A DNA stretch of 64,000 bases from Nereocystis luetkeana. Taxonomy: Eukaryota; Sar; Phaeophyceae; Laminariales; Laminariaceae. Position numbers and translations under genes: made by a program. The stretch lies in contig JARUPZ010000019.1 in assembly GCA_031213475.1 (NCBI GenBank), positions 310,001-374,000 of the forward strand, written 5' to 3'. The notes under the pieces are model-generated. The model was not told the DNA's origin and ran no database searches. It saw only the letters and a list, made by a program, of their open reading frames with translations. This document shows, piece after piece, positions 1-64,000 of this stretch (its first letter is position 1; every line of letters starts with the position of its first letter).

Positions 1-640
1 CATTATCCACGAAAACGCTGGCCTCTGGCTGGCAATCGAACGTCGGATCCGCCTTATATGGGTATGTTTCAAACGGTTCGGCCCGGAGTTGTACGGTAAG
101 AAGACGGCGCCTCCTAGTCTGAAAATACGCGTGTTGAAGGCCGAGGCGATTGAGACCCTGCAGTACGGATGTGTGACGTAGACTCTCAGTGCGTAACACC
201 TCGCCAGGCTCCGATCGATGCACCACCAAGCCCTCCTGCGGGTCGTTGGCTTCCAGCGCGACAACGTGCCGATCGCACGACCCTCTCGTACGCGAAGGAC
301 CTCAAGAACGCACGATGCGAGAGCATCGAAACGGATATCCGTAAACGGCGGCTCTTCTTTGCGGGAACCGTGGCGCGGCAAAACAACGGGCAATTACGCA
401 GTCGGATGATGTTCGTACGATGACCGGTGGGGAGGGCCGAAACCGGACGAACAGCCAAAGAGTTGGCATAGATGCCTAGTTGAAGATCTCAGGGTGCTTC
501 GAGCCACCGAGGGGTCCACGGACCACTCCCCGCTGGTGTTTGGAGTTGGGACCGCGGTGTGGATCGTTCCAGCAAAGAAGGCGGGCAAGTGGTACCGGGG
601 CAAGCAGTCGAACGATTCATGGTTGTGAGGCACAGGGATG
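1..640 (+). mobile_element. LINE fragment (end of RT and C-terminal tail), degraded
   Basis: The plus strand encodes pieces of the C-terminal half of a LINE reverse transcriptase: an ERRIRLIW / LKAEAIETLQYGC block near 40-180, then HHQALLRVVGFQR near 220-260, then matches to the KRRLFFAG / GSTEVAPLVFGV / GKWYRGI tail seen more fully at 29.4-30.1 kb and 62.7-63.3 kb. The reading is interrupted by several frame changes and at least one stop, so this is a relic. The copy runs off the left edge of the window. The family appears related to endonuclease/RT proteins common in stramenopile genomes (inference). Confidence 0.7.
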
Positions 641-1067
641 AGGCGGATCTGATTAGACAGCGCCACGCATCCGTCGTGGGTGGTCCCCAAGCAGCCTGCC
701 TTTGCTTTCTGCCTTTCTGTGTATTCATACGTTTTTCTTCGTTTGTTTCAGTTACGTATATATTATCGTTCTGTCTTGTCTTTCGCTCTGTGTATTTCGG
801 GTTTGGCACGAAGATGAGGCGAAATTGAGTGGGAAGCACCACAAATCCGTTATATGCGCGCGCTCAAGGAAATGGGGAGGGGGGGGGAGACGGCAGACTG
901 GGTAGAAGCTGTCTATGCTACTCGTACCACAAAAGTGCTGCGGCTGCCTGGACGGTGTTTTAGTTGTGCTCCGGTTTGCCTGTCCCTTCCTTTCGTTCTT
1001 AGTCTCACTCTGTTTTGTTAAAAAATACTTGGTATGTTGCTGTATTTGTCATTCCATTCGTTTAGTA
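641..1067. other. no recognisable gene
   Basis: T-rich sequence downstream of the LINE relic, including a short G tract near 880. Short open frames occur, but none has recognisable protein similarity. It may be LINE 3' untranslated remains. Confidence 0.4.
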
Positions 1068-1069
1068 TT

Positions 1070-1880
1070 GGCTGTTTCCTATGCGGTTCAGATTCTAGAT
1101 TTTTTAAGCTTCAGATTCTGACCCGATCGTATTTTCAGCTGTGAAGTTCGCAAATCGAAAGAGTATTCCTGTGCGGAAAAATCGGATATACTGTGCATGC
1201 CGAGATTCGAGCGAATGCCGAGACCAACTGTTGTTGTCGTGGTCTGGCGCCTCGAAGAGACATGCCGAGTGCGCTGCACTGGGCGTAGGACTAAAGCGTC
1301 CGAGCCCACGCTGACTGCTTCTGGTCTGGTGGCGAAGAGACGTGCCGAGCGCACTCGAGTTAACCTGTGTCTTGGCGTTTTGTGCTTTTGGCGTTTTGTG
1401 CTTTGACACAACGAATTTTCTCCTGCACTCTACGAGTACGTATCCAAGGAGAGGTGTGCACCGAGTGCGCTTCTCTTGGTCTCTAGGCCCCAGCCCGCAC
1501 CAGCCGTCGTTAGCATGGCCACGGAGACACGCGCCGACAGCCGACTGCGCGTCGGGCGCGAAGCAACGTCGCTATACAGCTGTAACACCATCCAGCTCAT
1601 CGGTCGTTCTGCAGCTGCTTGCTTGCGTGGATAACATGTTGAATTCAGAGATCACGCCATTTTTCGATTCGAGAACCCGATGACCCAAGTCGCCAGATTT
1701 TGGGCCGGCCGAAGTCGTCGGATTTTGGGCCAAAATCTGACGACTTGGATTTTCGGATTCTCAAATCGAAAAAACTCCGGTCCGATTTTGCGCATTCGGA
1801 CTGCATGCGTAGTAAGCGAATGCTGTCATTTTTGGGGTCGAAAAATACTAATCTGAAGCTCGAAATCGTTAACAACACGG
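1070..1880 (+). mobile_element. hAT-like non-autonomous DNA transposon, copy a
   Basis: An approximately 800-bp element that recurs at 45.58-46.36 kb (inverted) and 49.35-50.15 kb. The ends are inverted repeats: GTTTCCTATGCGGTTC at the left and, read inward from the right in the best copy, the same sequence followed by GATTT and TGAGCTTCAGATT. Internally it has two similar GC-rich blocks (GAAGAGAC, GCCGAGTGCGC) and a palindromic GGCCAAAATC/CGACGACTTGG zone near 1690-1745. It encodes no transposase. The subterminal pattern resembles hAT-type elements, but the superfamily is a guess. The right end of this copy is eroded. Confidence 0.6.
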
Positions 1881-2330
1881 GGTTTGCCGTCTTCCTGGCA
1901 GCGTCCTCCATGGTCACGAAGGGCCTGTGTTCTCGCGGCTTCGATCAGCAGGGGGAAGAACAGTGTTGGGTCTGCTGTGGGCATCGTCCCTACGGCCGCG
2001 GTCGCTTTGGGCCAATACCTCAGTGGCCAGTCGGCGGCGTGATCGTAGAAGGGGTCGGGGTCGTCCAGCTCCCGCTGCGCGGCACCGACGCCGACCGCAT
2101 TGGACCCAACCGCCTCACCAGCCCTGACACCGTGGGTATCTCTACATCATCCGGCCCTGTGCACGCCTTGCAGACCCTCCATGCCGGGCAAGCCGCCCCA
2201 TGATCGAGGTGCCGCGTACTGTTCGCACAGATGTGTAGCGGCGCCGCAAGCCTTCATCCCTATCCACCTCCGGTACTCCACTCCTGAACAACTAAAAACA
2301 AAGTAGCTCAGAATGCTCACGAAAGCTGGG
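1881..2330. other. GC-rich unassigned stretch
   Basis: GC-rich compared with its surroundings. It is open in more than one plus frame for up to about 100 codons (1890-2203). I recognise no domain and see no convincing splice sites. It could be an old exon or part of an undescribed repeat. Confidence 0.25.
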
Positions 2331-2429
2331 CTGTAGGAGGAAATTCACGAAGATAGCTTTATAGGAGAAGGTGCGTCAGACTCCGTGGTGGCGAAGTCCT
2401 GCCGACAAGCCAAAAGTAATGAAGTGCTT

Positions 2430-2575
2430 TACGGAGGAGGGCGCAGGAATGTTGATGCTGGCGAGGAGTGTGCCTTACGGGAGAAGGGCGCAGAAGTGTC
2501 GATGCTAGCGAGGGGTGTGCCTTATGCAAAAAGACGCAGGAATGTCGATGCTGGTGAGGCCACGTTTCTTCTCGG
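2430..2575. repeat. tandem repeat, about 47 bp x 3
   Basis: Three diverged copies of a unit of about 47 bp containing GGCGCAGGAATGT and GATGCTGGCGAGG, spaced at about 2440, 2487 and 2533. No gene is evident in it. Confidence 0.7.
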
Positions 2576-3179
2576 TAAAGTTCTTCTTGTTAGCGTATGG
2601 ACCTTGAGATCCATACACATACGTACCTACTGTGATGCGTAGACATTACGCACTGATGCGAGTATACGAGTATCTTAGTTGGGATATTCGGATAAATGCT
2701 ACATGCGGGTAGATTACGAGTCTGTCTTACTCGTAGTACGGCATATTGTACGTTCAACTTACGTCTGTTGAGACGTTGACCATACGTATAGCAGGGCAGC
2801 TAGCTTACCATTAGGAATGTTGCTATAGGACGCTCTCTATTAGGAATGCTACTATAGGACGGACTGTCAGCCAGTCAGTACATCAACCCTTAGAACCTAT
2901 CTGCTCTTAGCACGGGCATTGTACCGAATGATCAGGCGAAGGTCAGCCTTACCTCGATCACTACTCCTTTTCTCCACCTTTGCTCCACACTCCTCCTTTT
3001 CTCCTCCTCTCCTCTCTTTCTCCTCTTGATCTCTGAGATCAAGATTCCTTCATAACGGTCACATAACCGCCAATTTCAAACCATTTTTTTCTTGTTCGTC
3101 ACAACAGATCTTCACAGACACTTCGGTGTCACCTCTATCATCTCTCTTCACAGGGACAGAGCCTCGACACATGCATTAT
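2576..3179. other. no recognisable gene
   Basis: AT-rich sequence with small internal duplications (TTAGGAATG-TATAGGAC repeated near 2811 and 2846) and a pyrimidine run near 2960-3030. The first bases (2568-2600, resembling TTCTTCTNGGTAAAGTT) match the left part of the dispersed repeat that is fuller at 34.3 kb, so another insertion may split that repeat here. Confidence 0.35.
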
Positions 3180-3505
3180 TCTTTCACTTCTTGTTGCTCG
3201 TCTCAAGGAAACTCATTGATAAGGTGCGAGATCAGAGTGCGACAGAGGGGGACTGTCGCAGTGCCAGACTGCTGTCCCCTGAAACATGTATCTTCATGTG
3301 CTATTAATATCTACCAGACGCTTCCGTTACGAACACGTCACGTGGGATCTCGTACGAACTCGTAGTACGTATCTGCCTGTTTCCTCATACTGGTACGATG
3401 TACGGAGACGTTTCCGTGACTATTAATAATTAGTAACAGGCCACGGGTTATTATTCTGGTGCGTACAGCAACCGCCTTCTAGCTACTGATACGTGATACC
3501 ATCAC
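3180..3505 (+). repeat. dispersed repeat B, copy 1
   Basis: Shares GTGCGACAGAGGGGGAC, a hairpin (GGGGACTGTC ... GACTGCTGTCCCC), GAGACGTTTCCGT and CACGTCACGTG with copies at 34.3-34.6 kb and, inverted, 44.7-45.0 kb. No coding content. Its class is unknown; the many short palindromes suggest a non-autonomous DNA element. Confidence 0.55.
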
Positions 3506-3529
3506 AGATCAGGGCAAGACACTTTTTGC

Positions 3530-3740
3530 GTTTATTCTTCTTTCTTTTCGATTTGTTTTTTCTTTGTTTATCTCGATTTTTTTTCTCTTTCAACGCATGC
3601 TAGAATGAGTACGAGTATGTTGTGCCTTTCGTATCCAGTACGATGACATGTCATTACATTGTCTACTACCTGGTATGTTTTCTGTGTAACAATGTAGTAC
3701 AACTCTTTGTGTCGAGGTTTTGTGACCACAGAGCTTTTAA
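3530..3740 (-). repeat. dispersed retroposon-like repeat A, partial
   Basis: On this strand the copy begins in repeat sequence (GTCGTATCCAG-like, complement near 3640) and ends in an A-rich tail, seen on the plus strand as the pyrimidine tract 3530-3590. It is related to fuller copies at 28.5, 48.2 and 59-60 kb. The A-rich end suggests a retroposed sequence. Confidence 0.45.
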
Positions 3741-3904
3741 CAAGAATCCGACGACTTGGGCCATCAAATTTTCAGTTGTTTTTCATATATCAAGAGCAGA
3801 AGAGACCAAGAACATGTACGATATTATTGAGATTCACCAAACACGTACTTGTGCATCAAGACCTGCTGCAACATTTACAGGGAGTACCTATTTTCCGTTT
3901 TAAG

Positions 3905-4249
3905 CCCCCGGTGGCTTGGTAGGTTGTCCGCGTGGTGCATGGTAAGATCAATTTTTTCGTGAGTTCGAGTCTCACCGAGTGCACGCTCGTAGGGATTTTT
4001 TCTTTCATAAAGAAATTGGTTAGCGGAAAGCGCGAGAGTGTGAGTCAACTACATTCATTCGATAAAAATCGGCGAGCTGCGGGAACGCTGGAAACCTATG
4101 CGCGACGAAAAATAAAGGCACGTACCCGGGGGGAGAAGGGACGACACTTGTGACGACATGTTGTCCAGAAGAACGCTGAGGGTGCAAGCTCCTACGAGGT
4201 AGGCTGGAAAGTAAAAAGGACGATTTAAAAATAAAAATAAAAATGTCTT
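3905..4249 (+). mobile_element. tRNA-derived SINE, family beta, copy 1
   Basis: The head looks like a tRNA gene with an A-box-like GTGGCTTGGTAGG and a B-box-like GAGTTCGAGTCTC. A unique body (GCGGAAAGCGCGAGAG, AAATAAAGGCACGTACC) leads into an A-rich tail (AAATAAAAATAAAAA). A second full-length copy lies at 21.69-22.02 kb and a 5'-truncated inverted one at 27.03-27.22 kb. The body shares short blocks with SINE family alpha, so both families may use the same LINE machinery. Confidence 0.75.
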
Positions 4250-4960
4250 CTTGTGTTATTGTCACGCGTGAACTGCCTGTCGCGCGCGAACTGCTATAAG
4301 CAAACTTTCGATTTCTTGTTGTGCACCCCGCCCCTCACGTGCGAACTGACTGCTGTTTCCGTGTACGAAATGGTATCGGTCGAATAGCCCAGACCGGGAA
4401 TCAAGGCTGTAAGTATTTTCGTCTCGTCGACCCTGGTAGCATCCAGAGGAGTCACCGGCCACTAGACAAAATCGCGGGGGAAATAATGGAAAACGCGCGC
4501 CCGGTTATCACGCAGCTTGCAAGCTTGAAAAGTTGAGTATCGACCGATCGATTGAACTCACAGCTGACGTGCCTGATAGTTTTTTGTTGAAAACAAAAAT
4601 GAAAAAAAAACGGTCCGATCTTCTTGAGCATTCGGGCTGCATGCATGCGTAACCAACCTTTTTGGGGGTCGGAAAATGCAAATCGGCTTGTCATACAACC
4701 TTGTAAAATTCAGTAAAAATGGGGTATAGACGAGGCGTATTACTACGCAGCAGTGTTGGGGATTGCCTCCGAAAACAGTGCCGATCAACTCATGAAAAAG
4801 AATGCCCGAAAAAAGCCAATCTTGATCTTTTCGGCAATCTTGGCGGAAAGGGGCAATATCAATCTCGATCTGAATCATCTTGATCTTCAGCGCGCCAAAT
4901 TTCAAGCGATTTTGATGTTTTACACTCGTGGTTCCGCTACTTTACGACATTACACTGCTG
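4250..4960. other. remnants of hAT-like elements
   Basis: No gene is visible. The piece 4590-4705 matches the interior of the 800-bp transposon family. CAGTGTTGGGGATTGCC at 4752 is the inverse of a sequence ending near 16949 and has the look of a hAT terminal repeat. The two loci also share GACAGCTGACGT-type sequence. This is probably the wreck of a second hAT-like family. Confidence 0.4.
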
Positions 4961-5238
4961 TGTTATGATACTGCTTTGTATGAGGTTGAAAGCCCGGTAA
5001 TTACCTGGGTTCTGGCACTGGGATCGTATTTGTTGTGCTTGGAAGGCGTATCTTAGGTGGAAAACCAGGGGTTTTCCAAGAGAGGCGCGAGCGTGGTCTC
5101 AGTCTCCGTCGTGCACGGAAGGAATAAAGCTGCTCTTCTATCTCTAAGCAAGCAACACACGTGAGTACCAATTAGTACCGGCTTAATAGGCAGACCTGCC
5201 CAGGGATACAAAGTGTCCCGCTGTCCGTGATCGTAACA
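4961..5238 (+). repeat. solo LTR of the gypsy-type family
   Basis: A 278-bp sequence beginning TGTTATGATACTGC and ending GATCGTAACA, closely similar to the LTRs at 5255-5531 and 15987-16263. No internal region is attached; 16 bases separate it from the next LTR. The flanking four bases (GCTG and GTTG) are a plausible eroded target duplication. It is a fossil left by LTR-LTR recombination, or an older insertion beside the full element. Confidence 0.8.
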
Positions 5239-5254
5239 GTTGCATGCTCAAAAT

Positions 5255-5531
5255 TGTTATGATGCTGCTTTGTATGAGGTTGAAAGCCCGGTAATTACCT
5301 GGGTTCTGGCATTGGGATCGTATTTGTAGTACTTGGAAGGCGTATCTTAGGTGGAAAACCAGGGGTTTTCCAGAGAGGCACAAGCGTGGTCTCAGTCTCC
5401 GTCGTGCACGAAAGGAATAAAGTTGCTCTTCTATCTCTAAGCAAGCAACACACGTGAGCACCAATGAGTACCGGCTTAATAGGCAGGCCTGCCAAGGGAT
5501 ACAAAGTGTCCCGCTGTCCGTGATCTCAAGA
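5255..5531 (+). repeat. 5' LTR of the gypsy-type element
   Basis: 277 bp, beginning TGTTATGATGCTGC and matching the 3' LTR at 15987-16263. An AATAAA signal sits near 5418. The last part of the LTR is open in the gag-like frame, with a start codon at 5454, so translation may begin inside the LTR. The same start context occurs in the minus-strand relative at 25528. Confidence 0.85.
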
Positions 5532-8220
5532 AGTGGCGTCGCCGCTCGAGAGCTCCGACTGGACATGCCCGCGGACGACCTCTCCGTACACGACGCTTGG
5601 CTCGACATGGCGGGTGACAGTTGGACGGCCCAGCAACGCCGGGAGCACACCATGGCTCTCGTGATAAGCCTGCGGCAGGCGCACGATTTGTGCTCCGCCA
5701 CCGTTTTTTGGCCGACCCCGACGGAGTATGGGCGACACTGCAAGCGCCTGGCCGACCTCGGCGCCCAGGGACAACGTCTCCCGGACGCCGGACACGACTC
5801 GGGTCAGGCCCACGCCCCCTCCAACCCCCTCTCGGACGACCGGGCTCACCGACCCCCGGGGCACCAACACCCGGGAGTCCCCGACGGTTCTGGGGTCCGC
5901 GACCACCCCTACTGCCGCGATGACGACCGGGACCGCCGGCGCCCAAGCATGGGGGGAGCCTCGGCAGGCCATGACGGCAAGGCCCGCCGCGGACAGGGTT
6001 CAGATCACGGCAGGAGCATCTTTCGGCGAAACGGGGCTGGACGGCGCCGAAGCCGGGGCCAGGGTAAGGACAGCTCGAGCGACGGGCGAAACTGGAGCTA
6101 CCGCACGCGGGGAGACGCGTCGCAGGCTAACCTTGCCCAAGTTCGCACGACGGCGATCGACTCTGCCGCCGCCGCCGCGAAAAAGCACACCGCAGACGTC
6201 CGACGGGTGTACAAACACCTGGGACTGAAGGATATTTCACGCGTTTCTGTTCTACCTTTTCCCTCCTCGATCAACCCTTCTGATGCCGCGCAGCAACTCA
6301 CCCTTTCGGTTAAGGCCTCCACGTCTGATATTCTCATGATGTGCAACGATGGCAGCCACGAAGGCCTTTATTCTACCCATTGGATCCCCGGTTGGGAGTA
6401 CCCCCTCAAGAAATCCTTCACGCGCACCATCGCACCTGACAAGCCCACGACCGCCCCCCTCACTACCTTGATGGATGATGTTTTTGGGCAGGTGTCGCGC
6501 GCCCTCGCAGCCGGATCGACGGGACCGGGAGCGTTCACACTCCTCCTGAGGTTGTTGAGCAACCGCTTCGACCGCACCGACACGGGGGCCAGCTACACCA
6601 AGTTGCATCATTTCGGCGTATCTAACGGGACCCCCTTTTGCGATTTTAACGGTGCTTTTCGAGGGGTGGTGTCGGCAGCGACGGGGACTGAGCGTGTTTT
6701 GGCACCGGGGGTGGAGGTCGTTTTGGAGGTTGTTCGGATGGCAATGAACGAGCAGTTCCCCAGCTTGATGCCCACGCTGTACCCGGGAGTAGTAGCTACG
6801 GTGTCGAGGCCGTTTGGTACTTTGGACGCCATGTGGTTGGCTTTTGAGACTCTCGCGAAGAATAAGAGACCTGCCATCAACGGCGAAAAATATTGTTATT
6901 TGCCTGCTTCTTCGACGGGTGTGCGGTCATCCGCGCCGTCGGGGCCCCTGCCCGCCAGTAATGGCCGCGGCCAGGGCCGGACGCTTCCCCAGTCACCTGT
7001 TTGACAGACGGGGTCGCGCAATAATCCGCTTGTGATGAACGTCTCCACAAATCCATCCCTGACTGCCTCGACCCGTGGCTTGACACCGCTTCCAACTGCT
7101 GGCCCCTAGAAGAACACCACTATGCTGAAGTTCACGCCGTTTGCATGTCGATCCAGACCGAGGACCCTCCCCTCTGGAGCGGTCTACTTTCATCGTTCGT
7201 TCGCGCGGCCGCCCTCAGCGAAAACAGAGGCCGCTATTTGAAGTGCCACGAAGACTCACACTCCCTCAGACAGCGTAGGCACCCCTTTAAAAACCTCAGC
7301 GGCATTCTAAACCCCGACCTCGGAAAGCTCGGCGGCGACGGCGCGGCGTTCCGTCGTTGTCAAAAACGCATGACCCGACACCGCCGCGAAAATAACTCAC
7401 GGCTGAACAAGCACAACCACAAGAAAAACAGGCGTCGTTCCGGTCATTCGCGTGGGCAGCATCACGGCCAGGGCCACAGACAAGGTGACGGCTACAACTC
7501 ACACGAGGAACGAGGGCACCAAGAGTCTAGTTCCGGCTACCACCGTGGTGGTTCGACCACCTCTGCCTCTTCCACCCCGGCTCCCGCGTCGGGGGTTCGC
7601 TACGATGCCTCGTATAATTCGGACGGTAACCCCAACGGACGCCAGCCAGGCACCTTCCGCGCCGGTAACTGACAGGTCGACGGCGGTTCGGCTCCTCCTG
7701 CCCGCCCGCCGCCAGCATTGCCGGGAGAAAATACTTTGATTTCACAAGATGCACGCGTCCCAGGCTTGCTCAGCACTCGGCGCCGCCCCGCACCGCTCCC
7801 TCCCCGCGCGTTGCTCCGTACTTCGGACCGACGCAGAGACTCCGCTCCACCGGGTTTACCGGGGAGCCTACGGGCGTCTTCGCCAACGACGGGAGCCCGC
7901 GCCTCGAACGCCGCTCCCCCCACCCTGGGCACGAGAGCAGGCGCGATAAACGCCGCTCTTCCGAACCACGCACCGCGCGGCACCACGCGTGTCGCGCCGT
8001 CGCATCGTTCTTTTCAGCGAGGGTGTCCCCCTCTTTCACCTCCCGGCCATGCGGTGGCGGTCGGTTTGAGGTGCGGGAAGGCAAACACCGAAGCCCCAAG
8101 ACCTCGGTTGAAACTCGACTCGGCGTTTCCTCGCAATAACGGTGGCCGCTCCACCCTTTTTTCTATCAAGGAAGAGTCGACAAGAGTAGCTACCTCGTCC
8201 CTCTTCCCCACCAGGTCTAC
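5532..8220 (+). pseudogene. gag-like region of the gypsy-type element (fossil)
   Basis: The first open stretch (from the LTR to 7004) is the expected place for gag. It begins with a helical block (DMPADDLSVHDAWLDMAG), passes through a basic Arg/Gly/Pro-rich region and continues into a globular-looking part around 6230-6960 (DISRVSVLPFPSSIN; DGSHEGLYSTHWIPGWEYP). A second open stretch, 7145-7672, is rich in His, Arg, Gly and Ser. I do not see a classical CCHC zinc knuckle, so the gag assignment rests mainly on position. Part of the first block recurs inside the rearranged relative near 23.5 kb. Confidence 0.6.
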
Positions 8221-8239
8221 ATGACCGAAGCCCTCTCCG

Positions 8240-9200
8240 GTGGACCCTTTGTTGCCCCCCACCGGAGCACGGTTTTCGAAGTCGTCCATAGGGTCTGCAG
8301 GCCCTCTTTCATCTTCGCGCACGCCACTCCACGTGCGCCGCGCTCCTTCGGCCACAGTGGAACAGGAAAAACCTGGTACTGCCCGTCGAGCCAGTGGTGA
8401 CTCCACAGCCTCCGGTCAGATCAACCGGGCAGCATACCCGTTAAATTCGGAAGAGTCGCAGCTCTCTTCAAGCAGAACGGGCTCGGAACCCCCTGCTCCC
8501 TTTGGTCCAGGACAGAGATCACCGGGCGCAGTAAGAGAACCTTCTGGCGATTTTTTGCCTACGGGCAATGGAGACACCGAGCCAGTATACGTGGAACCGG
8601 ACTCGCCTCTTGCACCAGGGGCTCAGTGTTCTCAGAGAAGCACACCCCCCTACACACACACCGCAACGGCGGCCACCGACGACTCGACATCTTCGGTCTT
8701 CGACACTAATCTCGAGTATGCAACGGAGCGGGTGGTACTTTTATGGCAGCCCCCCTCCTACTTTTCGCAGTGGTCCCCCTCGGTTTTTGTCATTGACGGT
8801 GTGCCATATTCCTGCGCGGAGCAGTATATGGTGGCTGAAAAGGCTCGCCTTTTTCTGGACCACGACACAGCGGAGCGGATTATGGCCTCCCCAGACCCTC
8901 GCGAGCACAAATGCCTCGGTCGAGGCGTGCATAACTTCGACTGCGCTACCTGGGACCGCGTTCGGGAAGACGCCGTCCTTGCTGGTTCTTTTGCCAAATT
9001 CACGCAGAGCCCGGTCATGAAGCAGCACCTATTGAGCACTGGCAACAATTTTTTGGCTAAAGCCAGCCCTTTCGACCCTGTGTGGGGCATCGGTCTCCGG
9101 GCAGACGACCCCGAGGCTCAAGACCCCTCTCGGTGGAGTGGGAAAAATTTGCTCGGGAAAGCTCCGCCGTTCGCGACACCCTCCGCTCAAGTGAGGCCGG
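8240..9200 (+). pseudogene. NADAR (YbiA-like) domain inside the gypsy-type element
   Basis: The open stretch 8240-10201 first encodes about 155 low-complexity residues, then from about 8715 to 9165 a complete-looking NADAR domain. Hallmarks in order are FSQWSPSVFVIDGVPYSCAE, QYMVAEKARLF, DPREHKCLGRGVHNF, a TWDRVREDAVL helix, SFAKFTQSPVMKQHLLSTG, ASPFDPVWGIGL and NLLGKA. The Glu in AEQYM, the Trp in WGIGL and the KFTQ motif are family-defining positions. Known NADAR proteins cleave N-glycosidic bonds, for example in riboflavin-pathway intermediates (YbiA), and some remove ADP-ribose from guanosine. The domain sits between gag and protease, where these elements normally have nothing enzymatic. 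The domain looks intact, but the element around it is a broken fossil. The role in the element's life cycle is unknown. Confidence 0.9.
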
Positions 9201-10201
9201 GTTGGCACCCCCCACCTCCTCTCATCAATTTTGCACTCCGATCACGACCGACAGAATTCATGAGATTCCACCAGCGCCGCCCCGCCCTTTGGCCGTGGGC
9301 CGCGCTTGCCCAGGTCCTCCCTTGGAGTTTTCGATCTATTTTTCTGACGTGCCGGCTGATCACAGCCCCGGGGTTTGGGCTGTCGCATCTAGTGTCGACC
9401 CCTCCCTCGCGCTGCCAGAACACGGCCCCTGCCTCGTCGAGGGCACCATTACCCTCGATGACGCCTCTTTTGCAACCAAAATCGCGATTCACAGCGGAGC
9501 TGGCGTTCTTGCACCTTTTGGCTGCGTGGCGCTTCTTGACACTGGCTCCCCACAGACCTTCATTCGGCGAGATGTTTTGGATCGCATGCTCGCGGTTGGT
9601 GCGGCATCCATCGCGTGCGAGCAAAAATGCACTCCTCGTTCCTGGGGGGGGGTTCGGCGAATCAACCCCTCTGAAAACATCGACGAGTGTGCGCCTGAGC
9701 GTCCAATTTTTTTGGGAAAATGGGCCTACATGCTCCCTCACTGTTTGGGCCTGCGTGCCCCCCCCCTCAGTGATGCAGCGTGCAGTACTGCTGGGACGTG
9801 ACAGCTGGATGCGTTCTAATAGCCGCTCCTACCGCCCTATGCCACCTCGCTCGTCAGACCAACGAGATTTTGGCGAACTGGAGTTACTTCACCACGCCCC
9901 GACAAGCATGTCCGTATACGCCATCAACCCCGCCGCTTCGGGTGGAGGCTTCCATCTCCGCTACGAGGGCGCGGCAGGCGTCACCCTGTCCGACGGTCCT
10001 CAACTCCTTGCGGTTAATTCGGTTCGAAGCGATGGCTCCCCGGCACTCAATGGACACTACTTGGTCGACATGATGCCCCAGTCCGACCTGCCCTCGGTTG
10101 AGGAGCACTTCGTCGCCTCCGGGCGACAGGTTCCTCTCCTCGTTGGAGTGGCGGCCCTCGAGCCAGGAGATATCCTCGGCGTCGCCCACGCCCACTGCTG
10201 A
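9200..10201 (+). pseudogene. aspartic protease and PR-RT linker of the gypsy-type element (fossil)
   Basis: A retropepsin-like block with ALLDTGSPQTFIRRDVL lies near 9525-9580; the LDTGS triad is the catalytic signature. It is followed by a beta-rich linker typical of gypsy-type pol (GHYLVDMMPQS, PLLVGVAALEPGDILGVAH near 10040-10190). The latter segment is conserved in the minus-strand relative, directly upstream of its RT. The region is part of the broken element. Confidence 0.75.
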
Positions 10202-10218
10202 GCGTTCCGCTGGACGTT

Positions 10219-11469
10219 TTGCATCAGGACAACCGAGCCCCCAGCCCTCCCTCAGGACTATCTGAGGTGTCTCCGATCTCAGCAGTTACAGCTTCCCCCC
10301 TCGCAGCTACAGCCTCGCCCTCGCCTGCACTGCTCGAGCGTTTGAGCCTAGAACAGCGCGTTTCGTCCCTGCGCGTCTGGACACGTTTGCCGCTGCATCT
10401 GCGGGAGGTGGCTTTTGACCTTCACGGCACGGACTGGATCCCTGAGGCCATCGCACAGCTGGGGGATGTTCTCTGCGATTTTCCGGACGTATTCTCGAAG
10501 TCCAAATCTGATTTTGGTTCCTGCTCGTTGATGCCTTTCGTGATTTCGGTCCCGGAAGGAAGCGCTCCTGTCATGTCCAGGCCGCACCGCATCAACCCCA
10601 TACTGGCCAAGGAAGTGGAGGCCCCCTTGGATCAGTATCTAGCGGCGGGTCTGATCCAGCACTTGACCTCTCCGTACTCGAGCCCGCTGGTGGTCATCCC
10701 GAAGAGGTCGGGAGGCGTTCGGATCACCGTGAACTACAAGAAACTCAACCAGATCAGCAACCTCAGCCAGCTGCCTATTCCTCGCGTGGATCAAGTCCTC
10801 GACTCCCTGGGAAAGGGACGGGTGTTTTCTCTCTTCGATTTGGTCTCCTCGTCCCACCAAATTACCGTGCTCAAGGACACCGTCCCTCTCACAGTGTTTT
10901 GCACTCCTACGGGACTCTACGAGTGGCTCGTCATGCCCCAAGGCAGCAGTGCTTCGCCCGGCTGGTTCGTCAAAGTGATTAACGCCATCAAAGGTCTGGC
11001 ACAGGTGGCGGCCTACCTCGATGATGTGATCGTTTTCGACTCTGATCCGACGGCCCACGTCAAGGCGATACGAGCCCTTTTCGAACGCCTGCGCAAACAC
11101 AACCTCAAGCTCTCCTCCTCGAAGGCTCGCCTCGGCGCCATAGACGCTAATTTTGTGGGCCACTCCATTTCGCCCGCGGGTATACGCCCCAATGCGGAAA
11201 AAAAAACGGTTTTGATGAAAATGCCCATGCCCAAGAACCTCAAGCAGGTCCGTGCGTTGATGGGCGGCGTGGGATATTATCGCAAACTCCTGCCCGACCT
11301 GTCTAAAAGGATCCGTCCTCTCACTGCCCTCCTCCGGAAGGGGGTTAAGCACGTCTTTACGCCGGCCATGGAAGCTATCGTTCGCCAGATCCTCGCCGAG
11401 CTCGCTACCCCACCAATTTTGGTCTTCCCGGACTGGGACGCTGTAGCCGACGGCTCCCGTGTACTATGA
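10219..11469 (+). pseudogene. reverse transcriptase of the gypsy-type element (fossil)
   Basis: A 416-codon open stretch covers the Ty3/gypsy RT: RPHRINPILAKEVEAPLDQY, SPLVVIPKRSGGVRITVNYK, VFSLFDLVSS, GLYEWLVMPQGSSASPGWF, then the catalytic YLDD (AAYLDDVIVFDSD near 11011-11043), GHSISPAGIRP and VRALMGGVGYYRKLLPD. Motif order and spacing are those of chromovirus-like gypsy pol. It is part of an element that is broken overall. Confidence 0.92.
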
Positions 11470-11815
11470 CGCCTGCATCGACGGTTTTGGTGCCGCGCTT
11501 GAACAAGAACAACTAGACGGCTCGGTACGGCCCATTGCTTATATCAGCCGCGCTACCCTCGATTCCGAGAGACACTGGACCCCGTTGGACCTGGAAACTG
11601 GCAGCATTGTCTGGGTTATCAAGCGACTCCGAGGCTACCTACGGTGGACAAAGTTTCGCATATTTTTCGGACCACGAAGCACTTGAGAGCATCGGCAAAG
11701 TAGGGGATCACAACGCGCGAGTCCAGCGGTGGCTCGAGTTCCTCACAGCGTTCGACTACACCCTCGAGTACCGCAAGGGCAACGCCAACGGAAATGCGGA
11801 TTTTCTCTCCTGCTT
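11459..11815 (+). pseudogene. RNase H of the gypsy-type element (fossil)
   Basis: RNase H follows RT directly: DACIDGFGAALEQEQ, then AYISRATLDSERHWTPLDLE, then FSDHEALESIG and the closing RKGNANGNADFLS. These are the usual D-E-D-D-type blocks of gypsy RNase H. The region is part of the broken element and is not in a single open stretch. Confidence 0.85.
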
Positions 11816-12197
11816 GCCAGAGCCCGCCACAGAACACGACTGCAGTGGGCCTAGCAGCCTCACACTCGTCGAGGACGGGGGTATCTTCCTCATCCGAGCC
11901 TGCGGGCTTCGCACTCGCTCTTCCCCGACCCCCGGTGTAGGTTTGGGTGGGCTGGTGCCCCGCACCGAAAGTGCCGTCTTGGGTGGGCTGCCTTTCACCT
12001 CTTCGGATTTTTGCGATTTTCGCGCACACGGGCCACGTATGAGGATTGACGGCCTCTCTGCTCCTCTGGGGGGATTCGTCGCTCGTGTATCTGCTTCCGT
12101 CACCACCGTCGAGCGCCGTCCTGATCTGCGGGTTTTTCCACCCGCCGCCGACGCCGTTTTCGCTTCGGTTTTTGTCGTACCCCCCGGGGGCGACCAG

Positions 12198-12790
12198 GGC
12201 TCTGCAGAAGCCCCCGCTGCGGCGACGAATGTCGCCCAGCGCGCTCCTCCCCCGACGAGCACTTTACAAGGAAAAGATCCCGCCGTGAGCACTGCTCCGG
12301 CCGCGTCTGCTCCTTCAGGCCAGGGCTCTGCAAAAGCCCCCGCTGCGGCGACGAATGTCGCCCGGCGCGCTCCTCCCCCGACGAGCACTTTACAGGGAAA
12401 AGATCCCGCCGTGAGCACTGCTCCGGCCGCGTCTGCTCCTTCAGGCCAGGGCTCTGCAGTAGCCCCCGCTGCGGCGACGAATGTCGCCCGTCGCGCTCGT
12501 CCCCCGACAAGCACTTTACAGGGAGAAGATTCCGCCGCGAGCACTGCTCCGGCCGCGTCTGCCCCTTCAGGCCATGGGTCTGCAGCAGCCCCCGCTGCGG
12601 CGACGAATGTCGCCCAGCGCGCTCCTCCCTCGACGAGCACTTTGCAGGGAGAAGATTCCGCCGCGAGCACTGCTCCGGCCGCGTCTGCCCCTTCAGGCCA
12701 GGGCTCTGCAGCAGCCCCCGCTGCAGCGACGAATGTCGCTCAGCGCGAAGATTCCGCCGTGATCACTGATCCGGCCGCGTCTGCCCCATC
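12198..12790 (+). repeat. 126-bp (42-residue) coding tandem repeat within pol
   Basis: Four complete 126-bp units start at 12198, 12324, 12450 and 12576, and a shorter fifth starts at 12702. Each encodes an Ala/Pro/Ser/Thr-rich 42-residue unit containing APAAATNVA, PPTSTLQG and STAPAASAPSG. The unit is a whole number of codons, so copy number can vary without changing frame. It lies between RNase H and integrase and probably acts as a flexible spacer. All three plus frames are nearly stop-free here because of composition. Confidence 0.93.
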
Positions 12791-13019
12791 TCCGCCTTGC
12801 AACCTGGCGCCTCTGAATACTTTGCCGCCTTCGGGCCGCATCTCGACTCGGACACGCCGGCAAAAAGCCGCCGCCGCTGGCTCCGCGCCGCCTGCTGTTG
12901 ATTATGGCTTCGCGCCCAGCGGGGCCCCCAGACCATCAGCCCGGCGTGCTATCACCTCGCCGTGAGCCCCACGGCCGCGACCTCCCGCATCAGTAGTTTT
13001 TGCCCCGGCTCCTGCCGCT

Positions 13020-14340
13020 TCGTTGGTCCCGACGGTACCCATCCCGTCCGAACGCGACCACGCCGAGCCCGTGGGAACCCCTCTTTTACGGCTTCCGCTG
13101 CCAACTGACGCTCCGCCCGTCCCCATGAATGACTCGGACGCCCTCGGCGCAGCTGCCGAATTTCAGTTCGGGGATTCTGCAGCGCGCTATTCGCACACCG
13201 ATTGGGCTCGGGAACAACAGGCCGAGCCCACGTGCAACGCCGCCATGCGCTACATAGCCCTTGGCCGGCCGGAAGTTTGCCAGCCGACTTTTTGTCGTGT
13301 TTCCCTTCCCACCAGCGCCCTCCTTTTTCGGGGGTTCAGGAGCTGGCTACCAAAGGCCGTTTGCACACCACCGACGCGAGCATCGTTCTACTCGTCCGGC
13401 AGCCGTTCCCCCCCCTTGCGTCACGCACGCAACGCCCGGTGGGTCGTACGGCCTGTTTATTGAACAACGAGCCTATTCGCATTTATGTGCCGCTACTCAT
13501 GCGCCCCTGGGTCATGCAGGCTTGTCATTCCACGGTTTCCTGCCACCTAGGCACCGCGCGCACCCTACGTATGCTCGAACGTTTTTCCTGGTGGATCGGT
13601 ATGAGTATTTGCACCCGGTGGTGGTTACGCAACTGCTTGAAGTGCCAAGCATGGAAAACGTCGCGGCAGACGGCCCGGTGGCCCATCATCACGTTGCCCT
13701 TGCCAGAAGGACCCGGTATCGCCGTCAGCATCGACTACTTCGGCCCCCTCCCGATGACGCCTCGAGGAAATACCTACATCTTGCTTTCACTGATCGTTTC
13801 AGCCGCCGAGCCGACATGTACGCCATCACTGCGGCAGAGTTCACCGCTGAGGGCACGGCTACCATTCTCATCAACCGGTGTATCCTCTCTGTGGGTGCCC
13901 GGGCAGCATCCTCTCGGACAACGGCCTCCAGTTCTGCTCCAAGCTTTCGCACACCGTAAATCAGCTTCTCGGGGTTCGAAAAATTGCCCCCAGCTCCTAC
14001 CACCCAAACGGCAACGGTGGGGTGGAAGGTGTAAACCACACGATGGCCCAGATGCTGGCAATGGTCGTCAACGAGCTCCAAAACAAGTGGGATGAACAGC
14101 TCCCTCATGTCGAATTTGCGTACAACAATTCGGTCAGTGCCTCCACGGGCTTGGCTCCCAATGAGGTACATATGGGTCGGCTGCCACGCCTCCCCCTCAC
14201 GATTTTCGAGCGTGCAGGAGTCGCCGGCCACCAAAGCTTGGCCCGCGACCACCTCGCCTATTGCGACGTGGCGATGGACCGCCAGCAGGGCGCGTACGTA
14301 TCGTTCGCGAACACCACGCCCTCACTGTCGCCCGCGTGAA
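13020..14340 (+). pseudogene. integrase of the gypsy-type element (fossil)
   Basis: The zinc-binding N-terminal part is visible as CHSTVSCHLGTARTLRMLER followed by NCLKCQAWK (about 13520-13660). The DDE core has SIDYFGPLPMTPRGNTY (first Asp, about 13720), LSDNGLQFCSKL (second Asp, about 13910) and SYHPNGNGGVEGVNHTM (Glu, about 14000-14050). The order and motifs fit a Ty3/gypsy integrase. The parts are spread over more than one frame; the element is broken. Confidence 0.85.
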
Positions 14341-15379
14341 CCGCCGCAACTCCACCCTCTCCGACGCTCTGCGTCCGGTCCCCAAATTTGACGTTGGCGG
14401 CTGGGCGTGGGTGTACAATACGGCGGCCACCATCCGCCAGGGCGCAAAGCCCGACACGGACGCCAAGGTCCTGAATGCCAAACTCTCACTCAACTGGACA
14501 GGCCCCTACAAAGTTCTCGCAGTTGGCCCCTGCTCCGCAGCGGACACCCCGGACGGGTCTCCTCTTGGGGCAAAGCTCCTGTATTTGGATCTTCCTTCCG
14601 ATATGCCCGGCGCGGATGCTCGTCGGCGCGTTTCAGTCCAACACTGCAAGCCCTGTGCCAACCCCCACGACCGTGGCGACATGCCGAAGTATTTTCCAGC
14701 GGGGTTGACGCAGTACGTGCTCAACAACTTCTCCAAGAAATCTCCCCCATACCACGTTACCCAGGACGACGTCTCGACACCTCTTCACCGTCTCGAAGTG
14801 GAAAAGGTTACCGGGCACCAATCGGTTCGAGGTCGAGGTGGCGTCATAGCAGTACGAGACGCACTGGACTGGATTCCCGCGTCCATCCCGGGAACGGGAA
14901 ATGGACCTTCAGCTTTCTCGCCACGCAATTTGCGCTACTGGGCCGGCACCCCAAACCAGCATCGCCAAACCAACCGCCTGTACGGCCGAATGAAAATCGG
15001 CGAGGCACAACGGGAGCTCTCTCGGAATAACGGCGAGCGGTTTCTGGCACCCAGCTATGTCTGCGTCTCGCACGCCAACTGGCTTCGCCGATACTGCAAC
15101 ACCGTGCTTCCCAAGGGGGGCCATTTTTGGTACAAGGGCGACGACTGTCTGTGGTGGCTCGGGAAAATCAGCGCGACTACGCCCACGGCTGGAGTATATT
15201 TGGTTCGATTTTTGGACGACCCGGGACCGATCAAGCTTCCTCTTTCTCCGGCGCGCTACACGACTTCGACGAGAGCTGTACGAGGCTCTAGGTGTCTACA
15301 AATTCACTTGGCTAGCGCATTTGCACGTGGGGTCCAGCGTAACGTGGACGAATCTCGAGGCGCCGCCGTGGATAACTAA
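14340..15379 (+). pseudogene. integrase C-terminal tail with chromo-like and Tudor-like modules (fossil)
   Basis: A 372-codon stretch (14261-15379) continues the integrase into its SH3-like end (LNWTGPYKVLAVGP near 14490), then a chromodomain-like VEKVTGHQSVRGRGGVIAVR (about 14795-14855), then after a linker a short beta-rich module (FWYKGDDCLWWLGKI, VYLVRFLDDPGPIKLPL near 15120-15245) that resembles a Tudor/Agenet fold. In chromoviruses such tails steer integration to modified histones; applying that here is inference. It ends at a stop at 15379. Confidence 0.65.
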
Positions 15380-15986
15380 CTTTCGCGTCTCGGCTGTTCT
15401 CGCTATTTTTTGCTTGGCGTTTTCTTGGACTCTGGCGGGCGGTATCTCAACTTTTTGACGTTTTCCGAGTTTTCGGGTCGGGGGGCTTTCTGGCAGGTGT
15501 GTTCCTGGGTTGTTTGTTCGTTAGTTTGTTTTTTTCTTGGGCTTGGTTGGAGATGGTTTTCACGTATTCTGTCCTGCCTACCCCCCCCCGCTCAGTGTCG
15601 GGGCTGGTCTGGGTAATCGGGCCACTCATTTGTGGCACAGGACACCTTTCCCGAGTTGTAGGCTGGGTTTTCTGGGTGGTTCTTGAAATCTTCCGTGTTA
15701 TTTTTCTTCTCGTTTTTTTTATGTTCCCTTTTCACTTTTCCCTGCATCTCCCTCGCACCCCCCCACATGGCGATGATTTTTCGATGACGATTTCTTCCTG
15801 CCCCTTAAGGCTACGTCTCCCTTTCATTTGTTTTTACGTACTTTGCCGGCTTCGTTACCTTGCCGTTCAGAGGTGTGGGAGTGGGTTTTGAGGAGCCGCA
15901 TCTTCGACTCATGTTCTAGTTTGTGGAATCGGGGTTTCCATGAGTTTCCCATAATTCTGCATATACGGCTCATCAGAGTGGGCTTG
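15380..15986 (+). other. 3' non-coding part of the gypsy-type element
   Basis: A T-rich stretch between the end of pol and the 3' LTR. The last about 110 bases recur, inverted, next to the LTR at 22876, showing that they belong to the element. A clear long polypurine tract before the LTR is not seen; GAGTGGG near 15976 is the best candidate. Confidence 0.6.
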
Positions 15987-16263
15987 TGTTATGATACTGC
16001 TTTGTATGTGGTTGAAAGCCCGGTAATTGCCTAGGTTCTGGCACTGGGATCGTATTTGTAGTACTTGGAAGGCGTATCTTAGGTGGGAAAACCAGGGTTT
16101 TCCAGAGAGGCACAAGCGTGGTCTCAGTCTCCGTCGTGCACGAAAGGAATAAAGCTGTTCTTCTATCTCTAAGCAAGCAACACATGTGAGCACCAATGAG
16201 TACCGGCTTAATAGGCAGACCTGCCCAGGGATACAAAGTGTCCCGCTGTCCGTGATCTTAACA
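15987..16263 (+). repeat. 3' LTR of the gypsy-type element
   Basis: 277 bp, TGTTATGATACTGC to GATCTTAACA, paired with 5255-5531. About 10-12 differences from the 5' copy are visible by eye. Confidence 0.88.
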
Positions 16264-17050
16264 AAATGCATCAGTTCTCAATTCAGCAACAATGTAGACT
16301 GCTACAATAGGAGTGTGCGAGTCGCAGTATGCATCCTCATTATTTCACGGAAAGGTGTACATGAGGGTGTAGCCTTTCATCCGAACAAAAAAGTAGAGTT
16401 CAAAGTGTCATAACAAGGTATCAGTATCAATATGCACCCCGCAGGAGCGGAAAAGCGCAAGGCGCACACGTACCAGAACACCACCCGCGGCACAGCTTCT
16501 TGCATAATATCTACGGTAGTTGCACATTGTTCATTGCTCATTTTTCGTTTGTTGTTGGCACCACATGCGGCTTCAAATTGTATACTCCCCACACCCCACA
16601 GACATAAAAAAAACACAACAAGCGAAATCGATACAGCAAGGAGGCATATAAACATGCATCTATACAACACCTGCGTGATGGTACCAGGGGCACAGCTGGT
16701 TTGTATGGGTGTCGAGCGGGGGGCGGGGGAGTGTGTTTTATAAGGGTTTCCAGGGATACGGTAAGGCGCTATTTGGGCGGGATCCAAAAGATTGAGTTCG
16801 GAAGATTGGTTGACAACCAATCTTCGATTCTCAATCTAGATTGAAAGATCGATCGCCAAAACCGCCAATTCAATCTCGTCGAGATTTTCCAAAAGATTGC
16901 ATTTTTTTCAGGGCAATTCAAGCCCAATCCCCAACACTGCTACGCAGCTAGCAAAGTTGAATATCAACTATTCGATCAGTCTAGTGACAGCTGACGTATT
17001 TCATAATTATATAAAATCTGAGGCTCAAAATCGAACAGCGTAGTAGGAAT
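16264..17050. other. no gene; remnants of hAT-like elements
   Basis: 16264-16740 holds nothing I recognise. From about 16750 to 17050 there are inverted matches to 4.5-4.9 kb, including the hAT-like terminal sequence CAATCCCCAACACTG ending near 16949. A short end fragment of the 800-bp family (AAATCTGAGGCTCAAAATCG) lies at about 17010-17035. Confidence 0.4.
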
Positions 17051-17054
17051 CCCA

Positions 17055-17425
17055 GGGCACACTTTTTTCCTCTTTCTTTGTTTTGCTTTTTCTGTTTCGA
17101 TTTTTTTCTCTCTCAACGCATGCTAGAATGTGTATGTCGTGCCTGTCGTATCCAGTACGATCGATAACATAGCATTGCATTGTCTACTCGTACTGCTGTC
17201 GATTTCTGCATCCACGTTTTGTGACCAGAGCTTTTACCTCTCTGGAATAGAAGAATCGGCACGGACACTGGGTGTGCTGGATGTTGTAGGGTAGAACAAG
17301 AACGGTTCTGTGGAAACGATCACACGTCTCCATAAATTTCTATTCAATACGGTAGGATTGAAGGATCGGCACGGACACTGGTTGTGCTGGATGTCGACGG
17401 GTAGAAAGAAGAACACACAAACATC
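17055..17425 (-). repeat. dispersed retroposon-like repeat A
   Basis: On the minus strand it starts with TCTTTCTACCCGTCGACATC, runs through CCAGTGTCCGTGCCGATTCTT and ends in an A-rich tract (plus-strand pyrimidines 17060-17115). Within it, the block GGCACGGACACTGG occurs twice (near 17256 and 17357), so the copy carries a partial internal duplication. Confidence 0.55.
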
Positions 17426-17549
17426 TGATACATTGTTAACAGCATGAAATCTACACCAAAACGAGAAAAAAAAAAAATGGTATTTTTATTTTTTGTACCA
17501 GGTACCTGTTATACCCATCCAAGAACTTTTCAGTCTAGCTTTAACACAT

Positions 17550-17690
17550 TGCAGAAGCGCACACGGGTCTAGTGGTGGCTTTCGGGAGTTTGGTCGAAAG
17601 GTGAAGACTTTACCTTTCAATCGGCGGTGGTTTTAAGTTCAAACACGTCACCCAGAGTGCAGGGGAGCGGAATGAAAATGGGCAAAAATC
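17550..17690 (+). repeat. tRNA-like sequence, possible SINE head
   Basis: GGGTCTAGTGGTGG followed about 60 bases later by TTTAAGTTCAAACACGTCACC looks like the acceptor/D side and T arm of a tRNA with a long variable arm. I could not fold a complete cloverleaf with a normal anticodon loop, and no CCA-type context helps, so it is more likely a decayed SINE head than a gene. Confidence 0.3.
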
Positions 17691-17834
17691 ATACTAAAAA
17701 ATGGATGGAAAATATCCGGGGGTCCCCAGATCCCGAAATAGTACGGCAAACTTAATATCTACGGAATCATTGCCATCATCATCAAGCTACGCGCGGGCAA
17801 AGACGGGCACCCCCAGCTGACGCCGCACTAGGCC

Positions 17835-18245
17835 ATGACGAAGCCCAAGGGCAGGTATGTCGCTAAGGCAGTCGTTGCCCCGGCGAAGACGCCCAAGGCT
17901 TTGAAGACTGCTGCCGCTTTGCACGCTCTCGAGCGGCGAAAGCTTGAAAAACAGCATGCAGCTCTGCTTCAGGCGAGGGAAGCCTGGGAGGTACGCCAAG
18001 CCGAAGCTTCAGCAGCTTCTGCAGCAGCGTCCGCTGCAAACGAGGTCGTGCTTGCATCTATTACTGCCGCACGCGAGGCGGCTTTGGCTGAGGACGAAGC
18101 CCGCGTGCCGACGTTTTTCGAGGCCGCAGGGAGAGAGCCGTCGGACGCTGAACGTGCTCAAGCTGCTCAGACGCGGGAAAACCTGAGGTTCAAGCCGGGA
18201 GAAATTTTGAACGAGACCCAGAGTCGGAGCATTCTGCTTGTGTAG
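17835..18245 (+). CDS. unrecognised Ala/Glu-rich coiled-coil protein, 136 aa
   Basis: An ATG-initiated 136-codon frame, clearly more GC-rich and codon-like than its flanks. It has a basic N-terminus (TKPKGRYVAKAV), a long Ala/Glu/Arg helix likely to form a coiled coil (ALERRKLEKQHAALLQAREA, about residues 30-95), then a polar C-terminus (DAERAQAAQTRENLRFKPGE). I recognise no family. It lies 0.9 kb upstream of the degraded transposase, with a SINE between them, so it could be an accessory ORF of that transposon or an isolated exon. Confidence 0.45.
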   Translation: MTKPKGRYVAKAVVAPAKTPKALKTAAALHALERRKLEKQHAALLQAREAWEVRQAEASAASAAASAANEVVLASITAAREAALAEDEARVPTFFEAAGREPSDAERAQAAQTRENLRFKPGEILNETQSRSILLV

Positions 18246-18401
18246 TCCCGCTGCGTGCACATGGGCTGCAGTCCGGAGGCAGCTGCAGCGGCGACTGCGG
18301 ACACCTTTCGCATCGGAGTGAGAAGGTTTATAACGTGAGCACTGCTGTAAACCATCGTACGCCCGCTCTGTGCCGTACTGTGTACTGTAACTGGTATATA
18401 C

Positions 18402-18635
18402 TGGTACATGCTTACAGACGCTGCAGTACTTGTGTTATACTGCTGCTGCTGTGATATTGTTATCGTCTACTCTGCAGTATACCTGTGGCTTGGGTATGCG
18501 CATGCGATGCGCATACATGCAGTATGTGTGCGCACATACAACAGCAGTTTGCTGTGCGCGCAGCAGTACTTTAGTGAGCACAGCAGTACACGTACAGCAG
18601 TACTGCCTGCTGTACGCATACAGCAGTGCCGATGC
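18402..18635. repeat. palindromic CAGCAGTACTG-rich stretch
   Basis: Dense short repeats of GCAGTACTG, TGCTGTAC and ATGCGCATGCGATGCGCAT. Many are self-complementary, so the strand can fold extensively. No coding function is seen. Confidence 0.55.
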
Positions 18636-18640
18636 ATGCA

Positions 18641-18931
18641 AGGACCAACGCCCCAACGGGTAGGGTGGACCGTAACTGGTCCGAGTCCGGCGGGAAGGCC
18701 TCATAGCCTTGGTTTTTGTTGGTGGGTGAGCAAACGCAAGTCCCACACTACCCGGGAGAGATGACTCTCCCGGGTGGCTATCTCCACCGCACCTGCTCCT
18801 CTCGGGGGTCAGGTCGGGTCAACGTGCCCAACTGGGCTAAATTGACACACGACACGAACGTGGAAGTGTGGTGAGCTTAAGCTTTATTTTTACCAATCCG
18901 CCGGAGGACAAAAAAAAAAAAAAAAAAAAAA
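18641..18931 (+). mobile_element. SINE-like retroposon, family gamma, copy 1
   Basis: An approximately 290-bp sequence starting AGGACCAACGCCCCAACGGG, with a B-box-like GGTCCGAGTCC near the start, a stable CCCGGGAGAG/CTCTCCCGGG hairpin in the middle and a 22-base A tail. A second copy at 48783-49072 is almost identical; I see only about two differences outside the tail. The near identity implies recent transposition. Confidence 0.8.
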
Positions 18932-19129
18932 GCACAGTACGCGCACTGCAAGTACTGCTGTACGGTGTAACGATAACTCTTGATGTACGTCAGTGTCCGT
19001 GGCGGTTTGCACTGCTGCTGCAATGTCTGCCAGCCTTCCTGTGTGCACCGCACCGTCTGAACTGCTATCTTGTGTCTTCTTTGTATGCTCATCGTGCCCC
19101 CTTTTCTGCCCGAACAGGTTCGGACGGCT

Positions 19130-20629
19130 TGGTACCACGAGGACACCCTGCTGACAGCGAATGCTAAGGGGCGAGGCCTGGCAAGCGGATAAGATGGACG
19201 GCGGATACTCACCGACGCACAGCGTGTCAAGCTTTCGGCGTTCATCTTCGGCAAGCACGAGGAGGGGGATTTGCGACAGACGGTGGCTGAGTGGATCGAC
19301 AAGGAGTGTGGCCGTAAGATGTCGAACCTGGCGGTAGGACGAATGCAGTTTAGGCTTGGGTATAAGCGCCGTCGCGGTAGGATCAAATTCCCCCCTCTTA
19401 CCGAGACCAGGTTAGATCGCATCCGGCGTTTTCTTGTCGAGTTTGCGGATGCCCTCCGTCAGGAGGATGCGGGCACTGCAAGTCATCGTGTACATGGATG
19501 AGAGTTTTTGCCATCAGCTCCACGGTTCGGCTTACTCGTACTTTCCCACAAACGGAGATGGTGTCGTGGAAGATGGGATGGGTCGCACGTCTGGGAAGGG
19601 ACAGAGGATGATCATGGTGCATGCGATTACGAAGCACGGGCCGGTGGTAACCGAGGGTACCGATGGGTTCCCTGTTCCCGAGGGTTTCTTTTGTGTGAGT
19701 GGTAAGGGTAAGGAGGCCAAGCGGCAGGCTGGGGAGTTGGGTAGTCTGCCAACAGCAGAGTTTCTCCGGCAAGCGAAACACGCAACGGGTGATTATCACG
19801 ACGCGATGACCGATGGAATGTTTCAGAGATCGTGCACAGAGCGCCTTACGCCAGCGTTTGAGGCGCGGTTCGGAACAGACATGAAAATGATTCTTGTTCT
19901 TGACAATGCCTCGTACCACCACGGGTACGGCGAGGATTAAGGTGCCTGAAACTAACACGAAGGCTGTAAACACCGCACTTTTGCAGAAGTACGGGGTCAG
20001 ATCGATCAAGGTCACCCGCAAGGGAACGACTCGTAACATCGAGGTACCAGACCCTGGCTCTAAGTTTCCCCAAGCGAACTCGAGGTGTGGCAATGGTGTA
20101 AGCAGGGAGGAGATAGCGTTGGCCACACGGACGTACTTTCAGACTTACCATCCCGACAAGCTACTTGAGAAGGTGGAGAGGTACGTACACGCAGGGGAAG
20201 GGGTGGGAGTTGATCTGGACCCCCCCGTACATGCCCAGTTTTCAGCCGATCGAGCTGTTCTGGCAGCACGGTAAGCAGTACGTTAGCTTCAAGTTCGCGA
20301 CGGGTCGCAAGATCAAACAGGTGTGGGAGCAGATTCGGTTGGGTTGGTACGGCGATCCCAATTGGGAGGGACAACCGGGTGGTTGGCGGGCGGCCAACTG
20401 CGGCAACTTGGTCAGGCATTCGATTGGGGAGATGGGCAAGTGGATAGCCAACAATGCTGTTCTCAAAGGTAGCATCCGCAATCGTAAGACGCCTGAAGGG
20501 TACGACATAGACGATGTACCCGACAAGACGATTCTTGAGGACGACGGGGTAGAGGCCCAGATGGAGCTTGAGTTGGCTGACGAGCTCGCCGACCTCATTG
20601 ATGAAAGTCAAGAAAATCGTGAGGTTTAG
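19130..20629 (+). pseudogene. IS630/Tc1-mariner-like DDE transposase, degraded
   Basis: Successive frames encode a transposase: an N-terminal helix-turn-helix-like part (TDAQRVKLSAFIFGKHEEGD; KMSNLAVGRMQFRLGYKRRR), then the DDE core with YMDESFCHQLHG (first Asp, about 19490), MILVLDNASYHHG (second Asp, about 19890) and WTPPYMPSFQPIELFWQHGK (Glu, about 20235). An acidic C-terminus follows and ends at 20629. One in-frame stop (19188) and frame changes near 19480, 19930 and 20200 disrupt it, so it is non-functional unless spliced in an unusual way. The core order and the PxxxPIE motif identify the IS630/Tc1 superfamily. Clear terminal inverted repeats were not found. Confidence 0.85.
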
Positions 20630-20759
20630 AGCGTCCGTAACACGAGTGAGTAAGCTTTTATTCGCAATTTGTGTGAAATGGGGAGGTGGGGGGGGCGGGG
20701 GGGGGGTAGTTTTTGTATGATTGCGAGTTCCGGAAACCACGACCGTTGCGTCCTGCTTG

Positions 20760-21520
20760 AATGAAAGTAAAATACCTGGAATGTTGAATATGTTTTCTCA
20801 TAACTTGCCGAGAGTATGTGAGTTTCTTTTTCTTTGTTTTCAACGTGTGCGCACGGATCATGCGATCAATCCAAGCCATCATTCGCCGTTTTTTTGCCAC
20901 GAATTGTCAGAGTTATCGCTTATTTTGGCACCGAACCGCATCCACGCCAGGAATGCTTTCAGGAAGTTCAGCGGAAAATTCTTATAATATTCCCCATAAC
21001 TCGCCGAGAGTATGTGTTTTTTTTTGTTATTTTTGCAGCGTGAGAGCACGGACTATGCCATCAGTCCAAGGTATCATTCGCCGTTTTTTACGAAGAATTG
21101 CCAGAGTTGTGGCTTGGTTTGTCGCCGAACCGCGTCCACACCAGGAATGGTGATCAAGATTTTCAGCTGAAATTTCTTATATTTTTCCCTATATATCTCG
21201 CCGAGTGTTTGCTATTTTCTTATTATTTTTTTTGCGGCGTGAGCTCATGGATTACGTGATCAATCCAAGCTATCATTCGCCGTTTTTTACAAAGAATTGC
21301 CGACGATGTGGCTTGTTTGGCCCCGAACAGTGTCAACATCTGAAATAGTTGCACAATATTCACCGGAATTTTCCCAGATATTCTCTATCTCGGTGACAAC
21401 ATAGTATTTTTTATTTTTTATTTTTTGGTCGTGACCGTGAGGCCCATGCGAACAATCCAAGCTACCATTTCCCGTTATCGAAGACGAATTGGCCAAGTTA
21501 CGATCCAATAAGCATTGACT
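20760..21520. repeat. tandem array, about 195 bp x 4, diverged
   Basis: Four diverged units spaced by about 195 bp, each with a CATAACTCGCCGAGAGTATG-like block (about 20797, 20993, 21188, 21383), a T-rich run, CAATCCAAGC-ATCATTCGCCG and a GCACCGAACCGC-like block. It starts about 130 bp after the transposase stop. It may be the subterminal repeat region of that transposon or a small satellite. Confidence 0.8.
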
Positions 21521-21687
21521 CCTGTTAACAACGGATCACCGTATAATACGTACAATAATCAAAATTGTTGTATACCAGTCTCCCTAAATATTAGTAACGT
21601 TTTGTTTCAAGATTAGTATCAAAAGGTTCTGTCTATTTAGGAACATAGTGGTACTTGGTACCTGGTACCTGTATGATGATATAGGCG
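21521..21687. repeat. short linker with GGTACCT repeats
   Basis: Contains TTGGTACCTGGTACCTGT at about 21657, one of several dispersed tracts of this 7-base unit in the window. Confidence 0.6.
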
Positions 21688-22022
21688 TCCCCAGTGGCTT
21701 GGTAGGTGGCCCGCGTGCCCATCAAGATCAATTTCGTGGGTTCAAGTCGCACCGAGTGCATGCTCGTAGGGACTTTTTCTTGCATGAAAAAAATGATTGG
21801 CGGAAAGCGCGAGAGCGTGAGTTAGCTACCACATTCGATGAGAATCGACGAGCAGTGGGAATGCAGAACCCTATGCGCGGCAAAAAAATAAAGGCACGTA
21901 CCGGGGGGGAGGAGGGACGAGACCTGCGGCCACGGCTTGCCCAGAGGATGGCTGAGGGTAAAACTTCCTCGTACGAGTTTAAGCTGGAAAGTAAAAGTGA
22001 TGACTGAAAAAAAAAAAAAAAG
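21688..22022 (+). mobile_element. tRNA-derived SINE, family beta, copy 2
   Basis: Full-length partner of 3905-4249: AGTGGCTTGGTAGGTGGCCC (A box side), GTGGGTTCAAGTCGCACC (B box side), AATAAAGGCACGTACC in the body and a 15-base A tail at 22008-22022. Confidence 0.78.
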
Positions 22023-22099
22023 TACTTGCTGTGCGAGGGGGATACGTATATATACGGTGAGGTTCGGTTTTGAGATATATCCTACCGTGCGGTTCGGTG

Positions 22100-22500
22100 G
22101 GGTTTTTTTGAGACCGTGTTTGGGACGATGGCTGGTGGGGAGAACCCAGGACGAGGTCGACCGGAAAAGAAGTGGGCCCAATGCCTAGCAGACGACCTCA
22201 GGGTTTTTCAAGCCACCGAGGGGTCCACTGAAAGCTCCCCCCTGCTGAGACGTTGTTATGGCCGAGGGCGGCTAAGCGGAAAGTGGTGCCGGGGGGTCGT
22301 CGAAGCGGTGGACTGTTTCATGGCGAGGTGGCACAGGGACAAAGCACAGAAGGGCCGGCTGCGCCACGCAGCAGAGGACGCCAAGGACGGCGACAAGGGG
22401 AGGGGGGGAGGGGGGAGGGGGGCAGCTGTACTGATACAGCTGGCGATGAATGCAGAAACGAAATGATAGATCGGGTGGCTAGGTATCGGTTCGACTAACT
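22100..22500 (+). mobile_element. LINE ORF2 C-terminal fragment
   Basis: An open frame encodes the LINE tail: MFGTMAGGENPGRGRPEKKW, LRVFQATEGSTESSPLL, GKWCRGVVEAVDCFMARWH, ending with a neighbouring frame (MIDRVARYRFD, stop about 22497). It is homologous to the 29.4-30.1 and 62.7-63.3 kb copies but in plus orientation. At least one frame change lies near the Gly-rich run at 22400. Confidence 0.75.
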
Positions 22501-22599
22501 CTCACTGACTTTTGCCAGTATTTCCCTCTCTTTCGTGTTGCTTTGTCCGCGCAGCAGATGCCCTTCCTGAGTACGCATGATTTCCGTCTATTAATAGCA

Positions 22600-22875
22600 T
22601 GTTAAGATCACGGAGAGCGGGACACTTTGTATCCCTCGACAGGTCTGCCTATTAAGCCGGCACTCGTTGGTACTCACGTTGATGTTCGCTTAGAGATAGA
22701 AGAACAGCTTTATTCCTTTCGTGCACGACGGAGACTGAGACCACGCTCGTGCCTCTCTGGAAAACCCCTGGTTTTCCACCTAAGATACGCCTTCCAAGTA
22801 CTACAAATACGATCCCAGTGCCAGAACCCAGGTAATTACCGGGCTTTCAACCTCATACAAAGCAGTATCATAACA
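22600..22875 (-). repeat. 3' LTR of the minus-strand element
   Basis: On the plus strand it reads TGTTAAGATCACGG to CAGTATCATAACA. It is continuous with the element's 3' non-coding sequence at 22876. Confidence 0.88.
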
Positions 22876-23788
22876 CAAGCCCACTCTGATGAGCCGTATA
22901 TGCAGAATTATGGGAAATTCATGGAAACCCCGATTCCACAACTAGAACATGAGTCGAAGATGCGGCTCCTCAAAACCCACTCCCACACCTCTGAACGGCA
23001 AGGCTACGAAGCCGGCAAAGTACGTAAAAAAGAATGAAAGGGACGTAGCCTCAAGGGGCAGGAAGAAATCGTCAACGAGCTCCAGAACAACTGGGATGAA
23101 CAGCTCCCTCCTGTCGAATTTGCGTACAACAATTCGGTCAGTGCCACCACGGGCTTGGCTCCCAACGAGGTACATACAGGTCGGCTGCCACGCCTCCCCC
23201 TCACGATTTTCGAGCGTGCTGGAGTCGCCGGCCACCAAAGCTTGGCCCGCGACCACCTCGCCTATTGCGACTTGGCGATGGACCGCCAGCAGCGCGCGTA
23301 TGATATCGTTCGCGAACACCACGCCCTCACTGTTGCCCGTGTGAACCGCCGCAACTCCGCCCTAAGCTTGGAGCAGAATTGGAGGCCGTTGTCCGAGAGG
23401 ATGCTGCGCGGGCACCCCCACAGAGGAATATACCGGTTGATGAGAACGTTAGCCGTGCCCTCAGCGGTGACCTCTGCCGCTCGCGAGCTCCGACCGGACA
23501 TCCCCGAGGACGACCTCTCCGTTCACGACGCTTGGCTTGTCATGGCGGCTGACAGCTGGAAGGCCCAGCAATGCCGGGAGCACACCATGGCCCCAGGAGC
23601 AGAGAGGTCGTCAATCCTCATACGTGGCCCGTGTGTGCGAAAATCGCAAAAATCCGAAGAGGTGAAAGGCAGCCCACCAGAGACGGCACGTTCGATGCGA
23701 GGCACCAGCCCACCCAAACCGACACCGGGGGTCGGGGAAGAGCGAGTGCGAAGCCCGCAGCCCTGGATGAGGAAGATACCCCCGTCCT
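22876..23788. pseudogene. mosaic of gypsy-type pieces in both orientations (fossil)
   Basis: Blocks similar to the 11-kb element follow one another in mixed order: 3' non-coding (minus, to about 23030), an integrase piece (plus, about 23060-23365), another integrase piece (minus, about 23370-23480), a gag piece (plus, about 23480-23592), then the post-RNase H region (minus, about 23598 onward). This is not simple deletion; template switching during reverse transcription or nested insertion with inversion would explain it. Confidence 0.7.
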
Positions 23789-25528
23789 CTACGGGTGTGA
23801 GGCTGCTAGACCCACTGCGGTCGTGTTCCGTGGCCGGCTCTGGCGAGCGAGAGAGAAAATCAGCATTGCCGTTGGCGCACCCTCTTTGCCGATGCTTTCA
23901 AGTGCCTTGTGGTCCGAAAAGATGCGAAACTTTGTCCCCCATAGGTAGCCGCGGAGTCGCTTGATAGCCCAGACAATGCTGCCCACTTCGAGGTCCAACG
24001 GGGTCCAGTGTCTCTCGGAATCGAGAGTAGCGCGGCTGATATAAGCAATGGGCCGTACCGAGCCGTCCAGTTGTTCTTGTTCAAGCGCGGCACCAAAACC
24101 GTCGATGCAGGCGTCACAGTACACGCGAAAGGGGCGAGAGCCGTCGGCTACAGCGTCCCAGTCCGGGAAGACCAAAATTGGTGGGGCAGTGAGCTCGGCG
24201 AGGATCTGGCGAACGATAACTTCCATGGCCGGCGCAAAGACGTACTTAACCCCCTTCCGGAGGAGGGCAGTGAGAGGACGGATCCTTTTAGACAGGTCGG
24301 GCAGGAGTTTGCGATAATATCCCACGCCGCCCATCAATGCTCGGACCTGCTTGAGGTTCTTGGGCATGGGCATTTTCAACAAAGCCGAATTTTTTTCCGC
24401 ATTGGGGCGTATACCCGCGGGCGAAATGGAGTGGCCCACAAAATTAGCGTCCGTGGCGCCGAGGCGAGCCTTCGAGGAGGAGAGCTTGAGGTTGTGTTTG
24501 CGCAGGCGTTCGAAAAGGGCTCGTATCGCCTTGACGTGGGCCGTCGGATCAGAGTCGAAAACGATCACATCATCGAGGTAGGCCGCCACCTGTGGCAGGC
24601 CTTTGATGACTTCGTTAATCACTTTGACGAACCAGCCGGGCGAAGCACTGCTGCCTTGGGGCATGACGAGCCACTCGTAGAGTCCCGTAGGAGTGCAAAA
24701 CGCTGTGAGAGGGACGGTGTCCTTGAGCACGGTAATTTGGTGTAACGAGGACACCAAATCGAAGAGAGAAAACACCCGTCCCTTCCCCAGGGAGTCGAGG
24801 ACTTGATCCACCCGAGGAATAGGCAGCTGGCTGAGGTTGCTGATCTGGTTGAGTTTCTTGTAGTTCACGGTGATCCGAACCCCTCCCGACTTCTTTGGGA
24901 TGACCACCAGCGGGCTCGAGTACGGAGAGGACGAGTGCTGGATCAGACCCGCCGCTAGATACTGATCCAAGGTGGCCTCCACTTCCTTGGCCAGTATGGG
25001 GTTGATGCGGTGCGGCCTGGACGTGACTGGAGGGCTTCCTTCCGGGACCGAAATCACGAAAGGCATCAACGAGCAGGAACCAAAATTAGATTTGGACTTC
25101 GAGAATACGTCCGGAAAATCGCAGAGAACATCTCCCAGTTGTTCGATGGCCTCAGGGGTCCAGTCCGTGCCGTGAAGGTCAAAAGCTACCTCCCGCAGAT
25201 GCAGCGGCAAACGTGCCCAGACGCCCAGGAACGAAACGCGCTGTTCTAGGCTCAAACGCTCAAGCAGTGCAGGCGAAGGCGAGCTCGGAGCTGCGAGGGG
25301 GGAAGTTGAAACTGGCGAGACCGGAGCCACCTCAGATAGTCCTGACGGAGGGCTGGGGGCTCGGTTGTCCTGATGCAAAACGTCCAGTGGAACGCTCAGC
25401 AGTGGGGCGTGGGCGACGCCGAGGATATCTCCAGGCTCGACGACGCCACTTGTTAAGATCACGGAGAGCGGGGCACTTTGTATCCCTCGACAGGTCTGCC
25501 TATTAAGCCGGCACTCGTTGGTACTCAC
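23789..25528 (-). pseudogene. RT-RNase H open frame starting inside the LTR (fossil)
   Basis: A 579-codon open stretch begins in the LTR (MSTNECRLNRQ), passes straight into the PR-RT linker (EPGDILGVAHAP), RT with AAYLDDVIVFDSD, and RNase H (DACIDGFGAALEQEQ, GSIVWAIKRLRGY, FSDHKALES). Gag and protease are missing from this copy. The protein is close to that of the 11-kb element. The element as a whole is defective. Confidence 0.88.
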
Positions 25529-25713
25529 GTTGATGTTCGTTTAGAGATAGAAGAGCCACTTTATTCCTTTCGTGCACGACGGAGACTGAGACCACGCTCG
25601 TGCCTCTCTGGGAAACCCTAAGATACGCCTTCCAAGTACTACAAATACGATCCCAGTGCCAAAACCCAGGTAATTACCGGGCTTTCAACCTCATACAAAG
25701 CAGTATCATAACA
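25451..25713 (-). repeat. 5' LTR of the minus-strand element
   Basis: 263 bp, similar to 22600-22875. The sequence after it in the minus sense begins AGTGGCGTCG, the same candidate primer site as in the 11-kb element. Confidence 0.87.
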
Positions 25714-25739
25714 AGCATCCTTTCTGAAGTCCTTGCGTC

Positions 25740-26035
25740 GTTTGTATTCTGTTATATTTCTTCTTCTTTTTTTCATTTTAGATTTTTGTTTTTTCTGGTT
25801 TTATTGTATTTTTGCTATTTTTTTCCCGGTCTTGCTTGTGTTGTTGTGTTTTCGTACCCGGTACGCTGACATTTCACTTGCTTGGCCCTTGAATTTGTTA
25901 TTTAGTTTTATTTTTGGTCGTCCTCTGTCTCAAAGCATGTGACCACAGAATCAGTATCTCTCTAGGATAGGGAATCAGGACGGACACTGGGTGTACTGAT
26001 GATGCTGGGTAGAAAGGACGATTCAATGTGAAGAC
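25740..26035 (-). repeat. dispersed retroposon-like repeat A, subfamily 2
   Basis: An inverted copy with GTCCTTTCTACCCAGCATCA and CCCAGTGTCCGTCCTGATTCC on the minus strand and an A-rich tail (T-rich on plus, 25755-25830). The closest match is at 48222-48497. Confidence 0.55.
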
Positions 26036-27029
26036 AACAACAACCGTACATCGCTTACTGATGTGTTTGTTATTATATCAAGTACCAGGTACCAGGTAAT
26101 AACAGTACCTTGTAACACTCTCTCGAGCCGATAACGCAACTCCGTCCCCGCTGGCTTCCCAGGTCGTGTACACACCCACGATCAACGCCAATTGGCCTGC
26201 CAACAAACTGTAGTTTCCGCGGCCCACCCAGCTCTCTCCTTATGAGCTCTCGGCAACGAGACGATCACGGCGGGAACTCTCATCATCATGCCCGGCAGTA
26301 ATACCTGTCTGTACAGCAGTACTGACGGAACTGCTGTACTACTTTGTACTTTGTTCACAGAACAGACATACCGTACCTGGCATTACGAATACCTCGGCCC
26401 TCGGAGTTCTACTTATTACAGAGTATTTAATTATTAATAGTGCCGTACAGCAGCAGTAGTTTGGGACCCCGAGATCACGAACAAATCAATAATGATACCT
26501 GTGGTTTTATCAGCCGTCTACGAGCAGCGTGGGCGCGCAGCAGCACTCCGGGTACGTATTCATCAGTAATACAGCAGTAGGATCATGCTGCACCCGTACC
26601 GCGACTCCTTGCATTGTACGAGTACGATACCAGACTGGTAGTAAACAAGAGGACACCAATTCGTAACATGGTTATGCTTTTTGATCACGCAGCAGTGATG
26701 AGTGGCCGTTGCTGAAAAAATAGATCGCCACTTTTTATCGTCAATTTTCCCCTCTCTCTGTGAGTGAAGCCCCCAAGATCTCGCCAACAACATATGGCGA
26801 ATCGGCTGAAACAAACAATGCACGCGGTGGCCGTCTCGATTGAATCCCGACCGGAATGGGCTTTGCTGCCGCTGCTTCCATCAGCCTCGTACCACCAACA
26901 CGCTGCCTCTCTACGTACCAACTTCCATAAGTTGGTTGACCGGGGTTTGCAAGCCCTTTTTTTCCTACCAGGTACCAGGTACCTGGTACCTGGTATTGTT
27001 TTTTCGCTGTACGTACCTACGAGGATGTA
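26036..27029. other. no recognisable gene
   Basis: Contains GGTACCT-type tracts at 26078-26095 and 26966-26995 and scattered CAGCAGTA motifs. Open frames of up to about 125 codons have no recognisable similarity and use a mixture of low-complexity residues. Confidence 0.4.
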
Positions 27030-27222
27030 TCGTCACTTTTACTTTTTACTCGTACTCCATTACGTACGGGTTTTTACACCCGCGATCTTCTGGACAAGCA
27101 GTGGTCGCAGGTCCCGTCCCTTCTTCCAACCGGTATAAAGCATGCCTTCATTTTTATCGCGCATGGGGTTCAGCATTCCCACTGCAGCTGCTCGTCGATT
27201 TTCATCGAATATCCGGCCACTA
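27030..27222 (-). mobile_element. SINE family beta, 5'-truncated copy
   Basis: An inverted 3' portion of the beta SINE: the complement contains CGATGAAAATCGACGAGCAG and TAAAAATGAAGGCATGC. The tRNA head is missing, as expected for incomplete reverse transcription. Confidence 0.65.
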
Positions 27223-28278
27223 AAGTAACCACACGGACGAGCATCATCTCATACAGTACAACAAATACTGCTGCTGCTCTCAGTATGGCTCGACGCGACA
27301 CGCAACACAACGGAGCATTATGTTCCTTCAAAATATACCTCCTCCATAGATAGCACACCTCGTCGGACCTATTTATGTATAACAAGTGTAGCACCCACCT
27401 GAAGTACGACAGTGCGATCGTCATATCCGACAGTGTCTCTACCCACGTGCAGCTGGCCATAGCGAAGCAGTCCGGCGCCCGCCCGGGCCGGCCGAAACAA
27501 GATCAAGATGTACTTGCGGGGGCAGTCTTGTTCGTTGTTGTGACGAGATGAGACGCGGAGGAAGCGAACAGAAATGACTTTAGACGCAGAAGAGGGCAGG
27601 TTCTTCCCCCACGTACATGATGATACAACCACCTCTGCTGCGAACAAGCCACACCACAACCACTCCCTACGCACCTACCAGGTGCCTGCAAAGCAATTCG
27701 GCCCACCGCCCCTGCCCCCACATCCCACACCAATCAAAAATCGAACAGGATACAGCAGTAGCAGCAGTAGCAGTAGCAGCAGCAGCAGCAGTTTTTTCGA
27801 GCTTCGTGCCCTGCGTACTGCTGTTTGCTGTACCAACCACCAGACCACGAACTATGAGTGGTGTAGGCCACTATGTCCCGTAAATAAGAACCGTTTGCAG
27901 TTCAGTATGGAGTTAAAATAGTCCTTATATTCCTGTTCAGAGTAGGGCCAGTTTTACGTTGATACGTTGGTATCTTTTCTACGCTGGTGCGTGATTGGTT
28001 GAGTTTACGACAAGCCCGCAACGAAAAAGCGAAACACATACCCGTACATGGAAAAAAAGACGAAAAGACCAAACAAAAGCGGAGGATCGAGCTGTGTGCT
28101 GCTGATGATGATACTACTACTATTTACTACCAGGTACCAGGGTACCTGGTATTATACAAGTACTTGTCGCGCCCACATCGAGGTCTCGAAGAGGCACGCC
28201 GCGGGTCCCTTGGCCACATTGTGGCGATGATCTCGGCCGCGTTTTCGTACGCGTAACCCTACGATGGCCGGAGTACTA
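27223..28278. other. no recognisable gene; CAG/CAGTAG microsatellite
   Basis: A (CAGTAG/CAGCAG) microsatellite lies at about 27750-27792 and a GGTACCT-type tract at 28128-28156. Several frames of about 100 codons are open, but none resembles a known protein. Confidence 0.4.
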
Positions 28279-28393
28279 TTACGGGGGGCCATAGTTAATA
28301 GGACCTCTATGGTATACATAAAGACCTACCCTGGTATATATTTAACCAGTTTTACTAACAATATTTGGTCCTATTAACTATGGTCCCCCGTGA
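28279..28393. mobile_element. TA-target MITE, copy 1
   Basis: An approximately 110-bp element with inverted ends TTACGGGGGACCATAG / CTATGGTCCCCCGTAA and an inner TTAATAGGACC / GGTCCTATTAA. It is flanked by TA, which suggests a Tc1/mariner (Stowaway-like) origin. It is non-coding. One of nine copies in the window. Confidence 0.85.
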
Positions 28394-28499
28394 ATAATAT
28401 TAATAATGATCGCTGCCTGTGCCGTCTCGCTCTCTATTTGTAGCTCTTCTACCTCCTCCTCCTCCTTCCTGGAGAGTTCTTCACTTTCTGATATTAATA

Positions 28500-28830
28500 T
28501 TACGGGGGACCGTAGTGTGTGTGTATGTGTGTGTTCTGCACATTAAACCGTTCTTTCTACCCGTCGACATCCAGCACAACCAGTGTCCGTGCCGATTCTT
28601 CCATCCTAGAAGAGATACAAGTTCTGTGGTCACAAAGCTACGCCACAGAGATACTACGTTGCCACGTGTGCAGTGTGAACTGCAGTGGGCAATGCAAAGC
28701 CATGTCATCATACTAGATACGACAGGCACGACATACGCAATCTATGAAATAGTGAAACGAAGAGAAACCATCAAAGAGAAAACAAAAACAAGGTAGACAA
28801 ATCGAAAAAGAAAAAAAAGAAAAATGAAAG
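28500..28830 (+). repeat. dispersed retroposon-like repeat A
   Basis: The fullest plus-oriented copy: ACATTAAACCGTTCTTTCTA, CATCCAGCACAACCAGTGTC, ACAAGTTCTGTGGTCACAAA, GCCACAGAGATACTACGTTG and an A/G-rich tail at 28795-28830. It is continuous with the LINE 3' region on the right; the same junction recurs at 61.5-62.1 kb. Confidence 0.6.
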
Positions 28831-30117
28831 CAAAATCTAAGAGGAACAATCTGTCGTGCCCCCCCCCCCCGCAGGCGAGGTGGCCAACACTTGAAAAAGA
28901 ACGAGCTGGAAAAAAGAAGAAATAACAAAAAATACCACTGCTTGTGAACAGAGTAAGACAAAGAACCAAGGAGAAAGTAACAAGGAAAAATAACAAAGGG
29001 GAAATAACAGGCAGACCAAAGCCCAAAGCACCTTCCAGGTGGCGGCAGCAGCTTGTGGTACGAGTAGTATAGCCAGGTTCTCCCTGCTAATCCGCCTGGT
29101 ACCTTGCTACCCAGACTGCCGTCTCCGCCCTGCGTTCGTCAACTATGCCCAGCCCCTTGGCGTCAGACAATACGAAACGAGCAGAGCAGGTTCGTCTTCC
29201 AACCACGCCACACGGCTCCTTCATGACAGTACGGCTTATCAATCAGAAAAGGAAGAGGAAGAGAAAAAATGAAATGAAAATCACGGAGAGTCAGCGCAAG
29301 AAAGAAAAAAAAACAAAACTAAAAGAGAAGACAAGGGAAGACCACGTTCGAGCCAGCTGCACCAGTTAGTTGGTAGCACTATTAATAGTATTAATAGTAT
29401 GGTCATATTCTACTTCCTAGTCGACTTGGTGCCTTGCTACCCTGTCTGCCATCTCCTTCCTACTTTCGTCTACCGCCGTTTCCCTTCTACCCCTCCTGTT
29501 CCCCCCCCTCTCCGCATTCCCTCGGTCGGGCTTTATGCCACTTCTCCTGTTGCCCCCTCCCCCCCCGTTCCTTTGGGCACCATCCACGGCGGATGCGCGG
29601 CGCTGTCTACTCATCTCAGCCTCAGCCTCGTGCCACCTCACCATGAACCGTTCGGCTGCTTCAAGGATCCCCCGGTACCACTTCCCCACCTTTTTGGCTG
29701 CAGTGGACCACAACGCGGTCTCAACTCCAAACACCAAGGGGGCAACTTCCGTTGACCCTTCGGTGGCTCGGAACTCCCTAAGGTCTTCGACTATGCATCT
29801 ATGCCAAGTCTTACACTGTCCGCCTGGTCTCGGGTTCTCCCCACCAGCTATCGTCCCGAGCATTACCCGATTGGGTAATCGCTCCTTGCTTTGCCGTGCC
29901 ACGCCCCCCGCAAAGAAGAGCCGCCGTTTACGAATGGTCGTTTCGATGCTCTCGCAACGTGTCATCTTGAGGGCCTTCGCGTACGAGAGGGTGGCATGGT
30001 CAGTACGAAGTCGGCGCTGGAAGCCAATGACTCGCAACAGGACTTGGTGGTGAGCCGTTCGAAGCTTGGCAAAGTGTTCCGCTCTGAGGGTCCACGTCAC
30101 ACACCCGTACAGCAGGG
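28768..30117 (-). mobile_element. LINE, 3' untranslated region and ORF2 C-terminus
   Basis: From 30100 to 29417 a 227-codon frame encodes the LINE tail: TAHHQVLLRVIGFQRRLRTD, KMTRCESIETTIRKRRLFFA, GSTEVAPLVFGVETALW, KVGKWYRGILEAAERFMVRW, ending at a stop (29417). About 640 bp of 3' untranslated sequence follows. The copy is 5'-truncated, lacking the RT core and endonuclease. A second copy of the same segment is at 62.0-63.3 kb. Confidence 0.8.
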
Positions 30118-30199
30118 TAGTTAATAGGGCCTATTTTTACATAAAACCTATATATTTAACCATTTTTACCAACAATATTTGGTCCTATTAAAGATGACC
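30118..30199. mobile_element. TA-target MITE, truncated copy
   Basis: A right portion of the MITE (AACAATATTTGGTCCTATTAA) starts exactly where the LINE copy ends. The outer TTACGGGGG end is missing on both sides. Confidence 0.6.
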
Positions 30200-30380
30200 T
30201 ATGCCAATGGTACAGCGAAGTTGCAATAAAAAGTTTGAATTTCAAAGATGCTCGCCAAAACATTTCAGAACACGCTTCCTATGGGCCACCTAAAAAAAAA
30301 AAAAAGTTCCTAACTTTTGGAAAAGCCCGAAAAAAGCAAATCTGGGGCCGATGTTGGGCCAACATCGGCTTGAGAAAAAC

Positions 30381-31020
30381 TCAAGCCGATCTTTGGTTCG
30401 AAGCGGCGAGATTCCGAGTCCTCGACAGACATCGATCAACAAAACCAACGATTGCGTCATGAATTCTGAACGGAGTGCGCTCGTTAGGGGCTCCGACCAA
30501 CCCTAGGGTCACCGTCTTCACACCATGGCCGGTGTCATGTGGCGGGAGCTGACCAGGCGTGTGATAAAAAAACATTTGGCCGCTGGTTTGCACAAAACAG
30601 AAGACAAAACTTCTCCATCCGTCTCGAATGGCAAAAAATAGTATTTTTTTCAGGTTTGGGAGGATACCGTAGGACGCCGCCGGCAAGCTCTCGCCCCCTA
30701 GACCATGGATCCGCCTGATATCTTCGAGGCCGTCATCTATTATACTTGTTGGGCTTGCCAGATACCGAGTGGGTTGGCCGTGGGCTAAGTCTATGTCGAG
30801 ATCGAGCGTCGATCGTCGCACGAGCTGGTTTCGATCACCGTGTTGCCAATTTGCGACCAGAAAAACACAAATTGCGCCGCCTGCAGCCGTTGGGGGAAAA
30901 AAAATAAAAAATAAACATTTTTCTCTTTTTTTCCCACAGCGGCGGTACAAGAAATTTTTCGGCTGTTTTTTTAAAGCCATATATTTGAAAAAAACTTTTG
31001 AACTTCGCGTTTCCATTGGC
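30381..31020 (-). other. unassigned open frame, about 210 codons
   Basis: Open on the minus strand from the A tail of a SINE to a stop at 30381. The stretch DRNQLVRRSTLDLDIDLAHG ... RRIHGLGGESLPAASYG ... GVKTVTLGLVGAPNERTPFR looks compositionally like protein, but I recognise no domain and the start lies in the SINE. It may be a fragment of an old exon or transposon. Confidence 0.25.
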
Positions 31021-31021
31021 A

Positions 31022-31376
31022 TGGGTCTTTTTTTTTCTTTTTTTTTTTTTCTCTCATCCCATTCATTATCTTCGCACAACTTCTTCTCTCTCTCCTTCCA
31101 ACTCGTAACTCAGATCCGGGGTCACATAGCAGGCTCTTCTCCCCCCTTCCCGCTACGGTATACGTGCCTTCATTTTTATCGCGAGAAGATTTCAGCCTTT
31201 TCTTCCCTCGTCGACTCGCATCAAATTGTGCCTATACCCACGCTGCAAGGCGCTCTCAACAATTGAATCCTTTTTTATTTTTGCAAATAAAATCAAAGTC
31301 CGACCCACCTGGGGCTCGAACCCAGGACTCAAACAAGTAGAACTCGAGTTAACCACTTGAACCACCGGGGCGACCG
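31022..31376 (-). mobile_element. tRNA-derived SINE, family alpha, copy 1
   Basis: The complement begins GCCCCGGTGGTTCAAGTGGT (A box region), then GGTTCGAGCCCCAGGTGGG (B box region). The body has GATTCAATTGTTGAGAGCGC-like sequence, AAAATGAAGGCACGT, ATGTGACCCCGGATCTGAGT and ATAATGAATGGGATGAG, and ends in an A-rich tail (31020-31050 on plus as T). Six copies lie in the window. Confidence 0.85.
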
Positions 31377-31473
31377 GCGTATCTTGGTCCCCCGTATTAG
31401 TCTTTTTTTAGAACACTATTAATACTATTAATTACACATTGTAAATTGTCGGATGGCAAGCATAATAATGAGC

Positions 31474-31802
31474 CGGTCGCCCCGGTGGTTCAAGTGGTTA
31501 ACCTCGAATTCTACTTGTTTGAGTCCTGTGGGTTCGAGCCCCACCAGGTGGGTCGGACTTTGACATTATTTGCAAAAATAAAAAAGGATTCAATTGCTGA
31601 GAGCGCCTTGCGGCGTGGGTAGGCACAATTCGATGCGAGTCGACGAGGGAAGAAAAGGCTGAAATCTTCTCGCGATAAAAATGAAGGCACGTACCGTAGC
31701 GGGAAGGGAGGAGAAGAGCCTGCTATGTGACCCCGGATCTGAGTTACGAGGTGAAAGGAGAGAGAGAAGAAGATGAACGAAGAAAATGAATGGGAGGAGA
31801 AA
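31474..31802 (+). mobile_element. SINE family alpha, copy 2
   Basis: A full-length plus copy about 100 bp from copy 1 and facing away from it (head to head). Its 3' tail has expanded into the ATA microsatellite that follows. Confidence 0.85.
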
Positions 31803-31945
<143 letters not shown>

Positions 31946-32287
31946 AGGTACACGACAAGGTTCCCCTCCGGGAATACCTGGTAATTTTTTTTTTAATTTA
32001 TTTATTTATTTTTTTCTCATCTCATTTATTATCTTCGCACATCTTCTTCTTATACGTGATAATAATCACTATTTATACCTGGTATAATATATATATATAT
32101 TTATGTGCCTTTGACAATGTGCACGGCGTTATTCATTCAAAATGAAAAAGCTGACTGACGTAATTCATCGAATACCACTAACTTCATCGAACCAATTCTC
32201 CTTCCCTGCGTATACTCACTTGAATATGCATCCCCACCATTTACCGAGATATTTTACCTACTACTGTGTATCTATACGCCATGCTTC

Positions 32288-32640
32288 CTACTCCGCATCT
32301 ACATTCCACCCCCACGCCATGGGAAGTAGTCCTTCCTCCTCCTCCCTTCTCCCCCTGGCGGCCTGGCGGTCTCGCAGGGCGAGCTTATATCGGTGCACTC
32401 TGCGCGAGATTGCGACCTGGGTAGTCACCGATATGACCAGGAAAAGGTGCTCCTTACAAACCCCTTTTCTTGCTAAAGATCCCCCGTCCGTTCCTCCAAC
32501 GAAGCTCGCCGCCAGCTGGTCGATGAAACCGCTACCTTCCTTCCCGAGGCGTCCAAAGCTTTCCACCGCGAGGGTGACAATTTTATGGCTGCGCTCGTCG
32601 AAGGACACTTGTCCTGCACGAGCGTAGTGATTGCGCTTCC
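32288..32640 (-). mobile_element. LINE/RTE-type ORF2 C-terminal fragment
   Basis: The minus frame encodes SFDERSHKIVTLAVESFGRL, GKEGSGFIDQLAASFVGG and ISVTTQVAISRRVHRYKLAL. This pattern (conserved Phe-Gly then Leu, then a helix ending RR-R) is the usual C-terminal end of many LINE reverse transcriptases. It is a fragment only. The family seems distinct from the LINE at 29 and 63 kb. Confidence 0.6.
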
Positions 32641-32699
32641 GCGCCTCAGAAGTGGAAGCGGTTGATCCGTCTCGATCAGCGCTGCCAGCTTAGTATATC

Positions 32700-32949
32700 A
32701 CTATTATTATATGATAATTTTATAATGCCAGTATTAGTATTATGCTCGCCATCCGACAACGTGTACGTGTTGTTCTAATAAACGATTAACAGAAATTATT
32801 ATTTATTATTTGCTTGCCATTTTCGACACTGGCTGTTCTGTTGCGCAGCATGTATGTGAGCTTCAACGTTCATCACTGAAAACATTCCTGAAAGAAGAAA
32901 TCCCCGGATACAAAGGAAACCGCCACGGCACTCCATGGTAACCACGGCA
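32700..32949. repeat. short dispersed repeat C
   Basis: ACATTCCTGAAAGAAGAAAT with CGCCATCCGACAA upstream recurs at 33366-33430 and in diverged form at 39742-39835. Non-coding. Confidence 0.45.
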
Positions 32950-33293
32950 TATTTTTTTTTTTTTTTTTTTTTTTCCTCTTCCCATTCATTATCTTCGCAC
33001 ATCTTCTTCTCTCTCTCCTTCCAACTCGTAACTCAGATCCGGGGTCACATAGCAGGCTCTTCTCCCCCCTTCCCGCTACGGTACGTGCCTTCATTTTTAT
33101 CGCGAGAAGATTTCAGCCTTTTCTTCCCTCGTCGACTCGCATCGAATTGTGCCTACCCACGCTGCAAGGCGCTCTCAACAATTGAATCTTTTTTTATTTT
33201 TGCAAATAAAGTCAAAGTCCGACCCTCCTAGGGCTCGAACCCAGGACTCAAACAAGTAGAATTCGAGGTTAACCACTTGAACCACCGGGGCGA
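32950..33293 (-). mobile_element. SINE family alpha, copy 3
   Basis: A full-length inverted copy. The T run at 32950-32972 is the A tail, and GAACCACCGGGGCGA at 33278-33292 is the complement of the tRNA-like head. Confidence 0.85.
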
Positions 33294-33854
33294 TAGATAT
33301 GCCACCGTATGTCTGTCGTGAAAAAGGACAATAATAATGTGTATCCCCCACAATGTGCTACATTGATGAGCTTTTCACAACGTTGATAACTCAAGACATT
33401 CCTGAAAGAAGAAATCCCCGGAAACAATAAAGGAAACCTCGTACTACTGCTGTATGCACAACAACAAGATCTCTACCTTCTATATTGAAATTTATATTTT
33501 ATGCCATGTATATTTTTCCCTCTATAATTTATCTACGATCAGCTATAGTCTACGTTGTCTATGCTCCCTCCTATATGTACTCGTCACTTTCTCTTCTTAA
33601 ATCCTTAGCCGCATCCAAGCTCCATCCCCACGCCATCGGCGTGCGTCTATATATCACCCCCCCTCCCCCTGCTCCTTCTCGACTCTCCTGACGAGACCTC
33701 TAAATAAAGCTGGTCCATGGAGTCTGAATCGCGAAACCCTCCTCGAAATGGCGACCTGTGTGTGTAGTGTGTAGAAAAATGCATAATAATAACCAATAAA
33801 CAGCCGTCTACATAAAGATGATACCTGGTGGTAGTATTGAATAGTATTCGTGAT
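33294..33854. other. no gene; repeat C copy and LINE-like crumbs
   Basis: A repeat C copy at 33366-33430. 33590-33690 is similar to 32300-32370 (CATCCCCACGCCAT-type blocks), suggesting a second decayed piece of the same LINE. Nothing codes for a recognisable protein. Confidence 0.35.
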
Positions 33855-33973
33855 AGTATGAAGGGGGTAGAAGAGCCTGCTATGCGACCCCGGATCTGAG
33901 TTACGAGTGTGGGAAGGAGAGCGAGAAGATGATGTGCGAAGATAATGAATGGGATGAGAAAAAAAAAAAAAAC
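33855..33973 (+). mobile_element. SINE family alpha, 5'-truncated copy
   Basis: Starts inside the body (GAAGGGGGTAGAAGAGCCTG) and runs to AATGAATGGGATGAG and an A tail. The tRNA head is absent. Confidence 0.75.
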
Positions 33974-34294
33974 ACGTATTAATAGTAGTACTGTAGTACG
34001 TATTATTGACTGATGGTGAGATGAGGGTTTATTTCCGGATCGCCCGTTCGTTGTGTCCCCCAGCAAAAAAAGGTCTTAAGTCCGTTGGGCTAAAAGTAAA
34101 AAAAGGTTAACCAATCACCTGCCCAATCACCTGCCCAGGTACCAGGTACCAGGTATGTATTAAGATATATCAGGTGAAGCAACCATTACTACATAGGACG
34201 GTCGTTAATGTCATGGTGCCTCATGGAGGTGTGATATGAGTGGAGTACTTGTTATGGGCTATAGATATAGATAATATTGCCTGCAGTTTCGTAG

Positions 34295-34632
34295 CAGAGC
34301 ACGCTTCTTCTTGGTAAAGTTTTTCTTGTTGCTTACCTCATGGAGAGCTCAATTAGGGTGGCGCAGGAAGTTAGTGCGACAGAGGGGGACAGTCGAGTGC
34401 CAGACTGTCCCCTGAACCGTGCATCTTCATGCATGCACAATCTACTATTAGTAGACGTTTCCGTTACTATTATTAGCACTTACATGCTCTCATACTCGTA
34501 GTACGTATCTGTCTGTCTCCTAATGCTGATACAATCAACGGAGACGTTTCCGTTAGGAACACGTCACGTGCTCTCATACTGGTACGTATTGCACCGCTTT
34601 ATAGCTACTGGTACGTGATACCATCACATTAA
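34295..34632 (+). repeat. dispersed repeat B, copy 2
   Basis: Contains CTTCTTCTTGGTAAAGTTTT, a hairpin made of GGGGGACAGTC and GACTGTCCCC, GGAGACGTTTCCGT and CACGTCACGTGCTCTCATAC. It is the most complete of three copies. Confidence 0.6.
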
Positions 34633-35294
34633 CCCACCCTGAATAGTTGTAGATGCAGACCACACGACAATCGAAGGATGACCACACCATGTCATCCCAG
34701 AAATCGGAAAGGGGCGTCGAAGTTGCGGCTATTCGAAACACACTATATGAAGCAATAAACATACCCCACACCTCTCGTATTGAGGCTCGAACATATACCA
34801 CTGTTACATACCTGGTATAGCAGTAGTACCACGTACCCTACGTATAAAAAATAAAAAAATCAGGTACGATGTGAAGCTGTGGCCAATCGCGGGGCTCCTG
34901 GCGTGTGATTTCTACTTGATTCTAAGGTTTGTACCTGATTTTGGTCATAAAGGCTGGTTTGTAGTATTTCAGCTTGAGAAGTAGTGTACTGCTTGTTTGT
35001 ATGCTCTTCTGTGGTGGTACTGCCGTATGATGGGACATGCAAGGCGGGAGAAATACTGATGATGAAGTAAGCGTCCCTCTTTCGCGAATTGTACCTGGTA
35101 ATTTATATTTTTTCAGAATTCGGGGAGACGAAATATTTATATGAGTGAGTATAATACGTATGTACCTGGTACTACTTTTGGGGTACGTCGTATGTACGCA
35201 GCGTATGTTTGGTATGCGTACGTATTCAGTAACAATCTTAACCTGTTTGCATAGTAAGCGGTACTAGAGGACCGCAAACACCGCTTATTGCGTC
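34633..35294. other. no recognisable gene
   Basis: AT-rich sequence with TACCTGGTA motifs. I see no coding or structural feature. Confidence 0.4.
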
Positions 35295-35545
35295 GGGCGC
35301 GTGCAGGCTTGCAGCTCGCAACCTCTTCGTGCGTCAAGCGCGTGCGGGCTTGTAGCTCGCGGCCTCTTCGTGCGTCGGGCGCGTGAAGGCTTGCAGCTCG
35401 CGACGGGCGCAGGGAAAACAACGCACAAAGCCCACCGAGGTCTGCACTTCGATCCCTACTACTGTAGGTTATATTTGATACGGGAGGGGCGCCCTGTTCT
35501 TTGTGCTTGCTATCGACGCACGCGCTCGCTATCGAGGGTGTATAA
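35295..35545. repeat. left copy of a repeat flanking a LINE; 45-bp tandem units
   Basis: Two and a half tandem units of about 45 bp (CGTCGGGCGCGTG-AGGCTTG-AGCTCGC) followed by GGTTATATTTGAT, GGGGCGCCCTGTTC and GCTATCGACGCACGCGCTCG. The same string of blocks recurs in direct orientation at 37195-37400. Confidence 0.6.
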
Positions 35546-35899
35546 CACAGATAAGACAGAGATAGTAGAGTGGGGAAGGAGGAGGGGGGAAGAGAGATAC
35601 GCAGAGGGAGGTGGGGGGGGGGGATAGCCCAAAACAACAGGGAAACAAACAAAAAAGAAACTAATGGACCCAAAACGAAACGAAAAGCAAGACGACTGAG
35701 CAAAGCAAAGGAAAACGCAGAAGGCAAAAAGCGGAAAGCAAAAAAGGAAGATACAGAGACACAAAGAGAGGCAAACGGGAGAAAGGAAAGAGGAAAAAAA
35801 AGGGGAGGAAAAAAAGGGACAAACAGGGACAAAAGGGGAGGGGCTGATAGATAAGACGAAAGACAGGCATTGGTGCAGGCAAAGGTTCCCGGGTGGCAC

Positions 35900-37135
35900 C
35901 ATGGTAGTTACTTGGGTCCCAAAGAAGGGAGCGTATCGTGACGATGATGGCCAAACCCAGGCGTCAGTCTGTCCAGACCGCCCCCCCCCCCCCTTCCCCT
36001 CCTCCTCCCTCGTCCCCTTTTCGCCCCCCCCTCTTCCCTGCTCTCCTGCGCGCGTGCAATGGCGTCAACGGTTGTAGTCGCGGTTGCAGCCATCCTGTGC
36101 CGTTCTGCCGATGCCTTGTTCTCATCCTTGTGGCATTTGTACACTAAGACCTCCGCCTCTTCCTCGACCCGTCGGAACCATCTGCTGGTTTTCTGTGCTG
36201 CCTCGCGCCACCCTTCGAGCTTAATGCCAAACTCTGTGAGGTCCTCCTCAAGGTACCTCATCCAGTCCCACTCCTGTTCTCCGGGTTAGCCCTCACCCCC
36301 GACCATCTCCAAGCATCACACTCTTTGGCAGACGCTCCTCTCCCATGCGTGTCACAAAGCCCGCAAACAATAGCTTACGCCTGCGTACCGTCGTCTCGAC
36401 GCTCTCGGAGTTTGTCCTGAGAAGCGCGCTGGCATAGGATAGAATGCGGTTTCTGCGCTTTCATTTTCGCTAGCCTAGGCATCGGAGAAGCGTGTTGTTC
36501 TGGACCTCCCGTAGCCTGCCGTATTCAGCCTTGCTCGGGCTCCAAGTAACGCATCCGTAGAGCAACGTTTCGAGCACCTCGTCTCTCAGCATCCGCACCT
36601 TCAGGCGTAGGCGCACACCCGGGCGGTCATAGATTCCCATATCATACCGCCCGAAGCACGCCCATGCAATTCTGCTCGTAGAATCTGCGCTGATAGCTCC
36701 GACCAAGTACACAAACTCGAGTGCTTGTTGGTGCACTTGGCCGGTTGCGGTGACCGTGAACGGCACGTTCCCCCCAACTTTTGTTTGCAGACACATTTTC
36801 TCCGTCTTGGCCTCCGAGACCGTCAGGCCGGGCGCGGCAGATGCAGCCACGATCACCGTCAGCATCCTCTCTAGGCCGTTAGGTGATCGCGATGCAATGC
36901 CCGCATCGTCAGCATACAGCATTGCCCACAATGCCTAGGCCTCTTTCTCCTTCCCCCCTGTCCGTCGGCTTGTCCGGCTCGTGCCTTCCCCCTCTTCTTT
37001 TCCTCCTTCTCCTCCTTTCGTTGGAGTTGCACCATGCTGTCCGTGATGTCTTCGTCAGCGGCGAAGCGTTCCTCCGCCACACGCAGCACCGCTGTGAAAG
37101 ACACGTCGAACATCAATGGCGCGGCAAGCACCCTC
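35900..37135 (-). mobile_element. LINE fragment with RT palm (YADD) and C-terminal tail
   Basis: Read on the minus strand: LAAPLMFDVSFTAVLRVAEE (about 37130-37070) and MVQLQRKEEKEEKKRGKARA, then in another frame MLYADDAGIASRSPNGLERM (catalytic YADD, about 36925), LTVSEAKTEKMCLQTK, DRPGVRLRLKVRMLRDEVLE, TLLYGCVTWSP and the tail RYLEEDLTEFGIKLEGWREA (about 36260). At least two frame changes and a deletion are present. This is the only copy in the window that retains the RT active site. It is related to the LINE at 1-640. Confidence 0.8.
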
Positions 37136-37194
37136 GCCGAAGACCCTTCACGTCGAACATATCTGAGCCCTCGCCATCATCTGCAGTAACAGAG

Positions 37195-37400
37195 CACCAC
37201 AATCTTCTCGTGCATCGGGCGCGTGGGGACTCGGAGCCCGCGACGGAGGTAAGCGGAACAAAACACTCACAGCTCACCAAGACCTGCGCTGCGAGCCCTA
37301 GGTTATATTTGATCCGGGAGGAGCGCCCTGCTTTTTGTATTTGCTATCGACGCTCGCGCTTGCCAGCGCCCGCGCGCTTGCTATCGAGTGTAAATATTTG
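37195..37400. repeat. right copy of the repeat flanking the LINE
   Basis: Matches 35295-35545 (GCATCGGGCGCGTGG, GGTTATATTTGATCCGGGAG, GCTATCGACGCTCGCGCTTG). A third scrap lies near 37530-37620. Confidence 0.55.
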
Positions 37401-40400
37401 AGAGGTGCTCGTACAGACTCGTGGAAGTATTTGTGCTCGTTTTGATGTGACACAGTTTCCGGAGAAGGGGGGGGTGGCACTACGCCTTGTCCATAGAATA
37501 TTGCTGGCGTCTGAGACAGCACCCTCGCACGGGTAAAGCTTGTTATTGACGCACGCGCTTTTGCCATCGACGCCGCTGACCGCAGGGCAGACGCCAAGGG
37601 CAGAGCGCAGCTCGCAACTCGCCGGCACGAGGGATCCGCTGGGAGCTTGTCAAGATCAGAGCTAGCAGCTTTTCTTATTTACCAGGATACCGAGGCACCT
37701 TCTGGCTTTAGTGTATGGCAGCCGCCGATTTTTGCGACTGCCTTGTTCTTATGTTCCTGAGTTTCTTGTCTGGAAATAATGTTTTTGGGGATGGCTGAGT
37801 TTCTTACGGCACGCTTTCTTATTCCATTCCACTGGACCAGGGGGGAAAGTAGTAGGTTTGGTAGAGAGGGAGCAGAGGTCAAGCAGAGTTGAGGTCAATA
37901 GACAGGAACGCATAGAAAGCAACTACTTTTCCGAGGAAAAAAGGGCGGCACGATAAGCAAGCACGCAAAGGAACCAAAGAGAACGCAGAGAAAGCAAATA
38001 TCGTAGAAGCGACTATTATTTTGTCGTAGACTCGCTGAGCGCGAAGCTGGTGCTTGCTTACATATAAATCAAGCGAAATAAAGACGAAGACAAACGTAAG
38101 CGAGTCTATGTTGCTATTCATGTTACTGCTGCTGTCGCGTTGTCAAAAACTAATAAAATCAGAACGTCAGCTCAACCTCCGACTTCACAAGCTATTACCA
38201 GGTACGAACAAAAACCAAGCATGGCTTTTTTTGTTGGGGGTATCTTCGTGATGCAATCCAAAGCTTTCACCACATACGTACATACCTGTCCTCATCATAC
38301 GGAATTTTATCAAGCGGTTCTCGACGTTGGGACCCAGTGAGGGGTCTCTGCCCCCGTGTGGTTGTATGAGGGCAAAACAGACGCCAAACACTCCAAATTA
38401 GTTACTCTTTGGCTCATTCTTATCGGAGAGCTTTTTTTCCATAATTTCCAAAGTTCGGAAACATTTGTAGATATGTATCAATATGCGGAGGCGTTCTGCC
38501 ACTATTCGTGAAATTCTCCAGAGGCAAAAAAAACAAGCTCGTTAAATTTCACACTTTTGGAAAAAAAAAAAGCAGGAAAAATTGGAAGAATGAAAAATTG
38601 CGCGAAAAAAATGTCGAAAAGCTGGACAAAAAGCTCTCCGGTAAGAAGGAATGACCCTTAAGCCGTTTTGGAACCTCGAGATAGCTGTAACTAAAAACAT
38701 GTAAGCTTGGTCTGATTAACCATCTGTGAAGTGCGAGCGCGCAAGCAGCCGCATGAGTAGGGTCATACTGCGCCCGGGTCATATGATTGGACTCTCCGAG
38801 CATGATAAATAGTCTAGACGCCAAATCCATCCCACTTCACTGCTGCTGCTGCAGCTGCCGCGATTGGGGAGGTGTAACAAAACGCATCATTTCTCTTCTG
38901 ATATATATAGCAGCTACATACAGTACAGTATGCTTGACAACGGGTCAGTCACTAGATCTGAACTCTCGAACGTCAAAGCCAGCAATTCTTCCGAAACCGT
39001 CGACGATTTGTCTGATGCACAACAACGTGATGGGGCACGTAAGCTTCCTCGCTATATATTGCACCCTCTCATACGTGACACCCAAAAATGCTTAATGGCA
39101 TGGCATGAGTCTACGAGAAGAACTAGACGGAGACGCCACGAACGTGCGTGTCATGCAGGGTTTTTCTACCAACCGTCTTTTTTTCAATCACAACGAACCA
39201 CAACCAGCAAACTGCAGGCGGCATGGAACGCTCTATGTATGGGTTGTCCTTGGCGCCTTTAGCTGCCATGCCGGGAAGTGCTTTTCGGAAAGCATCGGCG
39301 ATGCCGACGTCAACGAGCCCGTACATATTCAAGAAACAAGGCAACTCTTGCCATTTTTATTACAATAATAATCGCGTTTTTCTGGAGGTACGTATTACCT
39401 ACTGCGTTTCATTAATAGGGATAAAATATTGATCGATCCCCCAGTCCAGGGTAATCCAATCCTTATACCACTCTCCCCCCCTCTGAACGGCGAGATATTT
39501 GGGGCGTCGGTGCCGTATACGGCCGTACGCTGACCTCCCCGCTTCGGTTCAACACCTGGGGAACCAGGGAGATACGTGTGTTCAGGGACGCAGGGCTTCT
39601 ACTAAAGAAACGTTCCAAGTGAGTGTCGAACCCGTGTCCTCGACGACGTCAAAAAAGGAAAAGGTGAAGGTATTACTTACTGAGCAATGGGGGCAAATGA
39701 TCGACCGATCACCCAGCCCAGGGTAATCCTTACTACGGTTTGGCCATCCGACATTGTTTAGCATGAGCTTCAACGCTGATCACTCAGAAACATTCCCCGA
39801 AGGAACACCAAGGGAAACCGAAACCCAGGAAACACTTGAATAAAACGTAATACGCATAGATTTCGTACCTTTAATCAAGAAGCACATCAACGGCCGCCCA
39901 CGTAAAGCCAGCTGCAAATGCTGAAGAAAAGTTTTTTTACTGGATCAATGGTACGCTCTATAATCTCAACCAGCTACGCAACAGAAAAAAACGACGATGG
40001 GAAGTTATTCCGAATACTCGGAACGCCTGGTTTCTAGTGCCGCCATGCTATTGGGCGATAAATGGTCGATACATCCCACATGCAGACGCCAACGCTCTCG
40101 GCGCAACAGCTATGACAACGACACACTCTACCCACGGGGTGGGGGCATGGCAAACGAAAATCTGAAGCACAGCAGTGGCAACGACGGACAAGGTATCGAC
40201 ACAAACCCGCCAGGGGCATCAAGCGTCTCGATGCTACTGTAATCAATCCACGCGATCTTTCGGTAAAACGCACGCGTGGGGGGTTGAAAATAGAAGCTGA
40301 GAGCACAAAAACGTCCACCACCACCGTACTCAAAACGAAACTATACAAATGTAAAATATTTAGTACTGCGTACTGCTATATGTTTGTGCAAAGGCCCCGG

Positions 40401-40740
40401 CCCCCGATGGACACATCATCAAAGCTGCAATATCCATAGTATGTACGAATGTCTACGTAGTTCAAGACATTGACTTATTATCATACCCGAGAAAAACGAT
40501 GTCGCGAATAAATACGTCTTCCGCACACAAGTTGTCCCCTGCGGCACGAGTCCCCGCCAGCGTAAAAAAACGAACATTGACCGCAACCTCACAGCGCAAG
40601 ACACACAGACCAAGGACAACCCTCGACAGACCAGACATCAGCGCGCAGAGCGGCATATCACACATCCCTGTGCCCCCCCTCCCGCCCCCCGCCCCCCCCC
40701 GCCCGATGCTAAAAATAAAAAAATAAAAAAATAGTTTCAC
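37401..40740. other. no recognised gene; candidate exons only
   Basis: About 3.3 kb without a family I recognise. The frames 38864-39262 (+) and 39105-39368 (+) are open for 133 and 88 codons and have mixed composition, but overlap each other and show no domain. A repeat C copy lies at 39742-39835. GTCCAGGGTAATCC-type sequence occurs at about 39444 and 39716. 40640-40735 is C-rich, then A-rich, just past the 3' end of the FKBP-CS gene on the other strand. Confidence 0.35.
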
Positions 40741-40747
40741 ATCATCC

Positions 40748-43700
40748 TCACGCCTCTTCCGGGTAAAACACGTCTTGCCAAAGACTGTCGTAAGGCTTCC
40801 TCTTCTCCAGAAACACCTGTACGCAGGTCTCCCCTAGGCTCCTGGGCCCCTGGCGCACGTCGTCGCCTTTCGTGGCCGCGGTCGAACCTGGCGTGTCCAG
40901 CGACAGGTCCGTCATGAGCCAATAGCTGCCGTCGAGCCCCACCTTTCCTTGAAAGCGCCCCTCCGTCACCACACCCGCCCCTGTCACCTCGACGCGCATA
41001 CGGTCTGGGTGGATCTCGCAGGTAACGTCCTTCGCGCGGGTGCCCTTGAGTTTTAGGGGAGAGAGGAGACGGAAGAGCCAGTGAAAAAAACGAGGCAAGG
41101 GAGGCTCAGCGCGGGGTCAGACGGAGTCGTAGGACATGTACACCCGCACCGACAAGGCCCAACACGAAAACCAATACTATGCTACCGGTATTTCCTGTAG
41201 AGCCCCCAACTACGGTAGGATCCTTCGCACTTCAGAGCCTGAGGAATGATCACCGACGAGGGCTCCTCATCCACGCTTAAGCTGGGGAGCTTGCCATTAT
41301 TACGGGGGACCATAATAAATACGGCCTACGGTATACACGAAAACCTATACATGCCCCTGTTTTTACGAACAGCGTTTTTGGTCCTATTTACTATGATCCC
41401 CCGTAATTTATACGGAGCCGGCACGTGTAAGGTAAACATAGGTATCGCCCGTCATCGTGAAACACCTACAGCAACCCATGCGGTGATTGTGGGTCGGGGT
41501 TACGCCGTACAGTTGTGTGCTTCACGGCTGGTTCTTGAGTGAGCTATAGACTCGCTTGAGGTGAGGAAGAACCGCAGCAAATGTAGGTGCTTCCCGTGCC
41601 GTGGCACGCGTCACTATTGTAACAAACACCTGCTGTGACCAATCCCACCCACCATACGAGGGGCTGCACTTTGTTTGGTTCGTTTTTTTTTTTCCTGACC
41701 GGTTGAGTCCCCTAGAGCGAGCAACTACCGGGTAACAACGACACTTTTCACTATCCAAATCGTGGCGGTATTTTGTTTTCAGGACTATAGTAGCGCATAG
41801 ATCTGCTGGTCGGGGTTGCGCGGACAAGGTTCTTCGAAGTTATGGTTGGCGCGAGAGATTTTGAACTCCGTGTGTGCGGAGCTCCCAGAAAAATACCGCA
41901 CCACTCCTACCTTGAGATTGCTCTGGTACCCGGTACAACGTACCACAGGTGGCTAAATACTTCGAAGTGCACAACTATTAATAGTCCAATGGTTGATACA
42001 GTCTTGAAGATTGGACGGGGGCAAAAGCGGCCCAGACTTGAAAGAATTTCGGCCTCGCTACTGCTTCACCACTACTATCCACGCCGACCTTGGGAACAGG
42101 AATGTAGAGGTCGAGGTAGCTGATCTTCTCGATGTAACCGAAGTCGCGCGTGTAACCCTGCACCTTCTGCTTGGCCATGATTTTACGCGCCTCGTCGCTG
42201 TTGACGTCGTACACTTTCTTATTCCGGTGATCTCTGTCTTCCGGCGTCGTCTTCTCTTTCATCTCCACCTCTGCTTGCACCCGTTGGTCGATTCCTGTCA
42301 TCAGGCCCAGGGCACAACCGTGGCAGCGAGCGCGTGTATTCATCAGCGTGGCAAGCAGGGGGGGCGGTGTTGAGGCGCGGGCGCCACAAGACGAGATCTT
42401 ACAGCCTATACCAAGTACCCATACATGCAAACTACAGTAGTGCACCCTCCGCATCGACCCCACGGCAGTGCGCGCGCAACTACCGGCACGCAGAGGGGAA
42501 GACACCGGTGGCTGCTCTTTTTGCGCGGTAGTCCCATGGACACAGCGGGAAAGCTCCCGCATGTGGCTTGCAAAAACACCCAGTCAGCGATTGTGGCCTG
42601 CGTACGGATAGCGCGGAGGGCGCATCGAGTCATTTTCATGAAAATGGCAGTGTTGGCCGAGCAGAGGGCTTGACGCAAAAAAGGGCATAAGTCAAAAGGT
42701 CGGACGGGGCGGAGTGCCAGGTGGAGCAAATCGAAGTGAACGCACCCAGGCTTGAACTGCGCTGGACATAGGTATGTAATTTAGATATACATATGTCTGA
42801 ACAAATAGTATTGCGGCGACGGCGGCGGTGGTTGTTTGCGCATCCTAGTATCATTGATAGTACCTGGAGGGGCCAAAGGAGCGGCTTGATGCCCATCTCA
42901 TTTGTGCGCGAAGCGCGTAGGCAGACGTTCCAACACAAAACTTCTAGATACGCAGGTAACAAACACTCCCCATTTTCGGTTTGAAGGACTGCACCGTACG
43001 AGCATAGTCACCGTCTTCTTCGACGGCACAATTCTTAACCCCCCTCCCCTTTCCCCCTCTCCCTCTTCTTACACTCTACAAAAACCCCACGCGAAATCCG
43101 CTCAACCACAACCCTCCCACCAAACCCTACCTGCTTCTTCCCTCATGGGGCTGGTGCCGTCTGCCAGCTCCTCCTTCCACCGCGCCCTCAGCTCGTCGTC
43201 GGTCTCGACCTTGCCCGGAACCGCGTTGTACGTGAGGGCCATATCCACCCAGTCCACGAGCTCGAGCCGGGTTTCCACCGTGGCATTCTGGGGGATTTTC
43301 GGCGGCGCCCCCGCAGCGCCGAACGCGTACTGCGGTCCGCAGATTAGGGTGGCGGCCTCCCCCTTGCGCATCGTGGACACGGCCTTGTCCCAACCGTGCG
43401 TCGCCTCGCTCGGCCACCGACCCTGGGGAGTTGCAAGGGGGAAGAACAAGGTGTGTTCGGCGAGGGGTCGCGGCGCACACGCGCAATGATTACAGGAGGC
43501 ACGAAAGAAAGTAGGGGAATTTCCTTGGTAGGCAGGGAGAGTGGTAGGGCCGGCCGGCGGCAGAGGTGACGAATTGAGGCGACCAAGTCGACGATGAGAA
43601 AATCGTGTTATTTATAGCGCAAATGGACGATTTCCGCGCAAGAAAACGTCGTACAGAGTCAGGCTGATATTTCGGACGACCTATTAATTTATATCAAGAG

Positions 43701-46700
43701 ATAACTTTTTCCATGCAACAAAATATATATATATATATAAAAAAAATGTGACCCATGAGAAAACTGCTGGCACCTATCACCGTTATCTATACTCGTGGGT
43801 ACAGATTGCCGTCGTGGGGTCGACTGTCGACTACGACAAGGTAAGGCGCGAGGCGTACACCTACGAGAAATAGCAAAGTAGGACGGAAGGATTATCATAT
43901 CCTCGTGGAGTCGATCCACGCAAATGTGTTTCGATCTCGTGAAGAGAGCGCAGCTCAACAGAGGACGCTGTTCCCCTAAGGATTCAAGAGTCACATCGTA
44001 TACATCCATTCATAGCAGCACGTAAGTAGATCGTGAACATTTCAGCGAAGCGACCTCTTCCGCACGAGCTAGGTGGGCCCAAAACGTCTCAACCAAAAGA
44101 GAGGAGCGAACACATGACAGCAATGGGCAGGAAAGGCCACCGGGCCATGCGAACAAGGACAGCCTACTCCCACCGAACGACAACTGCAATTCTGCAGCCC
44201 GCTAGCCTCCGGCGAAGAGCAAGCTTGCGAGGGGGCGCGATTCTCACCAGAAAGAACTCGAACGGCTTGCTTCGCTCATCGCCGCTGGAGCCGATCTCTT
44301 CGCCGCCGAGCAAAAACATCTTATAGTGCACCTTGACCTATCAATGCAGTGTATCAGCCAAGTATGCGTCGATGGCAACAACGGGCAGCGGTTGCAGCAG
44401 TGGACGACGAGGAAAGCGAGGGTTGGCGAACAGACACAGCGATGCGATCCACCGGCCCGCCATATATGTATCGATATTTCTCTGCTTGGAAGAACAAAAA
44501 AGCAGCGAACGTACACAGAGGCGGATGTGACGATCGACCCTCGATCCATGAAGCGCAGTTTTAGGATCGTCGGCAGTCGTGATCGTCAGGTCCTGATGAG
44601 AAACTATCTGTTTCATCCACACACAATACGTCGAGAACAGCAAGGAAAACAACGTCCAGACCTCTGCTTCCCGCAGGCGTGATGGTTTCACGTACCAATC
44701 GCTATAAGGCGGTGCAATACGTACCAGTGTGGGATCTAGTGACGTGACGGAAACGTCTCCGTGCATCTTATCAGCATGAAGAGATACGCAGATACGTACT
44801 CCGAGTATGATACCACGTGACGTGTTCGTAACGGAAACGTCTGGCAGATGGTACCATGCCTGAAGATGCATGGTTCAGGGGGCAGCCCGGCACTGCGGCT
44901 GCCCCCCCCTGTCGCACTCTGATCTCGCACTCTTATCATCGAGCTCCCGTGGAATAACCAACAAGAAGAACTCTATCAGGAAGAAGCGTGTCCTCGCCGG
45001 CATCGACGTACCTGCGTCCTCCTCCATAATGCACTTCTTTACACAGGGGTGTCTATTCCAGGAACATGAAGTACGTATGATACGTACTCGTAGCAGACCA
45101 AAGAGCTGAACGTACCGACAGTGCGACTCACGTGCCGTTCTCTCGCTTAGAAAACTTACGGTACGAAGTGCTGCTATCTCTACATATCATACTGCCCTGT
45201 GGGTATGAAACATCAACATAATCAAAATAATTGTTTCATTTTACATACGGGATATAGGCTACGTCCTACTGGAGCGGCTCTGTTAGAAATATAACACGCA
45301 CGAGTACCCAGTGCTAGTTGGTGCTACTCAGTCAAAGGTCGGGCAAGTTGCTGACCACACAGGGGGCGTGTTAGAATAGGCACCCAGTGTTCTGTATATC
45401 GAAGGTCAATAGCATTGGCTGTCTCAGTGTCTCGATGCTGTTGCAGTATCCATTCGACGTATAGATCGAGCGGCGCCGATTGTATCGTATTGTATATTGT
45501 GTGTATGTTTGGCGTTACATTTCGGGTGGAATGCGAATCTGGGCTTCAGATGTCTCTGTTCGATCGTCGATCGTCAAATTGTTTCCAATGCTGTTCGAAC
45601 TCGAGCTTCGGATTTGTATGTTTCGATCCCAAAAAAGAAGACACTGCTTATACAGTCCGAATGCGCAAAACCGGTCCGGATTATTTTCGATGCGAGGATC
45701 CGATGGGCAAGCCGTCAGATTTTGGACCAGAATCCGACGACTTGGCCCATCAGATCTTCAAATCGAGGAACGGAGTGATCTCTAAATTCAACATGTTATC
45801 CACGCAAGCAAAATTGCAGCAGAACGATCGGTGAGTTAGATGATGACACAGCTGTATAGCGACGTTGCTTCGCGCCCGACGCGCAGTTCGCGGTCGGCGC
45901 ATCTCTCCGTGGCCGGCCGGCGCGGGTTCGGGCCTAAAGACCAAGAGAAGCGAACTCGGCGAATACCTCTCCGTGGATACGTACTCGCAGACTACTGAAG
46001 CAGCAACAGTTAGTCAGCGTGCCGGACTCGGATGCGTCATTGTGTCAAAATACAAAATTCCAAGACAGGTTGGCTCGAGCGCACTCGGCATGTCTCTTCG
46101 CCGCCAGACCAGAGGCAGTGAGCGTGGGCTCGGACGCTTGGGTCCTACGCCTAGCGCAGCGCACTCGGCGCGTCTCTTCGCGGCGCCAGACCACAGCAAC
46201 AGCAGTTGGTCTCGGCCTTTGCTCGAATCTCTGCATGCACAGTAAATCCGATTATTTTGCACAGCAGGAAGACTACCGTTTCAATTTGCGAACTTTCACA
46301 GCTGAAAATGCGATCGCGTTGAAATCTGAAGCTCAAAATCTGAGATGCATAGGAAACGGCCTCACTCTATCTCGATTTTATCTCGCCGTCCTGGTCGGGT
46401 TCATGTTCATGTGTTGGCCGGAGAGCGCCTGCAAAAGCTATCCACTGGTACACGTACATATTAACGTAAGCCTGATCAGCCATACAGCCGGCGGATGCAA
46501 GCGCCATTTCGGATCAGCCTTTCACGAAGCAGCTCTCCGTTGCACCTCTATCGATCTACATCAATCCATGGTACAGCAGTAGCCTTACATGCATACTCAA
46601 GTACAGAACCAACTCCAACACACAAAATTCACCGTGCGTGTACTTGTGCACCTTGGAGCCTTTGGCTGGATTTCCGTCGCTCTCGTCGCCGAGCTTGTCC

Positions 46701-47071
46701 ACGCGCTTGAGGCAAGTGTTGCGTCCGCCCGAGAGGTCGACAAACTTGCCCGTGTTGACGGCGTCTGACAAGGTTTTGATGCCAGGAGAAGCAGCAGCAG
46801 CTGCGGCAGCAGCACGCGTCGTTCTGGTTCTTACAGCCGCCGCCGCCGCCGCGTTCGCCGCGGTGGGCGTTTTGGAGGCCTTGGCCTTCTTCTTGGCCTC
46901 GCCGCTTGCCTCCGCCTTCTTGGCCTTGGCCAACAATCGCAGACGATATGATCTGCAAGATGGTCGTCCGTCGCTGGCTGCTGCGCCGTTGCGGCTGAAA
47001 CCATTCGCCGGTTGTCGTTCGTCATTGCTGATCAGGATCGAGCGATATCGACGGTTTGTTTGCCTGAACAC
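40748..47071 (-). CDS. FKBP-type PPIase with C-terminal CS (p23/NudC-like) domain, five exons
   Basis: Exons on the minus strand: A (start uncertain, at most 47071)-46652, B 44337-44248, C 43422-43131, D 42294-42089, E 41044-40748 (stop TGA). All introns are GT-AG and every junction keeps phase. Exon A gives a Lys/Ala-rich lead, then SGGRNTCLKRVDKLGDESDG and PAKGSK. B gives VKVHYKMFLLGGEEIGSSGD and KPFEFFL. C gives HGWDKAVSTMRKGEAA, GPQYAFGAAGAPPKIPQNAT and LELVDW: together one FKBP fold. D is a charged linker ending YLDLYIPVPK. E continues GTRAKDVTCEIHPDRMRVEV, DGSYWLMTD and FLEKRKPYDSLWQDVFYPEE, a CS domain. At most about 434 residues. Odd points: the usual FDSS of FKBP is IGSS and the VI before the core Trp is missing, so isomerase activity may be weak. 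CS domains bind Hsp90 or other clients, so a cytosolic co-chaperone role is inferred. Introns are 2314, 825, 836 and 1044 bp. Some splice sites (GTGCAC, GTCGGC) are non-consensus, and the 5' end needs transcript support. Confidence 0.85.
41300..41406. mobile_element. TA-target MITE in the last intron of the FKBP-CS gene
   Basis: TTACGGGGGACCATAATAAA to TACTATGATCCCCCGTAA. A diverged copy lying inside intron 41045-42088. Confidence 0.82.
44698..44990 (-). repeat. dispersed repeat B, copy 3, in the first intron of the FKBP-CS gene
   Basis: An inverted copy: the complement has CTTCTTCCTGATAGAGTTCT, GTGCGACAG, a GGGGGGCAGCC / GGCTGCCCCC hairpin and GACGTTTCCGTTACGAACAC. Confidence 0.55.
45580..46362 (-). 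mobile_element. hAT-like non-autonomous transposon, copy b, in the first intron of the FKBP-CS gene
   Basis: An inverted copy of the 800-bp family. The right end GAAATCTGAAGCTCAAAATC ... GCATAGGAAAC is the outer end in the minus sense; the left end (GTTTCCAATGCTGTTCGAAC) is more eroded. The GC-rich middle (GCCGACCGCGAACTGCGCG on the complement, near 45880-45900) is retained. It is transcribed as intron if the gene model is right. Confidence 0.62.
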
Positions 47072-48221
47072 GATGATTGATTGGGGGCTGTGTGAGCGTG
47101 AATGTTACAGCAGGTGAGCCAGCTAACGCACGAGAGTTGACCGGGGGTACAGCCGTGAGCCATTTCACCGCCACATGTTTTGAGGTCTGAGCTTTGAGCA
47201 TCGGCACCTCGGGTACCTTTAGAAGCTCAAGTCAATCTTCGAGGAACCGAGTGTAGCGTTGCAGACTTGTCACGGCCATCACCCTGAGTAGGTGCAGTAA
47301 ATAGGGTAGAAATAAGTCTCACCCTCGTGCTAGCCGATCGGCTGTCGCCGCAGTGGACGCCCATTGCCCGCTGAGCGAAATCGTAGGTCGTCGCAAGGGG
47401 CCAGTAGGCGACACGTAAACAAAGGCAGGGCAACACCGCCACACAAAGGGAGATACAACCAGCAGACCACTGATCACCGCCAACGGTAACAGCTCAGTCT
47501 TCATTGCCGCTGTTAGTTATCCTGATCGCAGCCTCTATGGCGTGCTTTTCCAGACGCGTGCGACGTCATGCTACTTTTAAAACCAAAACTGCGGCGCAAA
47601 AGCGGAGTTCATGGTCTATTATGTTGCATTCTTTCTATGGGAATATATACGTTTGATCCCCGGTAAATAGCACCGCACACACGACAAGCAGCAACAGGTA
47701 CAGCCGTTGCACCTCTTTGTTGGGGGCCCTGCGAGTGCTGTCTTTTTTGGCCGTTGCCTGTGCAATAGCTGCACGGCTTTGTTTGCTCTGTGGAGGAGGG
47801 GGGTTTCCCTATGTCCACCCCAGGCGCTCGGATGGGCCTGTTCGGCCGAATACGCTCCAGGTTGAGACGGCGTTGCGTGCGATATGGGCAAGACAGTCGA
47901 AAGAAGCCAGGGAGAACATTCGGAGTGCGCTCGGGCAGGCGAGGCTACAACCGACTAAAGCTCGTCATCGCCATCACCGTGGCTGCCAGCGTCGGGATAG
48001 GCTCGCTCAGTGAGTAGTTTCTGCTCCGCAAGAACCTTTTGACGTCTACAGCAGCAGCAGAAGCAGATAGTCATTGTTGCAGCTGCATTGTTGTACTTGA
48101 TCATACCTGGTACCTGGTACCTACCTCATAGTTTGACATAACAGCAGTCAGTCATTAATAGCACGACTAACCCATACAGAACCCACTGTGCAGTTGTTGT
48201 TGTTGTTGTTGTTGTCTTCAC
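47072..48221. other. no recognised gene; upstream region of the FKBP-CS gene
   Basis: A promoter or earlier 5' exons of the FKBP-CS gene would lie here, but none is identifiable. A frame at 47790-48017 (+), with a basic N-part (GRIRSRLRRRCVRYG) and a short hydrophobic end (LVIAITVAASVGIGSL), could be a small membrane peptide or chance. A GGTACCT-type tract is at 48106-48124 and a (TTG)n run at 48195-48215. Confidence 0.35.
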
Positions 48222-48497
48222 ATTAAATCGCCCTGTCTACCCAGCTTCATCAGTACACCCAGTGTCCGTCCTGATTCCTATCCTCAGTCCTAGAGAGATA
48301 CTGATTCTGTTGTCGCAGACTATGAGACAGAGGAAGACCAAAAAATAAAAATAAATCGCAAATTCAAGTGTCAGCAAGTGAAATGTCAGCGTACCGGGTA
48401 CGAGAACACAACACAAGCAAGACCGGAAAAATATGAGCAAAAAGATAATGAAACGAAAAAACAAAAAATCTGAGATGGAAAAAAAAAAAAAAAAAAC
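48222..48497 (+). repeat. dispersed retroposon-like repeat A, subfamily 2
   Basis: ACATTAAATCGCCCTGTCTA, CCCAGTGTCCGTCCTGATTC, GAGAGATACTGATTCTG, AAATGAAACG-type sequence and an A tail of about 18 bases at 48480-48497. The clean tail supports a retroposon nature. Confidence 0.6.
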
Positions 48498-48782
48498 ATA
48501 ATACAAATAATCACTACGCACGTACATGCGTAGAAAAATATCAAACGAAAAATAAACGAAAAAACGAACGAACCTCATTGGGTAGAATTCAGGCCGCGTG
48601 CAACCAAAGGACCGTGGCTGCGTGAAGGGACACACGCGATGAAAACCAAAAAAGTGAGCCCAACCCTGACCTCAGGTAACTCCGTCCCACATTATTAATA
48701 GTGTGACGGGGGTATGTGGGTTATGAAAAGGAGGAGGAGGTTGGGTGTTAACAGATTGGCATCGAACGCAGTACATGGGTTG

Positions 48783-49072
48783 AGGACCAACGCCCCAACG
48801 GGTAGGGTGGACCGTAACTGGTCCGAGTCCGGCGGGAAGGCCTCATAGCCTTGGTTTTTGTTGGTGGGTGAGCAAACGCAAGTCCCACACTACCCGGGAG
48901 AGATGACTCTCCCGGGTGGCTATCTCCACCGCACCTGCTCCTCTCGGGGGTCAGGTCGGGTCAACGTGCCCAACTGGGCTAAATTGACACACGACACGAA
49001 CGTGGAAGTGTGGTGAGCTTAAGCTTTATTTTTACCAATCCGTCGGAGGATAAAAAAAAAAAAAAAAAAAAA
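48783..49072 (+). mobile_element. SINE-like retroposon, family gamma, copy 2
   Basis: Virtually identical to 18641-18931, ending in 21 A. A GGTTG just before the start and another just after the tail are a likely target duplication. Confidence 0.82.
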
Positions 49073-49115
49073 GGTTGTTGGTCGTGAGTTCGAATCTCAC
49101 GACCACCATGAAATC
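49073..49115 (+). repeat. 3' half of a tRNA or tRNA-like sequence
   Basis: GGTCGTGAGTTCGAATCTCA followed by CGACCACCA forms a perfect T stem-loop (GTGAG/CTCAC around TTCGAAT) and the 3' acceptor strand. No matching 5' half is found before the SINE. It is a tRNA-derived remnant, perhaps the B-box half of an older SINE interrupted by copy gamma-2, not a functional tRNA. Confidence 0.6.
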
Positions 49116-49352
49116 GCTTTTTAAAGAAAAGTGAATTCCCTCATATTAATAGCAAGAATCTAAAAAAATATACTTCTGGACCCCCAAAATTGGAACCGCG
49201 TGTTGGTGGCACGTCGACCCGTATATCCGGTCCGTTCCAAGGGGGGAACAGGCGGTTTGGTTTAACTTTTGTACCAGTAGCCCAACGGACGAAGGCCTTC
49301 ACAAGGGCCGGAAGCAGTGTCTATCTAGACTACGCTACGTGCGGAATTATTC

Positions 49353-50145
49353 ACTGAGGCCGTTACCTATGGGGTTCGATTTTTGAGCTTCAGATTTTGA
49401 CCCGATCGCATTTTCTGATGTGGACTTGGCAAATCGAAACAGTCTTCCTACTCGTATGCGGAAAAAACAGATTTATTGTGTGTGTACGAGATTCGAGCAA
49501 ACGCCGAGACCAACTTCTGTTTTTGTGGTTTGGATCCCCGAAGAGACGCGGTGGGTGCGCTGCCTTGCGCGCAGGACCCAAGCGTCCGAGCCAAGGCCGA
49601 CTGCCTCTGACCTGCGGCGAAAAGGCGTGGCGAGTGCGCTAGAGACGACCTGTCTTGGTGTTTGGGGTTTATTTTTGTGACTGAACTGCGCTGCTGTACA
49701 GCAGCAGTGTAGTTACTAGTGCTCGTACGTATCCACGGAGAGGTGCGTGCCGAGTGCGCTTCTCTTGGTCTCTAGGACCGAGCCCGCGCCAGGCGACTGT
49801 AGTTTGACCACGGAGGGACGCGCCGACCGCCGCCAGAGCGTCGGGCGCGAAGCAACGTCGCTATACAGCTGCGTCACCCTCCAACTCATCGATCGTTCTG
49901 CTGCTGTTTGCTGTCGTGGATAACATCTTGAATTTAGAGAGCATGCCATTTTTCGATTTGAAAATCTGATGACCCCGGTCGTCGAATTTTGGGCCAAAAT
50001 CCGACGACTTGGGTCATCGGATTATCAAATCGAAAAAATCCGATCGGATTTCCCATATTTGGACTGCACAAGCAGGGTCGTTCGTTTTTGAGATCGAAAA
50101 ATACAAATCTGAAGCTCTAAATCGAACCGCATAGGAAACAGCCTG
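49353..50145 (+). mobile_element. hAT-like non-autonomous transposon, copy c
   Basis: The best preserved copy of the 800-bp family: left end CCTATGGGGTTCGATTTTTG and AGCTTCAGATTTTG, right end AAATCTGAAGCTCTAAATCG and AACCGCATAGG, i.e. inverted repeats of about 35 bp. No coding capacity for a transposase. Confidence 0.68.
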
Positions 50146-52600
50146 ACTGACTGTAATGCCGTTGCTGTACTCGTACCAGCACCTACTGCTACTATTTCGG
50201 GCGAACATACTACTACTGATGTAGATGTAGTTGTTGTTTGTTGTTGTTCTCACATTAAATCTCTGACGAAGGAGACCGTGGTCACACAAAGGTGCTGGAG
50301 CCCTAGGAAGATCCGAAAAACGAAAAAAAACGAAAATTCGGCTGCCTCAAAATACACGAGACGAAAAAAGCGCACGCAAGATAAAACCAATGTGCAAAAC
50401 TGAACTAACATGGCCGCGGGTATATCCTCTCAACTATAACATAGATAGAAGAGTACCCCCGTTCCCACCACTAACCAACTCGTGGCTGCTGACTACAGCG
50501 GATGCTGTCTGAAGTGCTGCCTGCACCCTACGAAACGCACGGTAGTCGTGAAAACGAAAGAGGAACACACCTACCTGCCTGCTATCTGGAGTGTTGTCAG
50601 AGTGAAGACTCGCGGGTATGCAGTGAAAAAAGGAGCAATCGAACCTTACTACCTCACGAATATCAACCATCGCCATCTCTTCCTGGACTGTCTGACGCAA
50701 TAAAGTTGCAGCACAGTTATGATACCACGTCCCTGATAATTGCGTAGGTGATTCCCCATGAAGGGTATACCACTCGTTAAACTACAAAGACCAGTGACGA
50801 CGTTTATAACGAGTACCGGTAGATACTATTCTGCCTCGTGAAAAACAATACCAGGAAAAAAACAAACTATGACTGCTTCTCTCGTGATGATAGTGTGCGC
50901 GCAGATCATGGGTCTCCATGCACCGTCTTCCTGCCGCTCTTCATGGCCGCATCATCGCCTTGGCCCAATCCACCCGCTCCTTTGCGCGTGCACTCGTTGC
51001 CATTCCCTTCCAGTCGTTTCCCTTTCTCCGTCATCCTGAAAAACAAAATGCTCCTCGCACTTGCGGTTCTGATCTGGAAAATAAAAATTCTCGCGCAGGG
51101 GGAGGTCAATCCGTCTCTTCCCCGCACGTCGACGCTCAGTCTCCCTCCTCCCTCGTCGTCGAATCCAGCCTCCTACCGGCGCAATTGACTGTGCCGTAGT
51201 GTGGCCTGTGGTGGCGCCTGCCTCCGCGCACGGACACCCCGATTGAGCATTGCTGCTCTGCCGCAGCTGCCTAAAAAAGACGCGCGAATCGTAGGTCTCC
51301 GTGTCTGACGCACCACGTACGACCCAACTCTACTGCCGCCTGAGCCTCGCGGCCTCAGGCAGCAGCAAGAAGGTATCACTCCTTGAGGGTGAGTCCGGCC
51401 TTACACCCGCCAGAAAGACCTACCCCACTCGCTATTAGCCTGATAGGGCATGCCTCGCAGCATTCCTTGCCGAGGCAGCGAGGGGAACGGAAGATAGTAT
51501 TCATACCCCACGACAGACCCAAAAAGCGTATATTCCCCGTATGTCTATACACCAAATTTGGTTCCGATTACTAAATATTGTATCTTCCTCCGTGTTCGTA
51601 CGTGACACTCCTCCGCCTCTGCCCACGAAACGCCGATGTGCCACGTCGGTGCCCGTTCAGCATCGATCGATTCCTACCCAACCCTCCCGCCTCCACCCCT
51701 CCCCCCCGCGAACGTATGCTCGCATTATGTGTCATGGCGGCTTATTTCTTACGAGGTACCCGGCACCATCGTGGACGGAACTGTAAGGATCTTTTAGACA
51801 TGAATATGACTACTGTAGGCAACGGTCCTTACATTTCCGTCCAATGTGGCACCAGTCGGGTCTTAGCAGATACCACGCAGAACGGAAATGTTGGGAACGT
51901 GTAGGCTTTAATGTGCGTAGTAAACGGACCATACGTTTCCGGACAAGAGAGGTTCCGGCGTGTCTTACAGTAGGTACTCGTACCAGAATGTCTTACACTT
52001 GTACGGAAATATGATGAACGGTTTAATTATGAAGTCAGTGTCAAAAGGGGTCTATATTTCCGGTCAGAGTGGTATGTCCTGCTGCAGTCTTCCCTGGTTC
52101 TGCTTCGTCACCCCCCCCCCCCCTTCCGCCCTTACGAGTATTATGTATGGGTTGGGTTGGCATTGGTTGGCAACGACACTGTAAAACATGCCGCTCGTTA
52201 CTTGACCTTTGTAGACAACCAGGGTACTTTTTCTTTTTTTGGCGTTCGGTCACAGCTGGTTGTCAAGTTAGATCTTTTGGGCGAGGTGATCAACCTTTAC
52301 TCCGCGCAAGTGGGAATGCTCGTATCACGTAGTGCTCATGGTAAGATACCCAAGAGGCAGTTACATAGTTCTCCCACTGCTGTCTCTGGAAGTGACTACA
52401 CCGGAAATTGAATCAACTCATTGCAGCTGTTATCCATATGCAAGTCCGCCTCACGAGCGGTCCTTAGTAAGATGCAGCTCACCCTTCATGCGACTCGCCG
52501 GAGACCTCACGGCGCTTCACGCTTGGTGCAAGCAATGTCTCCCTGGCGGGTGAAAACCCGTCATGCTCCGTCCCGGCATTGTAGGGATGCGAGGGTCTAT
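50146..52600. other. no recognised gene
   Basis: Mostly unassigned. A short repeat A scrap (CACATTAAATCTC) is near 50252. 50880-51200 is GC-rich and open on both strands for about 100 codons without a recognisable domain. 51575-52600 has several 70-110-codon frames, also unrecognised. TTTCCG-GTC(A/C)GAG-type short repeats occur near 51928-52080. Confidence 0.35.
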
Positions 52601-52676
52601 GGTCATACGACTACGGCCATGCATGAGATCGAGTACATCTCTCCTATCGAGTACTCCCCCCCCCCCCCCCCCCCTC
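52601..52676 (+). repeat. short repeat ending in a C tract, copy 1
   Basis: ATGGTCATACGACTACGGCC ... CTATCGAGTA followed by about 20 C. The same sequence with its own C tract occurs at 56103-56176. Confidence 0.7.
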
Positions 52677-52811
52677 CCCACCTACGACTACGGCTTTGTA
52701 TAACATGAATACCCCCCCCCTCTCCCCTGGTGTGTCGAAAACCGATTGAACGATCGACCAACAAATGAATGAACAGTTTTAGCAGCCCGGTCACGACAAG
52801 AAGACCGCGAT

Positions 52812-52947
52812 ATGGACGAGTTCATCAAGGAATTCCAGGGAATGTACGAAAAGGAAGGGAGGTCGGGCGTGGGGGGGGCTGCCCCCGATGCCGGTGGCGA
52901 CGGGGAGAGAGTCGTGCGCTATGACCCCAAAGCTAGGGCGTTTGTCG
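52812..52947 (+). CDS. candidate first exon of an unrecognised small gene
   Basis: The ATG frame gives MDEFIKEFQGMYEKEG, a Gly-rich stretch and VVRYDPKARAFV, then a good donor (GTCG|GTAAGC). GC content and codon use rise sharply over the exon. The exon ends one base into a codon. I know no family with this sequence. A MITE sits in the presumed intron at 53101-53211. The candidate partner exon is at 57382-57563. Confidence 0.45.
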
Positions 52948-53100
52948 GTAAGCAATTTTTTTTTTTTCTTCTTTTAACGTTGGTTTTTTTTAACGTTTTT
53001 TTTTTCTCGTTTTTTTCGGGGGACGGGGAGAGGGGGGGTTCGGTTTTCCTGGGGGGGTTTTTCAGTTGTATATCTGGTACTTTTTGCTCTACCTGGTATT

Positions 53101-53211
53101 TTACGGGGGACCATAGTTAATAGGACCAAATATTGTTGGTAAAAATGGTTAGATATATACGAGTAGTTTTTTATTTATGCTATAGGCCCTATTAACTATG
53201 GTCCCCCGTAA
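53101..53211. mobile_element. TA-target MITE
   Basis: A complete copy: TTACGGGGGACCATAGTTAA ... TTAACTATGGTCCCCCGTAA, flanked by TT on the left and TA on the right. Confidence 0.9.
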
Positions 53212-53690
53212 TAGTTTACAGAGAGTAGGAGTAGTAGGGCTGGGTGGGATCGTCGCGCCTCCTCTTCTGCGAGAACCGAACGCATCGAAGAAGCAGCAGG
53301 GGGGTAAAAAACACGATGGCAACGACTGACCCCGGAAACACAACGCCTCACGAACATGGTGAAAAAATGAACGACCCGGGAAAGCACGGTAAAACGGCCC
53401 ACGAACCCGGCTCAGTACGTAGCACACGCAAGAAATCTAGTTACTATACATACAATAGACATCTGACAACATGCAAAGAACAAAAAAACGATATGCAAGG
53501 GGCCTCAAACTTCTGCGCGCCGTTTCAACCCGCTATTGGACTGTGTAAGGGGACAGGTACCAAATCTGATGAGGGGCGTTGGTTTGTAAATTGGGGGCCT
53601 GATCCCGAACGCACCAGGGTCCCTCGAGTGGGTTCACCCGTCGTATCCTAAAAGGATTGCATACCTCGGGCAGACCGTCGATTTCCACGT
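53212..53690. other. unassigned
   Basis: Plus frame 53244-53651 is open for 135 codons (PFQPAIGLCKGTGTKSDEGR near the end). It is not recognised, and I see no good splice acceptor joining it to the exon at 52812. Confidence 0.25.
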
Positions 53691-54215
53691 TATGATCTAC
53701 CGTAGATCATTCAGGGCGGATGTATTCCTCGTCTCTTGTGTTGCCGCGGGGGAGGCGTAAAATCTGCATGGTTTAGGGCAGGTTTCCTGGGTTGGATCTG
53801 TACTGTACAGATCCTTCATGACATCTAGTAACCGTAGGCTAGGATCTAGATGCCTTATCTGATCTGTTTGTAGATTATCTATCTGTAGATGATCTAGATG
53901 ATCTATCTGCCCGACGCGTAAACGACTATTGGTAGACGACATAGATGTAGATTATCTAGATGATCTAGGTCATCTAGGTCATCTATATGTGGATGATCTA
54001 TCTGTAGATGATCTATCTGCCCAACGTGTGACTGAATCTTTGTAGATGATATATCTGTGGATTTACCTATCTGTAGATTATCTACGTGCCCGACGTGTGA
54101 ATGGATATTTGTAGATGATCTATCTGTAGATCATTCAGCCGGCCGACGTGTGAATTGTTATTTGTAGATGATCTATCTGTAGATAGTGCATCTAGCCCGA
54201 CGTGTGAATGTTTTG
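53691..54215. repeat. complex tandem repeat of TAGATGATCTATCTG units
   Basis: Many copies of TAGATGATCTATCTG, grouped into longer blocks of about 60 bp that include GCCCGACGTGTGAAT (near 53910, 54020, 54090, 54150, 54198). TAGATGATCTA is nearly palindromic. The head (GGATCTGTACTGTACAGATC near 53798) recurs in inverted form at 56.7 kb. Confidence 0.8.
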
Positions 54216-54700
54216 TCCAAGTTCGACGGAGGACGGGGGCCAGACCGAGACCCAGTATATGAGTGGGTTGGTGTCGTCGCTGCGCCGCCACAGAGGAGTA
54301 CAAGTAAAATCTGGTGTTTCCGTAACTTCCAACTTTTGAGAGCAGGAAACGGCCGACACACACCCTGCTCCCACACTCGGCACACCCCGACCCCACGCCG
54401 ACCTGACTTGATATCCCCCCCCCCCAGACGTGAGCCCTCCAAATTCACCCCGGATATTTGGTCAAGGTCTTGAATGCACATTGGCACACACCCTGAGTAC
54501 CACAGCTTCAGATTCAGTTCCCCTCTTCAAGGGGTATAGGTCCTGCATGAGGCCATATAAAGCACGTATTACCGGTACTCTCGATCGAAGTATGACACAG
54601 CTTGCAACGATGAGCTTCGACGAAATCCTCGATCTCACCAAGAGTACACAAAAAAAAAAAATTGACACGCCGCAGATTTTGTTTTTCACTAGTCAGTGGA
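54216..54700. other. no recognised gene
   Basis: Unassigned sequence with a C run near 54415. Short frames show no recognisable protein similarity. Confidence 0.35.
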
Positions 54701-55400
54701 GACGGGGGGGGGGGGGGGGGGGGTTACTTATCTGTTGCTTGCCTTGGTCGTGTGGCCATTGACCACGCATCCCTTTCGAGACGGAGCACCGTTCCTACTC
54801 CTAATGGAGACACCTCCAACATCTGGGCGCTCATTACGTTGCTTCCACAAATTACTGTACATAAAAAGTTTTTGCTAATCTTGTCCTCTTGCTGTTTCGC
54901 CGCCTGTGGCCACCATCCATCTCCTAGGATAGCGATCGTTTTCTCGGTGCTATGTAGTGTACCAAACTCCTCCATGTCACTTTCGTATAATTCCCTCATC
55001 TCCTTCTCTAAGACATCCCGTTCCTCCTTGTGCTTTTGACATTCTTCTACTTCTGCTACGTGAGTTCTGCTCTCTATTGCTTTCCCACACGGGCACATCT
55101 TGTGCATCTACTTCCTCCTCCTCCTCCCGGCTACTGGTAGACCTTTTTCTTCTTTCTGGCAGGCCCAGGTCCCCTACACGAGATCGCCGGTTCACCATTC
55201 TCGCGGAAGTCCAGTGGGCCGTGCAAACACGTCTTTGTTCCTCCCCCTTCGCCCATCCCGTATGTCTCTTCAGTATTTCTCCGATTTCACGTTGTTTCTT
55301 AGCGCTAGTCTTTCCCTTCTTCCTACCCTTCCTTCTGCTTCTGCCTTGCACCTCCCACACCTCTCTGCGGACGTATTGCCTTTTTACTATTTTTGTACTA
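54701..55400 (-). mobile_element. LINE (second family) ORF2 C-terminus, 3' end at a C tract
   Basis: The minus frame encodes CPCGKAIESRTHVAEVEECQ, KHKEERDVLEKEMRELYESD and KTIAILGDGWWPQAAKQQED; upstream in another frame is KKQREIGEILKRHTGWAKGE (about 55310). This is an RT-associated C-terminal zinc-binding and helical region. The LINE ends after GCAACAGATAAGTAA in a run of 17 C (plus-strand G 54706-54722). The RT core is missing. Confidence 0.7.
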
Positions 55401-55888
55401 CAGGGGGGGGGGTTGGGGGTATTCTGAAACCAGGTGAACTAAACATCCGAAAAAATGATACCTGATATGTTCTCATTCCGTCCTGTGATCACAACGCGCC
55501 GGTTGGTTTCCCATTCTGAGCTCTGGAGGTATGGTGTGTCGTTTTCTCGTTTTTCAGGGTCTTCCTCGCTCTCCCAGCTGTTTTTTTTGTATACTTGGAA
55601 GTAGTTCGCCCACGGGACGCACCCCAACACCCTGATCCCACCCGACTTTACCCATCAAAATCAAGGTTTCGACAAGAACAGAACGGCCACAACAAAAAAG
55701 GAGACAACCGAAAACCCACGAGAAGTAGATGAAACGACCTGTTGAAATTAATACACCTCTTCCTAAGGTCAGAATGAGAAACAATACACCAAAATGGCGA
55801 GATGTCTGGACGGATTCTTGAACAGATGGCGTTTCTTTTTAGAAGCATGTTTTGAGTCCCCCCCCCCCACTATTGGAGGTGGTCTCTA
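55401..55888. other. no recognised gene
   Basis: Unassigned; a short C run at about 55859-55869. Confidence 0.35.
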
Positions 55889-55994
55889 TTGCCGGGGACC
55901 AATAGTAAATAGGACCAAATGTTGTTAGTGGAAATAGGTAAATATGTAGATTTTTGTGTATACCGTAGGTCCTATTTACTATGGTCCCCCGTAA
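55889..55994. mobile_element. TA-target MITE
   Basis: TTGCCGGGGACCAATAGTAA to TACTATGGTCCCCCGTAA; the left end is slightly diverged. Confidence 0.85.
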
Positions 55995-56003
55995 TATTAG
56001 GAG

Positions 56004-56098
56004 TGGGAACCGGTGCTCCGTCTCGAAAGGGGGACGTAGTCAACGGTCGAAAATAATAAGGCACGCAACAAATGAGTGCGCCACCCCCCCCCCCCCCC
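56004..56098 (+). mobile_element. LINE (second family) extreme 3' end with C tract
   Basis: Contains GGTGCTCCGTCTCGAAAGGG, GTCAACGGTCGAAA and GCAACAAATGAGTGCGCCA followed by about 16 C. Only the last about 80 bases of the element are present. Confidence 0.65.
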
Positions 56099-56102
56099 AA
56101 CC

Positions 56103-56176
56103 TATGGTCATACGACTACGGCCATGCATGAGATCGAGTACACCTCTCCTATCGAGTACCCCCCCCCCCCCCCCCA
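56103..56176 (+). repeat. short repeat ending in a C tract, copy 2
   Basis: ATGGTCATACGACTACGGCC ... CCTATCGAGTA then about 17 C, as at 52601-52676. It is wedged between two LINE 3' ends. Confidence 0.7.
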
Positions 56177-56179
56177 ACC

Positions 56180-56514
56180 CCCTGTGAAATATACAAGGAG
56201 GAACGGGATGTGCTAGAAGAGGAGATGAGGGAAATAGAAGAATGTGACATGGAGGAGTTTGACACACTAGATAGCAGCGAGAAAACGATCGCTATCCTAG
56301 GAGATGGATGGTGGCCACAGGCGGCCAAACAGGAAGGGGATAAGATTAGCAAAAAGTTTCTATGTAGTATATGGAAACAACGTAATGAGCGCCCAATTGT
56401 TGGAGGTGTCTCTATTAGGAGTAGGAACGGTGCTCCGTCTCGAAAGGGATGCATGGTCAACGGTCAAATGACTAAGGCAAGCAACAAATGAGTACGCCCC
56501 CCCCCCCCCCCCCA
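56180..56514 (+). mobile_element. LINE (second family) ORF2 C-terminus with C tract
   Basis: The open frame YKEERDVLEEEMREIEECDM, DSSEKTIAILGDGWWPQAAK, KFLCSIWKQRNERPIVGGVS, ending NGQMTKASNK and a stop at 56491, then ACG and about 18 C. It is an uninterrupted copy of the tail seen inverted at 54.7-55.1 kb. Confidence 0.75.
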
Positions 56515-56639
56515 ACCCCTTGTATGAGGACTCGAAAATAGGAGATGGAAGTGGCGTGGTCGTGTTTTTCGTTTAAAAATACTTCGGAACGACACTTACG
56601 ATAGTATATTAGGGTCTAACCTGTGGTCTCGTCCTCTCA

Positions 56640-56905
56640 CACAGCTCGTGTCTACGTATTGTTCACACCTCGAACAGATAATGATCTATCGATCTACAGA
56701 TCACAGATAATCTAGATCCTGACCTGGCGTCATCAGACGCTGTGCAGGATCTGTGTAATACAGATCCAAACCAGGAAGTATGTCCTATCATATGTATAGC
56801 GCATGCAGGGTATACGGTGTCCATCCGGCAACTTGAGGCAGATAATAAAGATCAGGGATCTAGCTATCTATCTATATTTCTATCTATCTATCTGCCCACG
56901 AAGTA
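56640..56905 (-). repeat. inverted partner of the 53.76-54.2 kb repeat
   Basis: The complement of GATCTGTGTAATACAGATCC and CTAGATCCTGACC matches the head of the 53.8-kb array, and short GATCTA/CTATCTAT runs follow. With the LINE copies, the 53.8-55.1 and 56.2-56.9 kb segments form an inverted arrangement. Confidence 0.55.
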
Positions 56906-57106
56906 TCTACTGTATGTGTGTAGATCATCAAGCAGGAATTCATAATCCGTCCCGGTGTGAAATAGCCACGCCCCCGGTTCTGCGTCGACGAGGAGCTTGA
57001 TAAGGTCGGCCGGCAGGCCGTCGAGCCCAACCAACACAGTCAACCGATCAATCAGATGAATCAACCCATCAATCAACTGCCGTCGCATGGACCTCCTCTG
57101 TATCAT
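56906..57106 (-). other. possible coding fragment
   Basis: The minus frame reads VGLDGLPADLIKLLVDAEPG and AWLFHTGTDYEFLLDDLHTY with protein-like composition in a locally GC-rich patch; the other frames are closed. Family not recognised. It may be an exon on the minus strand or an old insertion. Confidence 0.3.
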
Positions 57107-57381
57107 GCCTCTCTCTCCCTCCCTTCCGCCCTCTCTTCTGTAGCTCCCTCTCTCCTTTTCTTTCTCCCTGCCTCCCTGTCTGCATATCTATCTCCACTCC
57201 TATCGTACACTTACCTTCCACCTGTGTATATGACGGTGTATCATTGATATATCTTTTTTCTCTCGTGTGTCTTCTTCCACGTACAGTGCCTCTGTCTCCT
57301 GTTCTTATCTGTCTCTTCATCTATTTCTTTTTTGAGTATGCCAGCGCCTGGTGCTCTCTCTTGTTTCTCCTGGCGGCCCCG

Positions 57382-57563
57382 CAGTAAAAATGCCCGAGAG
57401 GCGGATAGGCGCGAAAACGCGAGGGTATGGACCGGGTCCACTGCGGGCCGATCGGCCCGCGGAATGGCCCCGCCTCCCGTGGTGTATCTTTGTCCCTAAC
57501 CCCGACCGACACTCGCCTCATTTTCACGTGATTTTGCGCTTGCCGGTGGTGGGGGAAACATAG
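57382..57563 (+). CDS. candidate last exon of an unrecognised small gene
   Basis: After a T/C-rich tract and an acceptor (GGCCCCGCAG|TA), the frame gives KMPERRIGAKTRGYGPG, DRPAEWPRLPWCIFVPN and HSPHFHVILRLPVVGET, then a stop at 57563. Joining to the exon at 52812-52947 keeps the phase (1 + 2 bases). The pair would encode about 105 residues, with other exons possible in between. Family not recognised. A GC-rich island relative to its flanks. Confidence 0.4.
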
Positions 57564-57694
57564 CGAATCTGGCGCCGTGATCGAGCTAAACGTGCTCCTT
57601 TGCATGTTATTTGTTAGTATTATTTACGTCTTAGTGGGGTAGAAATGCTGATGTCGGTATTTTTTTGAACTAGGATCAGCAGGAGCAACAACTG

Positions 57695-57800
57695 TTACGG
57701 GGGGCCATAGTTATTAGGACCAAATGTTGTTAGTAAAAATGGTTAAATATTTAGTTTTTTTATGTATACCATGGGTCCTATTAACTATGGTCCCCCATAA
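57695..57800. mobile_element. TA-target MITE
   Basis: TTACGGGGGGCCATAGTTAT to TTAACTATGGTCCCCCATAA. First of three copies within 600 bp. Confidence 0.9.
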
Positions 57801-57890
57801 TACAACAACAACAACAATCGTGATGACTCCTCGTCTCAGGTAAAAGCATGGATTATTTGGGAATATTGATCAGCAACAGGAATAGCACTA

Positions 57891-58006
57891 TTACGGGGGA
57901 CCATAGTGAATACCCTGGTCGGACCTACGGTAGACACAAAACCTATATATTTCGCTATTTTTACTAACAATGTTTGGTCCTATTTACTATATATGGTCCC
58001 CCGTAA
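57891..58006. mobile_element. TA-target MITE
   Basis: TTACGGGGGACCATAGTGAA to TATATGGTCCCCCGTAA, with TA on both sides. The interior is partly in the opposite orientation to its neighbours. Confidence 0.9.
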
Positions 58007-58034
58007 TATTATTAGTGCTGTTACTTTTTTAATC

Positions 58035-58125
58035 CTTTTAGGCCCGCAGTCCCGTTTTGAGGGCAAACTACTTGTAATTAGGCTGGTTCGTTCCCAACAC
58101 GAGACTGCAGTCCTCCACGCAGGGG
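58035..58125. mobile_element. degenerate piggyBac-like MITE
   Basis: CCTTTTAGGCCCGCAGTCCC and GTTTTGAGGGCAAACTACTT with a partial inverted right side (GAGACTGCAGTCCTCCACGC). It resembles the intact copy at 59837-59931. Confidence 0.55.
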
Positions 58126-58156
58126 TTGGCAAAGTAGGTGCAGTGTAGTAGTAATA

Positions 58157-58267
58157 TTACGGGGGGCCATAGCTAACAGGACCAAATATTGTTAGTAAAA
58201 ATGGTTAAACATGTACTGGTAGGTGTTTATGTATACCGTAGGTCCTGTTAACTATGGTCCCCCGTAA
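58157..58267. mobile_element. TA-target MITE
   Basis: TTACGGGGGGCCATAGCTAA to TTAACTATGGTCCCCCGTAA, flanked by TA on both sides. Confidence 0.9.
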
Positions 58268-59460
58268 TAGTAACACCACACAGTACCTGGTAGTAAGTTA
58301 GACTTACCGGTGCCAAGGTACATATAATATGATGAGAACAATTGACAACAACAACGACAACCGCAACAACACTTCAACTTCAACAAGAGAAGCAACAACA
58401 GCAGTCGTACCAGGTATAGACGTACTGCTGTATTACTTGTACGCCTTCGTTTTTTTAGGGTTGACCGAATCTTGATGCTTCTGTCTCGTTTCTACTGGAT
58501 GATGGTATTATATACCAGGGTACAGTATTGTTAATAGTACTCGTATCTTGCCATACGACGGTGCGTGCGAGCAATTCAACAACAACAACAACAGCAACAA
58601 TCGACAACAACAACAACGGCAACAACAATCGACAGCAACAACAAAATGATACCTGGTATACAGCAACAACAAAATGATATACCATGGTAGCTGGTATGTA
58701 CCTGGTACTTGTTGTTGTAGAGTTCTATTCGTAAACCTTTTGTTCTACCAGGGCCCACCGGGTTTTCTGTTTCGGTACCTAGCTGGTACGTACGTACGTA
58801 GCACAAATATTTACCATGGTAATGTTTTATTTTTGCGAAATGTACCAGAATCAAACGAGTTATCGATGTGACCAAAACGAATACCCCATGCGTCGGCTTT
58901 TTTCGTCAGCGTGTTCGCAGCAGTGGTCTCCAGGGTACGTGTCGATTTGAAAAACGAAGAACAGAGCAACGTCGGGAAAACATCCCCGTGAAAACGTGCG
59001 GGGGGGGGCACCATGCGGCGCAGGAGGACAAACGTGGCGCCACGTGCAGCCTTTATGTATTCGAGTTGTTCCTGTTTTCTTTTTTTTGTTCCTCTGCTCT
59101 TGGATTTTTTGTTGTCATTTTTCTTTTTTCGTGTTTTTGTTTATGTTTCACTCTGTTAATAGTCTGTCATTCCATGTGATATGTTCATACGTACATACGT
59201 ACATACCTCTGGCATTTTTTGTGTGGTGCCCCTTGCGGATTCTATTCTTTAACCTTAAGATTCGACAGCTGTGAGATCGAGGATTTGGTCGAAACTCATT
59301 TTTATCTGCATGCGGTGTGTGGCACTTCGATCGCGCGTACTATATACAGGTTGCATATGGCCTCATGCAAAAATTACAGCAGTCCGTATATGAGGGAGAC
59401 ATATTTATACGAGTAATCTGAAACTGCACAATTCAAGGAGTGGGTGTGTCTATATTCGAG
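58268..59460. other. no recognised gene
   Basis: Contains CAACAA microsatellite stretches (58345-58400, 58575-58680), TACCTGGTA motifs and GTACGTACGTAC near 58786. The frame 58868-59179 is open but degenerates into a hydrophobic T-rich run. No domain seen. Confidence 0.4.
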
Positions 59461-60345
59461 TATTTATGAAGATAATTTTCCGAGGTTGCACGACATGGCA
59501 TCGCATTGTCCACTATGCTTACTACATACATACGTGGCAACGTAGTACTTTTCAAGTGCCTGCCGCATCCCCTTCGGTCGGGGGGGGGGGGGGGCGACGG
59601 TTTGTTTATCGTATTTTTCTTTTTCTTTTTCTTTTTCTTTTTCTTTTTCTTTTTCTTTTTCGATTTGTCTCCTTTGTTTTAGTTTTCTCTCTGTTTCCTT
59701 TCGTTTCTTTATCCCATAGAATGTGTATGTCGTGCCTGCCGTATAATATCCAGTATGATGAACATGGCATTGCGTTGCCCTCTGTGCTTTACTGCATACG
59801 TGGCAACGTAGTAGCTCTGCGTGTGTTCTTCCCATTAACCCCTTTAGAACCGCAGTCCCGTTTTGGGGACAAACTACTTGAAAATGGAGTCGTGTGTCCC
59901 CAAAACGGGACTGCGGTTCTAAAAGGGTTAAACCGTTCTTTCTACCCCTCGACATCCAGCACAATCAGTGTCCGTGCCGATTCTTCAATCCTATTATACA
60001 TATTATTAGAAGATATACAAGTTCTCTTGTCACAAAGCTACGCCACAGAGATACTACGTGCCACGTACCAGGTATGCAGTAAGCTGTGGCGTAATTTTGT
60101 GACCACAGGACTTGTATGTCTTCTATTTAATAGGATTGAAGAATCGGCACGGGCACTGGTTGTGCTGGGTGTCCAGGCGTAGAAAGAACGGTTCAATGTG
60201 AAGAACGCACACACAGCAGCAGTATCTCTGTGTCGTAGTTTTGTGAGCACATAACTTATACTCGTATCTCTCTAAGATTGAAGAATCGGCACGGACACTG
60301 GTTGTGCTGGATGTCGACGGGTAGAAAGAACGGTTTAATGTGAAG
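59461..60345. repeat. cluster of repeat A copies in both orientations
   Basis: A minus copy (59620-59836; its A tail is seen as a CTTTTT microsatellite at 59624-59660) meets a plus copy (59930-60090), and two further minus pieces follow (60090-60205 and 60215-60345). The inverted parts 59932-60070 and 60085-60200 can fold on each other. A G tract lies at 59580-59594. Confidence 0.6.
59837..59931. mobile_element. piggyBac-like MITE with TTAA target
   Basis: 95 bp: TTAACCCCTTTAGAACCGCA ... TGCGGTTCTAAAAGGGTTAA. The inverted repeats are about 37 bp and nearly perfect, with only about 20 bp between them. It begins CCC next to TTAA on each side. Repeat A copies without it (28.5 kb) show a single ATTAAACCG at this position, so TTAA is duplicated at the insertion, as in piggyBac elements. 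Confidence 0.88.
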
Positions 60346-60498
60346 AGCACACACACCTGGTACGAGTGGGGAACGTTTCCGGCGTAGGTTTCATAGATGA
60401 GCCATTTGTTCATAATGGCAACTCACATTTTCTCTGTTTCCTCAATTTCGTGTGATTTCTTATTCCGAAAAGTGTTCGGGTAGAGGGTTGACAAATAC
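60346..60498. other. short unassigned linker
   Basis: No feature recognised. Confidence 0.3.
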
Positions 60499-60691
60499 TT
60501 TTTTTTTTTTTTTTTGCTCATCCCATTCATTACCTTCGCACATCTTCTTCTCTCTCTCCTTCCCACTCGTAACTCAGATCCGGGGTCACATAGCAGGCTC
60601 TTCTCCCCCCTTCCCGCTGCGGTACGTGCCTTCATTTTTATCGCGAGAAGATTTCAGCCTCTTTCTTCCCTCGTCGACTCGCATCGAATTG
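60499..60691 (-). mobile_element. SINE family alpha, 5'-truncated copy
   Basis: The T run at 60499-60517 is the A tail, followed by the complement of the SINE body up to CGCATCGAATTG. The tRNA head is missing. Confidence 0.8.
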
Positions 60692-60839
60692 CTTGGCCAA
60701 GTGCAACAGCAGTGTTAATAGGTAGCATGATTTCATTTATTTCTCACCTGTGATCACAGCAGTACCTCCCTTTCACACGTTATCGTTTTTTTCTCGGTTT
60801 GGATGTTTTCCACGAAAGATGCTTTGAATTCTGAAAACA

Positions 60840-60965
60840 GTAGAGGGGGGGGGGGGGAAAGAGGGCTGCTCTGCTCCTTTTCCCGCGTGCGTCCGCTTCC
60901 CCTTCACCAATAAAGAAGAGCAAAAGGGGGGGGGGGGGAAAGGGGCCGCGCCGCCCCTTTCTCCC
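60840..60965. repeat. duplicated G-tract unit
   Basis: Two similar blocks of about 80 bp, each starting with a G run (60845-60857; 60927-60939) followed by AAAG-GG-GC(T/C)GC and a CCTTT(T/C)-C-CCGCGTG block. Confidence 0.6.
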
Positions 60966-61074
60966 CCCGCGTGTTAACGCCTTCCCCGAAAACACATAAC
61001 AAGCCGCGACCGACCTCCCTACCGGTCGCGCTCCGCGAATGGAACTCCTCCCCCCCCCGCTGCATGGGCAATCC

Positions 61075-61460
61075 AGAGGAACCCGCTCGTATCGGGAATC
61101 TTACAAATTGCCAAACTGTCACATGGTTCCGCTTCTAACGGCCCGCTCATCTCGGGAACCCGCTTGACCGACCACTAGTACCGCGTGCTTTCCCGGTGGT
61201 CTTCCGTGACAACGGCCCGCTCATATCGGGGACCCACCATATCGCCAAACGATTATATTATTCATTGGAGTGGTTCCGTTTTCTAACGGCCCGTGTTACC
61301 GGGAAAACCCCTACTATTCGACAACTACGTAAACGTGCTTTCGAGTGGTCTACCGTATCTAACAGCCCGCTCATATCGGAAACCCACCACGACTGCTAAA
61401 CGAATGGGATGGCCCGCTCATATCGGACGGACCACCTCGACATCGGCCGTCTACGGTACT
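61075..61460. repeat. 75-bp tandem repeat array, copy 1
   Basis: The motif GCCCGCTCATATCGGG recurs at 61141, 61215, 61289, 61365 and 61412 (spacing 74, 74, 76, 47), each followed by AACCCACC- or CCAAACGAT-type sequence. The same layout recurs at 63268-63505. Confidence 0.8.
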
Positions 61461-61479
61461 TACTTGCGCGTGCATTTCG

Positions 61480-61664
61480 GGTTCTTCACATTAGACCGTT
61501 CTTTCTACCCGTCGACATCCAGCACAACCAGTGTCCGTGCCGATTGTTTAATCCTAGAAGGGTTACAAGTTCTGTGGTCACAAAGCTACGCCGCAGAGAT
61601 ACTACGTTGCCACGTTTGCAGTAAGCACAGCAGTGGGCAATGCAATGCCATGTCATCATACTAG
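61480..61664 (+). repeat. dispersed retroposon-like repeat A, interrupted by a SINE
   Basis: ACATTAGACCGTTCTTTCTA ... ATGCCATGTCATCATACTA. The A-rich end of the same repeat reappears after the SINE (CAATCGAAGAGAAAACAAAA near 62021). Confidence 0.65.
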
Positions 61665-62011
61665 CCGGTCGCCCCGGTGGTTCAAGTGGTTAACCTCGAA
61701 TTCTACGTGTTTGAGTCCTGGGTTCGAGCCCCAGGTGGGTCGGGCTTTGACTTTATTTGCCAAAATAAAAATAAAAAAGGATTCAATTGTTGAGAGCGCC
61801 TTGCAGCGTGGGTAGGCACAATTCGATGCGAGTCGACGAGGGAAGAAAAGGCTGAAAGCTTCTCGCGATAAAAATGAAGGCACGTACCGTAGCGGGAAGG
61901 GGGTAGAAGAGCCTGCTATGTGACCTCGGATCTGAGTTCCGAGTTGGAAGGAGAGAGAGAAGAAGATGTGCAAAGATAATAAATGGGATGAGCAAAAAAA
62001 AAAAAAAAAAC
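61665..62011 (+). mobile_element. SINE family alpha, full-length copy in repeat A
   Basis: GGTCGCCCCGGTGGTTCAAG (A box region), GGTTCGAGCCCCAGGTGGG (B box region), the usual body and an A tail of about 18 bases at 61994-62011. The equivalent place in the 28.5-kb copy of the surrounding segment is empty. Confidence 0.88.
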
Positions 62012-63265
62012 GAAAGGAAACAATCGAAGAGAAAACAAAAACAAAGTAGACAAATCGGAAGAGAACAAGAAAAAAAATGAAAGCAAAAACTAGAAGAAAC
62101 AATCTGTCGTGCCCCCCCCCCCCGCAGGCGAGGTGGCCAACACTTGAAAAAGAACGAGCTGGAAAAATAAGAAAAAATAACAAAAACACCATTGCTTGTA
62201 ATCAGAGTAAGACAAAGAACCAAGGGGAAAAAAAAAATTACAAAGGGAAAATAACAGGCAGACAAAAGCCCAAAGCACCCTCCAGGTGGCGGCAGCAGTT
62301 TGTGGTACGAGTAGTATAGCCAGGTTCCCCCTGCTAATCCGCCTGGTACCTTGCTACCCAAACTGCCGTCTCCGCCCTGCGTTCGTCAACTATGCTCAGC
62401 CCCTTGGCGTCAGACAATACGAAACGAGCAGAGCAGGTTCGTCATCCAACCACGCCACACGACTCCTTCAGTACGGCTTATCAATCAGAAAAGGAAGAGA
62501 GAGAAATAAAATGAAAATCGCGGAGAATCAGCGCAAGAAAGAAAAAAACTAAGCAAAAAGAGAAGACAAGGGAAGACCACGTTCGAACCAGCTGCACCAG
62601 TTGGTGGCACTAGTAGTATGGTCATGTTCTACTTCCTAGTCGGCCTGGTGCCTTGCTACCCTGTCTGCCATCTTCTTCCTACTTTCGTCTACCGCAGTTT
62701 CCCTTCTACTCCTCCTGTTCCCCCCCCCTCTCCGCATTCCCTCGGTCTGCCACTTCCTCTGTTGCCCCCTCCACCCCCATTCCGTTGGACACCGTCCACG
62801 GCGGATGCGCGGCGCTGCCTACTCATCTCAGCCTCAGCCTCGTGCCACCTTACCATGTGACGTTCTGCTGCTTCAAGGATCTCCCGGTACCACTTCCCTG
62901 CCTTTTTGGCTGCAGTGTACCACAACGCGGTCTCAACTCCAAACACCAAGGGGGCTACTTCCGTTGACCCTTCGGTGGCTCGGAACTCGCTAAGGTCTTC
63001 GACTATGCATCTATGCCAAGTCTTACACTGTCCGCCTGGTCTCGGGTTCTCCCCACCAGCTATCGTCCCGAAGATTACCCGACTGGGTAATCGCTCCTTG
63101 CTTTGCCGTGCCACGCCTCCCGCAAAGAAGAGCCGCAGTTTACGAATGGTCGTTTCGATGCTCTCGCAACGTGTCATCTTGAGGGCCTTCGCGTACGAGA
63201 GGGTGGCATGGTCAGTACGAAGTCGGCGCTGGAAGCCAATGACTCGCAACAGGACTTGGTGGTCT
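62012..63265 (-). mobile_element. LINE, 3' untranslated region and ORF2 C-terminus, second copy
   Basis: Minus frame 63265-62689: VDHQVLLRVIGFQRRLRTD, KMTRCESIETTIRKLRLFFA, GSTEVAPLVFGVETALWYTA, KAGKWYREILEAAERHMVRW, then a 3' untranslated region. It is parallel to 28768-30117 at high identity. The last about 50 residues differ in frame from the first copy, so at least one has an indel. Confidence 0.8.
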
Positions 63266-63505
63266 ACCGTGACAGCGGCCCGCTCATATCGGGGACCCAC
63301 CGCGATTGCCAAACGATTGTTCACTGCAATGATTCCGTTTTCTAACGGCCCGCTCATATCGGGAAACCACTGCTAATCGACCGCTACGTACACGTGCTCT
63401 CGAGTGGTCTACCGTATCTAACGGCCCGCTCATATCGAGAACCCACCACGATTGCTGAACGATTAGGATGGTCCGCTCATATCGGATCACCACGAAAATC
63501 GACAG
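63266..63505. repeat. 75-bp tandem repeat array, copy 2
   Basis: GCCCGCTCATATCGGG-type motifs at 63278, 63348, 63424 and 63471 (spacing 70, 76, 47). The final 76 and 47 spacings are the same as in copy 1. It begins exactly where the LINE copy stops. Confidence 0.8.
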
Positions 63506-63950
63506 CCTACGTGCTATGCCCTCTTCCTCTCCGTTTGCCCGTCCGCCGTGGAAAATACGGGAGGGTGGGTGGGAAAAAAACAAAGAACCAAACCCGAAAA
63601 CCCCAAAAAAAAACGATGCCTGATGGATCTACGCCGCTCCCTGCTCGGCGCCTGACTCTCCCCTGCTCGTGCCGGGCTTCGCCCGATATCTATCGACTCT
63701 GATTATCTCGCTGCTCCCGCTGCTCTACTCCCTTCCTTACTTGAAGTGCGATTAATCCTGCTACGAGTGCCCTCTTGTCTTTCTAGTGTTACCCCCGTAC
63801 TAAACATACCGTTGGTTCCGTGTGAAAACCCCCGCCTTCGGTTTGTACTGTTTATTTTATCTCTCTACCCGTTGCCGTTCCAAACACCTGGTTGTCTAAC
63901 AACCTTCCTAGTTCTTCTTCCCGTCGACCATGGAAGTTCAACCTTTACTA
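63506..63950. other. no recognised gene
   Basis: C/T-rich sequence. Frames of about 75-100 codons are open, but nothing is recognisable. Confidence 0.35.
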
Positions 63951-64000
63951 TTACGGGGGACCATAGTTAGTAGGACGAAATATAGTTATTAATAGTAAAA
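63951..64000. mobile_element. TA-target MITE, cut by the window end
   Basis: TTACGGGGGACCATAGTTAG followed by AATAGTAAAA; only the left part is inside the window. Confidence 0.8.

Follow-up and report, generated by a model that had tools for sequence, protein, structure and literature searches.

The Ty3/gypsy element described here carries a NADAR domain between gag and protease; in other organisms, such enzyme domains take ADP-ribose off DNA. It lies in a 64,000-nucleotide stretch of Nereocystis luetkeana DNA, referred to below as the window. The element is a decayed copy, belonging to a family that we call B, of a Ty3/gypsy lineage in which Pol begins with a YbiA-type NADAR of likely bacterial origin. 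NADAR-bearing Gypsy elements are an already published kind, and the window element is another member of it. The function that we consider slightly better than an even bet is that of a Gag-Pol-borne ADP-ribosyl hydrolase, which would be made by readthrough, packaged, and act on guanines of the element's nucleic acid or on other conjugates. The domain, its place, its recurrence, the selection on it, its conserved residues and the matching trees are observed, whereas we infer readthrough, packaging, enzyme activity and substrate.

The domain was identified with the Pfam NADAR profile PF08719.17. The translation of positions 8240-10201 matches this profile with an E-value of 9.7e-43 and 146.7 bits (cut-off 35.1). 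The match covers residues 170-308, which are window positions 8747-9163 on the plus strand, and profile positions 8-154 of 163. A preliminary description of the window had placed a NADAR domain here, between gag and protease of a Ty3/gypsy element, and the profile search that it proposed bears this out. Together, the profile match and the fold, the latter modeled only for the domain of an open copy at another locus (L009), place the domain in the YbiA subfamily of the NADAR superfamily. The L009 model, built from a 27-row alignment including bacterial and viral relatives, has a mean pLDDT of 96.3. Its sole PDB matches at E ≤0.001 are the Phytophthora nicotianae NADAR in complex with ADP-ribose (8bau; E 4.7e-11, TM 0.87 by query, 30% identity) and Escherichia coli YbiA (2b3w; E 1.6e-8, 26% identity). 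Both proteins share the fold, and that of P. nicotianae also shares most of the ADP-ribose-contacting residues. Unlike the element NADAR, neither is part of a retroelement polyprotein.

The features of the window element are all on the plus strand. The 5' LTR (5255-5531) starts with TGTTATG, and its terminal CA is decayed, while the 3' LTR (15987-16263) reads TGTTATG...TTAACA. AAAT is found just before the former and just after the latter, forming a target-site duplication. The two LTRs are identical at 264/276 aligned bases, their alignment having 12 mismatches and 2 gap columns. Gag was recognized by eye from related copies. Its first part, in frame 3, occupies a stop-to-stop open stretch (5421-7004) that starts within the LTR and resembles, by eye, the gag of a related copy (L019). 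Its C-terminal part (7025-7669) is in frame 2 and contains a zinc-knuckle remnant, LKCHEDSHSL (7238-7267). The knuckle, also recognized by eye, is of the CCHC form in L019 and L024, and cysteines are missing from it in the window. A Laterosporulin match in a gag piece, which at E 0.0028 falls short of the curated cut-off, was taken as chance.

Gag ends at a TGA (7670-7672). The pol-start linker (7673-8737) lacks an in-frame ATG and has an additional in-frame TGA (8222-8224). The NADAR domain (8738-9163) lies 1068 nt downstream of the gag-end TGA in the same frame. It contains the equivalents of the P. nicotianae residues E43 and K50 in AEQYMVAEKA (8816-8845), and in FLAKASP (9050-9070) a Lys takes the place of the catalytic E125. 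The domain is interrupted by a frameshift, and its end, SAVRDTL (9163-9183, frame 1), was identified from related copies and is out of frame with the remainder. The aspartic protease region (9412-9919) is spread over two frames, with LLDTGS at 9532-9549. The reverse transcriptase (RT) domain (10537-11316) and the integrase, in pieces (13289-14180), were each found by Pfam and by a query with the corresponding L009 domain. RNase H, also in pieces (11356-11771), was found by the L009 query and in part by Pfam, below the curated cut-off. The RNase H-integrase linker holds about six tandem repeats of 126 nt (42 codons; 12068-12823). The C-terminal region (14178-15364) is conserved in families A, B and C and is chromodomain-like by eye only; it has no Pfam match and no PDB sequence match, and its six-row model (pLDDT 31.7) was unusable. 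With the L009 domains as queries, the order in the window is NADAR, protease, RT, RNase H, integrase and C-terminal region, in several frames. The LTRs, their TG...CA ends (decayed at the end of the 5' LTR), the target-site duplication and the order of protease, RT, RNase H and integrase are those of a Ty3/gypsy element. The copy is a fossil, as had been recognized earlier: it has frameshifts, the additional TGA, a split protease, RNase H and integrase, and the change of the catalytic Glu to Lys.

Other repeats are present in the window. A further LTR copy (4961-5238), 94% identical to the 3' LTR, lies just upstream of the 5' LTR, and no target-site duplication matching it was seen by eye. The window also holds, at 22600-25713 and mostly on the minus strand, another member of this family. 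It comprises LTR copies (22600-22875 and 25451-25713), an RT (24278-25060) that is 94% identical to that of the first copy, RNase H (23867-24244) and, spread over the two strands, pieces of integrase and of the C-terminal region. Because the NADAR and protease queries gave no match in it, the second element looks like a deleted, rearranged derivative. Open stretches at 19193-20274 are DDE transposase-like by eye.

NADAR-bearing elements are numerous in this genome. A NADAR search of the whole assembly (465 Mb, 1987 contigs) gave 778 candidates at first look, of which 150 were scored, and all 150 exceed the cut-off. A count over the table of scored candidates puts 47 of the 150 in uninterrupted open frames no shorter than 2,000 codons. 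When the window NADAR was used as a DNA query, 305 candidates came up, and 40 of them were scored: the window copy and another 39, which are 93-95% identical to it. The window copy therefore belongs to a large family. Twenty stretches of 10 kb, chosen for long frames and score spread and not randomly, were fetched, and in every one NADAR is followed by protease and RT matches. Matches to RNase H and integrase are both missing from one stretch (L018), and another (L021) lacks one to integrase. No terminal repeats were found in any of the 20, which probably do not span the elements. In L009 and L025, Pfam recognizes all four of NADAR, RT, RNase H and integrase within a single frame, which is 2,428 and 2,273 codons long, respectively.

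Five families were grouped by alignment: A (L009 and others), B (that of the window), C (L025, L027, L040 and L041), D (L039/L143) and E (L042/L144 and L045). Families D and E are known from 3.8-kb stretches covering NADAR, protease, RT and RNase H, and the order of these four domains is common to all five families. NADAR rows of families B to E are 46-56% identical to L009. The preliminary description had asked whether NADAR might be a one-off capture. A single copy that took up a NADAR gene without any function is a reading to which we give practically no credence, and the recurrence rules it out: 150/150 scored candidates in this genome are NADAR, and the domain stands before protease and RT in five families and is also present in a Gypsy lineage of Ectocarpus.

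How NADAR comes to be translated can be approached from the end of gag. The pattern AAC-TGA-CA[AG] closes gag in the window, in 12/12 family-A loci and in 5/6 of the 10-kb family-B loci. It is missing in the remaining B locus (L021) and in both C loci. In L027, one of these two, CCG comes directly after an in-frame TGA, and additional stops lie farther on. NADAR is in frame with the gag TGA in the window, in 5/5 B loci with the pattern and in 4/12 A loci; gag-pol frameshifting was considered, and in these copies NADAR is in the gag frame. A regular Gag extension is disfavored by the stop at the gag end. The option of a structural gag extension, which had been raised before, is weakened because NADAR follows the TGA that closes gag. 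Since it follows this TGA in frame in the window's family, we infer that NADAR is made as Gag-Pol via TGA readthrough. Besides the loci that lack the pattern, three observations count against readthrough. In the other 8/12 A loci, small indels put NADAR out of frame with the gag stop (several are in homopolymer runs and two are beside a 171-base deletion); in family A (L009), an ATG is found about 240 nt after the gag stop; and no stable RNA structure was found after the stop in 8/8 single 90-nt folds (z -1.2 to 0.6, mononucleotide shuffles). Family A is the youngest family. No ATG precedes NADAR in its open stretch in 5/6 B loci and 2/2 C loci, and this ATG-less stretch reaches back to about the gag stop in only L017, L019 and L021. 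In family A, L011 and L014 have a frame-breaking indel of the gag-NADAR spacer in common, and so do L012 and L016. Such sharing points to segmental duplication, to spread in trans or to homopolymer errors that arose repeatedly.

The domain is probably older than the five families. NADAR and RT trees both separate families A, D and E from B and C, with support of 97/98 for NADAR (13 rows) and 100/98 for RT (15 rows), and both group A with D (86/91 and 90/86, respectively). For five families this shape is one of 15 unrooted shapes, and chance agreement is unlikely. Because the two trees agree, NADAR was probably present before the families split.

A scan of prokaryote genomes gave 134 NADAR relatives. 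The 80 kept of these 134 are all bacterial by title and are up to 55% identical to the first query; identity to a B-family NADAR reaches 60% among the matches listed. In addition, 14 viral contigs encode NADAR relatives. A retroelement in the viral or bacterial contigs was considered and rejected: 94 loci were fetched, and these yielded 94 matches to NADAR but no match to the protease, RT, RNase H, integrase or C-terminal queries. An origin tree was built from 13 element, 80 bacterial and 9 viral sequences (102 rows). In it, families B and C adjoin myxobacterial proteins with support that is not strong (83/86), and A, D and E are placed elsewhere, joined by a long-branched Roseobacter protein. 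The best tree, with its split of (B,C) from (A,D,E), would imply two separate gains, but a tree that keeps the 13 element rows in one group is not rejected (p-AU 0.32; 0.42 including the Roseobacter row), and either one gain or two may have taken place. The NADAR of Roseobacter sp. SK209-2-6 (L071:2501-2956) forms its long branch inside the A-D-E element group, and no element domains were found beside it. A bacterial source of the element NADAR is likely, and has also been suggested by Dinatale et al. (2025; PMC12477816).

Conservation of the ligand-binding residues bears on whether the domain works as an enzyme. Schuller et al. (2023; PMC11543638) list ADP-ribose contacts of the P. nicotianae protein, and these were mapped via alignment onto 49 rows, which represent 43 distinct places, six having been fetched twice. 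Equivalents of E43, K50, W89 and D130 are present in 49/49 rows, and those of R79, R93 and W133 in 48/49 each. The equivalent of Y84 is Phe in 47/49, G78 is kept in 47/49 and V81 in 46/49. The catalytic Glu, defined as the equivalent of P. nicotianae E125 (Asp in BC4488 and His in phage forms), is found in 45/49 rows and 40/43 distinct places. The equivalent of K75 is not fully kept (44/49) and that of D86 is not kept (1/49). With one row per family and Y84 counted as Phe, 8/11 side-chain contact positions are invariant vs. 43/144 columns (p 0.003).

At least four copies altogether have Lys at the catalytic Glu, including the window, L022 and L048. Because of this Lys, the NADAR of the window copy is probably inactive. 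Such copies would agree with a binding or structural module, for ADP-ribose or nucleic-acid binding or for Gag-Pol spacing, in which catalysis is dispensable, and so would the faster evolution of NADAR relative to RT and integrase. We regard such a module as quite improbable. An exact 20-base pattern around the site occurs genome-wide with a Glu codon at 68 sites and with a Lys codon at 3 (window and L022 included; L048 lies outside the exact pattern), the ADP-ribose contacts are enriched among the invariant positions, and NADAR comes after the gag stop, which means that Gag does not regularly include it.

The preliminary description had proposed that dN/dS of NADAR be compared with that of RT, and the comparison speaks for purifying selection on both. 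Under a codon model with 6-7 loci, omega is 0.17 for NADAR, 0.13 for protease, 0.053 for RT, 0.067 for RNase H and 0.056 for integrase; these values are rough because between-family synonymous sites are saturated in most NADAR comparisons. For NADAR, omega is roughly threefold that for RT. Within families, NADAR pN/pS is 0.46 in A and 0.57 in B (18 copies each) and that of the other domains 0.31-0.66 (4-12 copies), ratios that mix selection before insertion with decay after it. As estimated from these sequences, NADAR is under purifying selection that is weaker than on RT and about like that on protease.

Among the enzymatic options put forward in the preliminary description, de-ADP-ribosylation fits the conserved residues. 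NADARs, including an oomycete one, are described as removing ADP-ribose from guanine (PMC11543638; PMC11125620), and for NADARs in RNA-virus polyproteins the proposed targets are host-made macromolecular ADP-ribosylations (PMC9503650). A Gag-Pol-borne hydrolase is therefore the role that we favor. In working elements, readthrough of the TGA at the gag end would most likely place NADAR within a Gag-Pol fusion, and this fusion would bring the domain into the particle in enzyme-level amounts. There, NADAR would most likely strip ADP-ribose off guanines of the element's RNA or cDNA, and other host-made ADP-ribose conjugates may be alternative targets. It would serve as a housekeeping or counter-defense enzyme, in a position that resembles that of the dUTPase in some retroviruses. 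Such dUTPases sit between gag and protease or within pol; each is likewise a small captured nucleotide enzyme in a similar Gag-Pol place, although its fold and reaction are unrelated to those of NADAR.

Several results count against the hydrolase. Six-frame searches of the genome, in which intron-split genes can go unnoticed, gave no DarT, one stretch above the PARP cut-off and two above that for Macro; the missing DarT and the single PARP stretch weigh against it. So do the threefold higher omega relative to RT, the incomplete retention of the K75 and D86 equivalents, and the copies with Lys. NADAR may instead target small molecules such as flavin intermediates, free ADP-ribose, NAD derivatives or signaling molecules, not nucleic acid, and so shift a pool, or a host alarm signal, in the particle's vicinity. 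This is a possible reading that we hold to be rather doubtful. The nearest relatives found are bacterial YbiA-type proteins, E. coli YbiA belongs to the riboflavin pathway, and NADARs not associated with DarT may have other targets, as stated in PMC11543638. Phage NADARs have been proposed to use small ADP-ribose derivatives (PMC9503650). The same source argues that the NADARs of RNA-virus polyproteins are mainly macromolecular in their targets, however, and a domain embedded in Pol is nearer to that case. For the favored hydrolase, we advance only tentatively, and as unlikely, the more specific suggestion that an active, packaged de-ADP-ribosylase counters a host defense that ADP-ribosylates retroelement RNA or cDNA, which would be an unknown barrier to retrotransposition in stramenopiles.

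The genome of the brown alga Ectocarpus is smaller than the 465-Mb genome studied here. A NADAR-bearing Gypsy lineage, e.g., Gypsy-12_Ec32, was reported from it in September 2025 (Dinatale et al., 2025; PMC12477816), and the idea that NADAR in LTR elements might be unestablished is thereby overtaken. It is likened to the present elements by its published description. As described, the Ectocarpus families have a C-terminal chromodomain fused to integrase, to be compared with a C-terminal region that is chromodomain-like by eye. The main text of that paper uses neither "stop codon" nor "readthrough". Further reports of NADAR in LTR elements were not among the matches listed in our literature search. 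The same paper describes Tx1 LINEs of the Pacific oyster with a NADAR-like ORF1, which is also a retrotransposon NADAR but in a non-LTR element and another ORF. The NADAR and Macro domains of positive-strand RNA viruses are also ADP-ribose-processing domains in a replication polyprotein, but these viruses are not LTR elements (PMC9503650).

The NADAR-Gypsy kind is now seen in large numbers in a second genome, larger than that of Ectocarpus. Beyond what we found in PMC12477816, the present analysis adds selection and residue conservation that point to a working enzyme, shows that the trees of NADAR and RT agree, and suggests that NADAR may enter Gag-Pol through stop readthrough. Whether retroelements must be protected from nucleic-acid ADP-ribosylation thereby becomes a testable question.
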